Of a stretch of 64,000 bases of DNA, positions 1 through 64,000 are shown one piece after another. Every line of letters begins with the position of its first letter. The stretch's first letter is position 1. The translations under genes and the position numbers were made by a program. The notes under the pieces are model-generated. The model was not told the DNA's origin. It made no database searches and saw only the letters and a program-made list of their open reading frames with translations. Origin of the DNA: Rubritalea profundi (GTDB lineage Bacteria > Verrucomicrobiota > Verrucomicrobiia > Verrucomicrobiales > Akkermansiaceae); NCBI RefSeq assembly GCF_002954445.1, contig NZ_MQWA01000001.1, forward strand, positions 2,346,926 through 2,410,925. The letters are read 5' to 3'.

Positions 1-185
1 TGCGTTACTTCACCGATGGTGTTGTTCTAGGTAGCCGCGATTTTGTAGACAAATTTTTCAACAAAATGAAGGAGAAGCAACCAGAGAAGTATGTGAAACG
101 AACGACTGGAGCCAGGAAGCTGCGACAGGTCCGAGAAGCCAAGATGTATTGCCTACGAGACCTAAGGAAGAAGCCTTTAGGCTAA
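1..185 (+). CDS. C-terminal end of a REP-associated IS200-like transposase (RAYT), cut by window edge
   Basis: An open frame enters from the left edge (codon phase from base 3) and ends at TAA 183-185. It encodes about 60 residues beginning RYFTDGVVLGSRDFVD and rich in Lys/Arg, which I recognise as the C-terminal tail of RAYT/COG1943 Y1 transposases from Verrucomicrobia and Lentisphaerae. These are single-strand HUH nucleases tied to REP palindromes. The HUH N-terminal half lies outside the window, so whether the gene is intact cannot be judged. Bases 30-202 recur almost exactly at 3721-3893. Confidence 0.7.
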   Translation, partial: RYFTDGVVLGSRDFVDKFFNKMKEKQPEKYVKRTTGARKLRQVREAKMYCLRDLRKKPLG

Positions 186-466
186 TCTAACTGACCGTTA
201 CGAAACGAAGCGTCAGACTTTATCGCACGAACTACGGGATAGGTTGACCTGCTGTGCATTCAAACGTGCTGTTCTTTTAAAGAGGAAGTGATGCGAGGTG
301 TCAGTTTTTGTTTGAAATCCCCTCTAGATATACGGTCAATATATTAAAGGATTTAAAGTAAACAAAAAATGGACAAAATGATTTGACCTTATCGAGTATT
401 GGACGAATTTATTGGATGCCCGCGTGTATTGTGCGTGGTTTTAGTGAAACCAAACCAAATAAGACA

Positions 467-967
467 ATGAAAAATATAGTAAAATATGTAGGTCTGCCAC
501 TAGCTGGAATTTTTATGATGAACGCTACGGCAAGTGCGGATCATCATGGAGAAAAAAAGGCGATGCCAACGGTAGTAGAAATTGCAGCAAGTAATGATGA
601 TTTCAGCACTCTCGTGGCGGCGGTTAAAGCTGCGGATTTAGTTAAAGCTTTGAGTAGTGACGGACCCTTCACTATATTTGCACCTACGAATGATGCATTT
701 AAAGCCTTACCTAAAGGTGTATTAGAAAATCTTCTAAAGCCCGAGAATAAAGCTAAATTAGCAGCTATTCTCAAGTACCACGTTATCTCAGGCAAGGTCA
801 TGGCCAAAGATGTCAAGCCCATGAAAGTAAAAACGTTGCAGGGTACTGAATTTGAAATCAAAGTGATTGATGGCACAGTCATGGTAGATGGCGCCAAAGT
901 AATAAAAACTGATATTGTGGGAGAAAATGGAGTGATCCACGTGATCGATAAAGTGATTCAACCCTAA
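467..967 (+). CDS. Secreted fasciclin (FAS1) domain protein
   Basis: Small secreted protein of 166 residues with one FAS1 domain, a fold used in adhesion and found in many short bacterial lipoprotein-like proteins. The start chosen is the internal ATG at 467. It gives a short basic N-terminus and a hydrophobic signal segment ending near ATASA, whereas the longer frame from 383 adds 28 non-signal residues. The motifs [10 protein letters not shown] and the closing [10 protein letters not shown] are the conserved H1 and H2 boxes of FAS1, and the length fits a one-domain protein. A rho-independent terminator follows 26 bases after the stop, so the gene is probably monocistronic. Confidence 0.9.
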
Positions 968-992
968 TTGTATAGGGTGAAAAATAATCAGA

Positions 993-1021
993 GGATGCTA
1001 CTTAATATAGCATCCTTTTTT
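993..1021 (+). terminator. Rho-independent terminator of the fasciclin gene
   Basis: Perfect 8-bp stem (GGATGCTA / TAGCATCC) with a 7-base loop, followed by a run of Ts, just after the fasciclin stop codon. Confidence 0.85.
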
Positions 1022-1209
1022 GTGTGATAGTACGTGTAAATCAGGGCAGAAATTCTGTCGCTTTCTTATCTATACGAAATCATAACAAAAAATAGCGGCA
1101 CCGCATTTTTAGTGATACGCTATTGTCAATAGTTGAAGATGTTAGCACATGCAAATCTCTACTGTGACGAAGCCTTGCCGACTACAAGCGATTTAATCCA
1201 GATAAAAAA

Positions 1210-3342
1210 ATGAAAACTCAGATAAGAAAAGTGAAGTTTATTAGATCCCTCATTGCTGTGACCTGCAGCAGTTTACTTACGGTGACGGTTCTAACTGCAG
1301 AGGATGCAGATAGCATTTACATGAATGGTTCCATCCTCACCATGGCTGGTGACAAGCCGACATACGTCGAAGCAATTTCCGTGACTGATGGAAAAATTTC
1401 CTTGGTGGGAACCGAGGTGGAGGCTCTCGCCATGAAAGGTGATGCGACCAAGGTCATCGACCTCGACGGTCGGGCTTTGCTTCCAGGGTTCCTGGACGGT
1501 CACAGTCACTACATCAATTCCTTGTTGGTAGCTAACCAGTGCAAACTCTACGCACCACCTTCCGGCTCGGGTAAGGATGTACCGAGCATCATTGCCGAAC
1601 TGAAGCGGTTCGCGAGTGAGCGTAAAATTCCGAAGGGAGAAATGATCATGGGTTACGGTTACGATGACACCGTGATGCCGAACGGGCGACTACTCAATCG
1701 CGGTGATCTGGATGAGGCCTTCCCGAACAACCCTGTGCGTATCGAGCACGTTTCGATGCATGGTGCAGTGATGAATAGTCTCGCGCTGAAATACTACGAC
1801 ATCAGTGCTGCTACGGAAACTCCTCCAGGCGGAGTGATTGTTCGCAAGCCTGGCTCCAAAGAACCGTGGGGCCTAATCATGGAAACAGCCTTCCTGCCAG
1901 TGATGGCCAAATCTGAGCCAATGACTGCTCAGCAGGAGATCGATTCGAGCCGGGCCGGACAGATGCTCTATGCCCAATCTGGCATAACCACTGCTCACGA
2001 GGGAGCTACACATTTGGCCCAATTTCAAACGATCAAGAGAGCGAGCGATGCAGGCGCAAACATCATCGATATTGTCGCCTACCCGTTCATCACCGATGTT
2101 GACAAAGTTCTAGCCGAACATCCATTGGAGAAATGGACCAAGTATGAGAATCGATTCAAGGTCGGTGGGGTGAAAATCACCGTCGATGGTTCGCCGCAAG
2201 GGCGCACGGCATTCTTCACAACACCCTATCTCACTGGCGGCCCCGGCGGGGAAAAGAACTGGAGCGGAGAGCCGACCTTTCCACAGGACCTAGCCAACAA
2301 GATGGTTAAAAAAGTTTACGAGATGAACGTACCTCTACTGCTTCACTGCAATGGTGACGCTGCCATCGACGCCTTCCTTACTGCTTATGAATTCGCTCGC
2401 GACGGCGACTACAGCAAGGATTGGAACGTCACGACAATCCACACGCAATTCATGCGCAAGGATCACATTCCCAAGTTCGTCAAATACAAGGTGCGGCCAT
2501 CCTTCTACACCCTCCACACCTTCTATTTCGCAGAGGCGCACATAGCAAACCGTGGCAAGAAACAAGCAATGTATCTCTCGCCAATGCGCGATGCCATAGA
2601 CGCAGGTCTGCGCCCGAGCAATCACACCGACTTTGTGGTTGCCCCGCTTGACCAGATGATGATGCTTTCGTCTGCCGTGAACCGCATTTCCCGTGGCGGC
2701 GCCACAATCGGAGCGGATCAACGAGTGACCCCCTTCGAAGGTCTTAAAGCGATGACCGAATGGACTGCTGAACAGTATGATGAGCAAGATCGCAAGGGCA
2801 CTCTTGAGGTTGGCAAGCTCGCTGACTTGGTGATCCTGAGTAAAGACCCGCTTAAGGTCGATCCGATGGAGATCAAGGATATTAAGGTTGTCGAGACGAT
2901 CAAAGAGGGAACGACTATCTACCCTGCACCAGCTGATAGTAAGACGCCTATAGCTGCTGCATCCGATAAGACTTACTCTTGGCAGGCTCACGTCTGTGAC
3001 ATGGCCGACGTGAATTCAGCAGCCAATAAAATGTGGACGCTGGTGACGCTCAACGGTACGAAGATCACTGCGAAGAGACCTCCCACCATGAAGTTCTCTG
3101 GAGGTAAGCTTGCCATGTTTGGCGGTGTCAATCGACTCAATGGCAGCTACGCTCTGGTCAACGACGCGGTTATCATGGGGCGGCTCATCAGTACTGAGAT
3201 GGCCGGCCCCCCCGAACTCATGAAGCTCGAAAAAGAATTCACTAAAGTGATGGCTTCGGTAGACAAATTTCATGTGCACGGCAACGAGTTGGAGCTTTTT
3301 GTTGAGACCGAAGTGGTAGCGACTTTACGCTCAAGTGAGTGA
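1210..3342 (+). CDS. Secreted amidohydrolase (YtcJ-like, family 3) fused to a C-terminal META domain
   Basis: A 710-residue protein with an N-terminal signal peptide (basic start, hydrophobic core to about residue 30). Residues about 35-565 form a YtcJ-type amidohydrolase. The metal-site motif GFLDGHSH lies near residue 100, further His residues (TTAHEG, LLLHCNGD, TIHTQF) are metal-ligand candidates, and the HTDF Asp is near residue 475. Substrates of this family are poorly known and mostly cyclic amides or N-acyl compounds. Residues about 585-710 look like a META/HslJ domain: a W-x-L-x-x-LNG start, a GGVNRLNGSY box and STEMAGPPELMKLE. META domains are usually free-standing or lipoprotein-borne, so this fusion is unusual. 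No neighbour hints at the substrate. Flanked downstream by REP-like sequence. Confidence 0.8.
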   Translation: MKTQIRKVKFIRSLIAVTCSSLLTVTVLTAEDADSIYMNGSILTMAGDKPTYVEAISVTDGKISLVGTEVEALAMKGDATKVIDLDGRALLPGFLDGHSHYINSLLVANQCKLYAPPSGSGKDVPSIIAELKRFASERKIPKGEMIMGYGYDDTVMPNGRLLNRGDLDEAFPNNPVRIEHVSMHGAVMNSLALKYYDISAATETPPGGVIVRKPGSKEPWGLIMETAFLPVMAKSEPMTAQQEIDSSRAGQMLYAQSGITTAHEGATHLAQFQTIKRASDAGANIIDIVAYPFITDVDKVLAEHPLEKWTKYENRFKVGGVKITVDGSPQGRTAFFTTPYLTGGPGGEKNWSGEPTFPQDLANKMVKKVYEMNVPLLLHCNGDAAIDAFLTAYEFARDGDYSKDWNVTTIHTQFMRKDHIPKFVKYKVRPSFYTLHTFYFAEAHIANRGKKQAMYLSPMRDAIDAGLRPSNHTDFVVAPLDQMMMLSSAVNRISRGGATIGADQRVTPFEGLKAMTEWTAEQYDEQDRKGTLEVGKLADLVILSKDPLKVDPMEIKDIKVVETIKEGTTIYPAPADSKTPIAAASDKTYSWQAHVCDMADVNSAANKMWTLVTLNGTKITAKRPPTMKFSGGKLAMFGGVNRLNGSYALVNDAVIMGRLISTEMAGPPELMKLEKEFTKVMASVDKFHVHGNELELFVETEVVATLRSSE

Positions 3343-3390
3343 TGCTGTATTCAGCTGGTTGAGTAGTGCGCTAATAATTATGTAAAAAGT

Positions 3391-3417
3391 GTAAAAAGGG
3401 CCAGGTCTGAATGGCAC
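3391..3417 (+). repeat. REP-like repeat, copy 1
   Basis: A 27-base element with core GGGCCAGGTCTGAATGGCAC, matched at 25 of 27 positions by 3690-3716. It is followed by ACTTAAGGGGAG, a core that recurs next to other genes in the first 15 kb. The second copy directly abuts a RAYT fragment, which supports a REP assignment. Confidence 0.6.
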
Positions 3418-3536
3418 GGACTTAAGGGGAGTTATCGGCGGTTTAGCTGTTAGGAAAATCCTGTCTATGATTCCTTAATATGTGAACAAAAAACAACCAT
3501 TTCTGACAGGCTTTTCCTCTCACCTTTTTGGCAGCA

Positions 3537-3692
3537 CTAAGAGATCAGCTCAAGCTCTTTTTCAAGATAAAGTCCAACAATGTGGTCGACTACTATCTCT
3601 GGATTGTCGATGATTTTTGAAAAAGGTTCTGCCTTCTTCTGTGCTAGACCAATGGTGCAATTCCAAACGTAAGCGAATCTATGATGTATGTA
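3537..3692 (-). pseudogene. C-terminal fragment of an unidentified gene truncated at a REP element
   Basis: The minus strand is open for about 50 codons up to a TAG stop at 3537-3539. The translation has normal protein character (for example AEPFSKIIDNPEIVVDHIVG and a charged ELEL tail) but no start. Upstream the frame runs straight into the REP copy at 3690-3716 and then the antisense of a RAYT fragment. I read it as the tail of a gene cut by that insertion; the family is not recognised. The frame could also be open by chance. Confidence 0.3.
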
Positions 3693-3716
3693 AAAAGGGC
3701 TAGGCCTGAATGGCAC
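3690..3716 (+). repeat. REP-like repeat, copy 2, abutting a RAYT fragment
   Basis: Second copy of the 27-base element at 3391-3417, with two mismatches. Four bases later the truncated RAYT coding sequence begins, so the 5' part of a REP-RAYT unit seems to have been deleted. Confidence 0.6.
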
Positions 3717-3720
3717 GCAA

Positions 3721-3876
3721 GGTAGCCGCGAGTTTGTAGACAAATTTTTCAGCGGAATGAAGGAGAAGCTACCAGAGAAGTATGTGAAACGAACGACTGG
3801 AGCCAGGAAGCTGCGACAGGTCCGAGAAGCCAAGATGTATTGCCTACGAGACCTAAGGAAGAAGCCTTTAGGATAA
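3721..3876 (+). pseudogene. C-terminal RAYT fragment, near-identical copy of the left-edge gene
   Basis: Encodes GSREFVDKFFSGMKEK and the rest of the RAYT tail, ending with TAA at 3874-3876. It matches bases 30-185 with only a handful of substitutions (D to E, NK to SG and Q to L changes), and the identity continues to about 3893 past the stop. No start codon or HUH motif remains. It is a recently duplicated, dead remnant. Confidence 0.75.
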
Positions 3877-3964
3877 TCTAACTGACCGTTACGGAAAGTG
3901 TAAATGGTGACCTCATAAAGGAAAAAATGTTGGCGGAGCGGAAGGCTGATGCTGAGCCGTGATC

Positions 3965-4198
3965 TTAGGCCTTAAAGCCTAAAGCGCGTCTGATGAGTTC
4001 GCTTTTATTTTTGACGCCTGTGTCATTGACGCGTTGCTCTAAGATTTCCTCTTCAGCGTGCGTGAGTTTGATCACCAGCTTTCTGCAGCGCTTATCGAGT
4101 CCCTTGGCAACTTGAGTGGGTTCAGGTGCCTTGCGATGGGCGGCGCTTACCTGGCGATTACGTCTGAGCGTATCGAGCTTCGGTTTAAAATTCGGCAT
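3965..4198 (-). CDS. Small ribbon-helix-helix (CopG/MobC-like) DNA-binding protein
   Basis: About 77 residues from the internal ATG at 4198 (MPNFKPKL). A longer frame begins at 4228. The C-terminal half, with KLVIKLTHAEEEILEQRV and KNKSELIRRALGF, has the beta-strand plus two-helix pattern of RHH domains: an alternating polar strand, then an S-E-hydrophobic-I-R-R-A helix. Such proteins are antitoxins, relaxosome accessory proteins or repressors. The N-terminal half is basic and unstructured. No toxin, relaxase or other partner is visible nearby, so its role is open. Confidence 0.55.
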   Translation of the reverse strand: MPNFKPKLDTLRRNRQVSAAHRKAPEPTQVAKGLDKRCRKLVIKLTHAEEEILEQRVNDTGVKNKSELIRRALGFKA

Positions 4199-4288
4199 AG
4201 TTCTATATAGTCCATGGGATGGATTCATTCAATGAACTTCAACACTCTTCAGCGCCTGATGCATTTTACGCATTTAAAGATCTACTCG

Positions 4289-4370
4289 ACAGACAATATT
4301 TTAGGGGAGGTAGCGCATCCCTTTGTCTTCAACAGCTTTGCTTCTGGTCACCTTTCTATAAATCCCCTAA
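4289..4370 (+). repeat. Dispersed degenerate repeat, copy A
   Basis: TTAGGGGAGGTAGCGCATCC and the following bases resemble 13500-13575, sharing the blocks GCGCATCC, TTTGT.TTCAACA and TTTCTATAAA in the same order and at similar spacing. Downstream lies a short palindromic segment (GATACGGCAGTATC). The element type is not identified. No real gene is visible in 4371-4805. Confidence 0.45.
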
Positions 4371-4805
4371 CGACAGCCGAGTACGCATGATACGGCAGTA
4401 TCGTAAATAGTCTGTCGATATATGTAATTCCCGTGACTCTCAGCAACGCCCCATTCAGATCAATTGTCGTTGCCTACCGTGAGGCTCATTTCGACCTTCG
4501 AGCGTGTGCTGGACTAGCCCAACGAGATCTTTCAGCGAAGTTACAGAAACCCCAGTCCTATTAATGGTTGTGGCTACAAGATCATTCCAACTCAATTCTT
4601 ATTTTATTTTTCATATAGGAATAAAGTTCAAAATGAAGACTCTTATTTTTAGTGACTGTCTAAAAGTCAGCCCTCACCACAATACATTAAAACATATAAT
4701 CATGAAAATATTCGGATACCATATATGACCAAGTTGTTTAATCATCGGTGCGATGATTGTTTTCTTTATTGTTAAAAAAATCTATCTGCTCCTAACAGGA
4801 GGTTG

Positions 4806-4955
4806 ATGCAAATAAGAATGAGTAGTTACTCATTTAAGGATACAGAACTTTTTACTGCATTTACTGCAAATGGGGCCAGGCCTCCTATCCATATGGAAAT
4901 ATCCGAAGGCTGGGAAACTGGAGAAATCTATCGAACTCTCACCCCAAACAACTAA
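4806..4955 (+). CDS. Possible 49-residue protein of unknown function
   Basis: Small frame from ATG 4806 to TAA 4953-4955, preceded by AGGAGG seven bases upstream, a clear Shine-Dalgarno in a window where most genes lack one. The product is mixed polar with no known motif, and a REP-like stretch (GGGGCCAGGCCTCC, about 4873) lies inside it. It may be chance. Apart from this, 4371-5104 shows no supported gene. Confidence 0.25.
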   Translation: MQIRMSSYSFKDTELFTAFTANGARPPIHMEISEGWETGEIYRTLTPNN

Positions 4956-5104
4956 ATTCGAAAACCTTCAGTCTGACCCAAACCCACTTTTACAGACAAA
5001 TTCTTGCGCAGCCATCTAAGATTACTCGGACCTTTGCTATTAATGCTACTTGCCTCAATTCTTTAAGACAAGTAGTGTACTTATTTCCGATAATAACGTG
5101 CCCT

Positions 5105-5791
5105 ATGAAAATACTAATTATACTAACATCCCACGACAAACTTGGTAACACAGGTCTCAAAACTGGGTTCTGGCTAGAGGAGTTTGCTTCGCCTTATTAT
5201 ACTCTAATTGATGCCGGTACTAATGTCACACTTGCTTCCCCGAAAGGAGGACAGCCGCCCTTAGACCCAAAGAGCGATGAACCTGATTTCCAGACAGCGG
5301 CAACGGAACGTTTCAAGAATGACCCCAAAGCACAACACGCTCTAGATAATACATCCAAATTGTCTGAAATCGATGCTGAAGAGTTTGATGCTGTACTTTA
5401 TCCTGGAGGGCACGGACCACTCTGGGATTTGGCTAACGATAGTGATTCAATTGCTGTGATAGAGCATATGTTTGCAGCTAACAAGCCTGTAGCTACAGTT
5501 TGCCACGCTTCTGGGGTGCTCCTTAAAGCCAAAGCTCCTAATGGTGATCCTTTGGTGAAAGGGAAAAAAGTAACGGGATTTACAAATACCGAAGAGGAAG
5601 CCGTTCAACTGACCGACGTTGTCCCATTCTTAGTGGAGGATGAACTAAAGAAACTTGGTGGCGAGTATACAAAATTGGGTGACTGGCTGCCGTATGCTAT
5701 TGTTGATGGCAATCTCATTACAGGCCAAAACCCAGCTTCTTCTAAAGCCGTGGCAATAGAGATTCTTAAGCTACTGTTTCCAGGAAACTAA
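5105..5791 (+). CDS. DJ-1/PfpI superfamily protein (Hsp31/glyoxalase III-like)
   Basis: 229 residues from ATG 5105 (MKILIILTSHDKLGNTG), which matches the family start better than the upstream codon at 5075. The nucleophile elbow VCHASG holds the catalytic Cys and adjacent His. YPGGHGPLWDL supplies the oxyanion and acidic region, and the long insert (DPKSDEPDFQTA) is typical of the Hsp31-like branch. Members act as glutathione-independent glyoxalases, deglycase-like enzymes or chaperones, so methylglyoxal detoxification is the likeliest role. The stop codon is followed immediately by a REP-like sequence. Confidence 0.85.
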   Translation: MKILIILTSHDKLGNTGLKTGFWLEEFASPYYTLIDAGTNVTLASPKGGQPPLDPKSDEPDFQTAATERFKNDPKAQHALDNTSKLSEIDAEEFDAVLYPGGHGPLWDLANDSDSIAVIEHMFAANKPVATVCHASGVLLKAKAPNGDPLVKGKKVTGFTNTEEEAVQLTDVVPFLVEDELKKLGGEYTKLGDWLPYAIVDGNLITGQNPASSKAVAIEILKLLFPGN

Positions 5792-5816
5792 CATTTAAGG
5801 AGACAGGCCTTTTAAG
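5788..5816 (+). repeat. REP-like repeat at the stop codon of the DJ-1-like gene
   Basis: AACATTTAAGGAGACAGGCC followed by TTTTAAGG closely resembles 14789-14817 (CATTTAAGGGGACAGCAAGG and following). A further short palindrome (ACCGTAT...ATACGGT, 5822-5847) follows. The rest of 5848-6113 shows nothing recognisable. Confidence 0.45.
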
Positions 5817-6113
5817 GTATTACCGTATACGACACTAGGCATACGGTGGGGGATACTGGGTATTGTTCAAGCTGGGGGGAGTCCACCAAAGCAGACTGAT
5901 AACATTCTTAAAAATCCCAAAATTTAAATATCGGTTAATCAACTACGATCAGCTCTTACGCACGGGTTGAGAGTCTTAGTGACTTGATCTCTTTTGTCTG
6001 GATTTCCGACAAATTGAAGTAAGAGTGGTAAGCATTCTACGACACCTTGTGATGGCCAGCTAAAGATCTAGTATCAGCTAGGGGCAAGTGATCTAATACG
6101 TTAACATAAAAAT

Positions 6114-6392
6114 ATGAAACCACTCGAAATCGCAAAAAATGTTCTAGAGGCCAAAGGCGGTCTTCTACACGTGAATGATATGGCGACAATAGCACATGAG
6201 ATGGAACTCTGTTCAGAGTCTGAAATCAAGGACTTACCAACTCTTCTGTCAGCTGCATTATCTAAGGAATCGAAGACAAAGAAGCCTTTCTTCAGCAAAA
6301 TAAAGGATGGTAAAGGTGGTTATGAAAAAGGTGTTTATAGGCTCAAAAAAAGTAAAAGGTTCCCAAAGGGCAAGTGGGGCCAAAAGATTTAA
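6114..6392 (+). CDS. Stand-alone HARE-HTH (winged helix) protein
   Basis: 92 residues made up almost wholly of one HARE-HTH domain: MKPLEIAKNVLEAKGGLLH, a central TLLSAALSKES helix, then KIKDGKGGYEKGVYRLK, the wing with the G-x-Y-x-L ending typical of the family. HARE-HTH domains occur in RNA polymerase delta subunits, restriction endonucleases and eukaryotic ASXL proteins, and are thought to recognise DNA or modified bases. Here it stands alone with a basic tail (KKSKRFPKGKWGQKI). The stop codon is embedded in a REP-like TTTAAGGGGATAGACC. The IS4-family remnant begins 30 bases downstream. Regulatory or defence roles are equally possible. Confidence 0.65.
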   Translation: MKPLEIAKNVLEAKGGLLHVNDMATIAHEMELCSESEIKDLPTLLSAALSKESKTKKPFFSKIKDGKGGYEKGVYRLKKSKRFPKGKWGQKI

Positions 6393-6422
6393 GGGGATAG
6401 ACCTTATCTGCTCTATCAGAGC

Positions 6423-7614
6423 ATCACACTACACGAGGAAAATGTAACCCGTAACCTGTTGATAAATAGTCACAAAGTGACGGATAACCTTGACTTAGGT
6501 GAGGGCCCTTCAAAATTTGGGTGCCTAATACCAAAATCATCCAGGCCCTCGAAAAGGACCTTAGCTGTAATCTAGCCCGACTCAAATGCTTATCTGTGCT
6601 CATTAGTGCGGTACTGAGACATCGCACTGCTAACCTCACTTTACTAGCCACCACCTCCGACGGAAAGTCCTGCTCTAACGAAAGTCGCTATAGGCGATTC
6701 CAAGACTTTGTTCTTAATTTCTCACTATGACTTTCGTCTGTTTCTAGGTTCATTCTTAGTCGTATACCTAAGCCTTCAGCTGGGTTCGTGTTGGCGATGG
6801 ATCGTACAAACTGGCAATTTGGACGCAAAGATATCAACTTCTTAGCTATCGCCATTATTGCAGGAAAGGTTTCTATTCCGATCATTTGGAAAGTCCTCCC
6901 AGCTAAAACGAAACGAGGGAACTCTGACACGGCTCAGCGTATTTCCCTGACAAAGAAGCTACTCAAGATCATCCCCGCAAAAGACATCAAGGTCTTGACT
7001 ATGAATCGGGAGTTTGTGGGTAAAGAGTGGCTCTCTTGGCTCGATAGCAAAGGAGTCGGCTATGTTGTTCGTATCAAGAAAAACACGCTTGTAGGAAGTT
7101 TTTCAGCCTTGGAATTAGCAACTCGCCGTGGTCGTAAATCTCAGAGGTTACAAACTGTCTTTGGACTCGAACTGTTCTTTGCTTGTAAGCCAATGAAAAA
7201 GGACGAACGAACAAGTCATTTACTCATTATTAGCAATCGATTTACAGGCAAGGAGGCACTGAGTCTCTACAGTTTACGGTGGGGGATTGAGAGGCTTTTG
7301 GGGCATTTAAAGAAAAAGGGATTTTGACCTTGAAGCCAGCCACATGACCAATCCAAGCCAAGCTTGAAAAGCTCTTTGGTATCCTTACAATGGCCTTTCT
7401 ATTGAGCTTTGCGTGGGGGTGTCATCTTCGATCCTTGGAGCAGAAAACCTCTGCGGCAACAAAGCGCAAAAGCCTGTTCCGACTCGGCCTTGAAGATATT
7501 TTGAATCTAGCTGATTGCCATTCAAAAGACTCAGGTCATCGAAGCAGACTCAAGGAATTTCACCACTGGCTTAGCTCTACAACCTTCAACTCAATTTTCC
7601 TCGTGTAGTGTGAT
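6423..7614 (+). mobile_element. Degenerate IS4-family insertion sequence with intact inverted repeats
   Basis: Bounded by perfect 21-bp terminal inverted repeats, ATCACACTACACGAGGAAAA plus T at 6423-6443 and its complement at 7594-7614, giving an element of about 1.19 kb. The transposase inside is broken (see next entry). No convincing target-site duplication was found at the edges. It is inserted just past the HARE-HTH gene and beside a truncated minus-strand gene (7618-7830). Confidence 0.85.
6521..7608 (+). pseudogene. IS4-family transposase, inactivated
   Basis: DDE transposase broken in several places. Segment 1 (6521-6727) starts MPNTKIIQALEKDL and meets an in-frame TGA at 6728. Segment 2, in the same frame, holds the first catalytic Asp (LAMDRTNW). 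The second motif reads LTMNREFVG, where IS4 relatives have Asp (DREF), so the catalytic Asp is replaced by Asn. The Y-R-E region is present (YSLRWGIERLLGHL), but after KKKGF a stop (7325-7327) and frame changes disconnect the last 72 residues (MAFLLSFAWG...). At least three lesions plus a lost catalytic residue mean the protein is dead; it could move only in trans. Confidence 0.85.
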
Positions 7615-7617
7615 CAT

Positions 7618-7830
7618 TCATATCAGTTGTGGGGTGATTCCCAATTTAGCTTTGAATCGTCGGCTGAGTTCTGCCGCGCATCTTTCGGCTTCACTAGCTT
7701 TGCACCTCAATCCGTCATGAATCGATAAACAAGAAATGTCAGATTCCAGCATCATTTCACCTACGATTAGCTGCGCTTCTCGTTTCTGAAGTTCTCTGGA
7801 GAGATCGCCTTTTGCATACTGGCTTATGAT
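7618..7830 (-). pseudogene. C-terminal fragment of an unrecognised gene next to the IS element
   Basis: An open minus-strand frame of about 70 codons with no start ends at TGA (7618-7620), two bases beyond the right IS repeat. The product (ISQYAKGDLSRELQKREAQL, then CLSIHDGLRCKASEAERC and GITPQLI) has a convincing amphipathic, protein-like pattern. The HDGL motif recalls palm regions of polymerases and replication proteins, but I cannot assign a family. Upstream is a TAG stop. It is probably a remnant of a mobile or phage gene; 7831-8079 holds nothing else I can support. Confidence 0.35.
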
Positions 7831-8079
7831 CTAATAGAGGTCGGGGAAGTCGAGTGAAAATAAGCAGACAGACTAATAAAGCCTCACAATGCTAGTATAT
7901 ATTACCCGCATTTCCATTGTGCATTTATTAATGTTTTTTCACTCATAGCTCTGAGTAAGTTAGAGTGTCCTTACTTATTAGGCAATAAGCCCTTAAATGC
8001 TGACCCAGCGAGTGTTTGACAAGCCATTCGATCGAGATATTATCCACGTCGAAGGCACCTAAGCCCGTGACCAAAGTTC

Positions 8080-9168
8080 ATGTTGAAAGAATCAAAAACC
8101 ATAGTCGTTAAAATCGGATCCAGCCTTCTCGTAGACGAATTCTCAGGGAGGCTCCGCATGGACTTTATCTATCATCTAATGAACGATATTGCGTTCTACC
8201 ATAATCAAGGACACAAGATGGTGCTTGTGTCGTCCGGCTCCGTCGCCCTCGGCCGCCGCTACAGTGGTATTCCAAGTGGCACCGACCTGACGCTGGCTCA
8301 AAAACAGGCCTCGGCAGCCCTCGGACAACCCGTCCTTATGGCGGCCTATCAAAATTTCGCAGCGGAGCACGACCTACGCACCGCCCAAATTCTTATAACC
8401 CTACACGATTTCGAAGACCGTAAACGCTTTCTCAACGCTGAGGATACGCTCGAAGAGTTGCTGAGCCAAGGCACCATTCCCATCGTCAACGAAAACGACA
8501 CAGTCGCCACCAAGCACCTGCGTGTGGGCGACAATGACCGACTCTCGGCAAAAGTAGCGCAGCTCGTTGAAGCCGACGAGCTCGTCATTCTCACCGACGT
8601 CGACGGACTTTGGGACAGGGATAAAAACATCGTTGAGAAGATCGAGACCTTGAACGAAAGCATTTTCGACCTTGCGGGCGGCGCGACCGGGCCGGGCACA
8701 GGCGGCATGGTCACCAAGCTTTTGGCAGCTGAGATAGCTTCAGCCTCCGGCTGCACCACTCACATCACAACAGGACATGGTGAATTACCCATCCGCAACG
8801 CGATCGAAGACCTCACGCTGCACACGACTATCCAATCCGGCACCACGCCGGAAAATGCCCGTCATCTCTGGATTGCCACCAGTTTGGACATCCAAGGATC
8901 CGTGGAGATTTCCCCGGAAACCGTCACCTCCCTACAAAGCGTGCGCAGCATATTGCCAGCTGACATCATCGACGCCGTCGGCACGTTCGGGCGCGGAGAC
9001 ATTATTTCTATCACAAGTGGCAAAAACGAGTTTGCTCGTGGCATAGTGGCCTTTAACCATCACGAAGTTCAGGCCCTAATACAGAACCGAAAACCCGACA
9101 TATTTTCGGTCCTTGGCTACAACACGCGGCCAGACATCGTGCACAAAAACGACATAGCCATCCTCTAA
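8080..9168 (+). CDS. proB: Glutamate 5-kinase (proline biosynthesis)
   Basis: ProB phosphorylates L-glutamate to glutamyl-5-phosphate, the first step of proline synthesis, in the cytoplasm. The 362-residue length is typical. An N-terminal amino acid kinase domain (VVKIGSSLLVD, VSSGSVALG, IPIVNENDTVA, GTGGMVTKL) is followed by a PUA domain from about residue 275 (GSVEISPETV, GDIISITSGKNEFARGI). proA is not in the window, so the pathway genes are dispersed. The clean, GC-richer coding sequence contrasts with the degenerate, AT-rich surroundings. Confidence 0.95.
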   Translation: MLKESKTIVVKIGSSLLVDEFSGRLRMDFIYHLMNDIAFYHNQGHKMVLVSSGSVALGRRYSGIPSGTDLTLAQKQASAALGQPVLMAAYQNFAAEHDLRTAQILITLHDFEDRKRFLNAEDTLEELLSQGTIPIVNENDTVATKHLRVGDNDRLSAKVAQLVEADELVILTDVDGLWDRDKNIVEKIETLNESIFDLAGGATGPGTGGMVTKLLAAEIASASGCTTHITTGHGELPIRNAIEDLTLHTTIQSGTTPENARHLWIATSLDIQGSVEISPETVTSLQSVRSILPADIIDAVGTFGRGDIISITSGKNEFARGIVAFNHHEVQALIQNRKPDIFSVLGYNTRPDIVHKNDIAIL

Positions 9169-9208
9169 CGCACAGCCTTTTGAGAGATCAATGGCAAAAA
9201 ATAGCGGC

Positions 9209-9504
9209 CTATTTTAGGCTGTATTTATAGTCTAATAGCTTCAGGGGTACATCCCGCGAGCATTCCCGTGTGAATAGTGCTCGCCGCCAGCGAATAAATT
9301 TCACACTCACCTGAGTGATTCTTCGAAACTTTTCGAGCCATGTCGGTACCAACTTCTCAGCATCTGCATAATCCTTCTTTGTCGGATCCCAGCACAGCTC
9401 ACTTTTTTTGATGATTGTTTCCACTTCGAGACCTTAATCTCTTCAGTATGATATCGCATCCTCAGAAGAAGGTTATAAGCCAGTACCATGAACTGAGCTA
9501 GCAT
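9209..9504 (-). pseudogene. Possible transposase tail remnant
   Basis: Two overlapping minus-strand frames read MLAQFMVLAYNLLLRMRYHT and, after a frame change, WLEKFRRITQVSVKFI and RDVPLKLLDY. Together they faintly resemble the C-terminal region of DDE transposases (hydrophobic AYNLL..R followed by basic segments). There is no start and no inverted repeat that I can place, so this is a weak call. It may be a sequence of no function. It occupies most of the gap between proB and the next gene. Confidence 0.25.
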
Positions 9505-9612
9505 TCTCTTTCCAGTTTGACTCTTCGACCACTTCTGTCTTCATTTGTGGGGATGGACCTTTTACGGGATAAGTGTGTCGACTGGAATGATGGGCCTATA
9601 GGGCTAACGGTT

Positions 9613-10176
9613 TTACTTTTTCAGAAACTGCCTGAGCGACTTTTCATTTTTTGGGGAGTGTTTACCCTGACAGCGCCAGAGTACTTTACCTGTGTTATTG
9701 AGTAGGAATAAATGAATGTCGGTTTCGTTAGGTATCTGCAATCTCTTCTTAAATGGAGCTTTGTCTATGTAGATGGTGAACGTTCGCTCTCTCGCTGCCT
9801 GGGCTTTCACCCCACTACGCATCCCCATGTTTAAGAATGACCTCCCGAGAAATCCCATTTTATAAATAGTGGGAATTTCATAGTATCGGAACAGCTTGCC
9901 AGGTTTGTTGTAGGCTAGTTCAAGTGAGTCTCCGGCGGCAAACCAAGTGTCGACAAGTTGTTGGTGATTGCGCTGAAATGCCACGATCATGAGCTTGTGG
10001 TCACCACTAAGTTCGTCGGGGATTTTCTTCTTTTGTTTAGCGAGATTGCTAAAGGTGTGCACCGGAAACTGCATGCCTGTTTTATCGATGGAGGCGGGTG
10101 CTCTATCTGCGGCAATGGACAATGGAGCAGTGAGGATGCTCAAAATTAGGCATAGTATGGGGCGGATCATAATCAT
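9613..10176 (-). CDS. Secreted thioredoxin-fold protein of unknown role (ATP10-like?)
   Basis: About 187 residues from ATG 10176 (MIMIRPILCLILSILTAPLS), giving a strong signal peptide cleaved near SIAA. The longer frame from 10209 adds residues before the signal. The mature part has a redoxin-like order: LMIVAFQRNHQQLVDTWF early, an EIPTIYK segment, and IHLFLLNNTGKVLWRCQG before a C-terminal helix. No CxxC is present, so thiol chemistry is unlikely. The pattern resembles ATP10-like or Sco-like proteins that assist membrane complexes, but this is only by eye. It lies 26 bases downstream of the porin gene on the same strand and may be co-transcribed. Confidence 0.5.
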   Translation of the reverse strand: MIMIRPILCLILSILTAPLSIAADRAPASIDKTGMQFPVHTFSNLAKQKKKIPDELSGDHKLMIVAFQRNHQQLVDTWFAAGDSLELAYNKPGKLFRYYEIPTIYKMGFLGRSFLNMGMRSGVKAQAARERTFTIYIDKAPFKKRLQIPNETDIHLFLLNNTGKVLWRCQGKHSPKNEKSLRQFLKK

Positions 10177-10235
10177 CAAATAGGGAGTAGTAGAATAGTG
10201 AAATAGCAATTAGAGGAAGCTAAATTTCCTAGAGG

Positions 10236-11903
10236 TTACCACCACGCTTCAGCTTGCACACCGATGTTCAAACCTTGGGAGTCCCCGCCATAATTCTGAG
10301 GGGAAACTTTTCCGATGAACTCGTCGCTCCAGGCTGCATAGGTAACAAAAAGCCTTAGTGATGGCCGAGAAAAGTGGTCTTTACCCGGCGAGATTTGTGG
10401 AGCAAAAGTAATCTTATAGACTTCACCGGAATCTCCGCCCTTTTGGCGTGTGTGGTCAACTCCAGCTTCTAGTGCCAGCGAAAAGTAATCATTGAGGTGA
10501 TACACCGGCCTCAGACCAAGCGAGAACCAGTCTACTTGCCCGCTTTGAGCCACTCCTGTATCAAAGCTATCATAAACCGTAGTAGCCTGCATGCTCCATT
10601 GGTCAGATGGGCGGACCACTAGGTCATTGACAAACCTGAAGTGCTTCACGTCTGAATAGTCGATTTTAAGTGGATCTTGGTCACTCGGTGGGGCTATCCC
10701 GCTATAATCTGGCTCGGTAGCTTTAAAGTTTGCAGCAGCGCCCACACCGTATTGGACCATGGCCCTGTTTGTGCCTCCGAAGAAGCCTTTTGATTCATGT
10801 AGAAAGCCAATTGCAGCTCCAGCAGCCCCTTCGATTTGAACATTGCTGCCATTTGGTTTTAAGCTGTCTTTCACATCAGCAAGATCTAACCAAATCATCC
10901 CTTTTCCTCCAGGGACTGAAAGATCAGAAAGCCTGATGTCTAAACTGTTTTTACCACTAACACCATTCAGCTCGGTACTACCGTTGCTGTCTAATTTATC
11001 AATACTTCCACCGAGCCATGCAATCGAGAGGTCACCGATATCCCCAAGCTCGATGTTCTCAACTCCACCACCAAAGCCACTCATGTCTAGGTAGTAAAAA
11101 TCAGTCATGTGCACATCGAAACGGCCATAGAACCGCTGACCAGCCCAAAATGTCGCTTTCTTTTGTCCAGCCCAGACTCCTTTAGCTTGGGCATACGCTT
11201 CACGCCAAGAAAAGGTCGACTTCGCGGAGTTTGCATTAGGGACCGAGTACGAGGGCCTTAGACCGATGGAAAACTCGACTCCATCAGGTAAGTCGAGTTC
11301 TGGGAAGGTGTAGCCAAATGCAGTCTCAACATAGGTTTCAGCTTCGTTGCCCAAACGAAATTTGGATTGTGAGTTGGGAGCTTTGAATGCCTCCAACGAA
11401 TTTCCGCTATCGTCGGTGCCAATACCAGAACGAAAATAGCCACTGAATGTGAACCCGCGAGTGATCTCGTTGTCTTCGAGTTCCAGCTTGATCATCTTAG
11501 CATTGGACTCAGTTAAGTCCTCCTTCACAGTTTTGAGTTTTGCTGTATTATGGACAGCCACTGCAGAAGTTGCTTGGACTTGCTTTTCTACACGCTCAAT
11601 TTTTTGGGCGTCGGCGCGCTCCTTCTTCTCAATTTCGAGTAGACGAGTCTCAAGTTTGGCTATGCGGTCCTCATACGAGTTCTTGAGCTGATCAATTTCA
11701 TCTTTGATCTCGATAAGGCTGTCTTGCTCAGCCTCGGCAGCATGAACAAGAGGTGCCGTGAAGCATAATAAAAATGACCCTCTACGTAAGCAACGTCGTA
11801 GCACTTCAGCTTTCTTTATTTGAGGATTAAATAAATACACAGTAGATACCATTAACAGGTAAACAAGGGAGGAGGCAAACATATTCATCGTTTGGAGTTT
11901 CAA
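10236..11903 (-). CDS. LamB/ScrY-type carbohydrate-selective outer-membrane porin
   Basis: 555 residues with signal peptide, periplasmic coiled coil (residues about 60-135, heptads with KLETRLLEIEKKERADAQK) and an 18-strand-type barrel. Signatures closely follow enterobacterial maltoporin: YFRSGIGTDDSGN, QSKFRLGNEAETYVE, FYGRFDVHMTDFYYLDMSG, FSRPSLRLFVTYAAWSDEF and the terminal GVQAEAWW. The N-terminal coiled coil makes it closer to sucrose porin ScrY than to LamB. It should let oligosaccharides across the outer membrane. The first ATG (11903) gives a long pre-signal region, and GTG at 11804 just before LRRCLRRGSFLLCF would give a more normal signal peptide. No sugar transporter is adjacent. 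Confidence 0.9.
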   Translation of the reverse strand: MKLQTMNMFASSLVYLLMVSTVYLFNPQIKKAEVLRRCLRRGSFLLCFTAPLVHAAEAEQDSLIEIKDEIDQLKNSYEDRIAKLETRLLEIEKKERADAQKIERVEKQVQATSAVAVHNTAKLKTVKEDLTESNAKMIKLELEDNEITRGFTFSGYFRSGIGTDDSGNSLEAFKAPNSQSKFRLGNEAETYVETAFGYTFPELDLPDGVEFSIGLRPSYSVPNANSAKSTFSWREAYAQAKGVWAGQKKATFWAGQRFYGRFDVHMTDFYYLDMSGFGGGVENIELGDIGDLSIAWLGGSIDKLDSNGSTELNGVSGKNSLDIRLSDLSVPGGKGMIWLDLADVKDSLKPNGSNVQIEGAAGAAIGFLHESKGFFGGTNRAMVQYGVGAAANFKATEPDYSGIAPPSDQDPLKIDYSDVKHFRFVNDLVVRPSDQWSMQATTVYDSFDTGVAQSGQVDWFSLGLRPVYHLNDYFSLALEAGVDHTRQKGGDSGEVYKITFAPQISPGKDHFSRPSLRLFVTYAAWSDEFIGKVSPQNYGGDSQGLNIGVQAEAWW

Positions 11904-11992
11904 AAACTGCAGCAGAAGCAGTCACTACCTGCTAGCAAGAAGATACCAGTAAGCAATAAAAGGAGCCAGGATGTCAGCCGGTTGAGAAGGGT

Positions 11993-13459
11993 TTATAGTT
12001 GGTTTTTCTTTTTCCAACCGTAGGAAAGTTGTTTCAGCATGCGTGGGAAGATGATGAGGTGGAAGGGAAAGATGCATATCCAGTAGATTCTACCAAAGAG
12101 CCCGCGAGGGCGAAATACGGCACGTTGTTTAATAGAGGTGGGGCCTACGCTGAACTCAAGCCAGGCCTCACCGGGGAGTTTCATTTCAGCAAAAAGTATC
12201 AGCCTCCCAGCTTCTTCATCAGCAAGAATGACTCTCCAGAAGTCTAGTGCATCACCAGTACTGAGTTCGTGTGGATCACGACGCCCTCGGCGCATGCCTG
12301 ATCCACCCACACATTTGTCCAAAAGGCCTCTGAGCCGCCATGCCCAATCCATACTAGGCCATCCTAATTCCCCGCCTAATTTCCAAACTGCAGCAATGAC
12401 CTCTTCGCGAGTTGTGTGCAGTGAAGACTCTCTGAGGTCTTGTAGTACGCCGTGCTCAGGAATCTGAATATTGCAAATGTGCCGGGAGTCAACCTTGCCG
12501 GAGGCTAAGGAGTTGAACCAAACTGATGGTACGCGGTTTTGGGCGATGACAGAGAGTGCTAGCCGGATCGACTCTTTGTAACCCAGTAGTTGTTGGGGGA
12601 TGAGCTCTTCTATGTTCGATTCTTCGCAGGTGGTTTCAATGTGCAATGAGCTCACCAAAGCCCTAGCCAGAGGAAAACTAGTTGCTGTCATGAAATAGAG
12701 CCAATAGGCTGATAGCCTGGGGCTTAAAAAGGGTACTGGCACGATAAAGCGCCTCAATCCTCGGACTTCCGCATAATCCTCTAACATGGTCTGGTAGGTG
12801 AGAACTTGTGGTCCTCCAATATCGAAAGTGCCATTAAAGAAATGTTGCCTCAGTTTGGGATCGATGACCCCTAACAAGTAGCCAGTGACATTACGTATTG
12901 CGATAGGTTGACATTTTGTACGTGTCCACTTTGGTGTAGACATGACGGGAAGTTTTTCAACTAGGTCGCGAATTATTTCAAATGATGCACTGCCGGATCC
13001 AACGATGATAGAGGCACGCAGAGTGGTCAGTGGAGCATTTCCAGTCTCGAGAATGCGCGCGACCTCCGCTCTAGATTCTAGATGCTCGGAGAGAGTTGAT
13101 CCGTGCGGAGATATTCCACCTAAATAGACAACCTGGCCTAAATGAGCGGGGGACAGCCATTCTGTAAAATTACGAGCACAGCTCTTTTCTTGGTCAGGGA
13201 AGTCTTTGCCCGCGCCCATGGAATGCAATAAGTAGTAGGCAGCGTCGATTTTTGGGAGGTAGTCACAATTCGGTAAGCTTTCAGGCTTCAGAAAGTCTCC
13301 TTCAATGAGGACAAGTTGTAGCTTCCACGATTCAAAGTTCTGAATAGGAAAGCGGTTCTTGTTTCGAACCATCGCGATAACAGAGTACCCAGATTCTAAC
13401 AATTGGGGGATTAGTCGTAGGCCAATGTATCCATTAGCTCCAGTCACAAGTACTCGCAT
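11993..13459 (-). CDS. NAD(P)-binding SDR protein with C-terminal DUF2867 domain
   Basis: 488 residues. The N-terminal atypical short-chain dehydrogenase/NmrA-like Rossmann domain starts VLVTGANGYIGLRL, the nucleotide-binding glycine motif. DAAYYLLHSMGAG and VVYLGGISPHG follow, as in the YesF/COG0702 group. From about residue 300 comes a DUF2867 domain (SVWFNSLASGKVD, DALDFWRVILADEEAGRLIL, MKLPGEAWLEF) with two hydrophobic segments near the C-terminus (GRIYWICIFPFHLIIF) that may anchor it. Substrate unknown. The domain order and length match the family, and the gene appears intact. Confidence 0.85.
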   Translation of the reverse strand: MRVLVTGANGYIGLRLIPQLLESGYSVIAMVRNKNRFPIQNFESWKLQLVLIEGDFLKPESLPNCDYLPKIDAAYYLLHSMGAGKDFPDQEKSCARNFTEWLSPAHLGQVVYLGGISPHGSTLSEHLESRAEVARILETGNAPLTTLRASIIVGSGSASFEIIRDLVEKLPVMSTPKWTRTKCQPIAIRNVTGYLLGVIDPKLRQHFFNGTFDIGGPQVLTYQTMLEDYAEVRGLRRFIVPVPFLSPRLSAYWLYFMTATSFPLARALVSSLHIETTCEESNIEELIPQQLLGYKESIRLALSVIAQNRVPSVWFNSLASGKVDSRHICNIQIPEHGVLQDLRESSLHTTREEVIAAVWKLGGELGWPSMDWAWRLRGLLDKCVGGSGMRRGRRDPHELSTGDALDFWRVILADEEAGRLILFAEMKLPGEAWLEFSVGPTSIKQRAVFRPRGLFGRIYWICIFPFHLIIFPRMLKQLSYGWKKKNQL

Positions 13460-13498
13460 GAGCTTATGCTAGCACAGCACAAACCTATCAGAGAGACA

Positions 13499-13580
13499 AT
13501 ATTTAAGAGGAAGTCGCGCATCCTTTTGTTTTCAACAATTCTCCTCCAAATCTCTTTTCTATAAAGGGTCTATAAACCAG
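13499..13580 (+). repeat. Dispersed degenerate repeat, copy B
   Basis: AAGTCGCGCATCCTTTTGTT and following bases are related to 4289-4370 (see that entry). It sits between the SDR gene and the acr3 pseudogene and is followed by a GC-rich imperfect palindrome (GTGATGCGGCGGGGATGCA region, about 13603-13620). Confidence 0.45.
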
Positions 13581-13660
13581 CTGACGACCGCCCTGCAAGT
13601 GTGATGCGGCGGGGATGCAGGCCTTTGCTTACTTTACTAGGCTGACTCTTCGGGCTCGTT

Positions 13661-14701
13661 TTAAAACCATCCCTTAGTGCGGTTGGCGAAGCTGACTAGA
13701 GCGAGCATGATGGGAACCTCTACCAATACGCCGACAATAGTGACAAGAGCCACAGGTGAGCTCGTTCCAAAGAGCGCGATAGCGACGGCGACAGCCAGTT
13801 CAAAAAAGTTAGATGCACCAATCATGTTGCAGGAGCTGCGACACTGTGAGGCAGTTGGAGAGCCTTTGCACCGAGGTAGGCGATGGAGAAAATCAAGACA
13901 GTCTGGAGAATTAGCGGTACCGCGATAAGTCCGATGTGTGCCGGGTAGGCGATGATAACATCTCCTTGGAATGAGAAGATGATGATCAGTGTGAGAAGGA
14001 GGCCAAGAATCGTGATATTTCCAAATTTGGGAAGAAATTGATGCTTAAAATAGTTTACCCCTTTCGTTTTGAGTATGTGATTTCGGGTGAGAATACCAGC
14101 ACAGAGAGGGACGACCACGAAGAGGACGACGGAGAGGAAAAAGGGTGTCCCACGGAACGTGTACATCACTGATGCCTAGTAAGAATTTAACGATGGGCAC
14201 AAAGGCGATGAGGATGATCAGATCATTGGTCGCGACTTGGACCACCGTGTAAGCTGGATTTCCTTTGGTGAGGTGGCTCCAGACGCACACCATTGCTGTG
14301 AAGGGGGCGGCGGCTAACAATACAGCTCCAGTAAGATAGTCTTTGGCCAAATCAGCTGGCATCAGAGTCTTAAAGAGCACATAGAAGAATAGTCAGGCGA
14401 TGCCAAACATGGTGAAGGGCTTGATCAACCAGTTGACGATCCAGTTAAGAAATAGACCTTGGGGGGGTTCCCTAACTCGTTTGACGCTTTGAAAATCGAC
14501 TTTCATCATCATCGGGTAGATCATGATCCAGATCAGAACGGCAACAGGGATGGAAACATTGGCGTATTCCATTTTCTCTAAAAGCTCGGGTACGGCCGGA
14601 AGAAACTGCCCAATCAAAATACCCGCGGCCATACACAAGACGACCCATGCTGTTAGGTATTTCTCGAAGAAGTTAATAGCGGTGTCCTTATGAGTACTCA
14701 T
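13661..14701 (-). pseudogene. acr3: Arsenite efflux permease Acr3, inactivated by three lesions
   Basis: Acr3 is a ten-helix inner-membrane permease exporting arsenite. Homology runs from MSTHKDTAINFFEKYLTAW (ATG 14701) to NRTKGWF and TAA at 13661, so no segment is missing. Lesions: a TGA at 14393-14395 exactly where the family has Trp (MFGIA-W-LFFYVLFK), a likely G to A change; an extra base in the T run at about 14146-14150 (DTLF to LSVVLFVVVPL frame change); and a lost base near 13826 (SVAAPAT / [10 protein letters not shown]). The conserved LMPADLAKDYLTGAVLLAAA and TNDLIILIAFVPIV remain readable. The three separate lesions argue for real decay, although two are indels of the kind that sequencing can create. 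Confidence 0.85.
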
Positions 14702-14784
14702 TATTATGTTATTAGTAACAAGGAGCATGAGAAGAGTCGATTATCTCTTTCGTTGACATTTAAAGGGGCGGCTGTGAAGGGGAT

Positions 14785-14822
14785 TCATTTAAGGGGACAG
14801 CAAGGCCTTTTAAAGGGGAAGT
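14785..14822 (+). repeat. REP-like repeat upstream of a RAYT fragment
   Basis: TTCATTTAAGGGGACAGCAA followed by GGCCTTTTAAAGGGG is an imperfect palindrome around TTTAAGGGG/CCTTTTAAA, related to 5788-5816 and to the TTTAAGGGG cores at 3421 and 6391. It lies 40 bases before a RAYT 5' region, the usual REP position. Confidence 0.5.
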
Positions 14823-14861
14823 AAGTCGACGGCGGTGGTGGGTCATGGTAAGTTGCTTGTT

Positions 14862-15197
14862 ATGAGACCCCCCCGCTCATATCAGTTGTCACCCTGGGCC
14901 GATGTGCAGTCCTCGTCACACCGCGTTATTTCGCGTGTTGTGGATCGTCAGTTTGTGCGGTTGATGCGTATGTCCGAAGAGTTCTACGGAGTGCGGGTAT
15001 TGACCTACTGTGTCATGACGAACCATTTCCATCTGATGGTGGAGGTTCCTTCAAAGCCGAAGCGACGTTATAGTGTTTACCCAAATGCGCCAAAGCAGGC
15101 TCCTGTGACACAAAAGGGGGCATCGGAGTCACTCCGGTGGTTCAATCTTAAACCTAAACCTAAACCTAAACCTAAGCTTAACTTACTGGTCAGTTAA
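14862..15197 (+). pseudogene. N-terminal RAYT fragment with internal deletion and foreign tail
   Basis: Reads MRPPRSYQLSPW, then HRVISRVVDRQFV, YGVRVLTYCVMTNHFHLMVE. The HFH pair is the HUH metal-binding motif of Y1 transposases. Between DRQFV and RLMRM roughly nine residues usual in this family are missing. After EVPSKPKRRY the homology ends, and the frame continues through a TAAACC repeat (KPKPKPKPK) to a stop at 15197. The catalytic Tyr region is absent, so it is not active. The C-terminal fragments at 1-185 and 3721-3876 are from the same family. Confidence 0.75.
15149..15175 (+). repeat. Short tandem TAAACC hexanucleotide repeat
   Basis: Four and a half tandem copies of TAAACC (telomere-like TTTAGG on the other strand) inside the broken RAYT fragment, encoding Lys-Pro repeats. 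A slippage-prone microsatellite; it shows no other function. Confidence 0.8.
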
Positions 15198-15238
15198 GTT
15201 TGAGGTGACATCACGACCAGCCCAACCCTACTAATCCC

Positions 15239-15817
15239 ATGAAGGACAATACCAGTACCGCAGAAGCTCCCGAACAGGAAAAAATTGTCAATGGCATGAA
15301 CGTGACCAAGCTCGGTGCAACCATCCGAGCCATTAAAGGAAATCCCGACATCGCGGCATTTCAGTTCCGCCTTACAAATCGATGGCAAAACTGTGGCCTG
15401 AACGAGGCGAGAATCAACAGCTACGACGGTGCTTGCCAGACGATCAATCGTGAAAAAGATTTCGTCTGCACACTAGATGAGCCCCCTGTACTGCTCGGAA
15501 ATGACAGAGGACCCAACCCCGTTGAGTATCTTCTTGCTGCACTCTCCGGTTGCATGACGACGACTCTGGCCTACCACGCAGCGGCAGAGGATATTAAAAT
15601 AGAGAGCATCCAGTCCTAATACGAAGGAGATCTGGATCTACACGGCTTTCTTGGCCTAGACCCCAAGGTACGCAAAGGCTATCAGGAAGTGCGCGTAAAA
15701 TTCAAAGTCAAGGGTGATGCCGATCAGGCAAAAGTGGAGGAACTCGTCCGAAGATCCCCAGTCTTCGACATGCTAACGAATCCCGTCCCCTTGAAAGTTA
15801 TTGTCGAAATCGAGTAA
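15239..15817 (+). pseudogene. OsmC family protein with an in-frame stop
   Basis: OsmC/Ohr-like peroxidase-fold protein of 192 codons. The first 126 encode MKDNTSTAEAPEQEKIVNGM through VEYLLAALSGCMTTTLAYHA, which carries the conserved Cys of the peroxidatic pair. A TAA at 15617-15619 interrupts, after which the same frame continues YEGDLDLHGFLGLDP and KVKGDADQAKVEELVRRSPV to the natural TAA at 15815-15817. No frameshift is needed, only one sense codon turned to TAA, so a nonsense mutation is the simplest reading. It sits beside two RAYT fragments and dead acr3. Confidence 0.8.
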
Positions 15818-15875
15818 AACCTAATCTATCTGAAAAACAGTATTTGAGGGCGCTGAACACGATAGGTATGCAGAT

Positions 15876-16028
15876 ATGTCGAAAGCGCGTTTATTGGCGC
15901 CGTGGGTAGAGGAGTGCAAGATCGTTCTGCAAATTATCACGTGGTTTCACGCATCGTTGGTCAGGATTTCCTGCAAGATCGTGTGGGCAAGGAACAATTT
16001 GTTCTCAGTTTCTCTATGTGGTGTTAGT
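15876..16028 (+). pseudogene. N-terminal fragment of a second RAYT subtype, frameshifted
   Basis: MSKARLLAPWVEE (from ATG 15876) followed, after a change of frame near 15917, by ANYHVVSRIVGQDFLQD and GKEQFVLSF matches the N-terminus of the RAYT subgroup beginning RARLLAPWVEG with YHVVSRVV. Homology stops near 16020, before the HFH motif. The remaining 16029-16223 shows nothing I can support. Confidence 0.6.
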
Positions 16029-16223
16029 ACGTGCTTTTTCGGTTCAATGACTTAAAGGGCTGGGGATGGGACTGCATGCCGGGAGAATGAGGTCAGGACG
16101 CTATTGTTGGGCGTGATTTGATTAGGCTTGGAAAAAAGCGTATCAGAACTCATTTGGCGGTTGCGTTTTTGGCCAACATAAGGAAAGTCGCTGTGAGCCA
16201 AACCCAACTTTATACAGACAGTT

Positions 16224-17897
16224 ATGAGTGAATCCAGATACCGCATTGCTATCGGCGCCGACCACGGCGGAGTAGACCTTAAAGACGCTGTTGCGCGCCA
16301 CCTCATGTCCCTCGGTCATGAAGTCGCAGACTACGGCACCCATTCCAAAGATTCTGTTGATTATGCAGACTTTGCGAACGAAGTAGCCATCGAAGTGAGC
16401 CAGCAGCAATTTGATTGCGGCGTACTTTGTTGCACATCTGGTGTTGGTGTCAGCATGGCAGCCAACCGCTTCATCGGAGTGCGCGCAGTGAATGTGCAGA
16501 CTGTGGAAGACACAGTGGCTGCACGTGAACACAATGATGCCAACATCCTTTGCCTCGGCCAGAAGCACGTGGATGAAGCTACTGCTATCGCGATGGTTGA
16601 AGCATTTCTCGACACTAAGTTCGAAGGTGGCCGCCACGAAGCGCGTGTCACTAAAGCAAGCGGCAGCGCAATTGCAGTGTCTGACCCGGCCATTTTTGAA
16701 GCCATCCAAGAAGAAGGTCTTCGTCAGCGTAACAACATCGAGTTGATCGCGTCTGAGAACTTTACTTCACTTGCAGTGCAGGAAGCCCAAGGCGGCCTCC
16801 TCACTAACAAGTACGCAGAAGGTTACCCAGGTCGCCGTTGGTACGGTGGTTGTGAGAATGTCGACGTGGTGGAAAAAGTCGCGATCGATCGTCTCAAGGA
16901 ACTCTTCGGTGCAGACCACGCAAACGTGCAGCCACACTCTGGCTCACAGGCAAACACAGCAGTGTATTTCTCAGTGCTCAAGCCTGGCGACAAGATCCTG
17001 ACAATGGATCTAGCGCACGGTGGACACCTTACACACGGTCACAAAGCTAACTTTTCCGGTAAGTTCTACGAAGTGCAACACTACGGTGTGAGCGAAGTTG
17101 ACGAGCGTATCGACTACGACGCTCTCGAGGCTGCAGCAGTCGAATTCCAGCCAGCACTGATCACAACAGGCGCATCAGCTTACCCACGTGAAATCGATTT
17201 CGAGCGGATGGGGCAGATCGCAAAGAAGGTGGGAGCTTATCTGTTCGTAGACATGGCACACATCGCCGGTCTGGTTGCTGCAGGGGTTCACCCGAACCCA
17301 GTTCCACACGCAGATTTCGTGACATCTACAACGCATAAGTCGCTCCGCGGACCTCGTGGTGGTGTGATTCTCTGTAAGGCAGAGCACGCTAAGAAAATCG
17401 ACTCCACAGTATTCCCAGGCATCCAAGGTGGACCACTGATGCACGTGATCGCAGGCAAGGCAATTTGCTTTGGCGAGGCGCTCAAGCCAGAGTTTAAGGA
17501 TTACTCAGTGCAGGTAGTAAAGAATGCGCAAGCAATGGCTGGACGTCTTGCTGAGCACGGTTACCGCATCGTTTCTGGTGGTACAGACAACCATCTTTTC
17601 TTGATGGATTTCCGTCCAATTGGTCTCGATGGATCCATCGTTTCCACCGCGCTCGATGAAGCAGGTATCACAGTCAACAAAAACTCCATTCCGTTCGACA
17701 CTGCTGGGCCATTCAAGCCAAGCGGCATCCGTATTGGTACTCCAGCAGTCACGACACGTGGCATGAAGGAGGAAGACGTCATCAAGGTGGCTGACCTCAT
17801 CCACGCTGCAATCGAAGACCGCGAAGACGAAGCTAAGCTGGAAGAGATCCGTAATGAAGTTTACGACTTCAACCGCGCGTTCCCACTTCCTCGCTAA
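16224..17897 (+). CDS. glyA: Fused ribose-5-phosphate isomerase B / serine hydroxymethyltransferase
   Basis: 557 residues in one uninterrupted frame. Residues 1-145 are Rpi[15 protein letters not shown] near the start, then [27 protein letters not shown] and [13 protein letters not shown]. The usual active-site CGTGIG reads CTSGVG here. Residues about 150-557 are PLP-dependent GlyA, which interconverts serine and glycine and makes methylene-THF: [36 protein letters not shown] with the Schiff-base Lys, and [13 protein letters not shown]. The joined enzymes link pentose phosphates and one-carbon supply. A strong terminator follows, so the gene is probably monocistronic. The SHMT part should be active; the RpiB part has an altered loop. 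Confidence 0.93.
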
Positions 17898-17924
17898 TCG
17901 CATTAGCAGACAAGATCTAATAGA

Positions 17925-17960
17925 AAGCCTCCGCTCAGATTTCTGAGTGGAGGCTTTTTT
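17925..17960 (+). terminator. Rho-independent terminator of rpiB-glyA
   Basis: GCCTCCGCTCAG / CTGAGTGGAGGC stem with one G-T pair, a 4-base loop and a T6 run at 17955-17960. Confidence 0.9.
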
Positions 17961-17994
17961 ATTGAGTTACCAGGCCTGTTGGTCGAAATGCGCT

Positions 17995-19067
17995 TCAGTT
18001 TAGTGGGAGTTCGATGTAGCTGCCTTTATTTGTACTCGGCGAGGGGCTCGTAACCGTTGGTTTAAGTGTTGGGCTAGGGGATACTTGTGGCACGGGACCA
18101 GGCACGGGCGTGGGGCTATCTGCTAGGTATTCTTCTGCAGGAGGATCGATGAGCTCGGTAAGTTCTTTAGCCCAATCAGGGGCGCTGTTGTGGCTGATGT
18201 TGCGTGAGAGGTGAGTGAGCATTCTGGAGGCAGCACCGTATTCATCTCCAGCTGTGTAAACGTCCATTTCCATCTTCCAGATGAGTTTGGGTTTTTCGAT
18301 CTCGATAAACTTATTGTAAGCAGGCGGCTTGAGGTTCTTCTTCATACCAATAGTCTTGGACTTCGGCTTAGGTGCCCAGTGCTCAATACTTTGTTCTTGG
18401 TAGCTAATGCGTTCCTTCCAGGCAGAACGGAGAGTGGCGGCTTTTTGTGGGGTACGGAGGGGGGGAAGACTACTTGCTCGTAAACTTGTACAAGGTTCAG
18501 CGGGGAGGTTGGCCATTCGTTCACTTTGTAGCTGCCAAAGCCGTAGGCCTTGGCAAAGACTGAGCTGAGGACGTCTTTTCTGAGTATCGATTGGTAGCCT
18601 TCCAAGCTTTTAGTGTCGTCGAAGATATTGGAGATTGCGGTCCGAGCTTTGAGGGAGAGGGCAGCGTAGTCTTCTTCTTCGTTTCGCGATGCTTCGAGTG
18701 TGAGCACGAGCCAATTGAGTTGGTGGCGCAGAGCCAAACGGAATCCTGGGTCTGAAATTTTTTCTTTCTGAGCTTTTTTCCAAGCGCGGAAGTCGCTGGA
18801 TTTTTTTCCCGAATCGAGGAAATCGACTTTTTCTACACAATTGAGATAGAGGTCGTATGCTGCCGAGTTGGAGCTAAGTGCACTTTTATAGGCTCTGTAG
18901 GCGGTCGCCTGGCGTGAGATTAGGTGGATTTACTCTTATTGATAAGAGCATCGAGTGCTTTACTGAGCTGTTCGCGTTGAGCTGAGGTTATTGTCTCCGC
19001 TTGAGCCGGTATGGCTAAGGAGACAAATGCAAGGGCCGTATAGACACTGCGGAATTTATTGGTCATA
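17995..19067 (-). pseudogene. Secreted protein of unknown function, frameshifted twice
   Basis: Starts at ATG 19067 with a signal peptide (MTNKFRSVYTALAFVSLAIP, cleavage near AQA). Frame changes near 18915-18925 and at the G7 run 18459-18465 join three segments into one plausible protein of about 355 residues: ATAYRAYKSALSSNSAAYDL, then LRHQLNWLVLTLEASRNEEE, then KEFT-free helices and a Pro/Ser/Thr-rich tail (SPTPVPGPVPQVSPSP) ending SYIELPLN. Family not recognised, probably a helical lineage-specific periplasmic or surface protein. Because the second break lies in a homopolymer, sequence error is possible. Confidence 0.6.
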
Positions 19068-19186
19068 ATATAATCAAGCGTTTAGATGTGATTCATTGTC
19101 AGCGAGGTGTGAGCGCCGAGCAATGATGTCACAGTATTCACAGTCGTGATTTTGATGCGAGGGAAAAATTAGCTCCCTGTCTAGTC

Positions 19187-19759
19187 TCAGATGAGTTGCT
19201 TGAGGTTGGCGCGAATGCGATACCCTTGGCGTTGGGGCCGGGTGCCGACTTTGGCCAGCCAATCAACAATGTACGCTTCTAGTCGCTTGCAAGAGTCATC
19301 CCAGATTTTAGTCTGTTTGAGAATGTGGATGCATTCTTCTACATGGGAAAAGTAGACATCGTCGGCTCCCGTCTCTTTTAGTAAGTGGAGTTCATCTTGA
19401 AGCTCTTTAAAAAAGGCGAGTTCATAGCCGTCACCAGCATCACGTGCGGCGCGCTCTAATGAAATAGTGATGGGTGGAGCTATTGGGATGAGTGCGTTGG
19501 CAATGGAGCCGTAGCCAATCTTGCTGAGCATATGGGCTAGTCGCTTGTAGAGGTCTTCGATCTTTAGTAGACGAAGCGAGCACTTGTGCTCGAGGTAATG
19601 GATGACCCCTTCATAAACATCTTCGGTGAAGGCAAATTCTTCTTGCTGAGCACGCACTGCAGCTTGCTCGATGGCCTTGCGGATCCATTGAGTGCTGTAG
19701 CCTGTGACTTGGTAGCGGCCTACTTGGAGGACTGGGAGATTACCGACGATGCAGATCAT
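19187..19759 (-). CDS. Degenerate ATP-cone-like protein downstream of nrdR
   Basis: 190 residues, 20 bases downstream of nrdR on the same strand, so likely co-transcribed. Residues about 8-90 align by eye with the ATP-cone of NrdR: VLQVGRYQVTGYSTQWIRKA in place of VVKRDGTRQTLNREKLLRG, then a helical EDVYEGVIHYLEHK and IEDLYKRLAHMLSKIGYGSIA in place of the KVMDKLHDIDPVAYVRYV stretch. The nucleotide-binding KRDG residues are not conserved. The rest is helical with no metal site. It could be an accessory to NrdR or ribonucleotide reductase, or an unrelated conserved protein; this is inference from pattern and position. Confidence 0.6.
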   Translation of the reverse strand: MICIVGNLPVLQVGRYQVTGYSTQWIRKAIEQAAVRAQQEEFAFTEDVYEGVIHYLEHKCSLRLLKIEDLYKRLAHMLSKIGYGSIANALIPIAPPITISLERAARDAGDGYELAFFKELQDELHLLKETGADDVYFSHVEECIHILKQTKIWDDSCKRLEAYIVDWLAKVGTRPQRQGYRIRANLKQLI

Positions 19760-19779
19760 AGTTTTTTTGAGGTGGGGTT

Positions 19780-20271
19780 TTAGTCTTTAAAAAGGGGACG
19801 CTGGAGGGCGTTGCTGTGGGAGCGATTTTCGAGCTTCTGAATCTCACGGATGAACTCGCCAACGTCTTCGAATTGGCGGTATACCGAGACATAGCGCACG
19901 TAGGCTACGGGATCGATATCATGGAGTTTGTCCATGACCTTGACGCCAATGATTTTGGATGGGCATTCTGAGAGATGGTCTTTGTGGAGCTCGGCTAGAA
20001 TTTCTTCCACCGCACGGTCAAGACGAGCCATCGAGACTGGGCGTTTCTCACATGCTTTGACGAGACCTCGGAGGAGTTTCTCGCGGTTTAGAGTTTGGCG
20101 GGTGCCATCGCGCTTGACCACGCGGAGCTCAGTGCGCTCGATTTGCTCGTAGGTCGTATAGCGGTAATTGCACTTGAGGCATTCGCGACGGCGACGCGTG
20201 GTCGTCCCGTCTTTCGACATCCGAGAGTCGATGACTTTATCTTCGAGAGATCCACATTGAATACAGCGCAT
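19780..20271 (-). CDS. nrdR: Transcriptional repressor NrdR of ribonucleotide reductase genes
   Basis: 163 residues. The N-terminal zinc ribbon is CIQCG...CLKCNYRYTTYE (two CxxC pairs). The ATP-cone follows from about residue 49 (RVVKRDGTRQTLNREKLLRG), ending in YVRYVSVYRQFED. NrdR senses ATP/dATP and represses nrd genes by binding NrdR boxes. It heads a short operon with the ATP-cone-like gene 20 bases downstream. No ribonucleotide reductase gene lies in the window. Confidence 0.97.
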   Translation of the reverse strand: MRCIQCGSLEDKVIDSRMSKDGTTTRRRRECLKCNYRYTTYEQIERTELRVVKRDGTRQTLNREKLLRGLVKACEKRPVSMARLDRAVEEILAELHKDHLSECPSKIIGVKVMDKLHDIDPVAYVRYVSVYRQFEDVGEFIREIQKLENRSHSNALQRPLFKD

Positions 20272-20486
20272 AAATACAGGTGAGTTGCGGTCGGGTATGC
20301 GGAGGGAATTCTGCTAAGTCTATGCTAAAATTGACGAAAAAAGTCATGCTTTGATCATAGTTAATTGATCTAAACTAAAAGTTTTAAAATGATGGAGGAA
20401 TGAACGAGTTGTTCACAAAAAAGAGCCTAAAATTGTAAAATGTTCGGTCTTGGCAAAAGTAGGTTGAGGTGCATAGTGCCGCAGAG

Positions 20487-21416
20487 ATGAGCGAGCAGCC
20501 GACCAATTTACTTGAGAAATCTGAAGTAGTTTCCATGCGCCAGGATCTAATGGTGCTGACGAAGGTGCGTTTGAACGTGTTTGTTCTGATTACGACATTA
20601 TTTGGCTTTATATTAGCATCGAAGTCGCAAGCGGGTGGGTTTGCATGGGGGATGATTGACTGGTGGCTTTTGTTGCACACCTTAGTAGGGACGGCCGCGG
20701 CCGCGTTTGGCTCTGCAGCATTCAACCAGTTGATGGAGATCGAACAGGATCGCACCATGGCCCGCACTAAGAATCGTCCACTGCCAGCCAATCGCATGAG
20801 TGTGACGTCCGCCTTTATCATTGGCTGGGGGCTTTCAGCTTTTGGAGTGATTCACCTGGGAAACATGGTGAATGCTGAGGCCGCCTACATAGCGGCAGCA
20901 ACGATCGCGATTTACGTTTTTGCCTACACGCCGATGAAGCGTCAGCATTCTGCCAATACTTTAGTGGGAGCCATCCCAGGAGCGACTCCACCGATGATTG
21001 GTTGGGCTGCCGCTGGTGGGACATGGTATGCGATGGAGTCCTGGTATTTATTTGCTCTGCTCTTTTTGTGGCAACTCCCTCACTTCGTAGCGATCAACTG
21101 GTTTTGCCGTGAGCAATACGAGGAAGCTGGTTATAAGATGTGGTCGAATGGCGATGTGAGTGGCAAGAAGACCGCTCGATTGGCTCTGATTTACTCGGCA
21201 ATGTTGGCAATGTTGGCTCCTTTAGCTAGTTTACCTGGAATCGGAATGGCTGGCTGGGCATTTGGCGTGGGCGGGTTTTTAGCGGGTGGCTATATGTGTA
21301 AGCTGTCGATTGATTTTGGCCGGATTGGCGACCGGAGGTCTTCGAGGCAGCTGTTCTTTTTCACCCTGCTTTATTTACCGTTTGCACTGGCTCTACTGAC
21401 CTTCAGTTGGAATTGA
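20487..21416 (+). CDS. cyoE: Protoheme IX farnesyltransferase (heme O synthase)
   Basis: UbiA-superfamily prenyltransferase of the inner membrane that adds a farnesyl group to heme B to make heme O for terminal oxidases. About 309 residues with some nine hydrophobic helices. The first Asp-rich motif is NQLMEIEQDRTMARTKNRPL and the second region is YTPMKRQHSANTLVGAIPGA, both characteristic of CyoE/CtaB. ATG 20487 (MSEQPTNL) is preferred over the GTG at 20469. First gene of an oxidase-assembly operon with two SCO-like genes and DUF420. Confidence 0.95.
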   Translation: MSEQPTNLLEKSEVVSMRQDLMVLTKVRLNVFVLITTLFGFILASKSQAGGFAWGMIDWWLLLHTLVGTAAAAFGSAAFNQLMEIEQDRTMARTKNRPLPANRMSVTSAFIIGWGLSAFGVIHLGNMVNAEAAYIAAATIAIYVFAYTPMKRQHSANTLVGAIPGATPPMIGWAAAGGTWYAMESWYLFALLFLWQLPHFVAINWFCREQYEEAGYKMWSNGDVSGKKTARLALIYSAMLAMLAPLASLPGIGMAGWAFGVGGFLAGGYMCKLSIDFGRIGDRRSSRQLFFFTLLYLPFALALLTFSWN

Positions 21417-21446
21417 GCTAACGAGTACTAACTTTATTTTATCATC

Positions 21447-22355
21447 ATGAATGCATCTGAACTAGAACCTGCTGACCGCGATCCGAAGGTGATTCGCCGT
21501 ACCGTGATCATCCTTTTCATCTTAATGTTCGTGGGAGGTACTGCGATCTGGTGGAAATACACTCAACAACAAGCGCGAGATCAAGAAGAGGTGGTTGAAG
21601 GCCGCTCGCCTCGTATCAGTCGACTCACTAAAAACTTTGCTGGCATCTGCCAAGACGGTGAGAGCCGTGGTTTAGACGACCTTGAGGGTAAAATTTGGGT
21701 GGTGGCACCTATCGTGCCGAATCATCCAGAGGAGAATCTAATTCAGTTGGCAAAAATGAAGGACCTAGCGGAGCGCTACAAAGGGCGAAAGGATTTCCAC
21801 CTTGTTTGCCTTTCAGTTGCTGACCCGGAAAAGCACGGTTACGAAGAACTAGCTAAGATAGCCGAAGAGGTCGGCGCAGACATTAATCAATGGTGGTTCA
21901 TGGCGGCGGGTGAAAAAAAGATGATCGGGTTCCTCAAAGACCACCTAAAGATGGCTCATATCAAGCAGCGTAGTGGTGCTGAGGCTGAGAAACTTGGTGA
22001 ACTCGACATCGCGGCGCAGCTCCGGGTGGTGGACCAAAGCCGACGCGTGCGTGGGGAATACCAACATTTTGATTTCGATTTTGCGCACTTTAAAACAGAG
22101 GAGACAAAGAAAGCGCTGGAGAATGAGCCGGGGCTACTTGACCGGCTCAAGCCAGACGAACGAGAAGTGGCTGAGTTCTACCTAAACATGGATGCAGAGT
22201 GGACCAAGCGGATGTATAAAGTGATCGACTACACATTTACCGAGACTGAGCCCGATAGTGACCCAGACTACATCACCGGCATTGTTGTGGTGGTGGGAAT
22301 CCTCGGTTTCATTATTTTCCAAGGTCTCCGTTTGCGTAAACGCGCAAAAGGGTAG
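21447..22355 (+). CDS. Membrane-anchored SCO1/SenC-like protein without copper-binding cysteines
   Basis: 302 residues with an N-terminal membrane anchor (residues about 17-38, VIILFILMFVGGTAIWW), a thioredoxin-like domain, and a second C-terminal membrane segment (ITGIVVVVGILGFIIF). Fold landmarks include a CQDGESRGLDDLEGKIWVVA strand-turn, then VCLSVADPEKHGYEEL and a FLKDHLKM segment. Where SCO proteins carry CxxxC the sequence reads APIVPNHPEENL, so copper delivery by the classic site is not possible. It lies 30 bases after cyoE and 37 before a second SCO gene. The two may work as a pair, this one structural. Confidence 0.7.
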   Translation: MNASELEPADRDPKVIRRTVIILFILMFVGGTAIWWKYTQQQARDQEEVVEGRSPRISRLTKNFAGICQDGESRGLDDLEGKIWVVAPIVPNHPEENLIQLAKMKDLAERYKGRKDFHLVCLSVADPEKHGYEELAKIAEEVGADINQWWFMAAGEKKMIGFLKDHLKMAHIKQRSGAEAEKLGELDIAAQLRVVDQSRRVRGEYQHFDFDFAHFKTEETKKALENEPGLLDRLKPDEREVAEFYLNMDAEWTKRMYKVIDYTFTETEPDSDPDYITGIVVVVGILGFIIFQGLRLRKRAKG

Positions 22356-22392
22356 AGGGTACTTCGGATCGTAAGAAAGAAATTATTTCAGC

Positions 22393-23124
22393 ATGACGGA
22401 TAAAACTAAAATTATCATGATATACGCGGGGGTGGCAGTGCTATCCGTTAGCCTACTCGTATTATTCAATTTCGTGGGCAAACAAAATAAGGTAGCGGCT
22501 GCTGTGAGCGATATAGAGAATCGGCAGAACCGAGAAGCGTTGATCGAGCTGGTAGTCTCTCCTCTTACTGTGCTGAATCATCAGATTTCTAAAGATCTCA
22601 AAGGGGTGAATCAGGATGGTGAGACAGTTAGCCTTTTTGATCTTAAAGGAAAAGCTGTGGTTTTTGCCCAGTTTTACTCCCGCTGTAATATGTGTCTTGG
22701 GCATAACAAAATCATTATGCAAGAGCTCCATGAGGAACTTAAAGATAACCCAGGTGTGCACTTCGTGACAGTCACACTAGACCCAGATTTTGATACCCCA
22801 GAGAAGCTGAAAGAGTCAGCCAAGGTGTGGAATGCTGAGAGTAAGTCTTGGTGGATGCTCAATGTGCCAAAGGATGAACTTACCAAGTTTTGCCGCGAGC
22901 AACTATGGTACATCGATTACAAGGACAATGCTAAGAAGACTAGCGCTTCGGATGCCATCACCCACGACATGGGGATTGCTGTGATTGATGCTGACTCAAA
23001 ATTACAGGCAAAGGTGAATCTGTTTGAGCTACTAGCTAATGATCAAAAAGATCTTTATGAGGTGAAAAAGAGTCAGTTGCTAGAAGTGATTGAGCTTTCC
23101 TTGAAGAATGCTAACAAGAACTAA
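22393..23124 (+). CDS. SCO1/SenC/PrrC-like protein with CxxC, oxidase copper chaperone
   Basis: 243 residues. One N-terminal membrane helix (MIYAGVAVLSVSLLVLFNFV), then a periplasmic thioredoxin-fold domain. FAQFYSRCNMCLGHNKIIMQ has a CNMC motif (two residues between the cysteines, not the usual three of SCO). VTVTLDPDFDTPEKLKE is the SCO DPxxDTP strand, and SDAITHDMGIAVID keeps the conserved copper-ligand His. Likely delivers copper to, or reduces, the CuA site of a cytochrome c oxidase. The DUF420 gene starts six bases after its stop. Confidence 0.85.
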   Translation: MTDKTKIIMIYAGVAVLSVSLLVLFNFVGKQNKVAAAVSDIENRQNREALIELVVSPLTVLNHQISKDLKGVNQDGETVSLFDLKGKAVVFAQFYSRCNMCLGHNKIIMQELHEELKDNPGVHFVTVTLDPDFDTPEKLKESAKVWNAESKSWWMLNVPKDELTKFCREQLWYIDYKDNAKKTSASDAITHDMGIAVIDADSKLQAKVNLFELLANDQKDLYEVKKSQLLEVIELSLKNANKN

Positions 23125-23130
23125 CATCTG

Positions 23131-23700
23131 ATGTCATCATATAAAGAATATCTCAAGCGTGAGCCTAAGCTAGCGCTCTCAAAGACACTCAAGATTACAG
23201 CGTGGGTTTTGACTGCTGTGGTGTTAGGTCTGGTCGGGTTGATGCAGAATCCAAGAGGGCCGAAACTTCCTTTACCGGAGGGTTTTAGTTTCTCTTTTCT
23301 CCCTCCAGTCCATGCCGCGTTGAATAGCATTGTGGCAATAGCTTTGGTGGTGGCTGTGATGGCTATTAACAACAAGAATGTGAAGCTACACACGAGATCT
23401 ATCAGTGTGGCGATGATTAGTTCGGTGCTCTTTTTGCTCTGCTATGTGGCTTATCACTTTACCACCGATGCGGTTCGTTACGGTGGTGAGGGAGTCATGC
23501 GTGGGGTGTATTTCTTTTTCCTTATCAGCCACATCGTACTAGCGGCGGTGAGTCTGCCATTCATCCTATTTACCTGGATCAACGGATTTACCAACCAGTT
23601 TGCCAAGCACAAGAAGCTAGCCCGTTGGGTGTTTCCGATGTGGCTTTATGTGGCTGTTACTGGACCGATCTGCTATTTTCTACTCAAGCCCTACTATTGA
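23131..23700 (+). CDS. DUF420 membrane protein (CtaM/YozB-like oxidase assembly factor)
   Basis: 189 residues with five hydrophobic helices. Conserved His residues in PPVHAALNS, YVAYHFTTDAVRYGG and LISHIVLAAVS, the last near AKHKKLARWVFPMWLY, match DUF420. Family members (YozB/CtaM) are needed for maturation of some heme-copper oxidases. The position after cyoE and two SCO genes supports this. The oxidase genes themselves are not in the window. Confidence 0.85.
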   Translation: MSSYKEYLKREPKLALSKTLKITAWVLTAVVLGLVGLMQNPRGPKLPLPEGFSFSFLPPVHAALNSIVAIALVVAVMAINNKNVKLHTRSISVAMISSVLFLLCYVAYHFTTDAVRYGGEGVMRGVYFFFLISHIVLAAVSLPFILFTWINGFTNQFAKHKKLARWVFPMWLYVAVTGPICYFLLKPYY

Positions 23701-23727
23701 TTCGTTAGAACTTAAAATAAAAAACGC

Positions 23728-25020
23728 ATGAAAGTGATCCGATACCAAGACGCTGAGTATGCTGAGTTTGTTCAGCAACTAGACCGCCAGGCCATTCCCA
23801 GTACAGACCTCTACGAAACTGTGGCTGCCATTGTCGATGCGGTAAAGCAGGGCGGAAATAAGGCGGTGTATGAGTACACCGAGAAGTTCGATAAATTGGC
23901 ACTGACGGATGAGACTCTTTTCGTGAGTGACGCTGAGCTAGCTGAGGCTCAAGAGCTAGTCGTAGATTCTGTAAAAGAGGCCATTGCGGCATCTAAGAAG
24001 AACGTCCACGCCTTTGCGCACAGGAGCATGCGGCAAGACTGGAACTACACTAATACAGAAGGGGCAGAAGTCGGCGAGCGATTTGTCCCTTATGATCGTG
24101 TTGGAGTCTACGTGCCAGGAGGTAAAGCTCCGCTAGTTTCTACGGCATTGATGACTGCCGCTATTGGCCAAGCCGTCGGAGTGACGAACATTATAGCAGC
24201 CACTCCTGCTGGGGCGAATGGTAAGGTGAACCCATCTTTGCTCTACGCTCTTAAAGAATCTGGAGCGACTCAAATCATCAAGGTTGGTGGCGCTCAGGCG
24301 ATCGCCGCCATGGCTCTGGGTACCGAGACGGTCGAGCCCGTCGAGAAAATTTTTGGACCAGGAAATAGCTTCGTGGTAGAAGCCAAGCGCCAATTGGTAG
24401 GGGCGGTTTCTATCGATCTTTTACCTGGACCGAGTGAGGTGCTCATTATTGCTGATGACTCCGCAAATCCTGCTTTTGTAGCAGCAGATTTGTTAGCTCA
24501 GGCTGAACACGGCGGTGATAGTGTGGTAGGATTTGCGACTACTTCCATGGAGTTATTAGCCAAGGTCGAGATCGAGATCGAAAGACAAATCAAGACACTC
24601 TCCCGTTCTGCATACATCCGCAAAGTACTCGACGTTGGAACATTTGCTTTGGTGGTAGAAAATTTGGAGGAAGCGATTCGTATTTGTAATGTCTTCGCAC
24701 CTGAGCACCTTTCGCTCATCGCGGATGATGAAGATCACTGGCTTGATAAGGTGAAGACTGCTGGAGCTATCTATGTGGGAAACTTTGCGGCAGTAGCTGT
24801 AGGAGACTTCCTCGCTGGGCCTAGTCACACACTTCCCACTGGTGGCTCCGGGAAATCATTTTCTGGAATCCGTGCAGACCAGTTCCAGCGTCGCACAAGC
24901 ATTGTGCGCATGGATCAGGCGAGCGTGCAGAAATCAGAAAAGTATGTTGCTGAGTTTGCCCGAGTAGAGGGGCTTGATGCTCACGGAGCCTCAGTGAGCA
25001 TCCGAGCGAATGCGGAGTGA
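23728..25020 (+). CDS. hisD: Histidinol dehydrogenase
   Basis: HisD oxidises L-histidinol to L-histidine in two NAD steps, the last of histidine biosynthesis. 430 residues, normal length. Motifs: DRVGVYVPGGKAPLVSTALM, KVGGAQAIAAMALGTETV, DLLPGPSEVLIIAD, and the Zn and catalytic region LLAQAEHGGDS with the later GPSHTLPTGGSGKSFSGI. It follows the DUF420 gene by 28 bases, probably by read-through, without functional relation. No other his gene is present. Confidence 0.97.
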   Translation: MKVIRYQDAEYAEFVQQLDRQAIPSTDLYETVAAIVDAVKQGGNKAVYEYTEKFDKLALTDETLFVSDAELAEAQELVVDSVKEAIAASKKNVHAFAHRSMRQDWNYTNTEGAEVGERFVPYDRVGVYVPGGKAPLVSTALMTAAIGQAVGVTNIIAATPAGANGKVNPSLLYALKESGATQIIKVGGAQAIAAMALGTETVEPVEKIFGPGNSFVVEAKRQLVGAVSIDLLPGPSEVLIIADDSANPAFVAADLLAQAEHGGDSVVGFATTSMELLAKVEIEIERQIKTLSRSAYIRKVLDVGTFALVVENLEEAIRICNVFAPEHLSLIADDEDHWLDKVKTAGAIYVGNFAAVAVGDFLAGPSHTLPTGGSGKSFSGIRADQFQRRTSIVRMDQASVQKSEKYVAEFARVEGLDAHGASVSIRANAE

Positions 25021-25129
25021 TGCAGATCCTATAACTGGTCGGTATTTCGGAGCGCCGTGAGTTTTAAAATTCAGCGTGATTTGTGGAGAGTTCTGTTTTT
25101 AGTGTTCCGAACCAGCAAGATGTGGAATT

Positions 25130-25240
25130 TCATTTCATACAGAATGATCAGAATTTTTACAGGATTCACAAAATCGACCTCAATTTTTGAATCTCATAAT
25201 GCTGTGAATTCTGTAATTCTGTGAATTCTGTATAAATCCA
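25130..25240 (+). repeat. CAGAATT/AATTCTG inverted repeat element, copy 1
   Basis: Left arm: TACAGAATGATCAGAATTTT and CAGGATTCACAAAAT. Right arm: GTGAATTCTGTAATTCTGTG followed by AATTCTGTATAAATCC, running in the opposite sense, together an AT-rich palindromic element between hisD and ppnP. A relative occurs at 29793-29925. The rest of the 25021-25339 gap shows nothing more. Confidence 0.5.
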
Positions 25241-25339
25241 CAGGCTTTTCCCTGGTAAACCGCCGGCTAGCAACCTCACGAAATTTCCCTATAGTTCAGA
25301 CTTCACAACCAAGCTCTGACAGAGTAAGTAGAGTCCATC

Positions 25340-25657
25340 ATGGATTTTAAGAACGTCACAGCCCACGCAAAAGCCAATGTTTACTTCGACGGCAAAGTTG
25401 TCTCTCACGGAATTACTCTAGAAGACGGAACCACTAAAAGCTTTGGTGTCATATTCCCCGGTAGCTACCATTTCGGTACAGAAGCCGCTGAGCGCATGGA
25501 TGTCATCGATGGCGACTGTAAGGTGACTCTCGATGGATCTGAAGATGCTACCGCATATTCAGCAGGCCAGCACTTCAATGTTGCGGCTAATGCGGGATTC
25601 ACCATCGAGGTGGCAGAAGGACAAGCGCAATACATTTGTTCCTACATTCAGGGTTAG
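25340..25657 (+). CDS. ppnP: Pyrimidine/purine nucleoside phosphorylase PpnP
   Basis: 105-residue single cupin of the PpnP (YaiE, DUF1255) family, which splits nucleosides with phosphate. Typical boxes: ANVYFDGKVVSHGITLEDGT, KSFGVIFPGSYHFGTEAAE, MDVIDGDCKVTLDGS, and the C-terminal CSYIQG. Complete and of standard length. Stands alone between repeat-rich gaps. Confidence 0.92.
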   Translation: MDFKNVTAHAKANVYFDGKVVSHGITLEDGTTKSFGVIFPGSYHFGTEAAERMDVIDGDCKVTLDGSEDATAYSAGQHFNVAANAGFTIEVAEGQAQYICSYIQG

Positions 25658-25705
25658 TAGGCTGATTTTATACTAAACGGTCATAAAAATCTCTATAAGA
25701 TTAAT

Positions 25706-26761
25706 CTATTTACCTGTAGTTATGCTAGCATTCACTTTGATAGTGGGTACATAGTTAATATATCTATTACCTAAAGTTACCGTGTCATAGGGGCTAATTT
25801 TGAGCATATTTATATTGTAAACCCCAGAGCCTGCGACTTCGATCACATTTTGAATTTTTGTTTTGATGTCGAAATCATTACTGAAAGGGATCTCTAGACG
25901 GTTAGTGACAATAGAAACTCTAGCTGAGCTATCTAGTTGCCCACCTGTAATTTCAAATACGATCTCAGCTGAAGGGTATAAGTCGACAATTGAAACTGAA
26001 AATTCAGGTAGGGTACGATAGACATCCTCTACTGGAAAGTTGAAGCTTCCATTGCCTATTGGCCAGACTTGGATAGTGGTTGCGCTAAGCTCAGTTTTTA
26101 GGTCGACAGTGTCATCCGGCTTTATATATGTGATGTGTGTCTCTTCGCCACGAACTCGGGTCAGATCTGTGATTTGAGTAGAGACAGTTATGGCTACGGA
26201 TTTATCTAGTGTGTCGGTGCCTTCATGGGCGTAATCGCTGTTGATGATTAGTGTAGGAGCCACACCAGCATTACTATTTACTTGATCTGCAGAATAAGGA
26301 TAGATAGAGCGTTCTAAATAGATGCTAGACTCTGCATCACTCACACCCTCTCCAGGTGGAATCATTCCTGATGCTGTAATAGAAAGAGTATAACCTTGCC
26401 CTATTTGCGTACGATGAATTGGTCGGTCAGCAGTATTGTATTCGTCCTCAGGAGGACCAACAGCTTTGATGAACGCATCAGTGTCAAATGAGGCCACTGA
26501 TGTCTTAGCGAGATCATGTTTAAATCCCTTATCGTCTCCTTCTGTTATACGAGTAGCTATCAGTCGAAACTCAGCTCGGCCCATTATTGCCTTTGATGCG
26601 AGCCCAGTGCCTTTGTCATCCACTTCCATGGGAACGTGAACATGGGGTTCGAGACCTTCTTCATAGTTAATCTGCACGATTTCTTTTTTGTAATCACCTG
26701 CAGCAGCGAAAAGTAACGATGGTACAATGCTGAAGGATAAAATTAGGATATTTGCTTTCAT
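25706..26761 (-). CDS. Secreted protein of unknown function, last gene of a three-gene operon
   Basis: 351 residues with signal peptide (MKANILILSFSIVPSLLFAA). The mature part is rich in Thr, Ser, Asp and alternating beta-pattern residues (AGSGVYNINMLKISPYDTV, SARVSIVTNRLEIPF), suggesting a beta-sandwich surface or exported protein. No family recognised. Its start overlaps the stop of the upstream gene by four bases (ATGA), evidence of translational coupling. AT-richer than the flanking housekeeping genes. Confidence 0.7.
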   Translation of the reverse strand: MKANILILSFSIVPSLLFAAAGDYKKEIVQINYEEGLEPHVHVPMEVDDKGTGLASKAIMGRAEFRLIATRITEGDDKGFKHDLAKTSVASFDTDAFIKAVGPPEDEYNTADRPIHRTQIGQGYTLSITASGMIPPGEGVSDAESSIYLERSIYPYSADQVNSNAGVAPTLIINSDYAHEGTDTLDKSVAITVSTQITDLTRVRGEETHITYIKPDDTVDLKTELSATTIQVWPIGNGSFNFPVEDVYRTLPEFSVSIVDLYPSAEIVFEITGGQLDSSARVSIVTNRLEIPFSNDFDIKTKIQNVIEVAGSGVYNINMLKISPYDTVTLGNRYINYVPTIKVNASITTGK

Positions 26762-27294
26762 TTGTATATAGTGGGTTTATCTGTTTTTTTTTCGTCTTTG
26801 TATGCTTTCTTGGCAACCGTCACTGGAGTTTTTCTGTAGGTTGCAACTACTATTTTGTTGAGCCTTTTGTATGAATCTATTAATTCTTTAGAAAGTTTAT
26901 CACGTCCATATGATTGATCATGCGTGACTGGTAATTCATGAAGAATGCGTCGATTTTGTTCTAAAAACTTCTTCCAGCTAGCATATTTGCCTGTCGGCTT
27001 TTCAGAGATATGTTTTTTGAGCCCGTCCGGAACGTAGATAATAGAGTTTTTTGGAACATCGACCCACATGCCTCTCGAAGTCAAATTAATGAAAAGCTTA
27101 TTGAAAGCTTCATTATCGAGGCTTTTATAAGTAGATTTATTTGTCTGAAGTTTTGTTTCCTTTTTTTTGTCTTCAGCTACTTTTTTTGACAAGCTCTCGT
27201 GGGTGGGACGAGGTGGGTATTTCGTGATTTGTGCCGTTAGGCTACAGGCCACGAAAAAAACTGAAGTAAAGGTAAGTTTAAAGCCTATTTGCAT
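26758..27294 (-). CDS. Secreted basic protein of unknown function, middle gene of operon
   Basis: 178 residues with a signal peptide (MQIGFKLTFTSVFFVACSLT). The mature protein is very Lys-rich (KKVAEDKKKETKLQTNKS early and KKTDKPTIYK at the end). A central block, MWVDVPKNSIIYVPDGLKKH, leads into KYASWKKFLEQNRRILHELP. I do not recognise the family. It lies 14 bases after the first gene of the operon and is coupled by four bases to the last. Confidence 0.65.
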   Translation of the reverse strand: MQIGFKLTFTSVFFVACSLTAQITKYPPRPTHESLSKKVAEDKKKETKLQTNKSTYKSLDNEAFNKLFINLTSRGMWVDVPKNSIIYVPDGLKKHISEKPTGKYASWKKFLEQNRRILHELPVTHDQSYGRDKLSKELIDSYKRLNKIVVATYRKTPVTVAKKAYKDEKKTDKPTIYK

Positions 27295-27308
27295 ATAATT
27301 GCTATTGT

Positions 27309-28037
27309 TTACTCTTCTACAGGAATAAAACGGAAAAGAGCAATGCTGTCGTTCGAGTCGTAACCACTTTGGTTTCTATTGGCCCAAGAGTGAGTTAGCT
27401 CTGCGGCTATCATGATGTCATGTTCCCCGATATTTAAAACTCCATTTACTAAATAAGGAGCAATATAATCTTCGAGTGAAGCGTCTCCGCCCCAGCCTTC
27501 TTTGGATGAGGGAGTTTCTCCTCGGTACATAGTAAGTACTCTTTGGTCACCCATGTAAACCCAATTACCAGAGCTTGTTCTAGCAGCAAAGTTTAGATTC
27601 GTTCCAACAGGAGCGACATGGTCATGAACCGATACGTTAGGATTAAGTGGGGTATCTTGAGCGTAGACACGTCTACCGCTACTGTCTCTGCCTAAATAGA
27701 CATATTGATACCCGCTACCATACCCGCTATATAAACTTTGCCAGCCTGCGCCAATATCGACATAGGTGTATGTCTTGGTCCTGTGGTTACTGACAGCCGT
27801 ACCAATCATAAACGCATGCACCTCGGTCTGCATCTTTATTTCGAGATCTGGCGTTACTATCTCTGTGAGGTCGATCGGAAAGTCTATGTCCCAGGAAAGA
27901 TCGGCGCTTTCTCCTGCTCGGACTTTATCGCGATCTACGCTGATTGTACCGGTTGGTATTTGGTTTTCTTCTGCTAAACAGCAGGAGAAGCTCGCAGCTA
28001 AAAGAGACGCTGCTGAAGTGAGTGTAATATATTTCAT
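27309..28037 (-). CDS. Secreted protein of unknown function, first gene of operon
   Basis: 242 residues. Signal peptide MKYITLTSAASLLAASFSCC (possibly lipoprotein-like, as two Cys end the hydrophobic stretch). Then GTISVDRDKVRAGESADLSW, a segment like the first strands of an Ig-like domain. A Tyr/Gly/Ser-rich middle (SLYSGYGSGYQYVYLGRDSS) and MIAAELTHSWANRNQSGY close to the end resemble Ig-fold secreted proteins. No family assigned. Heads the 25706-28037 operon. The upstream gap 28038-28369 likely holds its promoter. Confidence 0.65.
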   Translation of the reverse strand: MKYITLTSAASLLAASFSCCLAEENQIPTGTISVDRDKVRAGESADLSWDIDFPIDLTEIVTPDLEIKMQTEVHAFMIGTAVSNHRTKTYTYVDIGAGWQSLYSGYGSGYQYVYLGRDSSGRRVYAQDTPLNPNVSVHDHVAPVGTNLNFAARTSSGNWVYMGDQRVLTMYRGETPSSKEGWGGDASLEDYIAPYLVNGVLNIGEHDIMIAAELTHSWANRNQSGYDSNDSIALFRFIPVEE

Positions 28038-28369
28038 CTTTATCTATGGGTTTGTTTTAGAATTGGGGAATCTGTATGGGACAGTATGGGCTTAAATTAG
28101 ACTCTCTGTAAAACTTTCTTTTACTTGGCGCTGACCGATTTCCCTAGAGCTAGGCTGGTCAAGCATTGTTTTTGTAGGGTTTGCGGCCAGCCCTAGCGGT
28201 ATATTTTTTTTGAACATTCTTGCTATTTTGTGACAATATATTCGCTTAGTTATATTAAATTGTGAATTAGCGAACTCCCAGTAAATTATTTATTAATGGG
28301 CTACAATACCCAAAACAAGAAAACTAGAGAGTTAAACTCACTGATTTACAATGATCTGTGGGGATTTTA
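28038..28369. other. AT-rich intergenic gap of about 330 bases
   Basis: No frame with protein character is seen. It should contain the promoter of the 27309-28037 operon on the minus strand. It also follows the 3' end of the frameshifted gene at 28370-29045. No repeat or RNA structure was recognised. Confidence 0.4.
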
Positions 28370-29045
28370 TTAGAACTCACCTAGGGCATCTCTCCAGATC
28401 TCACGGGTGTCTTCGAGGAGTTTTTCGTGGTCACGGTCAGAGATTTCACCACTCGCTTTAGCTTTGTCTTCCTTCGACTCGAGTGAGTCGAGTTTGCGGC
28501 GGAGCGTTTTGAGATCACCCGAGCTAAGGCGATCGGAGTCTTCACCGAAGCGAATGACTTCTTCCATGTGGAACTGTAGACGGTTGACTTTCGGTGTGAT
28601 AATACCGGCTGGAGCACGATCGGTCATTTTAGCCCGGATCGATTTTTTAATCTCACTGAGTTCTGCCGATGTTTTTGTGGCATCGGCGGCAGCTGCAGCA
28701 GCGAGGTGCTTTTCACCCACAGTGATGAGTAAGTCTACTGCGTCGCGGGCGTCTTCTTCGCTAATGCGGTCCTCTGTGACGGCACTTTGAATAGAGTGGT
28801 AGACTTGGCTGTGCTCTGATCTTAGCTTAGTTTCTAATTTTGTATAATACGCGCCACCTCCAGAAGTGAGGCGTTTGTGTTCGTTGAATTTGTGCAGCGA
28901 GCACACCAAATTCTGAAGCATCTCCTACGATAGCTCTAGCGTCATGGTTTTTGTGGTGCTTGCGTCCAGCTTTACCTCTAGCTTGGGCTGAGGCTGTGGC
29001 GGCGATGAGGCAGAGTGCGAGGAGGGATGTTAGCGTATATTTCAT
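28370..29045 (-). pseudogene. Secreted helical protein of unknown function, one frameshift
   Basis: Start ATG 29045 with signal peptide (MKYTLTSLLALCLIAATASA). It continues ARGKAGRKHHKNHDARAIV and GDASEFGVLAAQI, then the frame changes near 28885-28895 into NEHKRLTSGGGAYYTKLETK and an alpha-helical, Glu/Lys/Ala-rich domain (SAVTEDRISEEDARDAVDL, LKTLRRKLDSLESKEDKA) to TAG at 28370. Total about 224 residues. Not recognised; it resembles helical periplasmic proteins with Spy-like charge patterns only vaguely. A single indel could be real or a sequence error. Confidence 0.6.
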
Positions 29046-29141
29046 GTTTGTAGTTTTTGGGTTCTGAGGCATGAAACAATGCTTTTAACTCAGAGTTGCA
29101 GAATAGGCGCATTTATTTTTAAATACCAAGAGCTCTTGCCT

Positions 29142-29726
29142 ATGAATCTGAGTTGTGATTTAGATGATGTCATGGCTAAGCAAGTAACTCCCGAGCATTA
29201 CCAGCTAAAGATTGTACTTTATCAGATTGAACCCGTGATCTGGCGTGAAGTTTCCGTGCCATCTTCAGCGACGTTTCTAGAGTTACATCAAGTGCTCCAA
29301 GCGGCGATGGGCTGGGAGGATAAGCACTTGCACGAGTTTCGCCATGGCAAAGGGAAACGTCTCACTAGCGTGATTGCCTCAGTAGATGAGGATATTGTGA
29401 AGGGTGATGACTTCCGTGAAGAAAGTGGAGTCACACTCAAAGAGATGCTAGGGCGTAAGAGATTTCCTACTAGAATGCTCTATCGCTATGACTTTAGAGA
29501 AGACTGGATTCACGAGGTAGCATTCTTACGCAAAGTGGAGTGTGATGAAGCTAAGGCCAAAGTGCTGGGTGGTGAGCGCAATTGCCCGCCTGAAGATGCT
29601 GGTGGTGCACATGGCTACCTAGCTTGTATTGGAGGTGATCTCGACTGGATGGATGATAGCTATGACCCGGCAAGATTCGATGCCAAGCTCGCTCAGAAAC
29701 GCGTGGCGAAGGTGAAGTGTGGTTAG
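29142..29726 (+). CDS. pRiA4b ORF-3-like (TnpR/IS1096-type) domain protein
   Basis: About 195 residues from ATG 29142. ATG 29172 (MAKQVTPEHYQLKI) is an alternative, and the longest frame starts at 29079. The domain is plain: YQLKIVLYQIEPVIWREVSV, FLELHQVLQAAMGWEDKHLH, YRYDFREDWIHEV, and a GERNCPPEDAGGAHGYL motif. The family is common in bacteria and plasmids, often near mobile elements, and its molecular function is not known. No transposase adjoins it here. Confidence 0.85.
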   Translation: MNLSCDLDDVMAKQVTPEHYQLKIVLYQIEPVIWREVSVPSSATFLELHQVLQAAMGWEDKHLHEFRHGKGKRLTSVIASVDEDIVKGDDFREESGVTLKEMLGRKRFPTRMLYRYDFREDWIHEVAFLRKVECDEAKAKVLGGERNCPPEDAGGAHGYLACIGGDLDWMDDSYDPARFDAKLAQKRVAKVKCG

Positions 29727-29792
29727 TAGGTGACTAGCAGGGCTCCCGCATTAGGTAGACTATCTGGGTTGATGCTTGGGCACTCGCCAGGA

Positions 29793-29925
29793 CTAACAAA
29801 ATTTTCAGAATTAACCAATGAAGGTTAATGCCCCGGCTATCTCTGTCAGAGAGAGTGAAAGGTTTCGCACTTTTCCCAGCTATGCCATTTGAGGAATTCT
29901 GCTCAATTTTGTTAATTCTGTATGA
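29793..29925 (+). repeat. CAGAATT/AATTCTG inverted repeat element, copy 2
   Basis: AACAAAATTTTCAGAATTAA at the left and GAATTCTGCTCAATTTTGTT, ending AATTCTGTAT, at the right form an inverted pair enclosing a short GC-richer centre with its own palindrome (CTCTGTCAGAGAG). Its words match the element at 25130-25240. It lies between the pRiA4b-like gene and mutY, with no coding sequence. Confidence 0.5.
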
Positions 29926-29931
29926 AGATTG

Positions 29932-30948
29932 CTAGGCGAAGTGATCTTTCAGGAGTGTATTGAGTGCTCGACGAAATGGGCTAGGTAAAGGAAGCGCATC
30001 GAGCGATGTGAGGGGCTGCCAGGCTTCATCTTCTAAGAGCTCAATTTTTTCAGGAGCTTGGTAAACGTAGAGTGTCACTTTGTGGTGGGTGATCGCGTAG
30101 TTTCGCTGGAGTAAAAGCGGCTGATTCTCTAGCTCATGGGCCTGGCGCTCGGGGAGCTTCCACATGCCAGATCGGCGGGCGCTATCACTCGCTTTGTGGA
30201 GGAGTATGGTCTGATTTTTTTGATCAATTGCCAACATGCATAGCTCATCTAAGAGCACGGTTTTCTTGCGAGCCTTCTTTAGGGGTAAACTGGTGGGGTC
30301 AGAAGTCTGGCAGCAAGTTTTGACTGGGCAAATGCCACACTGAGGCGATTTATTAGTACAGATTTGCTGACCGAGCTCCATCAGTGCAGAGTTGTAGAGC
30401 CTAGGTTGACTGGGAGATACGAGCTCTCCCGCCCACTGCCAGAGTTGTTTTGTGCCAGCGGTGCTATCCACTCTTTCTTGGTAATCGAAGAGTCTAGAGA
30501 AAATACGCGCGACATTTGCATCTACCAGTGGCTGAGATTGGTTGTAGGCAAATGATGCCACCGCCCCTGCCGTGTATTGGCCGATTCCGGGGAGGTCTAG
30601 TATCTCTGAGTGCTGTGTGGGGAAAACGCCCTCGTGGTTTTCGCAGATAGCCCTGGCTGCTTTCTGTAAATTTCTCACACGTCGGTAATATCCGAGGCCT
30701 TCCCAAGCGCTGAGGATTTCTTGCTCGGGGGCATTGGAGATGGACGCGGGTGTTGGGTAGCGTTCTAGAAAGCGTGTGTAGAATCCCTTGCCTAGTACTG
30801 TAGCTACCTGAGTTTGTTGGAGCATCACTTCGGAAACCAATATGTGCCATGGGTCAGTGGTCTGCCTCCACGGGTAGTCCTTGCCTACTTCTTTGAACCA
30901 ATCAATGAGGGATGACTGGAATGCTTGAGCTTGTTGGGTGGCGAGCAT
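29932..30948 (-). CDS. mutY: A/G-specific adenine glycosylase
   Basis: Base-excision repair enzyme that removes adenine mispaired with 8-oxoguanine. 338 residues. HhH-GPD core: VSEVMLQQTQVATV with the catalytic Glu, LPGIGQYTAGAVASFAYNQ, and VDANVARIFSRLF with the catalytic Asp. The [4Fe-4S] ligands are in CTNKSPQCGICPVKTC. The C-terminal NUDIX-like 8-oxoG recognition part starts near residue 230. The start codon lies one base past the end of the mutarotase gene, so the two are co-transcribed. Confidence 0.95.
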   Translation of the reverse strand: MLATQQAQAFQSSLIDWFKEVGKDYPWRQTTDPWHILVSEVMLQQTQVATVLGKGFYTRFLERYPTPASISNAPEQEILSAWEGLGYYRRVRNLQKAARAICENHEGVFPTQHSEILDLPGIGQYTAGAVASFAYNQSQPLVDANVARIFSRLFDYQERVDSTAGTKQLWQWAGELVSPSQPRLYNSALMELGQQICTNKSPQCGICPVKTCCQTSDPTSLPLKKARKKTVLLDELCMLAIDQKNQTILLHKASDSARRSGMWKLPERQAHELENQPLLLQRNYAITHHKVTLYVYQAPEKIELLEDEAWQPLTSLDALPLPSPFRRALNTLLKDHFA

Positions 30949-30949
30949 T

Positions 30950-31843
30950 TTATGCAGATGTTGGTATCGAGCTGATGGTGGTGGTCAAGCAATGCTCAGC
31001 AGCTGGAGCGAGAATGTACACATCTTCAAGAGCGTTGGCTGCCTCTACGCAAACGAAGTTATGGAATTCATCGTCACCAAGGTCGGCTAATTTCTGAGAC
31101 TTTTCTGTCCAAGGGTTCCAGATTACAGTCGACAGGCTGCCAGATTTTTCAATGAGGATAGTCCGCTGGAACCCTGGATCGTGGATTTCTACTGGCTGAT
31201 CACTCTTTAAATAGACACTATCGACTTCTGAGTCGAAGCGGATAGGCCCAACTTGGATCTTTTCTTCCCCAACTACGGTGTCGAGGTAGGTTGTCTTTTC
31301 GAGACCTGTGAGCGTGATTTGCTGAATGTCGCTAATGTAAAAATAGCTGTGTAGGGCTCCACCAATTGTGACTGGAGTGCTTCCATTGTTGGTCGTTTTT
31401 AGCTCTAGGCTAAGCGACTTCCCAACTTTGATCGTGAGGGTGAGAGTCGTGTCAAATTTCCAGATGTCGACGGACTGCGTGTCGAGTTGCAGAATAATCT
31501 CTGTAAATTCCTCAGTGCTCCGACTTTCAACGAGTTGCCAAAATCGATTTCGGGCAAACCCGTGTGAGGGCATTGTGCTGTCACTAGGATGCGCGTTAAA
31601 CCACGGCCAGCAAACAGGAATCCCTCCGCGGACGGCTTTGCCTTCGGTAAAGAGTGCGTCATGGCTAGTGAAAATAACTGGTTCTTGATCGCGGGGGATG
31701 AAGTCGATCAGGTGAGCTCCGTGTAGGGCGATAGTGGCTGATGCGTGATCGTTGCTAATGCGAATCGTCGGGTATCCTGGTGCAAAGTCTTCGTACCAAA
31801 GTTCAAAGGGGATGAGGTGCTTTTTAGAGAGCGTCGGAGCCAT
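30950..31843 (-). CDS. D-hexose-6-phosphate mutarotase (YeaD-like)
   Basis: 297 residues, galactose mutarotase-like beta-sandwich. Markers: ATIALHGAHLIDFIPRDQEP, AVRGGIPVCWPWFNAHPSDS, SHGFARNRFW, LHSYFYISDI with the catalytic His, and VIWNPWTEKSQKLADLGDDE. Converts alpha and beta anomers of hexose-6-phosphates. Immediately upstream of mutY and probably in one transcript. Divergent from the M14 peptidase gene with a shared promoter gap at 31844-31972. Confidence 0.92.
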   Translation of the reverse strand: MAPTLSKKHLIPFELWYEDFAPGYPTIRISNDHASATIALHGAHLIDFIPRDQEPVIFTSHDALFTEGKAVRGGIPVCWPWFNAHPSDSTMPSHGFARNRFWQLVESRSTEEFTEIILQLDTQSVDIWKFDTTLTLTIKVGKSLSLELKTTNNGSTPVTIGGALHSYFYISDIQQITLTGLEKTTYLDTVVGEEKIQVGPIRFDSEVDSVYLKSDQPVEIHDPGFQRTILIEKSGSLSTVIWNPWTEKSQKLADLGDDEFHNFVCVEAANALEDVYILAPAAEHCLTTTISSIPTSA

Positions 31844-31972
31844 AGGGGTAGGCTGTATTGGTTCTCTCTCTAGTCAACAGAGAAGCGTGACTTTTGTTCT
31901 AACAATCTGTTGCGGGCGAATCTCTAGAACTTCGGAGTTGCTCCCAGATTTGGCTATGAGATAGTGCGGGCG

Positions 31973-32701
31973 ATGGAGGTACATGAACTCATAGATGCCT
32001 GTGATGTTGAGCTACAGGCAATGGGCGCTGAGCGTGAATTACTTTGCGAAGTCGAGGGCTTTCCAGTGTATGCCTACTCTCTCATGCGAGAGGAAAGTGA
32101 ACGCACTGTCTATTTGTCCTCGGGGATACATGGTGATGAGCCGGCAGGTCCGTTGGCATTGTTAGAATTACTGAAGGAAAGAGTGATGGCTCAGTCGTGT
32201 TCATGGTATGTGTGTCCAGTTTTGAATCCAACAGGACTGCAGGCTGGTTCGCGTGAGAATTACCAAGGCCTAGATCTCAATAGAGACTATCTGAACCGGA
32301 GGTCCCCAGAAGTAGCTGCGCATGCCCAGTGGCTGGAGGGCAAGAAGTGTGACTTTGCGATCTCATTACATGAAGATTGGGAGAGCTCGGGCTTTTATTT
32401 TTATGAAATAAATCAAATAGAAGATCGACCACAACGCTACTTACGCATGGTAAAAGCTCTTGCCCCAACTATGGTGATGGAGCCAGAGAGTATGATCGAT
32501 GATCATGAAGTGAGGGAGGCTGGTTGGATTTACCATGGCTGTGAGCCAGATGAGCCGAAACATTGGCCTGAAGCTATTTTCTTAGCCGCCAAAGGCTGTC
32601 CTTTGTCCTTTACCTTTGAGACCCCGAGTAGTCTTGAGTTACAGTTGCGCGTAAAGGCGCATAAAGCGGCTGTTTGTGCTGCACTTAGAATCTGCATCTA
32701 A
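31973..32701 (+). CDS. M14-family zinc carboxypeptidase-like protein
   Basis: 242 residues from ATG 31973, preferred over GTG 31964. Zinc ligands His and Glu are in SSGIHGDEPAGPLALLELL and the third His in ISLHEDWESSGFYFYE. The catalytic Glu is in FTFETPSS, and LDLNRDYLNR is the substrate-binding Asn-Arg. Matches the compact MpaA/succinylglutamate-desuccinylase-like branch, which trims peptidoglycan peptides or small amides. No signal peptide, so cytoplasmic; murein tripeptide recycling is a reasonable but unproven role. Confidence 0.85.
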   Translation: MEVHELIDACDVELQAMGAERELLCEVEGFPVYAYSLMREESERTVYLSSGIHGDEPAGPLALLELLKERVMAQSCSWYVCPVLNPTGLQAGSRENYQGLDLNRDYLNRRSPEVAAHAQWLEGKKCDFAISLHEDWESSGFYFYEINQIEDRPQRYLRMVKALAPTMVMEPESMIDDHEVREAGWIYHGCEPDEPKHWPEAIFLAAKGCPLSFTFETPSSLELQLRVKAHKAAVCAALRICI

Positions 32702-32802
32702 TATAGCCATTAATAATTAGAAGAATTTACTTAACTTTTAGGAAAATCACCCGCATAATACAGCGTGAGTGGCACTTAACTATTTAAGTGTAGATCTAAG
32801 TT

Positions 32803-33669
32803 ATGGGAGCAGCAGTTGAAAAAGAATGGTTTTATCTTAGTTTGGGACGCCGGCATGGGCCAGTGACTCATGAGGATTTTTGTGATAAGATCGCAAAGCA
32901 AGAGGTCTATATTGAATCGACTCAGGTGTGGAAGCAAGGGATGCAGCAATGGGTGAATCTAACCGATGCCAAGCCCTTTGAGGCGACGATTAAGAAGATC
33001 AAATCCGTAGCTTCTCAAGCCGATGGTAGAGTACAGAATGCAGCTGGCACAAATGATGTCGATGAAGAAATTGCTTGCCGAGGCGCTTCGCGCGCTTTGT
33101 TTAACCTGTACTTTTATTTTGGGTGGCTCATCCCGATGTCACTAGGAATAGTAATCCTAGTAGAGCTGCAGGTGCAGCAATACCTCACTCCCACCAGAGC
33201 TAGTTCTAGCCTGTTTTTTCAGAGTGTTCCGCTGATTTTGTTAGCGATTACAACATGGAAAATAGCCGCGACTAGGATGCAGCATGCTGGTTATTCTAAG
33301 GTGCACGGACTCGGAGTATTTGTTCCAATATACAACCTATGGGTGTACTTTATCTGTTTGTTAGCGCCAAGAAATTACAAACGACATAAAAAGCTAGGGG
33401 CAGGTGTCCTCTTTTACATACTGCTATTTGGCATAGGTATTGCAGGGAGTGTTTTGTTTTTAGTGCCTAAAATAGGAGCTAAGAATTTATCGGCTCTGGT
33501 GATAACTGAGAGCATGACCGACTACTATAAAGGGAAAACCAGTTTCACCTCCCGTCTCAATACCAACGCGAGTGAAGCTGCTAGTTCAAAAGCTCGTCAA
33601 GAGCAGATGAAGAAGCAGAGAGAAATAGAGCGCGAGCAGTCGAAGGGGAGTATGCGGAAACTACCGTAG
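32803..33669 (+). CDS. GYF_2-domain membrane protein
   Basis: 288 residues. The N-terminal GYF_2-type domain (WFYLSLGRRHGPVTHEDFCD, ..QVWKQGMQQWVNL) has the W-Y...G.V....W..GM..W pattern. Four hydrophobic segments follow (about 95-235: WLIPMSLGIVILVELQ, SVPLILLAITTWK, GLGVFVPIYNLWVYFICLLA, YILLFGIGIAGSVLFL), and then a charged Lys/Glu/Arg-rich tail. A paralog-like arrangement lies at 40833-41651. Such PVC proteins have no defined function and may hold complexes at the membrane. Monocistronic, ending two bases from the convergent ymdB. Confidence 0.7.
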   Translation: MGAAVEKEWFYLSLGRRHGPVTHEDFCDKIAKQEVYIESTQVWKQGMQQWVNLTDAKPFEATIKKIKSVASQADGRVQNAAGTNDVDEEIACRGASRALFNLYFYFGWLIPMSLGIVILVELQVQQYLTPTRASSSLFFQSVPLILLAITTWKIAATRMQHAGYSKVHGLGVFVPIYNLWVYFICLLAPRNYKRHKKLGAGVLFYILLFGIGIAGSVLFLVPKIGAKNLSALVITESMTDYYKGKTSFTSRLNTNASEAASSKARQEQMKKQREIEREQSKGSMRKLP

Positions 33670-33670
33670 C

Positions 33671-34468
33671 CTACATCTCGCCCGGCTCCAGAAGGCGATT
33701 GTATCTCTCGATGCTTTTCGCTTTTCCTGTCTCTGGATCTATTTCGGCAATGACACCACAAAGTCTCACTGGGCCTTTCGCTACAGGGAAACGAGTCGGT
33801 AGTGATGACTTGAAACGGTAGATAATACTTTCGACGTTGCGTCCTAAAATGGAGGTTTCAGGGCCACACATTCCAGCATCTGTAATATGTGCAGTTCCAT
33901 TGGGCAGGATGCGTTCGTCGGCAGTTTGGACATGTGTGTGGGTTCCGACGATGACCGATGCCTTACCATCGAGGTGGTAGCCCATCGCTATTTTCTCGCT
34001 GGTTGTTTCGGCGTGGAAATCGAGGAAGATCATTTTTGTGCCGTCTTTGATGAGGGCGTTGACCGTGTCTTCGAGGATGAGGAAGGGGTTTTCTAATGCC
34101 TGGCCCATGAAAGTACGGCCTTGTGCGTTGAGCACCGCTAACTTTCCTGCGGGGGTGTCGATGCTGATGAGTCCGCTTCCTGGCACACCTTCAGGGTAGT
34201 TGATCGGGCGCAAAATGCGTTTCTCATTACTGAGATGGTCGGCTAAGTCGCGCTGGTCCCAGACATGGTCACCAGTGGTGATGACATCCGCTCCAGCTTT
34301 GAAAAGGTCGTTAGCGATAGAGGGGGTGATGCCTCGGCCGCCAGCTGAGTTCTCACCATTGACGATGGTGAAATCTATGGAATGTTCCTTCTGGATGGTG
34401 GAAAGAAATTTGATCACCGACTTCCTGCCGGGTTCTCCGACGATATCTCCTAAAAAAAGAATGCGCAT
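33671..34468 (-). CDS. ymdB: YmdB-family metallophosphoesterase
   Basis: 265 residues from ATG 34468 (MRILFLGDIVGEPGR). The frame extends to 34492 but lacks homology there. TIGR00282 family: FTIVNGENSAGGRGIT, a TTGDHVWDQR motif (usually GNHxWD, so the metal-ligand Asn is Asp), IFLDFHAETTSEK, and GTHTHVQTADERILPNGTAHITDAGMCG. Bacillus YmdB is a 2',3'- and 3',5'-cyclic nucleotide phosphodiesterase affecting biofilm and sporulation genes. The divergent amidase gene begins 104 bases upstream. Confidence 0.9.
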   Translation of the reverse strand: MRILFLGDIVGEPGRKSVIKFLSTIQKEHSIDFTIVNGENSAGGRGITPSIANDLFKAGADVITTGDHVWDQRDLADHLSNEKRILRPINYPEGVPGSGLISIDTPAGKLAVLNAQGRTFMGQALENPFLILEDTVNALIKDGTKMIFLDFHAETTSEKIAMGYHLDGKASVIVGTHTHVQTADERILPNGTAHITDAGMCGPETSILGRNVESIIYRFKSSLPTRFPVAKGPVRLCGVIAEIDPETGKAKSIERYNRLLEPGEM

Positions 34469-34572
34469 TGCGTAACTTGGTCTTCGTTTCACTCGTACTC
34501 AGATGTACTATCAGCCGTAGAGTCGGACGAGCAAACCACACCGACACCAGCGATACCAGCCCTATCACCGTT

Positions 34573-36135
34573 ATGCCCCGTAAAAACTTAGCTTTGGAAA
34601 TTTCACTAGTCGTCTGCGCCTTGCTTGGTGCCTTTATTGTGCAAGCGGTGGTTTCACAAACGAAGCCGCCTAAGATGCCTAAATTTGAAAGGTCTAATTA
34701 TTCGGAGGAAATTGTAGGAATAGTAAAAGGGGAAACTGTGGCTATTAGCGAGAGCGAACAGCCCAGCAACGCCATTCCAGTCAAATATGATAAGCATCAG
34801 TCAGCTCTAGGCCATGCTCCGCAGTGGGATTTATTGGATGCTTATCAGTACACGGTGTCTCGCGCTGAGTTTATACATTTGATGAGTAATGTGTATTCTG
34901 TGGGTCCCTATTGGAAGGATTGGTTCACGCTGGAGGCGGAGCACGTCTTGATCAAAACCCACGGCAATGACTTATCGAAAACCTATAAATTAGCTTTCCA
35001 AAATGAGGTGGTTGAGGCGAAGCCTAAAAAGTTCTGGCGCACTAGAGTGGAGCTGGGAGAAAGTTCTGAGTCAGCACCCTTGTTAGGTCTACGAATAGCA
35101 ATCGACCCTGGACACATTGGTGGCGATTACGCCGAAATCGAGCACAGGAGATTCATTTTGAAGGACGGAGTTCCGCCGATTCAAGAGGGAAATATGACAC
35201 TCACTGTCGCAGAGTTGCTGATGAATCAATTAGAGTCATTAGGGGCGACTGTGCACCTTGTCCGGGATAAGAATAGCCCCGTCAATCCGTTCCGACCAGA
35301 GAACTACTATGCTTATGCTGAGTCCAAGCTGATTTTGAATAAGTCTGCTGTGACTGAGCAAAGTGTGAAGCGTGAGGCCGATAAGCTTTTCTATAGAAAT
35401 GGTGAAATTCGTGCGCGAGCTGAACTTGTCAATCAAGAGCTAAAACCTGACATCGTTCTTTGTTTACATTTCAATGCGGATGCTGAGCCCGATCCTGAAG
35501 ATCCCAGCTTATATGAAAAAGAGCACTTCCACATGATCCTCAATGGCGCCTACACTCAGAGCGAGTTGGCACATGACGATGAGCGCTTCCAATGCGTTCT
35601 TAAGATTCTACAAGGAAACCATGCTGAGGAAGCTAAGCTCACCGCCGCTGCGGCCGCGAGCTTTCATGCTGAATCGGGTTTGCCGCCCTACCAATATACG
35701 TCGAACTCGAGCCGGGCCGTGAACGTAGATGGAAACCCTTTTTTATGGGCACGAAACTTGATAGCTAACAGATTGTACGATTGTCCAGTACTGTATTTTG
35801 AACCCTACCTGATGAATGGTAAAGATTCCTACAAGCGGATGCAGGTCGGAGATTACTCTGGATTGGGCTTTGTGAACGGGAAGCTGCGACCATCAATTTA
35901 CCGTGAATACGTCAATGCTGTGACAAAAGGCCTGGTTAATTATTACACCGCTGAAATAGTCGTTGAGAAGCCTCCTGAGACACTGAGTAAAGATCCTCAA
36001 GTGATCGATCCACTCGTGAAAGTTGCCGCTGAAGCGGATCCGAAAGAATTGCAAAGTCAGCCCGAAGACGCAGCTTCGGAGTCAGCGGAGTCAGCGGAGT
36101 TCGATCAGTCTAACAGTGAAGTAGAGACCGAATGA
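34573..36135 (+). CDS. N-acetylmuramoyl-L-alanine amidase (Amidase_3), membrane-anchored
   Basis: About 520 residues from ATG 34573. The longer frame from 34468 overlaps the ymdB start. N-terminal anchor LALEISLVVCALLGAFIVQA. The AmiA/B/C-type zinc amidase domain spans residues about 165-470: IAIDPGHIGGD (His), IQEGNMTLTVAELLM (Glu), VLCLHFNAD (His), and FEPYLMNG near the catalytic Glu. It cleaves the amide bond between MurNAc and the stem peptide. A long insert (SLYEKEHFHMILNGAYTQSE) and an acidic C-terminal tail with Ser/Glu repeats (SAESAEFDQSNSEVETE) are lineage features. It overlaps the next gene by four bases. Confidence 0.85.
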   Translation: MPRKNLALEISLVVCALLGAFIVQAVVSQTKPPKMPKFERSNYSEEIVGIVKGETVAISESEQPSNAIPVKYDKHQSALGHAPQWDLLDAYQYTVSRAEFIHLMSNVYSVGPYWKDWFTLEAEHVLIKTHGNDLSKTYKLAFQNEVVEAKPKKFWRTRVELGESSESAPLLGLRIAIDPGHIGGDYAEIEHRRFILKDGVPPIQEGNMTLTVAELLMNQLESLGATVHLVRDKNSPVNPFRPENYYAYAESKLILNKSAVTEQSVKREADKLFYRNGEIRARAELVNQELKPDIVLCLHFNADAEPDPEDPSLYEKEHFHMILNGAYTQSELAHDDERFQCVLKILQGNHAEEAKLTAAAAASFHAESGLPPYQYTSNSSRAVNVDGNPFLWARNLIANRLYDCPVLYFEPYLMNGKDSYKRMQVGDYSGLGFVNGKLRPSIYREYVNAVTKGLVNYYTAEIVVEKPPETLSKDPQVIDPLVKVAAEADPKELQSQPEDAASESAESAEFDQSNSEVETE

Positions 36136-36959
36136 AACATCTATTAGTCGCCGGAAATGGCTTTGTCGGAAAAGTTACTCAGAAGTTATTCACAAAGAAT
36201 GGCTGGAAGGTAACAACAATGAGTAGAAATGGTGCTGGAGACCAGCATGCTGACCTTACTTCTTTAAAGTCGTTAGATCACCTTTCTAAATCAATTAGTT
36301 ATCCTAGTCATATTGTGCATTGTGCCAGTGCTGGCGGAGGCGGAATCGAGTCTTATGCTGCAGTATATCGGGATGGAGCGAGGAATTTAGCGGAGATATT
36401 CCCAGATTCACACATGTTATTCACATCAAGTACCTCGGTTTACCCGCAGGTGAGTGGCGAGCTGGTGACAGAGAAGTCTCCGACAGATCTTGAGCGTGAG
36501 ACGGGTCAATTATTACTGGAAGCTGAGCAAGTCATTTTGAAGGCAAAGGGGACCGTGGCGCGTCTAGCTGGAGTGTATGGCAATGGTCGTTCGTATCTGT
36601 TGCGTCGCTTTTTGGCAGGTGAAGCTGCGATGGAGGAAGATGGCAGCCGGCTGCTTAATCACACCCACCATGAAGATGCGGCACGGGCGATTTTATTTCT
36701 TTGTGAAATGGGGGAGAGAGCGCGTGGTGAGATCTATAATGTGTGTGATTCTCACCCCATGAGCCAACTTGAGACGTATCAGGCACTGGCCTCAATCTTC
36801 AGCAAAGACCTACCTCCGAGTGTTCCACGCAATCTTCAAAGCAAGCGTGGTTGGTCTGACAAGGCAGTTTCTAACGCTAAAATCAGAGCGCTAGGTTGGG
36901 AGCCAGCTTACCCATCGCTCATCGCGGCAGCGGAAGAAGTTGCCGCTAGCCTTAAGTGA
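36132..36959 (+). CDS. NAD(P)-dependent epimerase/dehydratase (atypical SDR)
   Basis: 275 residues, YeeZ/SDR-a8-like. Glycine motif VAGNGFVGKVTQKLF, then IVHCASAGGGGIESY, FTSSTSVYPQVSG, ARLAGVYGNGRSYLLRRF and INHTHHEDAARAI-like NHTHHEDAARAILFLCEM. The canonical YxxxK is not clear, as in other atypical members. Substrate unknown. Translationally coupled (ATGA) to the upstream amidase, which hints at a cell-wall or nucleotide-sugar role. Confidence 0.8.
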   Translation: MKHLLVAGNGFVGKVTQKLFTKNGWKVTTMSRNGAGDQHADLTSLKSLDHLSKSISYPSHIVHCASAGGGGIESYAAVYRDGARNLAEIFPDSHMLFTSSTSVYPQVSGELVTEKSPTDLERETGQLLLEAEQVILKAKGTVARLAGVYGNGRSYLLRRFLAGEAAMEEDGSRLLNHTHHEDAARAILFLCEMGERARGEIYNVCDSHPMSQLETYQALASIFSKDLPPSVPRNLQSKRGWSDKAVSNAKIRALGWEPAYPSLIAAAEEVAASLK

Positions 36960-36988
36960 TCGATATTTCACTGGCATGAATCGTGTCC

Positions 36989-37897
36989 ATGGGCATGATA
37001 ACGCACATGATTTCAGAGATTTTTCACGCTGAGGATTGGCAGGAAGTAGCAGGCTTTACATTTGAAGACATCACTTACCACGAAGCTGTTGTCGGTGGGA
37101 CCGTGCGGATTGCATTCAATCGCCCAGAGTGCCGCAATGCTTTCCGCCCGAAAACTGTGGATGAACTCTATCAGGCGTTAGAGCATGCACGAGTAAATGA
37201 CGCGATCGGTGTGGTGATACTCACTGGAAATGGCCCGAGCGCTAAAGATGGCGGCTGGGCATTTTGTTCAGGTGGTGACCAACGTGTCCGCGGCAAGGAC
37301 GGCTATAAGTACGACGGCACTGAAGATGCGACAGGGAAGAATCTCGGGCGTCTGCACATTCTAGAAGTCCAGCGGCTCATCCGGTTTATGCCCAAGGTCG
37401 TGATGGCTGTGGTGCCCGGTTACGCAGTAGGCGGTGGGCATTCGCTCCACGTTATCTGCGATCTAACACTCGCTTCGGAAGAGCACGCGGTCTTCCAACA
37501 AAAAGATGCAGATGTCGCCAGCTTTGACGCAGGTTACGGATCGGCTTATCTAGCCAAGCAAGTCGGTCAGAAGCGAGCGCGTGAAATCTTTTTCCTAGGT
37601 CTTCGCTACACCGCGCAAGACGCCTACGAAATGGGGATGGTCAACAAAGTAGTGCCGCACGCCGAGCTCGAAAAGAAAGCGCTCGAGTGGGCCTGCATCA
37701 TCAATGATAAATCGCCAACTGCTCAGAAGATGCTGAAATACGCCTTCAACATGACCGACGACGGAATGGTGGGCCAACAAATCTTTGCCGGCGAAGCTAC
37801 CCGCCTAGCCTACGGCACCGATGAAGCAGCAGAAGGCCGCGAAGCCTTTGTTGAAAAACGCCAAGCCGATTTCTCCAAGTTCTCTAGGCAGTATTAG
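36989..37897 (+). CDS. menB: 1,4-dihydroxy-2-naphthoyl-CoA synthase
   Basis: Crotonase-fold enzyme of menaquinone synthesis that cyclises o-succinylbenzoyl-CoA. About 302 residues; ATGs at 36989, 36995 and 37007 are all possible starts. Typical blocks: IAFNRPECRNAFRPKTVDEL, AFCSGGDQRVRGKDGY, LHILEVQRLIRFMPKVVMAV, VPGYAVGGGHSLHVICDLTL, and the active-site FDAGYGSAYLAKQVGQKRAR. The rest of the men genes are elsewhere. A terminator-like hairpin of the repeat family follows at 37953-37979. Confidence 0.95.
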   Translation: MGMITHMISEIFHAEDWQEVAGFTFEDITYHEAVVGGTVRIAFNRPECRNAFRPKTVDELYQALEHARVNDAIGVVILTGNGPSAKDGGWAFCSGGDQRVRGKDGYKYDGTEDATGKNLGRLHILEVQRLIRFMPKVVMAVVPGYAVGGGHSLHVICDLTLASEEHAVFQQKDADVASFDAGYGSAYLAKQVGQKRAREIFFLGLRYTAQDAYEMGMVNKVVPHAELEKKALEWACIINDKSPTAQKMLKYAFNMTDDGMVGQQIFAGEATRLAYGTDEAAEGREAFVEKRQADFSKFSRQY

Positions 37898-37952
37898 AGA
37901 GGAAACAAAAAGCCACTTGGATTACTCCAGCGCGGCTTTTGGTTGTTCGTAG

Positions 37953-37980
37953 AAGAGCCATCTGGGCTCTTTATTTTTTA
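37953..37980 (+). terminator. Hairpin terminator of menB, also member of a repeat family
   Basis: AAGAGCC / GGCTCTT stem with 5-base loop and T-rich tail ATTTTTTA. The flanks CGTAGAAGAG...CTCTTTAT match the palindromic repeats at 38000, 48654, 50442 and 50508 (see findings). A further weaker stem, AAAAGCC / GGCTTTT, lies at 37907-37940. Confidence 0.7.
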
Positions 37981-37999
37981 AGTGTCGTAGTCCTTGGTG

Positions 38000-38036
38000 A
38001 TTCATTAAAGAGGCTGGAAGCCTCTTCTACGGCTAG
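38000..38036 (-). repeat. Palindromic AGAGGCTTCNAGCCTCT repeat at the leuS stop
   Basis: Read on the minus strand: CCGTAGAAGAGGCTTCCAGC then CTCTTTAATGAAT. An 8-bp stem, with the leuS stop codon (38033-38035) in its flank. Inverted with respect to the related hairpin at 37946-37985, so the two form a pair between menB and leuS. Confidence 0.7.
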
Positions 38037-40644
38037 TTGGCTACGATGTTGACGAGGCGGCCTGGGACGACGATGACCTTGCGGATTGTGAGACCGTCGG
38101 TGTGGGACTGGACGCTGGCGTCGGCTTTAGCGAGGGCTTCGACTTCTTCCTTGGATGCGTCTTTGTTCACTAGCAATTTAGCGCGGACTTTGCCATTCAC
38201 CTGTACCACGATCTGGATCTCAGATTCTATGAGGAATTCCTCAATGAATTTTGGCCAGAATTGCTCGGAAAGGAGGGTGTCGTTGCCGAGTTGTTTGTTG
38301 ATCTCTTCGGTGATGTGTGGGGCAAATGGGTTGAGCACTTTGAGGAAATCAACGAGCAAGCTCACAGGGATTTTGTCAGCCTTGGTGAAGGCGTTGGTGC
38401 AGATCATCATTTGCGAGATAGCAGTGTTGAAGGACATAGAGTCGATGTCTTCGCCGACCTTCTTGATTGTTTCGTGAACCACCTTGAGGAGAGCTTTGTC
38501 CGTAGGCTCTTCGGTGACGACTTTTTCGGAGAGAGTCCACTGACCAGCTTGGTTCTGGGTGAACACTGCGCGCCAGACTTTTCCGAGGAAACGAGAAACG
38601 CCTTCGACGCCTTTCATCTGCCACGGTTTCACCTGTGTGAGTGGGCCCATGAACATCTCGTAGAGACGGAGTGAATCCGCACCGTAGAGTTCTACTACTT
38701 CGTCAGGGTTGACGACGTTGCCGATAGACTTTGACATCTTCTGACCGTCTTCACCTAGGATGAGACCTTGGTTGACGAGCTTTTTGAAGGGCTCCTTTGT
38801 GGTGAGATGGCCGAGGTCGTGGAGGACTTTGTGCCAGAAGCGAGCGTAGAGGAGGTGGAGCACTGCGTGCTCGGTGCCGCCGACGTAGAGGTCGACTGCT
38901 GCGTCTTCGCCACCCCAGTAGTTTTCAGCTTCTTTGGAGATGAAGCGCTCGGAGTTGTTAGGGTCGCAGTAGCGGAGGTAGTACCAGCATGAGCCAGCCC
39001 ACTGAGGCATGGTGTTAGTCTCGCGCTCGGCGGTCTCTGAGTACTGGATCCAGTCGGTTGCTTTGACCAACGGGCCACGTGGGTCGCCGGTTGGCTTGAA
39101 GTCTTCCATTTCTGGCTGGAGAAGCGGGAGTTCGCTTTCGTCGAGCACTCTGTGCTGGCCGTTTTCCCAAAGAACTGGGAAGGGCTCGCCCCAATAGCGC
39201 TGACGGCTGAAGAGCCAGTCGCGAAGCTTGAAGTTGGTTTTGAAGGTGCCTTTCTTGTTGTCGAGAAGCCACTTGATGGTCGCCTTCTTTGCATCCTTGG
39301 TTTTCATCCCGTCGAGGAACCCTGAATTGACTGCGATGCCGTTGCCGTCTAATGAGTTACTTTCAAGTCCTCCGTCTTTGTGTAAAATTAGATAGTCTCC
39401 ACGGAAAGCGTTAGCTCCCATGATTTTGAGAGCTTCATCTGTAGAAATTGAACTAGGAATAACAACCTGTTTGATGGGGATGTCATACTTAGTGGCGAAT
39501 TCATAGTCGCGCTCGTCGTGTGCAGGAACCGCCATGATAGCGCCCGTGCCGTAGCCCATCATCACGTAGTCAGCGATCCATACTGGAACTTGCTCACCAT
39601 TGACCGGGTTAGTTGCGTAAGCGCCGGTGAAGATGCCGGACTTGTCTTTGTTGAGGTCGCCTCGCTCGAGGTCTGACTTGTTAGCGCACGCTTTGATATA
39701 AGCCTCGACAGCGTCCTTCTGCTCAGCAGAAGTAATGCTGGAAACAAGTGCGTGCTCAGGTGCGAGCACCATGTAGGTGGCTCCGAAAAGTGTGTCAGGA
39801 CGTGTGGTGAAGACAGTCACTTCGTTGCCATCGATGTCGAAAGTCACTTCAGCACCAGTCGACTTGCCGATCCAGTTGGTCTGGAGGCTTTGATTGAGTC
39901 TGGCCAATCGAGGGGGTCGAGTTCGTCGATGAGACGCTGCGAGTACTTGGTGATACGGAGCATCCATTGCTTGAGATTGCGGCGCTCGACGGTGTGGCCT
40001 TTCGCCTTCCACTCGTCGATTTCTTCGTTAGCTAACACAGTGCCGAGGTCAGGTGACCAGTTCACGGGAGCTTCGGAGATGAAGGCGAGGCGCTCTTCGT
40101 CGATCTCTTCACGTGAAAGCCCTTTGGCTTCGAGCTCAGAGATTGGCTTGGCCTTCTTTTCCTCTTCACAGAAATAAGAATTGTAGAGCTGGATGAAGAG
40201 CCACTGAGTCCACTTCACGTAGCCTGGGTCGGTGGTGTTGATTTCACGATCCCAGTCGTAGCCAAATCCGAGTGATTTGAGCTGCTTGCGGAAGTTGTTG
40301 ATATTCTGCTCGGTGGTGATGCGCGGGTGCTGGCCAGTTTTGATGGCGTATTGCTCAGCAGGTAAGCCGAATGCGTCCCAGCCCATTGGGTGGAGGACGT
40401 TGTGACCATTCATCCGCTTGTAGCGGCCGATGATGTCAGTCGCGGTGTAACCTTCTGGGTGGCCAACGTGGAGGCCAGAACCGGATGGGTAAGGGAACAT
40501 ATCGAGGACGAAGTACTTTGGCTTCGTAGCATCGAAGTCAGCATCACCTGGGTTCGGGGTGCGGAAGGTCTTGTTCTCGTCCCAGTAGGATTGCCACTGT
40601 GGCTCGAAGACGTCGAATGGGAATGGTCTGTGTTGGTCGGACAT
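38033..40644 (-). CDS. leuS: Leucyl-tRNA synthetase, reading frame interrupted once
   Basis: Class I synthetase charging tRNA-Leu. Full homology runs from [20 protein letters not shown] (ATG 40644) to the C-terminus at 38033: [17 protein letters not shown] (HIGH region), the editing domain with [20 protein letters not shown] and [17 protein letters not shown], and KMSKSIGN (KMSKS loop). Near 39889-39893 one base appears lost in an A run (minus strand), so [14 protein letters not shown] should continue [17 protein letters not shown]. Without correction the product would be two peptides. LeuS is essential, so a sequence error is more likely than a pseudogene, unless a second copy exists elsewhere. 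Confidence 0.93.
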
Positions 40645-40729
40645 GGTGTCAGTGAAAAGTGGTTAGGATAGAGTAGATAAGATATCTACCTGCTTGATGC
40701 AGAGGTGTGTAGCGGGTGGGACGAATTGG

Positions 40730-40768
40730 TAAAGAAAAACCCATCATTCGCGGCTGCGAAAGATGGGT
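40730..40768 (-). terminator. Terminator downstream of the GYF/membrane gene
   Basis: On the minus strand ACCCATC / GATGGGT with a GC-containing inner stem (TTTCGCAGCCGCGAA) followed by TTTTTCTTT. Ends transcription of the 40833-41651 gene before leuS. Confidence 0.8.
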
Positions 40769-40832
40769 GATGACAGTAGCGCGACCGTCTAGGTCGCATA
40801 AAGAAATTTCGTCGTAGGCGGGTGTCTAGAAT

Positions 40833-41651
40833 CTACTTTTTTGTGGGGATATGTGCGGGTCCAAAGTTGAGACCTCCACCTACGACACCTGTTGGGTTTG
40901 AGGCGTAACTCATCTTGCTGAGGCTAACCATGAAGTTGATGGCTTTGATGATCTGATAGGCCCAGATGAAGAAGCCAACACCTGGAAGCAGGAGTAGGCA
41001 AACGAAGGCGCCGATGCTTAGGCGAGGTGCGTCTTGGGTGTTCTCATAGCGATCCATGATTTCATTCCATTGGCGAGGAAGCCCGCCCATGGCAACGAAG
41101 ATCCAATAGTAATTAAAGAGTGGGATGAAGAGGAATCCGACCGCTTTACCTGGTGTGATAGTCGCTCCACCTGGCTGCAGGCAACGCCACGCTTTGTAGA
41201 GGTAGATGTACGGGAGAATACTAAGGATGAGAAGCATGATGTAGCCAATGATGGCAATGCCAGTTCCCGCAGTAGCGTGATTAGCTGTTTGGCCGTTTGC
41301 AACTAAGCCTCCAATGATTAAGAATACTATTGCACCTGCGAATAGGCCAATAAGTTTACCGAAGCTTGCACCAGTGACGATAGTCGATGGGTATTGACCG
41401 CCAGTAGGAGTGGGGTCGGTAGTCGGTGCTGCGTAAGCTGACTGTTCTGGAGCTTGCGCTGCAGGTGCGGGTGTTGCCGCAAAAAGTCCCTCTACTTGGC
41501 TAGCGGGAATCCATGCTTCTAAGCCGTCCGTCCAAACTTGGGTGGTTTGGACTATTTGTCCTTGGGCTGTGAGAGCTTGGAGTTGTGCCCCGGTGACGGG
41601 GCCCTGCTGTTGGTTTTGGGCATCTAAGTAGTGCCATTGAGGTTCGCTCAT
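40833..41651 (-). CDS. GYF_2-domain membrane protein (second copy of the architecture)
   Basis: 272 residues from ATG 41651 (MSEPQWHYLDAQNQQQGPVT), which starts the GYF_2 domain directly; the frame extends to 41711. Domain features: WHYLDAQNQQQGPVT and VWTDGLEAWIPAS. An Ala/Pro-rich linker follows (PAPAAQAPEQSAY), then four membrane segments (IGLFAGAIVFLIIGGLV, IGYIMLLILSILPYIYLY, FLFIPLFNYYWIFVA, IGAFVCLLLLPGVGFFIWAY). The layout parallels the 32803-33669 protein. Function unknown. Monocistronic, with its own terminator. Confidence 0.75.
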   Translation of the reverse strand: MSEPQWHYLDAQNQQQGPVTGAQLQALTAQGQIVQTTQVWTDGLEAWIPASQVEGLFAATPAPAAQAPEQSAYAAPTTDPTPTGGQYPSTIVTGASFGKLIGLFAGAIVFLIIGGLVANGQTANHATAGTGIAIIGYIMLLILSILPYIYLYKAWRCLQPGGATITPGKAVGFLFIPLFNYYWIFVAMGGLPRQWNEIMDRYENTQDAPRLSIGAFVCLLLLPGVGFFIWAYQIIKAINFMVSLSKMSYASNPTGVVGGGLNFGPAHIPTKK

Positions 41652-41749
41652 AGTATGGAGGTTTTCGCTTGGATTACACAAAATAGTAGCAAGTGAATTG
41701 GCTGACTGCAATCACGCACTTCAAATAGTTAGGTGCTGTTAAATTTTTT

Positions 41750-41783
41750 AAAAAAAGAACCCCAAGCTGTTGCAGCTTTAGGT
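41750..41783 (-). terminator. Terminator of argH
   Basis: Minus strand: AAAGCTG CAA CAGCTT stem-loop, then GGGGTTCTTTTTTTAAA. 32 bases downstream of the argH stop. Confidence 0.65.
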
Positions 41784-41814
41784 TGATAAAGGTTGAGCGA
41801 CCGAGACGGTCACG

Positions 41815-43167
41815 TTACAGAGTCTTTTTCCAGCGGGCGACTTCGCTTTTTACGTTTGCTATGCTTGGTGCACCTGGGTTGGTGCGGGCTTTGAGAGCAG
41901 TTTCTAGGTTGAAAACTGCGCTGGCGTCGGCGCCGTAGTGCTCGGAGATTTTACTGAGGTCGATCTTGTCGAGTGGGGTCTTGGACTCGACCGCTACGGC
42001 GACTGCTTGGCCAACTAGCTCGTGCGCGCTGCGGAATGGAACGCCGTTTTTCACAAGGTAGTCAGCGAGGTCGGTCGCGAGGAGCATCGGGTCGGATGCT
42101 GCTTCGAGGCAGGTGTCGACGTTGACTGTCATGTCAGCGATCATTTCAGTGTTCACTGCGAGAGCGATCTTGAGCGTGTCGATGGAGTCAAAGAGCGGCT
42201 CTTTGTCTTCCTGAAGGTCGCGGTTGTAGGTGAGTGGAAGCCCCTTTGCTGCGGTGAGTAGGGAAATGAGGTTGCCGTAGAGTCGGCCAGTTTTTCCGCG
42301 GGTGATCTCGCAGACGTCTGGGTTTTTCTTCTGCGGCATCAGTGATGAACCAGTGGTGTGTGCGTCGGAGAGTGTGGCAAAGCCAAACTCAGCGGAGCAC
42401 CAGAGGATGAGGTCTTCGGAGATACGTGAAAGGTGAGTTCCCACGAGGGCGAAGTCGAAGAGTAGCTCCATGATGTAGTCGCGGTCAGAGATCGCGTCCA
42501 TCGAGTTGGTGGTGACTCTATCAAAACCTAACTCGTCAGCGATCTGTTGGCGGTCGAGGTTGATGGTAGAGCCTGCGAGCGCGCCGGAGCCGAGTGGTGA
42601 AACGTTGACGCGCTTGCGGGCGTCGGCGAGGCGGTCGATGTCGCGCGCGAACATTTCGACGTAGGCGAGAAGGTGGTGGCCGACAGTCACTGGCTGGCCA
42701 CGTTGAAGGTGGGTGTAGCCAGGAATGAGTGCGTCAGCGTATTGCTCAGCCTTCTTGAGAAGGGAACCTTGAAGTTCTTTGATTTGTACTGTGAGTGCGT
42801 CGATCTCTTCACGGCAGTAGAGGCGAGTGTCGGTAGCGACTTGGTCATTGCGTGAACGAGCGGTGTGGAGCTTGCCACCAGCTGCGCCGATGCGCGTGGT
42901 GAGCTCGGACTCGATGTTCATGTGGATGTCTTCGAGCTCGATAGAGAAGTCGAATTTTCCAGCATCGATGTCTATCTCGATAGATCTGAGACCTGACTCG
43001 ATTTGATTGAATTCATCCTGAGTGAGGATGCCAGCTTTCACCTGCGCACGTGCGTGTGCGATGGATCCTGCGATGTCGTGTTTATAGAGTCGCCAATCGT
43101 ACGAGATAGATTCTCCGTACTGTTGAACGAGGTCTGCTGTTGCTTTTGAGAAACGTCCTTTCCACAT
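41815..43167 (-). CDS. argH: Argininosuccinate lyase
   Basis: Last step of arginine synthesis: argininosuccinate to arginine plus fumarate. 450 residues from ATG 43167 (MWKGRFSKATADLVQQYGES); the frame open to 43236 has no homology there. Signature GSSLMPQKKNPDVCEITRGK, with TARSRNDQVATDTRLY and the catalytic-His region GYTHLQRGQPVTVGHHLLAY. Complete and normal length. Not clustered with other arg genes. Confidence 0.96.
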   Translation of the reverse strand: MWKGRFSKATADLVQQYGESISYDWRLYKHDIAGSIAHARAQVKAGILTQDEFNQIESGLRSIEIDIDAGKFDFSIELEDIHMNIESELTTRIGAAGGKLHTARSRNDQVATDTRLYCREEIDALTVQIKELQGSLLKKAEQYADALIPGYTHLQRGQPVTVGHHLLAYVEMFARDIDRLADARKRVNVSPLGSGALAGSTINLDRQQIADELGFDRVTTNSMDAISDRDYIMELLFDFALVGTHLSRISEDLILWCSAEFGFATLSDAHTTGSSLMPQKKNPDVCEITRGKTGRLYGNLISLLTAAKGLPLTYNRDLQEDKEPLFDSIDTLKIALAVNTEMIADMTVNVDTCLEAASDPMLLATDLADYLVKNGVPFRSAHELVGQAVAVAVESKTPLDKIDLSKISEHYGADASAVFNLETALKARTNPGAPSIANVKSEVARWKKTL

Positions 43168-43223
43168 GCGATTTGTCTTAGGGGGAAAAGTTGGAAGTGT
43201 GAAGTGATAAGTGTGAAGTGACA

Positions 43224-43261
43224 AAAGAAAAGCCACTTCCGCACGGGGCGAAAGTGGCTTT
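43224..43261 (-). terminator. Terminator of the SGNH-cytochrome gene
   Basis: Minus strand AAAGCCACTT / AAGTGGCTTT, ten-base stem, followed by TCTTTTGT. It sits 26 bases after the stop of the 43287 gene. A short direct repeat (AGTGTGAAGTGA twice, 43196-43220) lies beside it. Confidence 0.8.
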
Positions 43262-43286
43262 GGGAATGTATTTATGTTCGGTTAGC

Positions 43287-46200
43287 TTACTTGTGCGGGT
43301 GGGCTTTGAGTAGCTTATCTGCGCTGTAGAGGTTGATTTGCTTGATTTCCGCAGCACGGACTTTCTTCACCTGCTCCGCTTTGATCGCTGAGGCGTTGTT
43401 ACCGAAGCTCTTGCGCACGTAGGTGAGGACAGATGCTAGTTCATCGTCGTTGAGGAGTCCTTCAAATGGAGTCATCGCCCCGTTGAATTTCTTCCCTTTA
43501 ACTTCGATTTCGCCCATGAGTCCTTTGAGTGAAAGCTTGATCAGGCGTTCTGGATCCTGAGTTGCCCATTTGGTGCCTGCGATCGGTGGGAAGCTAGCTG
43601 CTGGAAGTCCTTTGCCGTCTGCTTGGTGGCAGGTAGCGCAATGTGCTTCACGGTGGTAGATCTCGCGACCTTTCTTCATGAAAGCAACTTGCTTTGTATC
43701 CATGCCAGCCTTTTTCCAAGCTACAGCTTCGGTATCGATTTCTTTGGCGATTGTTGCGCCAGTGAGATCATTGTTAGCAGTGTCGAAGGATTGCTTGATC
43801 CAGTCGTCGATAGGCTTGGTTTTAGCAACCGCAAGGATCGCTTCGCCAGATGCTTTCTCGAGCCAGTTCGCGGTGTTGATTGCTTCGAGACGAACGCGTC
43901 CGTGCTCGTCACCAGCAGCGAGCTCTAGGAGTTCTTGGCCGTTGCTGAGTTTATCAAGGTTGTAGCGAACGACGCGGGTAGCTGCAGCGCGGACTTTGTG
44001 GTCTTTTGCCTTCATCAGGTTTGTGACAAATGTCTCGTCGACTTTGTTGACGCCCCAGAGAACCCAGAGAGCTTCGAGTAAGTAACGCTCGTATTCGGCA
44101 TCATTCTTATCGAGTTTAGAAGCCCAGGCTTTGGTTGCCGCTGCAACTTTATCAGCATCGTGACCACGGAGCTCACGGCGTGTGCGGTAGCGCGTACGGT
44201 ATTCAGGAAGCTTGAGGTTTCCAAGAAGTTCCGTGATAGAAGCGCCGGCAACTTTGGCAGGTTTTACCAATGGGCGGGATGGGTAGGTGATACGGTAGAC
44301 TCTGCCGTGCACGTGGTCGCGGAGTGGGTCGCGGGCGTTGTGCTGCATGTGGCCAATGAGGACGTTAGACCAATCAATCACGTAGAGCGAACCATCAGGT
44401 GCGAACTCGAGATCGACAGGGCGGAAGTTCTTGTTGGTTGATTTGAGCAGGTCTTGACGGTACTTAGTGGTATAGCCTGTTCCGTCCTCGGTGACAGCGT
44501 GCTGCTTAGTACCGAGGTAACCGATGCTGTTGTTGATGAGGACATCACCTTGAACTTCATCGGGGAAATGGCGGCTAGAGACGAACTCTAGACCGGAAGT
44601 CGGGCGCACGTTGTTGTCCTTGAGAAGGTTCGGTGCGCGGAGGTTGCGGCCATATTTAGGTTTGACCGTTGACTGGCCCATCCATGAGAAGGATTGGCCT
44701 GAGGTGTGGAGGAAGAAGTTTTGACCATAGTCGTCAAAGGCGATTCCCCACGGGTTCGGAATGCTGAGCTGGCTGGTGCGCTCGAGGTGTTTCTTTGTAG
44801 GATTGTAGCGTTGGAATCCTCCATTGGTTCCTCGTACCGGACCGTAGGCTGTATCTACATTGGAGTGAAGGAAAACGCCTTCTCCCATGTAGATGGCTCC
44901 AGACGGATCGGCACAGAATGCGGATATCGCGTGGTGGGTGTCGTGGTCGTCGAAACCAGAAAGCACATATTCTTTCTCGTCGTACTTGTCGTCGCCATTG
45001 GTGTCCTTGAGGAGAATGAGCGAGTCAGACTGGGAGACGTAGACGCCTTCCGGAGCAAATTCGAAACCAATCGGGATGTGGAGGTCGTCCGCGAAGACTG
45101 TCTCTTTGTCCGCCTTGCCGTCACCATTGGTGTCTTCAAGGATAATGAGTGTGTCAGTGGGTTTTGGATCACCGACGCGCCAGTGTGGGTAGGATGGCAT
45201 GCAGGCTACCCAAAGGCGTCCCTTGTTGTCGAAGGACATCTGCACTGGGTTGGCCAGATTCTTGAAGTCTGTTTCTGACGCGAAAAGTTCGATTTTGTAG
45301 CCTTCTGGTACTGTGAGCTCAGCGAGCGTGTCTTCACCAGACTTGTATTTGATGTCGCCATTTTTACGACTTGGTTTGAAGTTTGTTGGAACGGCTGGAA
45401 GTTTGTGTGTCTTTGCATCGGCAGCAGCGAGGTCAAAAGATTTACCATTCGCGGTAGCCAGATTGCTTGGTCGCGGAGCTGAGTCATCTCAGCTGCTTTT
45501 TTCAGCTCATCTGGGTAGTTCTGTGGACCCCAGGGTTTGAAGCGACGGGCGTAGACGTGTACGCCGTTAGGAATCTTATAGTAGTTGTGCCACACCCAGT
45601 TTTTCTCATTTACTGCAGCATGGATGGCTGCGCGCTTGGCTGATGCTTTGGCTGGAGCCTTACCGAAAATGCTGTCGGCGAGGAAGGGGGCAAAGAGTTG
45701 GTAACCCTTTGCATTGAGTAGAGCTCCATCTTGGGTGATTGGCTCTTTGTTTGGCGCGATCCAGGTCTTAGACGTTGTGAAAGCGTCGACAAAGAGAACA
45801 CTGTTTGCGGCAGCCACCTCTTGCATCGCCTTGGTGTAGAGTGCCAGGTTCTTGTTTTCTACGATACCGTTTGGCGTGTCTTGGATTTTACTGAGATTCT
45901 CAAAAGCTGTCGAGGAAACTAAAGCAACTTGTGGTGCGCTTTTGCCGTTGTATTTCTGGGATTGAGTGTGCTTGAGAAAGGCATCGAGCTCTTTTTTGAA
46001 GCGGTCTAGTTCACTAGGTCCGTCGAAGGATGAGGTGAAACCAAAGCAGGCAATGACGACGTCGGTCTTGAGCTTTGTGAGCCATTGGTCAGGAGTCTCA
46101 AAGTGGCCTGTGGCTTTGGTGTTAGCCTTGAGGTCTTCACGGACGAGGTCCTTGGCGCCGGGGAAGGCGTATTGGCCTTCATAATCACGGCCTGGCTGAG

Positions 46201-46516
46201 GGCGGAATGCGGGAGTGTTAGCTTCATCACCCATATTACGGATGGTGAGTTTAGCATCTGGGTAGCGGACTTGGAGTTCAGTTTCAAAGTCGCCAAACTT
46301 AGGCATGCGGGACGCTATTCCGTTACCAATGATGGTGATGTGGGCGCCTTTGGTTATCTTAAGTGGGGCAGAGTTGCTGCTGGTACTTGAGATGTTGGTT
46401 GCGGGAGCAGCGCTTACAGCTTTGATGATGTCTGATGTTGAGTCTACCTTTTGTGGCGCTGCAAATGCCATGCTCGCCAGCGAACCGGTGAGGGCAAAGG
46501 TGATTTTGTGTTTCAT
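43287..46516 (-). CDS. SGNH hydrolase fused to PVC-type heme-binding CxxCH protein, one frameshift
   Basis: The upper frame (46516 to about 45462) gives a signal peptide and SGNH/GDSL esterase-like domain (ITIIGNGIASRMPKFGDFET, DVVIACFGFTSSFDG, NSVLFVDAFTT). After a frame change near 45458-45468 the same protein continues NGKSFDLAAADAKTHKLP into a DUF7133-type beta-propeller (VPEGYKIELFA, FDNKGRLWVACMPSYPHW), HEAT-like repeats, and a C-terminal cytochrome c domain with AHCATCHQADGKG and the Met ligand in GAMTPF. Total about 1,075 residues, periplasmic. This architecture is typical of Planctomycetes and Verrucomicrobia and is linked to glycan breakdown. The frameshift looks like an indel in an otherwise intact gene. 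Confidence 0.85.
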
Positions 46517-46550
46517 GATAAAGTGGTGATTGGTTTAGAAAGTATGGGGC

Positions 46551-47543
46551 TTACTTGACGATGAAGTCAGCTGGCTTGATGCCTTTTTTGTAGGCTTTGA
46601 ATGAGTAATTCGAAGGGTTCCAAGCTCCGGGGATCGTGACGTCAGCTTTGGCTGGGACGTCCATTTTTAGCCCCCAGTAGACTCCATTGACTACAAGGCG
46701 GCGAAGGTTCTCATCGCTCAGATCTGTGGCAGCACCCATGGTTGTGGTGACGATACGATTCGGAATGGCTCCTGTGTTTTTAAATTCACGGGCCCAGGCA
46801 ATAGGCATCATCGGAGAGTTTTTCTTTCCCTCTACCGCAGGGGACTTGGAGTCGAGCGATTGTGTGACCTCACCGCGAAGCAGGATGGTGGAGGGCGCGA
46901 GTGGATTTGTACCGTAAACATCAGAAGTACCAAAAATAGTGCCGACACCAGATAAAATGGGGTGCTGGGCATTGGCTTTTTCTATTACTCCACGGGTGCC
47001 TTCTTTTTTATGTTTACCGTGGTGGTTGATCCAAGTTTCGCCGAGGACCTGGCGGCCAAATCCTTTTTGCCAGCCTGACTTAGCTTTTGCATTATAGCTG
47101 TATTTAGCCCACTTACTGTCTTTCTTGAAATTGAACCCGTGGGTGGATGTGCGGAGAGCAACCATCGGTACACCACGGTTGAGGGCATTTTCAAAGCGCT
47201 CCATGGAAGTGTCATCCCAGTGGCGGAAGCGGATACTCATGACAATAGCTTCAGCCTCATCGAGAGCCTGGGAGTGGCTAAGATTACCACCCGCATCAGG
47301 GTCAACATTGCCATCAGCATCGAGAGAGAAAAGCACTGTGGCTTTGAAACCTTGGGCGGCTAGAATCTGACCCAGCATTGGCATGGCTTCTTCTGAGCGG
47401 TATTCTTCATCACCAGAAATAAGAACCACGTGCTTGCCGTTGGCTTTCGCTTTAGGTTCGAAAACGAGGTGGTCAGCAGCAGCTGCTGCAAATGTTGTGG
47501 TCGCAAGAGAGACTGCGAGGGCAAAGGTAAGTGAGTTGGTCAT
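46551..47543 (-). CDS. Secreted ThuA-like domain protein
   Basis: 330 residues with a signal peptide (MTNSLTFALAVSLATTTFAA). ThuA-like glutamine-amidotransferase-type fold: HVVLISGDEEYRSEEAMPML, AEAIVMSIRFRHWDD, MVALRTSTHGFNF, WAREFKNTGAIPNRIVTTTM, ENLRRLVVNGVYWGL. These proteins are abundant in Verrucomicrobia, usually beside PVC-type cytochromes, and are associated with trehalose or other glycan use; the reaction is not established. The SGNH-cytochrome gene starts 34 bases downstream, so they form an operon. Confidence 0.88.
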   Translation of the reverse strand: MTNSLTFALAVSLATTTFAAAAADHLVFEPKAKANGKHVVLISGDEEYRSEEAMPMLGQILAAQGFKATVLFSLDADGNVDPDAGGNLSHSQALDEAEAIVMSIRFRHWDDTSMERFENALNRGVPMVALRTSTHGFNFKKDSKWAKYSYNAKAKSGWQKGFGRQVLGETWINHHGKHKKEGTRGVIEKANAQHPILSGVGTIFGTSDVYGTNPLAPSTILLRGEVTQSLDSKSPAVEGKKNSPMMPIAWAREFKNTGAIPNRIVTTTMGAATDLSDENLRRLVVNGVYWGLKMDVPAKADVTIPGAWNPSNYSFKAYKKGIKPADFIVK

Positions 47544-47649
47544 GGTAAGTCGATATGGAATTAGCTTATATAAGGAGTTCTAGCAGCAGTTCTTTCAAAT
47601 ATTTATTCTGCTGAGGAATATTGAGGTCCAGTTTCTACAGGAACCGGGT

Positions 47650-47692
47650 TGTATAAAAAATGCCCTAGTGGGGTATTAAGTCCACTAGGGCT
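47650..47692 (-). terminator. Strong terminator at the end of the sugar-catabolism gene block
   Basis: Minus strand GCCCTAGTGG / CCACTAGGGC, a 10-bp perfect stem, followed by ATTTTTTTATAC. It closes the 47717-55293 block and separates it from thuA. Confidence 0.9.
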
Positions 47693-47716
47693 GGAGTGCT
47701 TTTGGCTTGGCTTTTA

Positions 47717-48598
47717 TTACTTGCTCTCGGATGAGAGGTCGTTGAAAAGTTCGAGGCCTTCTTGTGGCTTGAGGCCATCATGGACGACGCCAGCGACAGC
47801 AGCCATCATTGCTGCTGGAGCTACGGACTGGAATACGTTGCGTCCCATGTCAACACCTGCTGCACCGCATTGGATCGCATTGTAGCAGAGTTCGAGGGCT
47901 TCGATCTCAGGGAGCTTTTTGCCACCTGCGATAACCACTGGTACTGGAGTACAAGCAACCACTTTTTCGAAGCCTTCAGTGTAATAAGTCTTCACGATGG
48001 ATGCACCGTTTTCAGCACAAACACGTGCGGCCATTGAGAAGTAACGCGCATCGCGAGCCATCTTCTTGCCGACTGCAGTCACACCCATTACTGGGATGCC
48101 GTACTTAGAACCGATGTCTACGAGACGGCTGAAGTTAGCGATCGTCTTGTGCTCAGTTTCTTCTTCACCTACTGAAATCATTGCAGCCATTGCGGATGCG
48201 TTCATGCGGATAGCTTCTTCTTCAGCGATAAGAACGTTGTGGTTCATTTCAGTGAGGATAGTTGTTCCTGTGTCAGTACGAAGACAAACTGGCTTTGTGC
48301 AGCCAACTGGGATGGATGAACGGATCATTCCACGTGTACCCATGATACAATCTGCGTGCTCCACAAGTGGTGCGATGTCGAGGTCAACGCGCTCAAGACC
48401 AGATGTTGGTCCCATGAGGAAGCCGTGGTCGAATGCGAGCATTACTGTGTTGCCGGACTTCTGGTTGAAGATGCGGGACATGCGGTTTTTGAGGCCCCAG
48501 TCTGAGTTGTTGATTCCTTTGAGGTAGAATCCGTCTGTGTTTGCTGGTGTGTTGAGACCGAAGCTTGCTCCTTCTCTGATGTCGTCTGTATCTGCCAT
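47717..48598 (-). CDS. Class I aldolase of the LsrF/DhnA family
   Basis: 293 residues. TIM-barrel Schiff-base aldolase/thiolase: VMLAFDHGFLMGPTSGLER, KPVCLRTDTGTTI, GASIVKTYYTEGFEKVV with the catalytic Lys, VVIAGGKKLPEIEAL, and GAAGVDMGRNVFQ. LsrF in E. coli cleaves phospho-AI-2-derived HPD with CoA to acetyl-CoA and DHAP. Relatives cleave fructose-1,6-bisphosphate or other ketose phosphates. There is no lsr transporter or LsrK here, so AI-2 use is unlikely. The neighbours (DhaKL kinase, aldolase-SDR) suggest cleavage of a phosphorylated sugar. Last gene of the block. Confidence 0.85.
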   Translation of the reverse strand: MADTDDIREGASFGLNTPANTDGFYLKGINNSDWGLKNRMSRIFNQKSGNTVMLAFDHGFLMGPTSGLERVDLDIAPLVEHADCIMGTRGMIRSSIPVGCTKPVCLRTDTGTTILTEMNHNVLIAEEEAIRMNASAMAAMISVGEEETEHKTIANFSRLVDIGSKYGIPVMGVTAVGKKMARDARYFSMAARVCAENGASIVKTYYTEGFEKVVACTPVPVVIAGGKKLPEIEALELCYNAIQCGAAGVDMGRNVFQSVAPAAMMAAVAGVVHDGLKPQEGLELFNDLSSESK

Positions 48599-48653
48599 AA
48601 TAGTAGTTTTAGTTAGTTTTGTTAGTTGGTTAAATAAATCAGCTGGGCTGAAA

Positions 48654-48695
48654 TGAATGTAAATAAAGAGGCTGGAAGGCTATTTTACGCGTTGA
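48654..48695 (-). repeat. Palindromic AGAGGCTTCNAGCCTCT repeat at the DhaKL stop
   Basis: Minus strand: GCGTAAAATAGCCTTCCAGC then CTCTTTATTTACATTC. A degenerate copy, one stem mismatch; the DhaKL stop TAA (48685-48687) lies in its flank. Confidence 0.6.
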
Positions 48696-50439
48696 TGAAA
48701 TCGGCCATGGTGCTGAGGATGATCGTCACGGAAATTGCTCCTGCGTCAGGGAGACCAATTGTCTTTTCTCCGAGAGTTTTGGCGCGCCCCATGGTGGCGA
48801 TCATTGCTTTGGATGCCTCTTTGCCATCTTCTGCAGCTGCTGCGACAGCTTTGATTGATTCAGCCAGAGGCTTGTCGATGTTAGCCTTTGCTGCTTCCGC
48901 AGCTGGGTGAAGGGCATCGATCATTGTCTTGTCGCCAGGCTTAGCCCCACCGCGAGACATGACGTCTTTGAGGGATTGGCTAAGCAGGTGAGAAAGTTCG
49001 TGAGAGCCGAAGAACTCAGCGCCGTGCATTGTTTTACCACCAGCGAGGAAGAGAGATCCGAAAACAACACCGGAGGCGCCACCCATTGTGGTGAGCAGAG
49101 CGTTGCCTGCCGCTTGGTAGAGATCTCGCAGGTTGTCATGTGGATTCTCAGTGAGTTCCTTGGTGAGAGCAGTGAAGCCGCGTGCCATTCCTAGCCCGTG
49201 GTCACCATCCCCTAGATCGCGATCTGCCTGTGACAGGAGCGGCTCAGCAGCAATGATTTTCTCGGCAACCAATAAGGACATTTGCTTCGTTTGCTCGAGC
49301 GATAGGCCAACGGTTGATTTCGAATTGTCCTGCTTTTTTTCAGCTGCTTTCTTAGCAACGGTCTTCGAACTGCTTGCAGTTTTTGTGAGAGTCGCAGTCC
49401 CACCTTTGATTGGGCCTTCCATTTTAGAATAACAGAACGACTGACAAGGCATGGACCAGAGTTGTTTGAGCTCTTCATCGACACGTGTGATCGAGAAGGA
49501 GATGCCTGCCATTTCTTGGCAAGTCACGTATGGCCCGATGAGTACGTCGAAGATTTCGATGCCACGTTCTTCAAAATACTCGGCAGCTTTGCGCATGCAG
49601 ACGAGGCATTCCATCATCGTGGTCGCGCCGAGTGAGTTGATGAGGAAAACGATTTCGTCGCCAGATTTGAGAGCTGCTACATCCGCGTCTTTTTCATAAT
49701 CAGCGATGAGGAGATCTAGCATTTTGACGGTGAGTTCATCGGCAGATGGGAGTGGTATTTCGCCCACGCCAGCTTCGCCGTGAATGCCCATCCCGAGCCC
49801 GACCATTCCAGGTTCGAGCTCGAATGTTGGTTTACCTGTAGCCGGGATAGAACCCGGAGCCATAGCGGCACCGATGGAACGCGTCTGCAGTGATGCTTTT
49901 TCGGTGACTGCTGCAAGGTCTTCTAGAGTTTCAGCTATTTGAGACGCAGCACCTGCGATCTTTACGATTGGCACAAGACCCGCGACACCGCGACGGTCTT
50001 TTTTGCGCTCAGGTGGAGCTGAAGCCACGTCGTCTGCGATCAAAACAGTCTGGACATCAACGTCAGCGGCTGCGGACATTTCCGCTCCGACGTCGAAGTT
50101 CATCACATCTCCAGCATAGTTGCCGTAGAGGTAAAGCACACCATTTCCACGGTCGATCGCGGTGGTTGCTTCTTGCACGATGTTAGGCGCTGGAGCTGCG
50201 AAAATATCTCCGCAGGCAGCACCGTCGGCCATGTTGGTGCCTACCATCGCGTGGTAAATTGGCTCGTGGCCTGCACCGCCACCGACGAGCAAGGAGACCT
50301 TGCCGTCTGGGATGTCATTCTTGACAATGGAGCGTGCTCCCACTTTGTAGCATTGGCCATTATAGGCCTCGACGAGTCCCTCGAGGAGTTCGTCAGCTGC
50401 GGAAAGCGGATCGTTGAGTAGTTTTGGGGTAAAGCTCAT
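48685..50439 (-). CDS. Dihydroxyacetone kinase family protein, DhaK-DhaL fusion (ATP-dependent type)
   Basis: 584 residues. DhaK domain 1-335: VSLLVGGGAGHEPIYHAMVG, and MGIHGEAGVGEIPL with the His that binds the ketone substrate covalently. A Lys/Ser/Thr-rich linker covers about 340-378. The DhaL ATP-binding domain 380-584 has ADRDLGDGDHGLGMARGF (Asp metal ligands), MGGASGVVFGSLFLAGG and GAKPGDKTMIDALHPA. Fusion means ATP rather than PEP (via DhaM) is the donor, as in Citrobacter and eukaryotic DAKs. DAK-family kinases also act on erythrulose and other small ketoses. Located between the LsrF-like aldolase and the aldolase-SDR. Confidence 0.92.
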   Translation of the reverse strand: MSFTPKLLNDPLSAADELLEGLVEAYNGQCYKVGARSIVKNDIPDGKVSLLVGGGAGHEPIYHAMVGTNMADGAACGDIFAAPAPNIVQEATTAIDRGNGVLYLYGNYAGDVMNFDVGAEMSAAADVDVQTVLIADDVASAPPERKKDRRGVAGLVPIVKIAGAASQIAETLEDLAAVTEKASLQTRSIGAAMAPGSIPATGKPTFELEPGMVGLGMGIHGEAGVGEIPLPSADELTVKMLDLLIADYEKDADVAALKSGDEIVFLINSLGATTMMECLVCMRKAAEYFEERGIEIFDVLIGPYVTCQEMAGISFSITRVDEELKQLWSMPCQSFCYSKMEGPIKGGTATLTKTASSSKTVAKKAAEKKQDNSKSTVGLSLEQTKQMSLLVAEKIIAAEPLLSQADRDLGDGDHGLGMARGFTALTKELTENPHDNLRDLYQAAGNALLTTMGGASGVVFGSLFLAGGKTMHGAEFFGSHELSHLLSQSLKDVMSRGGAKPGDKTMIDALHPAAEAAKANIDKPLAESIKAVAAAAEDGKEASKAMIATMGRAKTLGEKTIGLPDAGAISVTIILSTMADFINA

Positions 50440-50441
50440 GA

Positions 50442-50544
50442 ATTACGTAGAAGAGGCTTCTAGCCTCTTTATGAATTAGATTTTAGTAATGCTTATTTAG
50501 AATGATGTAGCATAAAGAGGCTTGGGGCCTCTTTTACGAGTTAG
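50442..50544. repeat. Inverted pair of palindromic AGAGGCTTCNAGCCTCT repeats
   Basis: First copy on the plus strand, 50442-50479 (TACGTAGAAGAGGCTTCTAG, then CCTCTTTATGAATTAG). Second on the minus strand, 50508-50544 (CTCGTAAAAGAGGCCCCAAG, then CCTCTTTATGCTA). They fill the 101-base gap between the aldolase-SDR stop and the DhaKL start. Each hairpin has 8-9 paired bases with no T-tract. The pair mirrors the one at 37946-38036. Confidence 0.7.
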
Positions 50545-52514
50545 ATGACGCGATCGTTGCCACCGTCTACTGGGATCTGGGCGCCAGTTGTTTTGCCGAA
50601 AAGTGGTGAAGCCATGGCTGAAACCATTTGGCCAACATTGGCAGATTTGATCTCAGTTTTGAGCAAGTTGCGAGTTTTGTATTCGTCCACTGTTAGGCCG
50701 TAGCGCTCAGCTGATCGCTTCAAGTTTTCAGCAGTCCAGAGTTTGGTGTCGAACACGGCGTCTGGGTGAATGATGTTGCAGCGGACGCCTTGTGGTGCGA
50801 GCTCGAGAGCGGCCACGCGACAAAGTTGGTTGAGACCAGCTTTGGCACAAGAGTAGGATGCCGCACCAGCTCCTGGTGCATTCACATTGCGTGAGCCAAC
50901 GAGAACGATTGCTCCGTCGATACCGAGCTTGAGGAATGGAATGGTCTCGCGCAGGAGTTTCTGGTGAGAGGTGAGGTTGACCGCAAAGGACTTGTCCCAA
51001 TTTTGCTGCTCGAGGTTTTCGAGGAATGCGCCAGCTGTGAAAATTCCAGCATTTGAAACGAGGATGTCGAGTCCGCCGTAGGTATTGATGATTGTCTCCA
51101 CAACGTTGGTGATTGCCTTGTCGTCGGTGAGGTTGGCGACGATGCCGAGCCCGCCAATTTCCGCCATTGTTTCGACGATGTCTGGGTTGAGGTCGGCTCC
51201 GATGACTGTTGCTCCAGCGAGAGCTAGTTGCTCAGCGCAGGCAAAACCGATGCCCGCTGCTGCACCTGTGACCAGTGCGATCTTTCCTTGGTGCGTTGGT
51301 TTGTTTGATCCGCCTTTGTTGAGCTTGGCTTGTTCAAGCTCCCAGTATTCGATCTCGAAAAGGTCTTTCGCTGGAAGTGCCTGCCAAGCGCCAAATGCGT
51401 GCTCAGTTTTGAGGATGGTGTCGACTGAATGCTCAGCGATGTCAGCGATGATGTTAGCTTCCTTGAGTGTTGCTCCGAAGGAGACGATTCCGTGGTTAGC
51501 CCAGGCGGCCCAGCGCGGAGCGGTGTCGAGGATGGTTTCGCTCTTAGCGTGCTTGTCGAAGTACGCTGTGTACTCCTTGGCGTACTTCGCAGTTGCGCTA
51601 GTGGCGTCACAACTGTCTGCGAGGTAAAGAGGAAGTCGCTTGGTGCGGATCGTATGATCAGGAGTGACTGGTCCCTTTTTGCAGATTGTTGCAAGCTTCG
51701 GAGTCGCTGCGAAAGCGCCGGCCGCTTTTGAGGTGGAAAGGCGTGCGATGCAGGCTGTACCGCGCTCGTTAGATACTGCTTTACGTAGAGCTGCTAGACC
51801 TAGGAGGTTCTTTGTGACTTTAGCCTTCTTTATAGGATTGGCCTTAAGGTTTGCCGCGACGTATTTCTCTGCGAGTGTGACCTTCTTGATCATCAGGTCG
51901 TAGGACTTCTTGGCGTCGTCATCGAAAGTGAAGATGCCGTGGTTCATCAAGATGAGACCATCTACTTTACTAAGGTCTTTGCCCGCGATTGCTTTTTGTA
52001 CTGCTTTGGCGAGGACGAATCCAGGCATCACGTAGGGCACTACAATCATGGAGTCGCCAAAGACTTCCTTGATGTGCTTTTTTCCATTAGGATTGTTAGT
52101 CAGTGCTAGAATAGCATCGGCGTGGGTGTGGTCGACAAATTTTGCAGGGATCACAGCGTGAACAATTGCTTCGATCGATGGATTTGGCGCAGCCGGATCA
52201 AGTAAGCCGAGGCGTTGTTGCTCGACCATGTCTGAGTCAGAAAGGGTGTCGAGTTCAGCGAGCTTGAGCAGGGTGTCCATCCGCACTGCAGGGAAGCCGG
52301 GCTTCTCGATTGTTGCTAGATCCCAGCCGGAACCTTTCACGCAAAGAACCTCGACAAAGTTGCCAAAGAAATCTTTGACTGTCGTTTTGACAGATGTGTT
52401 GCCTCCTCCGTGGAGTACGAGGTCAGGCTCTTGCCCTAGAAGGCGAGAGGTGTAGACGCGGAGTGCTAGGTCGTCTTTCTTTGGTGCTTCTTTGCTGTTG
52501 TAAAGGTTCTTCAT
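50541..52514 (-). CDS. Bifunctional class II aldolase / short-chain dehydrogenase
   Basis: 657 residues. N-terminal class II aldolase/adducin domain (about 20-390): LVLHGGGNTSVKTTVKDFFG, VDHTHADAILALTNN with zinc-ligand His residues, and LILMNHGIFTF with the third. C-terminal SDR (about 408-657): VTGAAAGIGFACAEQLALAG, LVSNAGIFTAG, and YSCAKAGLNQL with catalytic Tyr-Lys. The architecture is that of the rhamnulose-1-phosphate aldolase/lactaldehyde-type fusions (COG3347 plus SDR). Members act on rhamnulose-1-P or other sugar derivatives. No rhamnose isomerase or rhamnulokinase of the RhaA/RhaB types is near, so substrate is uncertain. Confidence 0.9.
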   Translation of the reverse strand: MKNLYNSKEAPKKDDLALRVYTSRLLGQEPDLVLHGGGNTSVKTTVKDFFGNFVEVLCVKGSGWDLATIEKPGFPAVRMDTLLKLAELDTLSDSDMVEQQRLGLLDPAAPNPSIEAIVHAVIPAKFVDHTHADAILALTNNPNGKKHIKEVFGDSMIVVPYVMPGFVLAKAVQKAIAGKDLSKVDGLILMNHGIFTFDDDAKKSYDLMIKKVTLAEKYVAANLKANPIKKAKVTKNLLGLAALRKAVSNERGTACIARLSTSKAAGAFAATPKLATICKKGPVTPDHTIRTKRLPLYLADSCDATSATAKYAKEYTAYFDKHAKSETILDTAPRWAAWANHGIVSFGATLKEANIIADIAEHSVDTILKTEHAFGAWQALPAKDLFEIEYWELEQAKLNKGGSNKPTHQGKIALVTGAAAGIGFACAEQLALAGATVIGADLNPDIVETMAEIGGLGIVANLTDDKAITNVVETIINTYGGLDILVSNAGIFTAGAFLENLEQQNWDKSFAVNLTSHQKLLRETIPFLKLGIDGAIVLVGSRNVNAPGAGAASYSCAKAGLNQLCRVAALELAPQGVRCNIIHPDAVFDTKLWTAENLKRSAERYGLTVDEYKTRNLLKTEIKSANVGQMVSAMASPLFGKTTGAQIPVDGGNDRVI

Positions 52515-52597
52515 ATGAAGTGAATAGTTCGTTGAAATAATTGCGGGGGGAGAAAGCGTTTAGCTAATGGGCTAGACGCTGAAAGGTTGGTGGGTGC

Positions 52598-53440
52598 TTA
52601 CCCGAGTAGTGGCACGAGCTGTTCGTTACACCATGCGCCATTCTGAAGAGTGACTTCATCTGGGTTCTTGATGGCGTCTTCGCATTCGTCTTCACAGATG
52701 ACCCAGCCCTTGTAGTTGCGCTGTACGAGGAATTCAGTGATCTGGTGGAAGTCCACTTTGCCTGATCCCATCTGTGACCATGGCTCAGCACCATTTCCTG
52801 AGAAATCCTTGTAGTGAACGTGGTTGATGAGGTGCTGCCAATGAGTCATTGTGTCAATCACATCCATGCCGCCGCGAACGATGTGACCAACGTCAGGAGT
52901 CCAACCCGTCACTGATGGGTCGAGTGAGTTGAGTACCACATTGTAGTCTTCTTGAGTTCGAACCAGTGAGCCCGGAGGCGAGTTCGGGTGGAAAGAGCAT
53001 GTGAGACCAGCCTCTGCTGCACGACGTGAAACGCGGTTCACGTTGTTAACGAGGTTGAGTCGGCGTTGCTGGAGATTGTGGCGGCCGCCCGGAAGTGGCA
53101 CGGTGCCGAGAGCTGCTCCTGGGAAGAGCTTGAGAGTCTCGATCGTCCAGTCCGCACAGGCGCGCTCGGACTCGGTTTCTTCTTCGCCGTCCCATTGGCA
53201 AATTAGCGCGAGAGCAGCCAGCTCGATGCCAGCTTCGTCTAGGTCAGCCTTGAGTTTAGCTGGGTCTTTCCAGTCGCCCATCCAGTAGGTATCATAGGGC
53301 TCTAGAACCATTGGCTCGATGCCTTTGAAGCCTGCTTTTCCTACGGTCTTGATCATGTGACCAAGTTGATTTTTATTACCTTCTCCGTAGCCGTCCATGA
53401 ACCAAGTGTAAACCTCGGATCCAAATTTGATGTCGCTCAT
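52598..53440 (-). CDS. Sugar phosphate isomerase/epimerase-like TIM barrel
   Basis: 280 residues, AP-endonuclease-2/xylose-isomerase-like fold. Metal-site segments: FKGIEPMVLEPYDTYW, SFHPNSPPGSLVRTQEDY, TPDVGHIVRGGMDVID, HVHYKDFSGNGAEPW, and VICEDECEDA with a Glu. Residue spacing is as in ketose 3-epimerases and hydroxypyruvate isomerases. Not closely similar in appearance to the second TIM-barrel gene of the cluster (54283). Probably interconverts aldose/ketose or ketose epimers in this pathway. Confidence 0.85.
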   Translation of the reverse strand: MSDIKFGSEVYTWFMDGYGEGNKNQLGHMIKTVGKAGFKGIEPMVLEPYDTYWMGDWKDPAKLKADLDEAGIELAALALICQWDGEEETESERACADWTIETLKLFPGAALGTVPLPGGRHNLQQRRLNLVNNVNRVSRRAAEAGLTCSFHPNSPPGSLVRTQEDYNVVLNSLDPSVTGWTPDVGHIVRGGMDVIDTMTHWQHLINHVHYKDFSGNGAEPWSQMGSGKVDFHQITEFLVQRNYKGWVICEDECEDAIKNPDEVTLQNGAWCNEQLVPLLG

Positions 53441-53461
53441 AATGTTTTGTGTTTTTTAGAA

Positions 53462-54265
53462 TTAGTTTTCAAGAAGCCAAGCAGTGGTCTTCTCGTTGAA
53501 GGCTGGGAGATTCTCAAAGTGGAATCCGTGGCCTGAATTGTCATAGAAGTAGCTGTCGCTGTTAGGAATAGCGTTAGCAACTTCGTTAGCCATCCAGAGT
53601 GGAGTGAATATGTCGTCAATCCCGCCCGTGATTAGGCAGGGGACTTTGATGTTAGGCAGCTCAGCTAGTGAGTCGTGGCTGGTGCATGCTGCTGATTGAG
53701 CCTGCAGTCCATGCAGAGGCTGAGGTGTTGGATCGAGATCCGCACCTTCTTGGCCTTCGGCTAGAGATGCGTAGCAATCTGAGTTGTCCCAGAATGGTTT
53801 AGCAAAAATAAGCGTCTGAATGTAGTGCATGAATTCACCTGGTGTGAAGCGTGCCTTACATGTTTCCATGTGTTGGAAAATGCCCTTGGCGTAGTTGTCA
53901 CAGCGAGCCCATGTGCACATAAGGATAGCGCTAGAAACTTTCTCTGGGTGGCGAAGCATCAATTGCTGCGCAATGATAGATCCCATTGAGCATCCCACAA
54001 CACGTGCTTGCTTAATTCCGAGTTCGTCCATCAAGGCTGCGTAGTCATCAGCCATCATGGCGGATGTGTACGGGCCTTCCGGTTTGTCGGAAAGTCCGAC
54101 ACCGCGGTTGTCGGGCATGATGCAGCGGAAATGCTTGGACCATTCTTCCGCGTGCGCTTCCCAAACTCCACCTGGAGCAGTGATACCCATGATGCAGATG
54201 AGAGGTTCGCCTGAACCTAGCTCTTCGTAGTGCGTCTGGATGCCGTTGACTGTTACGTTTGGCAT
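53462..54265 (-). CDS. Alpha/beta hydrolase
   Basis: 267 residues. Complete alpha/beta hydrolase: oxyanion region ICIMGITAPGGVWEAHAEEW, nucleophile elbow VVGCSMGSIIAQQLM (Ser), acid in CLITGGIDDIFTPLWM (Asp), and GHGFHFENLPAF (His). In a sugar cluster it may be a lactonase or esterase acting on a sugar lactone or ester. The stop is 21 bases before the next gene start, consistent with one transcript. Confidence 0.88.
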   Translation of the reverse strand: MPNVTVNGIQTHYEELGSGEPLICIMGITAPGGVWEAHAEEWSKHFRCIMPDNRGVGLSDKPEGPYTSAMMADDYAALMDELGIKQARVVGCSMGSIIAQQLMLRHPEKVSSAILMCTWARCDNYAKGIFQHMETCKARFTPGEFMHYIQTLIFAKPFWDNSDCYASLAEGQEGADLDPTPQPLHGLQAQSAACTSHDSLAELPNIKVPCLITGGIDDIFTPLWMANEVANAIPNSDSYFYDNSGHGFHFENLPAFNEKTTAWLLEN

Positions 54266-54282
54266 AATGTTAGTTTGTTAGC

Positions 54283-55293
54283 TTAACCTACTGCGTTACG
54301 AACCTTGATCGATGCATCGAGGATGGCATCCCAAGTTTTTGGCGTTTCGAGTACTGAGTTGTCGAACATGCAGCCATCCCAACAAATGTGTTGGATGCCA
54401 CGTTGGTCGTAGTCCTTGAGCCACATTTCAGAGCAGCGAGTGATATCAAGTTTGCCGTTAGGATCATCAGCTAGGCAATGGCGGCCAGTCTTGTCGTGTG
54501 AGCCTGAGCCATGGACTGAGCCGTCGTTCTGAGCGACGTGGAAGTCAGTTGTCCAAGGGCGAAGCGCGTCGGTCATCGTCTTGTACGCAGCCCAGAATTC
54601 GTCTTCGCTATAACTAGGCTTGAGAAGAGCATTCTCCGGCGAGTTGTAGCCGAGAAGATAAAGGTAAGTGTGAGCGAGGTCTGCTTGGAAACCTATAGTG
54701 GAAGGCATTCCAGTTTCTTCGAGAGTGTTAAGCATGTGCTTCCATGAGTGCATGCCGCCCCAGCAGATTTCACCTTCAGCCGCGAGGCGTTCACCGTGCT
54801 CAGCAGCCACAGCGCCAGCGCGTTGGAAAGTTTCTGCGAGTAGTTTAGTGTTGGCTAACTCGTCTTTTTCAAAGTCTTCTGGGCTACCAGCCGAGTCGAT
54901 GCGGATCACTCCGTAGTCACGGGCGCCGTGCTCTTTAAGAACTTGGCCAATCTTAGCAGAAAGTGCGACAGCGTGTACGAAGTTGTCACGGTCGTCTTGT
55001 GAGCCGAATGCGCAACCACCGACGGTGCCTGGCCATACTGGAGCAACCAGTGAGCCAATCTTGAAGCCGGAGTCAGCAATCTTGTCCGCCATGTGACGGA
55101 TGTCGTCGATCGAGGCTTCTGGATCTGTGTGTGGGTGGAAAAGAAAGAGGTCGACGCCGTCAAATTTTTGACCGTCGACGTCAGCGTTCTTTGTGAGCTC
55201 GAGCATGCGCTCGAGTGAGATTGGTGGGTGGTCAGTGCCTTCTTCTTTTCCGACGAGGCCGGGCCACATCGCGTTGTGTAATTTTAGTGCCAT
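54283..55293 (-). CDS. Sugar phosphate isomerase/epimerase-like TIM barrel, first gene of the block
   Basis: 336 residues, TIM barrel of the xylose-isomerase-like superfamily with a longer form: [74 protein letters not shown], and [14 protein letters not shown] with several His/Glu/Asp metal candidates. The N-terminus [19 protein letters not shown] is distinctive. No signal peptide. It leads the operon directly behind the inverted-repeat operator, so it is likely the first, committed step. Confidence 0.82.
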
Positions 55294-55298
55294 ATTAT

Positions 55299-55376
55299 GT
55301 TGAGTTTTTTAGTCTAAATGAGAATTGGCTCAAGCCATTATTTATTCTGTAGGTCATTTTAGACTATTTTCTCAAC
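55299..55376 (-). promoter_or_regulatory. Inverted-repeat operator candidate upstream of the catabolic block
   Basis: GTTGAGTTTTTTAGTCTAAA plus T at 55299-55319 and, on the opposite strand, GTTGAGAAAATAGTCTAAAA plus T at 55356-55376. Two 21-base half-sites, each with boxes GTTGAG and AGTCTAAA, face each other with a 36-base spacer. The near half-site ends five bases before the ATG of the 54283-55293 gene. The size and two-box structure suit a dimeric AraC-type activator such as the adjacent regulator. Confidence 0.65.
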
Positions 55377-55430
55377 TTGTATTGTATTGCTCTGTGGTGT
55401 TTTTGTATAAAATCGGCAACGGCGAATTAT

Positions 55431-56174
55431 TTAACTGGTCGTTTTTGCGCGATGTCTTTTTCTATACTGCAAAGGAGTCTCATTGGTGATGCGTGAGAAT
55501 TCTCTGCTGAAGTGGCTTTGATCGACGTATCCGCAGGCTGCGGAAATTCCGGCGAGCGACTCATCACTGTGGCTGAGTTTGTAACAGGCATCATGGACTC
55601 TAAGGTGGCGAATGTATTGCCTAGGAGTCATGTGGAGTTGCTTCTTGAACTTCCTCTCAAAGGCGCTTATTGACAGGTTCGCGAGTTTAGCGAGTTCAGT
55701 GACTCGGACGTTTTCGGCAAATCGCTCATGCATTGCTTTAAGTGCGGCTCCGAGTTCCGAGTGGATGTCTATGGCGGATGTCCCAGTCGAAAAAGGGCGC
55801 GTGGTTCCAGCTACGGCGATGACTTTGCCCTCACTATTAAAGAGAGGGATTTTAGTGGTAGTGGACCAATCAACAAAACCTTTTCCGCGTGGGACAAGCT
55901 CGACTTTGTTATACATTGGCTGGCCAGTCTCGATGACTAACAAGTCATCTTTGGCGTAGGCGTTGGCTTGACCAGGGGGGAAAAAATTTTGATCAGTTTT
56001 CCCTAGTAATTCTTCAGGACTGGTGACCCCTAGTTTCTTCGCGAGGCGGCTATTGGCTGATACAAATCTGAGCTTAGTGTCTTTGACAAAGTATAGGAAT
56101 CCTGGGAGGTGATCAAAAAGGCCCTCGCCGTGATCTATAAGTTGGTTTTTTAAAAAAAACGTTAGGTTTTTCAT
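55431..56174 (-). CDS. AraC-family regulator with N-terminal PAS domain
   Basis: 247 residues. PAS/PAC sensor, residues about 15-130 (FLYFVKDTKLRFVSANSRLA, KTDQNFFPPGQANAYAKDD, SEGKVIAVAGTTRPF), then two AraC HTH motifs, residues about 145-245 (LAKLANLSISAFERKFKKQL, SLAGISAACGYVDQSHFSRE, TNETPLQYRKRHRA). PAS-AraC regulators are common in PVC bacteria beside sugar and isomerase genes. Same strand and directly upstream of the block, with the operator candidate between. Expected to respond to an intermediate bound in PAS. Confidence 0.92.
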   Translation of the reverse strand: MKNLTFFLKNQLIDHGEGLFDHLPGFLYFVKDTKLRFVSANSRLAKKLGVTSPEELLGKTDQNFFPPGQANAYAKDDLLVIETGQPMYNKVELVPRGKGFVDWSTTTKIPLFNSEGKVIAVAGTTRPFSTGTSAIDIHSELGAALKAMHERFAENVRVTELAKLANLSISAFERKFKKQLHMTPRQYIRHLRVHDACYKLSHSDESLAGISAACGYVDQSHFSREFSRITNETPLQYRKRHRAKTTS

Positions 56175-56230
56175 CTGTTAGATTGTTGGGAGTAGTGTGT
56201 CTCATTGGTGTGGTGTCGGGGAACAGCAGA

Positions 56231-56253
56231 ACGAAAGGCATTGTTAATGCCTG
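56231..56253 (-). terminator. Possible terminator of fur
   Basis: Minus strand AGGCATT AAC AATGCCT then TTCGTTC, 60 bases after the fur stop. The T-tract is weak, so this may be a hairpin only. Confidence 0.4.
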
Positions 56254-56312
56254 CACGACTTCTATGCGAAGAGTGGATTGTTAGGCAATCACGAAATGGG
56301 GGAATTGTTAGG

Positions 56313-56810
56313 TTAGCGCTTCTTAGGAAGTCGCTTACCTGCAATCCTAGCTTGGATGAGGTTCTGGCAACACCCCTTGGTGCGGAGTTCTTCGCAGTTA
56401 GCCTCGATGCGGATTGACTGGCTTTTGGGGCGAAATCCCATTCGGCGCGTGAGGCAGTCATTGAGAAGTTCGAGGTGATTATCTTCAAACTCTAGTACTT
56501 TTCCACAGTCAATACAGATGAGGTGGTTGTGTGCAGGTTTGTCGTTAAAGTTAGGGTCGTAGGTCTTGGTGTCCTCACCTAGATCAATCTCGTATAGCAA
56601 GTTGGCTTCGACTAGGAGTCCAAGAGTGCGGTAGACGGTGGCTCGGGAGGCTTTGGAGTTTGTCTTGCGAATGCGCTCCCATAGTTCGTCAGCCGTAAAG
56701 TGATCATCGGATTCAAAAATAATATCGATGATGGCGTTGCGCTGAGGGGTGCTACGCAGGCCTTTCCCTTTTAGGAAGGTATTGAGTTTTTCGTGGATTT
56801 CAGCGAGCAT
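56313..56810 (-). CDS. Fur-family transcriptional regulator
   Basis: 165 residues. Winged-helix part: GLRSTPQRNAIIDIIFESD, FTADELWERIRKTN, ASRATVYRTLGLLVEANLLY. Dimerisation and metal part: PAHNHLICIDCGKVLEFED with a CxxC zinc pair and His ligands, and CEELRTKGCC near the C-terminus. Regulates iron, zinc or peroxide genes with metal; the subtype cannot be settled from motifs. Monocistronic, separated from araC by a 138-base gap. Divergent from the lipoprotein gene at 56900. Confidence 0.9.
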   Translation of the reverse strand: MLAEIHEKLNTFLKGKGLRSTPQRNAIIDIIFESDDHFTADELWERIRKTNSKASRATVYRTLGLLVEANLLYEIDLGEDTKTYDPNFNDKPAHNHLICIDCGKVLEFEDNHLELLNDCLTRRMGFRPKSQSIRIEANCEELRTKGCCQNLIQARIAGKRLPKKR

Positions 56811-56899
56811 ACGGATAGGAGATAAACCGAGTAATTACAGATTAAACAGCTGTTGGCAACATTCGGAGTTGGATTTTTTTATTAGTTAGTCTAGTTAGT

Positions 56900-57370
56900 A
56901 TGGCTATGAGAGCACTGCATTTTCTCGCGATAGCATCGATTCTTCTGAGCGTTTCTTGTGCTTCCCATAAGAGTGAAGTCGATGTGAGAACCTACCATTT
57001 GAAGGATACTAAGCGAGTTAAGCGTGATTATAAAGTGGTCCGCGCTGAACAACAAAAGCGCCTAAGAGGAGCTATCACGCAATCTGAGATGGCGGCTAGA
57101 AAAGGGCAGTATTATATGATAGATTGGGACGTGCGACAGCATTCCGTGACGGACCCCATACGCGTTGTCTTTAAATACCACCAAGCGGCAACAGGGACCA
57201 TAGAGCTCAAAATGATCGAAAATTTTGCTAAGTCTGAGACAAGAGGTAGCTGCGAGTTCGCTATTGTTGGAGAACTGTATCAAAAAAAGGGACGAGTCTT
57301 AGACTGGAGAGTGGAGGTGTATTCTGGAGCCAAACTGTTGGCATCCGAGCAGTCTTATCTTTGGGAATAA
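56900..57370 (+). CDS. Small lipoprotein of unknown function
   Basis: 156 residues. Lipobox in FLAIASILLSVSCASHKSE, Cys near residue 20, then a polar region (YHLKDTKRVKRDYKVVRAEQ) and a beta-rich C-terminal domain (VFKYHQAATGTIELKMIE, GRVLDWRVEVYSGAKLLA). No family recognised. First of a plus-strand trio with STAS and PP2C genes, 87 bases before the STAS gene; it may be an outer-membrane partner of that signalling pair or an unlinked gene. Confidence 0.7.
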   Translation: MAMRALHFLAIASILLSVSCASHKSEVDVRTYHLKDTKRVKRDYKVVRAEQQKRLRGAITQSEMAARKGQYYMIDWDVRQHSVTDPIRVVFKYHQAATGTIELKMIENFAKSETRGSCEFAIVGELYQKKGRVLDWRVEVYSGAKLLASEQSYLWE

Positions 57371-57457
57371 TAGAGAGGGCGGCGTTGGTTACAATTGTGA
57401 CAGAAATATGGTATTTTTAGCTCGCTATTAGTTGACGAGTTCACTTTAGAAGCTACC

Positions 57458-58024
57458 ATGACTTTAATGCTGGCAGGTAGACCAGCGATTCCCAAAGTGA
57501 GCAATTCCAACATCATTCTTGCATGTAATGTAAACGGCCTAGGATGGGTGCGTTGTGAGGGCAAAGGCTCTTTCATGAACAGTCCTAAACTGAAAGCTTG
57601 GGCTGATGATCAGTTAAAGTCAGGCACCGTTCACGTTGTTATCGACCTAGAGCACTGTACCGGCATGGACTCCACTTTCATGGGGACTATGGCAGGTCTC
57701 GCTATGCGATTGATTAAAACCTCAGGTGGGATACTCGAGGTGACGTCAGCTGATAAAAAAAATAGCCAGGCTCTCGACGACCTGGGTTTAAGTTCATTGA
57801 TGCAGATCAATCCAGAGTCGCCATCATGGAGTGGCCAAGAAGGAGCGATGCGTAAATCACTTACTGAGTACGGTCAGGTCAATTCAACTGATAGAACGAA
57901 GCACGTTTTTGATGCGCATAAGACACTGTGTGATGCAGATGATAGTAACAGCGAGAAGTTCTCTACAGTGTTAGACTGTTTAGAGGCAGAGTTACTCTCA
58001 CGTCATAAACCTTCAGAAGAGTAA
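57458..58024 (+). CDS. STAS-domain anti-sigma-factor-antagonist-like protein
   Basis: 188 residues. STAS core (about 20-110): CEGKGSFMNSPKLKAWAD, VVIDLEHCTGMDSTFMGTMA (the phosphorylatable Ser at DS in the typical DxxSG... position), and LEVTSADKKNSQALDDLGL. An extra C-terminal region of about 70 residues is not recognised. Such proteins are switched by phosphorylation and by PP2C phosphatases. The PP2C gene begins 15 bases downstream, so they probably form a partner-switch pair. No matching HPK-type anti-sigma kinase is in the window. Confidence 0.85.
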   Translation: MTLMLAGRPAIPKVSNSNIILACNVNGLGWVRCEGKGSFMNSPKLKAWADDQLKSGTVHVVIDLEHCTGMDSTFMGTMAGLAMRLIKTSGGILEVTSADKKNSQALDDLGLSSLMQINPESPSWSGQEGAMRKSLTEYGQVNSTDRTKHVFDAHKTLCDADDSNSEKFSTVLDCLEAELLSRHKPSEE

Positions 58025-58039
58025 CTAGTTTGTGAAGTT

Positions 58040-59524
58040 GTGAGTAGAGTGTTAGTTGAAATTGACGAGTTGTTCTCCGACACCGACACGATTGTGGTTG
58101 TCTGCTTATTGTTCTCCACTGTTTTATTGTTTTCACTGCTGATTAGTTGGCGGAAGACGCGTCAGCGTTTGCATGTCTCAGAAGAGCAGAAGCATGTGAT
58201 CGAGGGGGAGGAGCATCGGATGTTCGAATTCCTACACACACTAGGTATCGCCTTGGAGGAAGATCATAGTGCTTTTAAATTACACCGTGAGATTGTGGAT
58301 GGCATCAGCACGGTAGTGAGTTCACGTGGTGGAGCTTTGTATTTGTTAGATAGAGCTCGCAAACATTTGGTGCCAAAAGCTATTTCTAAAAAATGCCCAC
58401 TCTTGATAGGACTACCAGTGGAGGTTTTAAAAAAGGTGGATGGAGATGTGAGAGCGCTGAAGAGCCATGTCCAGCTGAGTAAAGTGCCTCACGAGGAGGG
58501 GATGCTAGGGGCTGTGTTAGCTTCGGGAGTTACGCAGATGGTCCCTGATGTGAAAAATCATGAGGCATTCAGAGATGCGTTTGTCCATTACCATGGTAAT
58601 GTCTCAGCGCTTGTAGCTCCGTTGAAATACGGTGGACGTGACCTTGGTGTGTTGGCCGTTGCTCGTAAGCATGAAGAGGGGGCCTTTTCAGAAAGTGAAT
58701 TTGAGTTGTTCCAGTCAGCGAGTGAGCAGGCCGCCTTTGCGCTAGGTAATGCTATGATCCACCAAGAGGCTGGAGAGAAGCGCAAGATTGTGAACGAGCT
58801 GCGCACAGCCAGAGAGGTTCAGCAAGTCTTGTTGCCACGGCAACGACCACAGATCGAAGGCTATCGCCTAGAAGGAGTCAATAGGCCTGCACGTTTGATT
58901 AGTGGCGACTACTATGACTACATTGCTCTGGGTGAAGGCCGATGGGCCATAGTCATTGCAGATGTTTCAGGTAAGGGAGTTGCCGCAGGATTGCTGATGG
59001 CGATGTGTCGTAGTGTGCTCCGCTCAGAGCTGACCCGTGAGTCTGATCCTCTAAAGGTCGTGAGCCAACTCAATCGTCAACTGTTTAACGATATTCGCGA
59101 AGACTCATTTATTAGCATGGCTCTCTATGTGATCAATGAGGCCAACGGTAAAGTGCAGTTAGTGCGTGCTGGCCACGATAAAGCGCCACTTTTGAGAAAG
59201 TCGACTAAGGTGATCGAGTGGATCAAGCCTCCAGGCCTAGCTATCGGTCTTGATGATGGTGATGTTTTTGACCGTGTGACCAAGCTTTATGAATTTGAGT
59301 TAGAGCCTGGCGATGTGATGTTGCTCTACACCGATGGAGTGACCGAGGCGCGTAACCACGCTGAGGATGAATTTGGTGCCGACAGCATGATCAATGTGAT
59401 TAAGAGTTCTGCAGAATTAGGTGCCGAAAATGTGGTGGCATCGATGCTGAAGTCGCTCGACACTTTTGTCGGTGATGCAATGCAGTCTGACGACATCACT
59501 ATGATCGCTCTAGAGAAGCGATAG
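58040..59524 (+). CDS. Membrane-anchored GAF-SpoIIE (PP2C) serine phosphatase
   Basis: 494 residues from GTG 58040. N-terminal membrane helix (IVVVCLLFSTVLLFSLLISW), helical linker, GAF domain about 70-240 (VVSSRGGALYLLDRARKHLV, VSALVAPLKYGGRDLGVLAV), coiled segment, then SpoIIE/PP2C phosphatase about 275-494: RLISGDYYDYIALGEGRWAI, VIADVSGKGVAAGLLMAM, LVRAGHDKAPLLRK, VMLLYTDGVTEARNHAEDEF, QSDDITMIALEKR, with the metal-binding Asp residues. It probably dephosphorylates the STAS protein encoded just upstream and so activates a target. The GAF domain would bind a small signal. Confidence 0.93.
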   Translation: MSRVLVEIDELFSDTDTIVVVCLLFSTVLLFSLLISWRKTRQRLHVSEEQKHVIEGEEHRMFEFLHTLGIALEEDHSAFKLHREIVDGISTVVSSRGGALYLLDRARKHLVPKAISKKCPLLIGLPVEVLKKVDGDVRALKSHVQLSKVPHEEGMLGAVLASGVTQMVPDVKNHEAFRDAFVHYHGNVSALVAPLKYGGRDLGVLAVARKHEEGAFSESEFELFQSASEQAAFALGNAMIHQEAGEKRKIVNELRTAREVQQVLLPRQRPQIEGYRLEGVNRPARLISGDYYDYIALGEGRWAIVIADVSGKGVAAGLLMAMCRSVLRSELTRESDPLKVVSQLNRQLFNDIREDSFISMALYVINEANGKVQLVRAGHDKAPLLRKSTKVIEWIKPPGLAIGLDDGDVFDRVTKLYEFELEPGDVMLLYTDGVTEARNHAEDEFGADSMINVIKSSAELGAENVVASMLKSLDTFVGDAMQSDDITMIALEKR

Positions 59525-59574
59525 TTTGGTAAATTCTCTGTCGCTGAAGTCCTAAGCTGTGCTATTTTTAGCGT

Positions 59575-60810
59575 ATGCATATCGAGATTCTAAACACTGG
59601 CACAGAGCTATTATTAGGCACTACCCAAAATACCCACGGTGCCTGGATTGGTCAGGAGCTCATAAAGCTGGGACTCAGGGTGCAGCGACAAACAACAGTT
59701 CCCGATGGTGAGCCTGTACGTGAGGCTATTAAAGAATCCATCGAGCGTGCAGATGTACTGATCGTGACTGGCGGCTTAGGGCCTACCAGCGATGATCTCA
59801 CCCGCGAGGCGACGGCCGAGGCCATGGGAATTGATTTGATAGAGGATGAACATGCTCTGCGCGTGGTGGTGGAGTTTTTTAAGAACTTAGATAAGTACAT
59901 GGCTGATTCTAATCTAAAGCAGGCGATGATTCCTTGTGGTGCTGAAGTCTTGCCAAACCCCAACGGCACGGCGCCAGGAGTCTACCTGCCCCCTCGTTTA
60001 GGCAAGGGCTCGCCTTGTGCTGTCTTCCTTTTACCCGGACCTCCGCGCGAGCTTTATCCTATGTATCATGCAGAAGTGCCGCATCGGCTTAAAGCCTTAG
60101 CTGAACTCTCGGATGATCACGAGATGGTGGAAATGAAGTTCACGGGAATTGGAGAAAGTGATTTCCACGAGGCGCTCGATAGTCCTCTGAATGCGATTGC
60201 CGGTCTAGAGGTTGGTTATTGCGCGCGTCCTTCGGAGGTGGATCTTCGTTTGATAGGCCCACACGCAGCAGTCGAGTCAGCACGAACACTCGTGACGAAT
60301 ACCTATCCTGATAAATTGATTAGCGATGATGGAAGTTTGTTAGAAAAAGTCGTGGTCGATTTGTTAGCCGCTAAAAAATGGAATCTAGCAACAGTAGAGA
60401 GCTGCACTGGCGGAGCGGTAGCTAGTCGTATCACAGACGTGGCTGGTGCATCCGAAGTCTTCACCCATGGATTCGTGACCTATGCCAATGAAGCGAAACG
60501 AGATGTCATCGGGGTGAGCGAAGATTTACTCAACACTCACGGCGCAGTAAGCGAGCAAGTCGCCCGTGCTATGGCGCAAGGAGCTCTAGAGACGAGTGGA
60601 GCTGACATTGCAGTGTCAGTGACTGGAATTGCAGGCCCTGGCGGTGGTTCGGAAGAAAAACCGGTTGGCTCAGTGTGGCTGGGAATAGCCGTGAAAGGGG
60701 AGACTCCCTACGCGCTGAAATCCTTTTACCCCAAAGACCGCGCAGCATTCAAACTCATGGCCTCCCAGCGCGCCCTCGATTTAGTCAGGAGGGAGCTTCG
60801 CTCTGAGTGA
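59575..60810 (+). CDS. cinA: CinA-like competence/damage-inducible protein with NMN deamidase domain
   Basis: 411 residues. N-terminal MoeA/MogA-like (MoCF) domain: LNTGTELLLGTTQNTHGAWI, VTGGLGPTSDDLTREATAEA, VFLLPGPPRELYPMY. C-terminal PncC-like amidase from about residue 255: LATVESCTGGAVASRITDVA with the catalytic Ser/Cys-rich motif, and VSVTGIAGPGGGSEEKPVGS. The amidase domain hydrolyses nicotinamide mononucleotide; the MoCF domain is an ADP-ribose pyrophosphatase-like unit. Convergent with rlmH, four bases apart. Confidence 0.95.
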   Translation: MHIEILNTGTELLLGTTQNTHGAWIGQELIKLGLRVQRQTTVPDGEPVREAIKESIERADVLIVTGGLGPTSDDLTREATAEAMGIDLIEDEHALRVVVEFFKNLDKYMADSNLKQAMIPCGAEVLPNPNGTAPGVYLPPRLGKGSPCAVFLLPGPPRELYPMYHAEVPHRLKALAELSDDHEMVEMKFTGIGESDFHEALDSPLNAIAGLEVGYCARPSEVDLRLIGPHAAVESARTLVTNTYPDKLISDDGSLLEKVVVDLLAAKKWNLATVESCTGGAVASRITDVAGASEVFTHGFVTYANEAKRDVIGVSEDLLNTHGAVSEQVARAMAQGALETSGADIAVSVTGIAGPGGGSEEKPVGSVWLGIAVKGETPYALKSFYPKDRAAFKLMASQRALDLVRRELRSE

Positions 60811-60814
60811 GTCT

Positions 60815-61255
60815 TTAATCGCGATGGTAGGGCTCGCCTCGTTTGATGGTGGCGACTCTGTAAATTTGCTCTAGCAGCACGACTAATGCGAGTTCGTGCA
60901 TCAGTGTGAGAGCTGAGAGAGAGAGGATGAAGTCAGCGTCATCACGTAGTTGTTGGGTGTGGCCATCGCTGGCACCGATGAGAAAGCTGATGTTTTTGAC
61001 ACCACGCATTTCCCACTTGTTGTAGAGTTTGACGAGTTCTTGGGTGGTCGGAGTGGCCCCACGCTCGTCCATAACCACTCGGATGGTGCCTTCACTGGCC
61101 TCGTAAAGCCGCTTGGATACATCTTCGCTGGAGCCGTCTTTGATGTGAGTGAGTTTGTATTTACCGTAACGCGTCAGCCGTTTGAGGTACTCGGCAGTGC
61201 CGTCCTTTGCGTATTTAAGGGAAGGTTTACCGGCTACGATGATCTCGTGGTTCAT
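60815..61255 (-). CDS. rlmH: 23S rRNA (pseudouridine-1915-N3) methyltransferase
   Basis: 146 residues, SPOUT fold. [16 protein letters not shown]-like SAM-binding loop (usually FxIGGADG) and a C-terminal [15 protein letters not shown]. Methylates pseudouridine 1915 in helix 69 of 23S rRNA after subunit joining. Conserved in length and in the C-terminal PYHR signature. Confidence 0.93.
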
Positions 61256-61312
61256 GGGGGATAGGAAAAAGGAAAAAGTGTGGAGGATAAAGTCTTTTTT
61301 CTGATCACTTCC

Positions 61313-62272
61313 TTACGTCAGTGACCCGCCGCAGGAGGAGCCTGAGCCGGCGGTGCAGCCGAAGCAATGGTTGGCTGTCTGGATAGGAATATTTTGGTAG
61401 GTAGCGGGGTCGATGTCCCAGACGTGGAGGACGTCTTCACCGTTTTTGATGCCCATTTTGAGCATCTGGTTGAAATCGCAATCGAAGACTTCTCCGAGCC
61501 AAGAGGCATTGATGGTATTGCGGCACATGAGTCCGTCGACGGTAGTCGGGTTGAAGGATTCCCTGAGGAGTTGGTTGTACTCTTCTAGTTGCTTGTTGCG
61601 TTTGAGATAGGAGGAGAAACGGGAGATAGCCATGTTGGCGATGCAGTAGAGCGAGTTGAAATCGATGTCGAAATGCTCTTTCATTTCTATCTTATAGTCT
61701 TCTTCTAGGCCTTTTTGCTCAGGAGGCAGGAGGGCTCCGTTAGGGTTGTAGACAAAATTGATTTCAAGCTCTGGGTCGCGGCCGTAACCGACGGCGTTGA
61801 GTTTCTGAAAGGCGCTGATAGAGGCGTCGAAGACTCCTTCACCACGCTGCTCGTTGACGTTGTCTGGCGAGTAGCAAGGCATGGAGGCGATGATAGTGAT
61901 CTTGTGCTTTGCATGGAATGCGGGAATCCATTCGTAGCCTGGTTCTTCTATGATGGTCGCATTGAGCCGGGTCATCACGGTGCGAGGTTTCTTAAAGTTT
62001 TTGACACTTTCTACTAGGTAGCGGAAGTCTGGGATCATCTCTGGGGTTCCGCCCGTGAGGTCGAGAGTGGGAATGTCGGTCTTCTCGAACCACTCAAGAA
62101 TACGATCCACCGTCTGGCGGTCCATGATTTCTTTCCGCTTGGGGCCGGCATTGACGTGGCAATGAACGCAAGTGAGGTTGCAGAGTTTACCGATGTTGAG
62201 CTGGAGAATCTCAGGTGCGCTGCGGGTGAGCGGGGTGTGGGCAGCAGCAAGTGCCTTGTCGAATGTGTTCAT
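61313..62272 (-). CDS. arsS: Radical SAM enzyme for arsenosugar biosynthesis, ArsS
   Basis: 319 residues. Radical SAM site LCNLTCVHCHV (CxxxCxxC), substrate region LDLTGGTPEMIPDFRYLVES, and the DUF3641 C-terminal part with NPNGALLPPEQKGLEEDYK, CRNTINASWLGEVFDCDFNQ, and the C-terminal Cys-rich CFGCTAGSGSSCGGSLT. ArsS, with ArsM, makes the 5'-deoxyadenosyl-arsenic step of oxo-arsenosugars. No arsM is seen nearby. The only other arsenic gene, acr3 at 13.7 kb, is broken. It lies 58 bases downstream of rlmH and may be transcribed with it. Confidence 0.92.
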   Translation of the reverse strand: MNTFDKALAAAHTPLTRSAPEILQLNIGKLCNLTCVHCHVNAGPKRKEIMDRQTVDRILEWFEKTDIPTLDLTGGTPEMIPDFRYLVESVKNFKKPRTVMTRLNATIIEEPGYEWIPAFHAKHKITIIASMPCYSPDNVNEQRGEGVFDASISAFQKLNAVGYGRDPELEINFVYNPNGALLPPEQKGLEEDYKIEMKEHFDIDFNSLYCIANMAISRFSSYLKRNKQLEEYNQLLRESFNPTTVDGLMCRNTINASWLGEVFDCDFNQMLKMGIKNGEDVLHVWDIDPATYQNIPIQTANHCFGCTAGSGSSCGGSLT

Positions 62273-62443
62273 GGATTTCGGTGATAGGATCTATGAGTTA
62301 TGATGGAAGTTACTTGGCCGTGTCAAGGTTGCTGGCCGCGTATTACAGAGAGCTCTACTTTTTATAATCGCCAATTGCCGAAACTTGTCTGACTGTATGA
62401 GGGTTACACTTGAGAAATATTCAAAACCAATTACTTTAAATCC

Positions 62444-63070
62444 ATGCTTAGTTCATTCTTTATTCAAACTCTCGCAATGAGCGGGGTGGTCATTACCTTG
62501 CTCATCGTAGCCGCTCTTTTCGTGTTAGCTCTTTTGTGGGTGATGGGAGCCTACAACGGATTGGTGAAGCTGCGTAATCGTTACAAAAATGCTTTCGCCC
62601 AAATTGATGTCCAGCTCAAGCGTCGCTACGATTTGATCCCAAACCTTGTGGAAACAGCAAAGAAGTACATGTCCCATGAGCGCGAAACTCTGGAGGCTGT
62701 GATCACTGCCCGGAATTCGGCATCGAGCGCGCGAAAAAACGTGAGCCCTGATGATGCTTCGAATATGAAGGATCTCATGGTTTCAGAAGGAGCATTGGGG
62801 GCATCGCTCGGAAATCTTTTTGCTCTGTCTGAGTCGTACCCAGACCTCAAGGCGAACCAGAACATGATGCAGCTGACTGAGGAACTCACTTCTACTGAAA
62901 ACAAAGTGGGGTTCTCCCGCCAAGCCTACAACGACGCGGTGACGGTCTATAATACGAAGCGTGAAACCTTTCCGACTAACATCATCGCCGGCATGTTCAA
63001 CTTTAACGACGCTATTCTCTTCGAGGTCTCCGACCCAAGCGAGCGCGAAGCTGTGAAGGTGGAGTTTTAG
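62444..63070 (+). CDS. LemA-family membrane protein
   Basis: 208 residues. N-terminal membrane helix (VVITLLIVAALFVLALLWVM), then LemA core: YNGLVKLRNRYKNAFAQIDV, QLKRRYDLIPNLVETAKKYM, LFALSESYPDLKANQNMMQL, ENKVGFSRQAYNDAVTVYNT, FPTNIIAGMF. Function not established, but LemA genes commonly precede an M48 protease, as here, 48 bases apart. Confidence 0.95.
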   Translation: MLSSFFIQTLAMSGVVITLLIVAALFVLALLWVMGAYNGLVKLRNRYKNAFAQIDVQLKRRYDLIPNLVETAKKYMSHERETLEAVITARNSASSARKNVSPDDASNMKDLMVSEGALGASLGNLFALSESYPDLKANQNMMQLTEELTSTENKVGFSRQAYNDAVTVYNTKRETFPTNIIAGMFNFNDAILFEVSDPSEREAVKVEF

Positions 63071-63117
63071 GCGCCTATTACGGAGTGTTAAGTTGCTAGA
63101 TTTCAGTGATCAATTAA

Positions 63118-64000
63118 ATGAATTTTTACGAAGCTCAAGATGATGCGCGGCGTCGTACGAAGTGGCTGATTGGCTACTTTGTGTTGGCGGTTGTGGGGGT
63201 GGTGTTGGCTATTTATGCGATCCTTGGATTGTATTATATGAGCCAGACTGTTGCGATGGTGGATGCTGCAGGGAACCTTATGCAGCAGCAGGGGGTATTT
63301 TGGGACTTAGAGAGGTTTGTGACTGTCACCGTTCTGACGACTGGTGTGATCCTCGCTGGCAATGTTTTTAAATCTTTTCAACTCAGTGGCGGCGGCGCTG
63401 TGGTGGCGCGTGACATGGGTGGGCGGCAAGTCGACCCACACACCACGGATATTGATGAGCGCAAGCTGGTAAATGTGATAGAGGAAATGGCGATCGCTTC
63501 AGGTGTGCCAGTTCCTGAAATATGGGTGATGGATCAGGAGACTGGGATCAATGCTTTTGCAGCTGGGACTGAGCCTGGGAATGCAGTGATCGGAGTGACC
63601 CGCGGCTGTATCCAGCGCTTGAACCGTTCTGAGCTGCAGGGGGTGATGGCCCATGAGTTTAGTCATATTTTAAATGGGGATATGAAGCTGAACATGCGGC
63701 TAATCGGTTGGCTGTTTGGTATAATGATGCTTTCTATCATCGGACGACAACTGATGTTTCACATGCAGTTTATGAGTATGCGCCGTAGTCGCGAGAATAA
63801 CAATGGTGCGCTGATCGGATTGATCGCAGCGATTGCTTTGTTAGTCGTTGGCTCTATAGGCGTATTTTTCGCGCGGATGATTCAAGCTGCGATTTCACGC
63901 CAGCGTGAGTATCTAGCAGATGCTTCAGCGGTTCAATTTACCCGAGACCCGGCTAGTATAGCTGGGGCTTTGAAGAAAATAGGCGGCCAGCAATATGGCT
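63118..64000 (+). CDS. M48-family membrane metalloprotease (HtpX-like), cut by window edge
   Basis: 294 codons of an open frame from ATG 63118 (MNFYEAQDDARRR), running off the right end. Two N-terminal membrane segments (YFVLAVVGVVLAIYAILGLY and a second about residues 65-85), the zinc motif VMAHEFSHILNGD (HExxH) and a downstream REYLADASAVQ helix with the third zinc ligand Glu, plus two more hydrophobic segments. Integral-membrane protease for misfolded membrane proteins. The LemA gene precedes it, a usual pair. The C-terminal end is missing. Confidence 0.93.
   Translation, partial: MNFYEAQDDARRRTKWLIGYFVLAVVGVVLAIYAILGLYYMSQTVAMVDAAGNLMQQQGVFWDLERFVTVTVLTTGVILAGNVFKSFQLSGGGAVVARDMGGRQVDPHTTDIDERKLVNVIEEMAIASGVPVPEIWVMDQETGINAFAAGTEPGNAVIGVTRGCIQRLNRSELQGVMAHEFSHILNGDMKLNMRLIGWLFGIMMLSIIGRQLMFHMQFMSMRRSRENNNGALIGLIAAIALLVVGSIGVFFARMIQAAISRQREYLADASAVQFTRDPASIAGALKKIGGQQYG

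Follow-up and report, generated by a model that had tools for sequence, protein, structure and literature searches.

Directly downstream of nrdR in Rubritalea profundi lies a gene for a conserved, free-standing protein with a degenerate ATP-cone. The protein is fixed to nrdR and was found in none of the families or literature that we searched. NrdR represses ribonucleotide reductase in a wide range of bacteria. Starting from the predicted fold of the neighbouring protein, its homology, the loss of nucleotide-contact residues, the fixed gene pair and purifying selection, we give an even chance to the reading that it is a nucleotide-insensitive accessory subunit of the NrdR switch. The features discussed below are listed in Table 1; "the window" denotes the whole stretch of 64,000 nucleotides that was analysed.

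Table 1. Features of the nrdR locus, given in positions of the window
Feature	Position	Strand	Basis
Degenerate ATP-cone protein gene	19187..19759	minus	ORF with ATG start, 190 aa; match in 51 of 58 genomes
ATP-cone-like domain without nucleotide-contact residues (predicted), residues 1-93	19481..19759	minus	AlphaFold, VIA-align, profile comparisons
Second domain (predicted), beta-alpha-beta-alpha-beta, residues 94-190	19190..19480	minus	AlphaFold, VIA-align; weak IF3-C/Smr-like resemblance
Beta-hairpin in place of the K-R-D-G hairpin, residues 10-18, VLQVGRYQV	19706..19732	minus	AlphaFold strands and column counts
Trp25 codon, at the column of NrdR K65 (S. coelicolor K62, outer nucleotide contact)	19685..19687	minus	Alignment; residue role from passages of PMC9110341 and PMC12176259
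nrdR, intact, 163 aa	19780..20271	minus	Zinc ribbon and KRDG cone; TIGR00244 186 bits

A conserved gene fixed to nrdR

The gene is real, conserved and under purifying selection. The 58 genomes of the protein search comprise that of the window and its relatives up to the order. Seven are without the gene: six belong to one family (f4) and all have a match to the NrdR zinc ribbon, and the seventh, G025, has neither the gene nor a zinc-ribbon match and is the sole gene-less genome among the 36 searched in family f1. In three close pairs of the eight compared, dN/dS is about 0.15, 0.15 and 0.07; dS was saturated in the other five. When public genome contigs were scanned with this protein alone, one locus only was returned (L031), in an uncultured Verrucomicrobiales MAG; L032, which occupies the same place, was left out of the counts. 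Even at E<=10, neither Pfam PF03477 (ATP-cone) nor NCBIfam recognises the window protein, so its resemblance to a cone is not trivially visible. Nor does it match Zn_ribbon_NrdR or TIGR00244, that is, it is without the N-terminal zinc ribbon of NrdR with its two CxxC.

The first-pass annotation of the window had placed the gene 20 bases downstream of nrdR. The coordinates and the TIGR00244 match of the upstream gene agree with this, and the Zn_ribbon_NrdR and ATP-cone matches of the window NrdR are both above the Pfam cut-offs. Conservation of the pair in related genomes, which the annotation had proposed to check, is complete where both genes are present. In all 50 loci examined (the 51 matches minus G039, whose locus was left out), the cone-protein gene immediately follows nrdR on the same strand, with a gap of -4 to 105 bases. 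Of 141 genomes sampled from the class, 98 match the family profile, 132 the NrdR zinc ribbon and 94 both; in every one of the 94, the cone-protein gene stands just downstream of nrdR on the same strand. Four profile-positive genomes are without a zinc-ribbon match: the contig end cuts nrdR in G157, the match starts 95 bases into the contig in G104, and G092 and G085 have partial matches. NrdR can work without the cone protein, since 38 of the 132 class genomes with nrdR have no match to the short-form cone gene.

The third gene of the locus is presumably hinT (HIT family), and the order nrdR - cone gene - hinT occurs in 27 of the 50 loci. In the other 23, hinT was not found in the ~0.9-5 kb examined downstream and the nrdR/cone pair is still kept. 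We also read the neighbourhood of nrdR in 32 distinct genomes without the cone gene (8 of the 38 gene-less class genomes were outside this reading). Another protein, here called protein X, follows nrdR in 21 of them, with hinT beyond it in 20; in 8 of the remaining 11, hinT follows nrdR.

Protein X has ~155-240 aa and is found in families without the cone protein (loci L108-L110, L112-L116, L118-L120 and L126-L135; one ORF lies between in L115, and in L112 it is found ~1.1 kb on). In a profile comparison it aligns with the C-terminal part of the cone-protein family (P 2.1e-5). We rejected it as a member of the family: its model (pLDDT 78) gives no cone among the 50 structural rows listed and no chain with Z>=8.

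The surroundings provided several further observations. As regards autoregulation, no NrdR-box pair above shuffles was found before the window nrdR. The first nrdB-like gene is preceded by a weak candidate, which scores 19.8 against 18.9 for the highest of 100 shuffles; both results rest on an assumed consensus and assumed weights. The gene after the cone protein (17995-19066, minus) seems by eye to be broken up into several frames, a stop lying near 18925, and is possibly a pseudogene or a sequencing error. At 16224-17897 (plus) there is one ORF of 557 aa, which we take by eye to be ribose-5-phosphate isomerase B fused to serine hydroxymethyltransferase.

Predicted fold

The AlphaFold model, based on 46 aligned sequences, has a mean pLDDT of 92.2 and a pTM of 0.82. 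The first ~92 residues are predicted to adopt the ATP-cone fold, a beta-hairpin with a helical bundle: hairpin strands at residues 10-13 and 16-18, helices at 24-36, 45-58, 67-80 and 84-88, and a short strand at 64-66. When Foldseek candidates were re-scored by VIA-align, rows 1-15 were all ATP-cones, aligned over residues ~4-93. The first 14 chains have Z of 8.2-10.0, the 15th has 7.9, and the row after it drops to 6.8. The top chain is E. coli NrdR (9gex, Z 10.0, rmsd 2.7, 84 residues). Helical models can reach Z 13 in VIA-align without kinship; the weight lies on the unbroken series of 15 cones. Differences within 1 Z amount to ties, and the ranking therefore does not tell which cone is nearest. 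Foldseek alone returns nothing at E<=0.001; a class III reductase comes first in its top 50 rows, at a best E of 0.12, and other reductases and NrdR are among them.

The helix and strand order of the NrdR ATP-cone, which the first-pass annotation had recognised over about 80 residues, is thus recovered by the structure prediction that it had suggested. It had named a non-cone fold and an unconserved gene pair as grounds for giving up the idea; we obtained a predicted cone fold and a conserved pair. The annotation was right about the cone and missed three things, namely a conserved alpha/beta domain at the C-terminus (residues ~94-190), the long relative, and a cone profile that scores better against a reductase-type cone than against that of NrdR.

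In the model, the second domain consists of a strand (97-100), two helices (101-108 and 113-129), a strand (134-138), two more helices (140-148 and 155-170) and two final strands. Residues 94-188 resemble IF3-C (Z 6.8; 5lms chain X, 77 residues, rmsd 2.6) and Smr (Z 6.6; 2zqe). The background of the tool is 7-8, and this resemblance may be background.

Alternatively, the protein could have an unrelated job, such as binding of RNA by an IF3-C/Smr-like C-terminal domain, and could simply be a passenger kept in an old nrdR operon together with hinT. The recurrent order of the three genes and the identity of the top structural matches of the C-terminal domain are consistent with this. However, the pair persists in the loci where hinT was not found downstream, the Z values of the C-terminal domain are under 8 and hence within the stated background, and the homology between the first domain and the neighbour's sensor domain is unlikely to be a coincidence. 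We therefore consider a passenger improbable.

The nucleotide site

As judged from the alignment and the model, the fold of the cone is kept and the residues by which cones bind ATP/dATP are gone. The KRDG motif is absent from the window protein. At the K53 column (column 13), 43 of 46 family rows have V or I and none has Lys; at the K65 column (column 25) there is Trp in 45 rows and Cys in one. In NrdR, both lysines are invariant (79/79 rows). The columns of the family and of NrdR were matched through the long form, and the alignment is gap-free over that part. The first-pass annotation had claimed a loss of the KRDG nucleotide-binding residues for the single protein; the loss of the two contact lysines extends to the 46 aligned rows of the family.

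According to passages of PMC9110341 and PMC12176259, substitution of V48, K50, E56 or K62 in S. coelicolor NrdR (V51, K53, E59 and K65 in E. coli) impairs the protein in its oligomer state and in its binding of nucleotides and of DNA. Phosphates are bound by K50 and R51, and the dodecamer has a key contact on the opposite face of that hairpin (same passages).

The positions of the former site are fixed and not drifting: besides Trp25 (45/46), Gly14 is kept in 43 and Tyr21 in 41 of the 46 rows. Such constancy would also be expected if the protein were not nucleotide-blind and a nucleotide or another ligand occupied a remodelled pocket, stacking on Trp25, so that the protein would be a second sensor of the circuit. 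Since both lysines have disappeared, we regard this as very improbable.

Relationship to true cones and a long relative

Profile comparisons indicate that the cone protein shares ancestry with true ATP-cones, most strongly through a long relative and the cone of a class III reductase. In 194 genomes of the phylum, the family profile matches this class III cone, which has KRDG (L104, an enzyme that we identified by eye; E 2.7e-4 in that genome), and at most the first 96 residues of proteins of 324-361 aa in other classes. In hhalign, the family aligns with the class III cone at P 2.8e-8 over 76 columns, a value that is biased because the target was picked for having been found by the family profile. 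Among the cones of the NrdA encoded by the window's genome, the second gives P 0.023, and the first and third are not significant (P 0.12 and 0.57). The NrdR cones are not significant either (P 0.31, with a higher score for the reversed control). The alignment of the family with the long form reaches P 2.2e-11 over 98 columns (reversed control 0.2), with a score of 80.3 against 21.4 for the best of 40 column shuffles, and the long form in turn aligns with NrdR at P 2.6e-4. Sequence searches of the PDB gave no ATP-cone with the family profile and nothing at E<=0.1 with the long form. The profile-profile check proposed in the first pass thus came out positive for the class III cone and the long form and negative for the cones of NrdR. 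Because the profile is closer to a reductase-type cone than to that of NrdR, the protein does not look like a plain duplicate of nrdR; its cone looks more related to those of reductases.

The long form (L098-L103, L138-L166) has ~320 aa, with an extra helical middle part and a C-terminal part of its own. It begins with a cone: two of the five members given pass the Pfam ATP-cone cut-off of 25.8 (L100 with 34.2 bits, L103 with 29.9), and the other three fall below it with 22.9-24.7 bits. A search with the long form matched 188 of 387 phylum genomes, an uncounted part of these matches being ordinary cones over residues ~10-100 only. Duplicate long-form loci were left out of the comparisons. In 18 of the best 30 loci the long form directly adjoins nrdR, and in three more genomes (G250, G208, G476) the NrdR zinc ribbon lies ~2.2 kb upstream on the same strand. 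Among 12 genomes whose long form is not adjacent to nrdR, 6 gave no zinc-ribbon match (G226, G218, G456, G337, G490, G357; 82-96% complete), although NrdR was found in 359 of the 387 genomes of the sample. The long form can thus apparently exist without NrdR, which, like the 38 class genomes that have nrdR but no match to the short form, speaks against a role confined to NrdR.

Three known systems invite comparison. With NrdR (TIGR00244), the protein shares the predicted cone fold and the place in the genome, but it is without the zinc ribbon and K53/K65/KRDG, has an extra C-terminal alpha/beta domain, and its profile does not align significantly. Of the true cones that were compared by profile, the class III NrdD cone scores best, and its fold and that of other reductase cones is the same (9d3x, Z 9.5; 5im3, Z 9.4); unlike these, the cone protein is not attached to a reductase and appears to have lost the nucleotide residues. 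Finally, NrdA with several cones is described in PMC9669993, with two in P. aeruginosa and three in C. trachomatis. The extra cones there are domains of the enzyme, whereas here we see a free protein paired with the gene of the repressor. The window's genome offers a likeness to these enzymes, because its own NrdA (L125:2821-6102; contig 2331820-2335101) has by eye three cone-like N-terminal segments, of which the middle one, with RRNG, is near-canonical. This NrdA is preceded by two nrdB-like ORFs, the second apparently without its N-terminal part.

NrdR or reductase as the possible partner

The affinity to reductase-type cones raises the alternative that the protein acts on ribonucleotide reductase itself, as a cone in trans, its adjacency to nrdR reflecting shared control of dNTPs. 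This would agree with the better profile values for the class III cone and NrdA cone 2 than for NrdR, and with the long form in genomes where no NrdR was found. The content of cones in the genomes points in the other direction. Exactly one ATP-cone match is present in 41 of the 141 class genomes, and 37 of these have the cone-protein gene. In all 32 that were tested of the 37, the single match lies inside NrdR, with the cone-protein gene beside it, and a reductase match is present as well. Among 16 reductase loci shown, 14 start without a visible cone, one was begun at an internal Met and one is in a wrong frame. By eye, we take the 14 to be class II reductases. The only recognised cone in 32 of 32 genomes is thus that of NrdR, and retention of the gene does not depend on a reductase that carries a cone. 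The limit here is that degenerate cones escape the Pfam model, as do the window protein and two of the three NrdA segments that resemble cones. Moreover, the gene is fixed beside nrdR and not beside the reductase, and nrdA of the window's genome is ~31 kb away. These comparisons of gene content favour NrdR as the partner, and we consider action on the reductase unlikely.

One candidate for a docking site on NrdR was rejected. Its C-terminus (19783-19803, minus, in the window) often carries Q..LF in the order, e.g. QRPLFKD. The tail occurs in 37 of 51 rows with the cone gene, in 8 of 12 with neither the gene nor protein X (one genome counted twice), in none of 21 with protein X and in none of 18 with the long form. 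Because it is present without the gene and absent with the long form, it is not a co-varying docking site. Q..LF resembles the beta-clamp-binding motif, and it might link NrdR to replication.

Possible role of the cone protein

In titles and abstracts we found no such partner of NrdR; the search for NrdR partners was swamped by papers on eukaryotic corepressors and was uninformative. A candidate contact of NrdR elsewhere is a cross-linking model of Soj with NrdR, according to the title of PDB 9a6n. The switching of NrdR is explained by nucleotides on its own cone in passages of PMC9110341 and PMC12176259. NrdR forms different oligomers, and the back of the nucleotide-binding hairpin is one of the contacts (a passage of PMC9110341).

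We suggest that an accessory subunit could work as follows. The nucleotide-insensitive cone would dock on the cones of NrdR and, through an effect on the oligomer, would shift the repressor between DNA-binding and non-binding assemblies. The C-terminal domain might carry a second input or contact. Speculatively, we lean slightly towards a capping (anti-repressor) role.

A more ambitious version of this model, which we put forward only tentatively, assumes an undescribed regulatory subunit of NrdR in much of the class, with a long relative in other classes of the phylum. The near-invariant Trp would plug the site, the cone, held in a fixed state, would join NrdR oligomers, and the C-terminal domain would add a second input. 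The result would be a two-protein dNTP switch, in which the long form represents a stage or a branch partly uncoupled from NrdR.

Taken together, a conserved neighbour of NrdR that has lost its nucleotide-binding residues suggests an unrecognised partner of the switch of dNTP synthesis. If this is true, then many bacteria would set their NrdR switch via a protein partner that is built on the same domain as the repressor and is devoid of its sensing residues.
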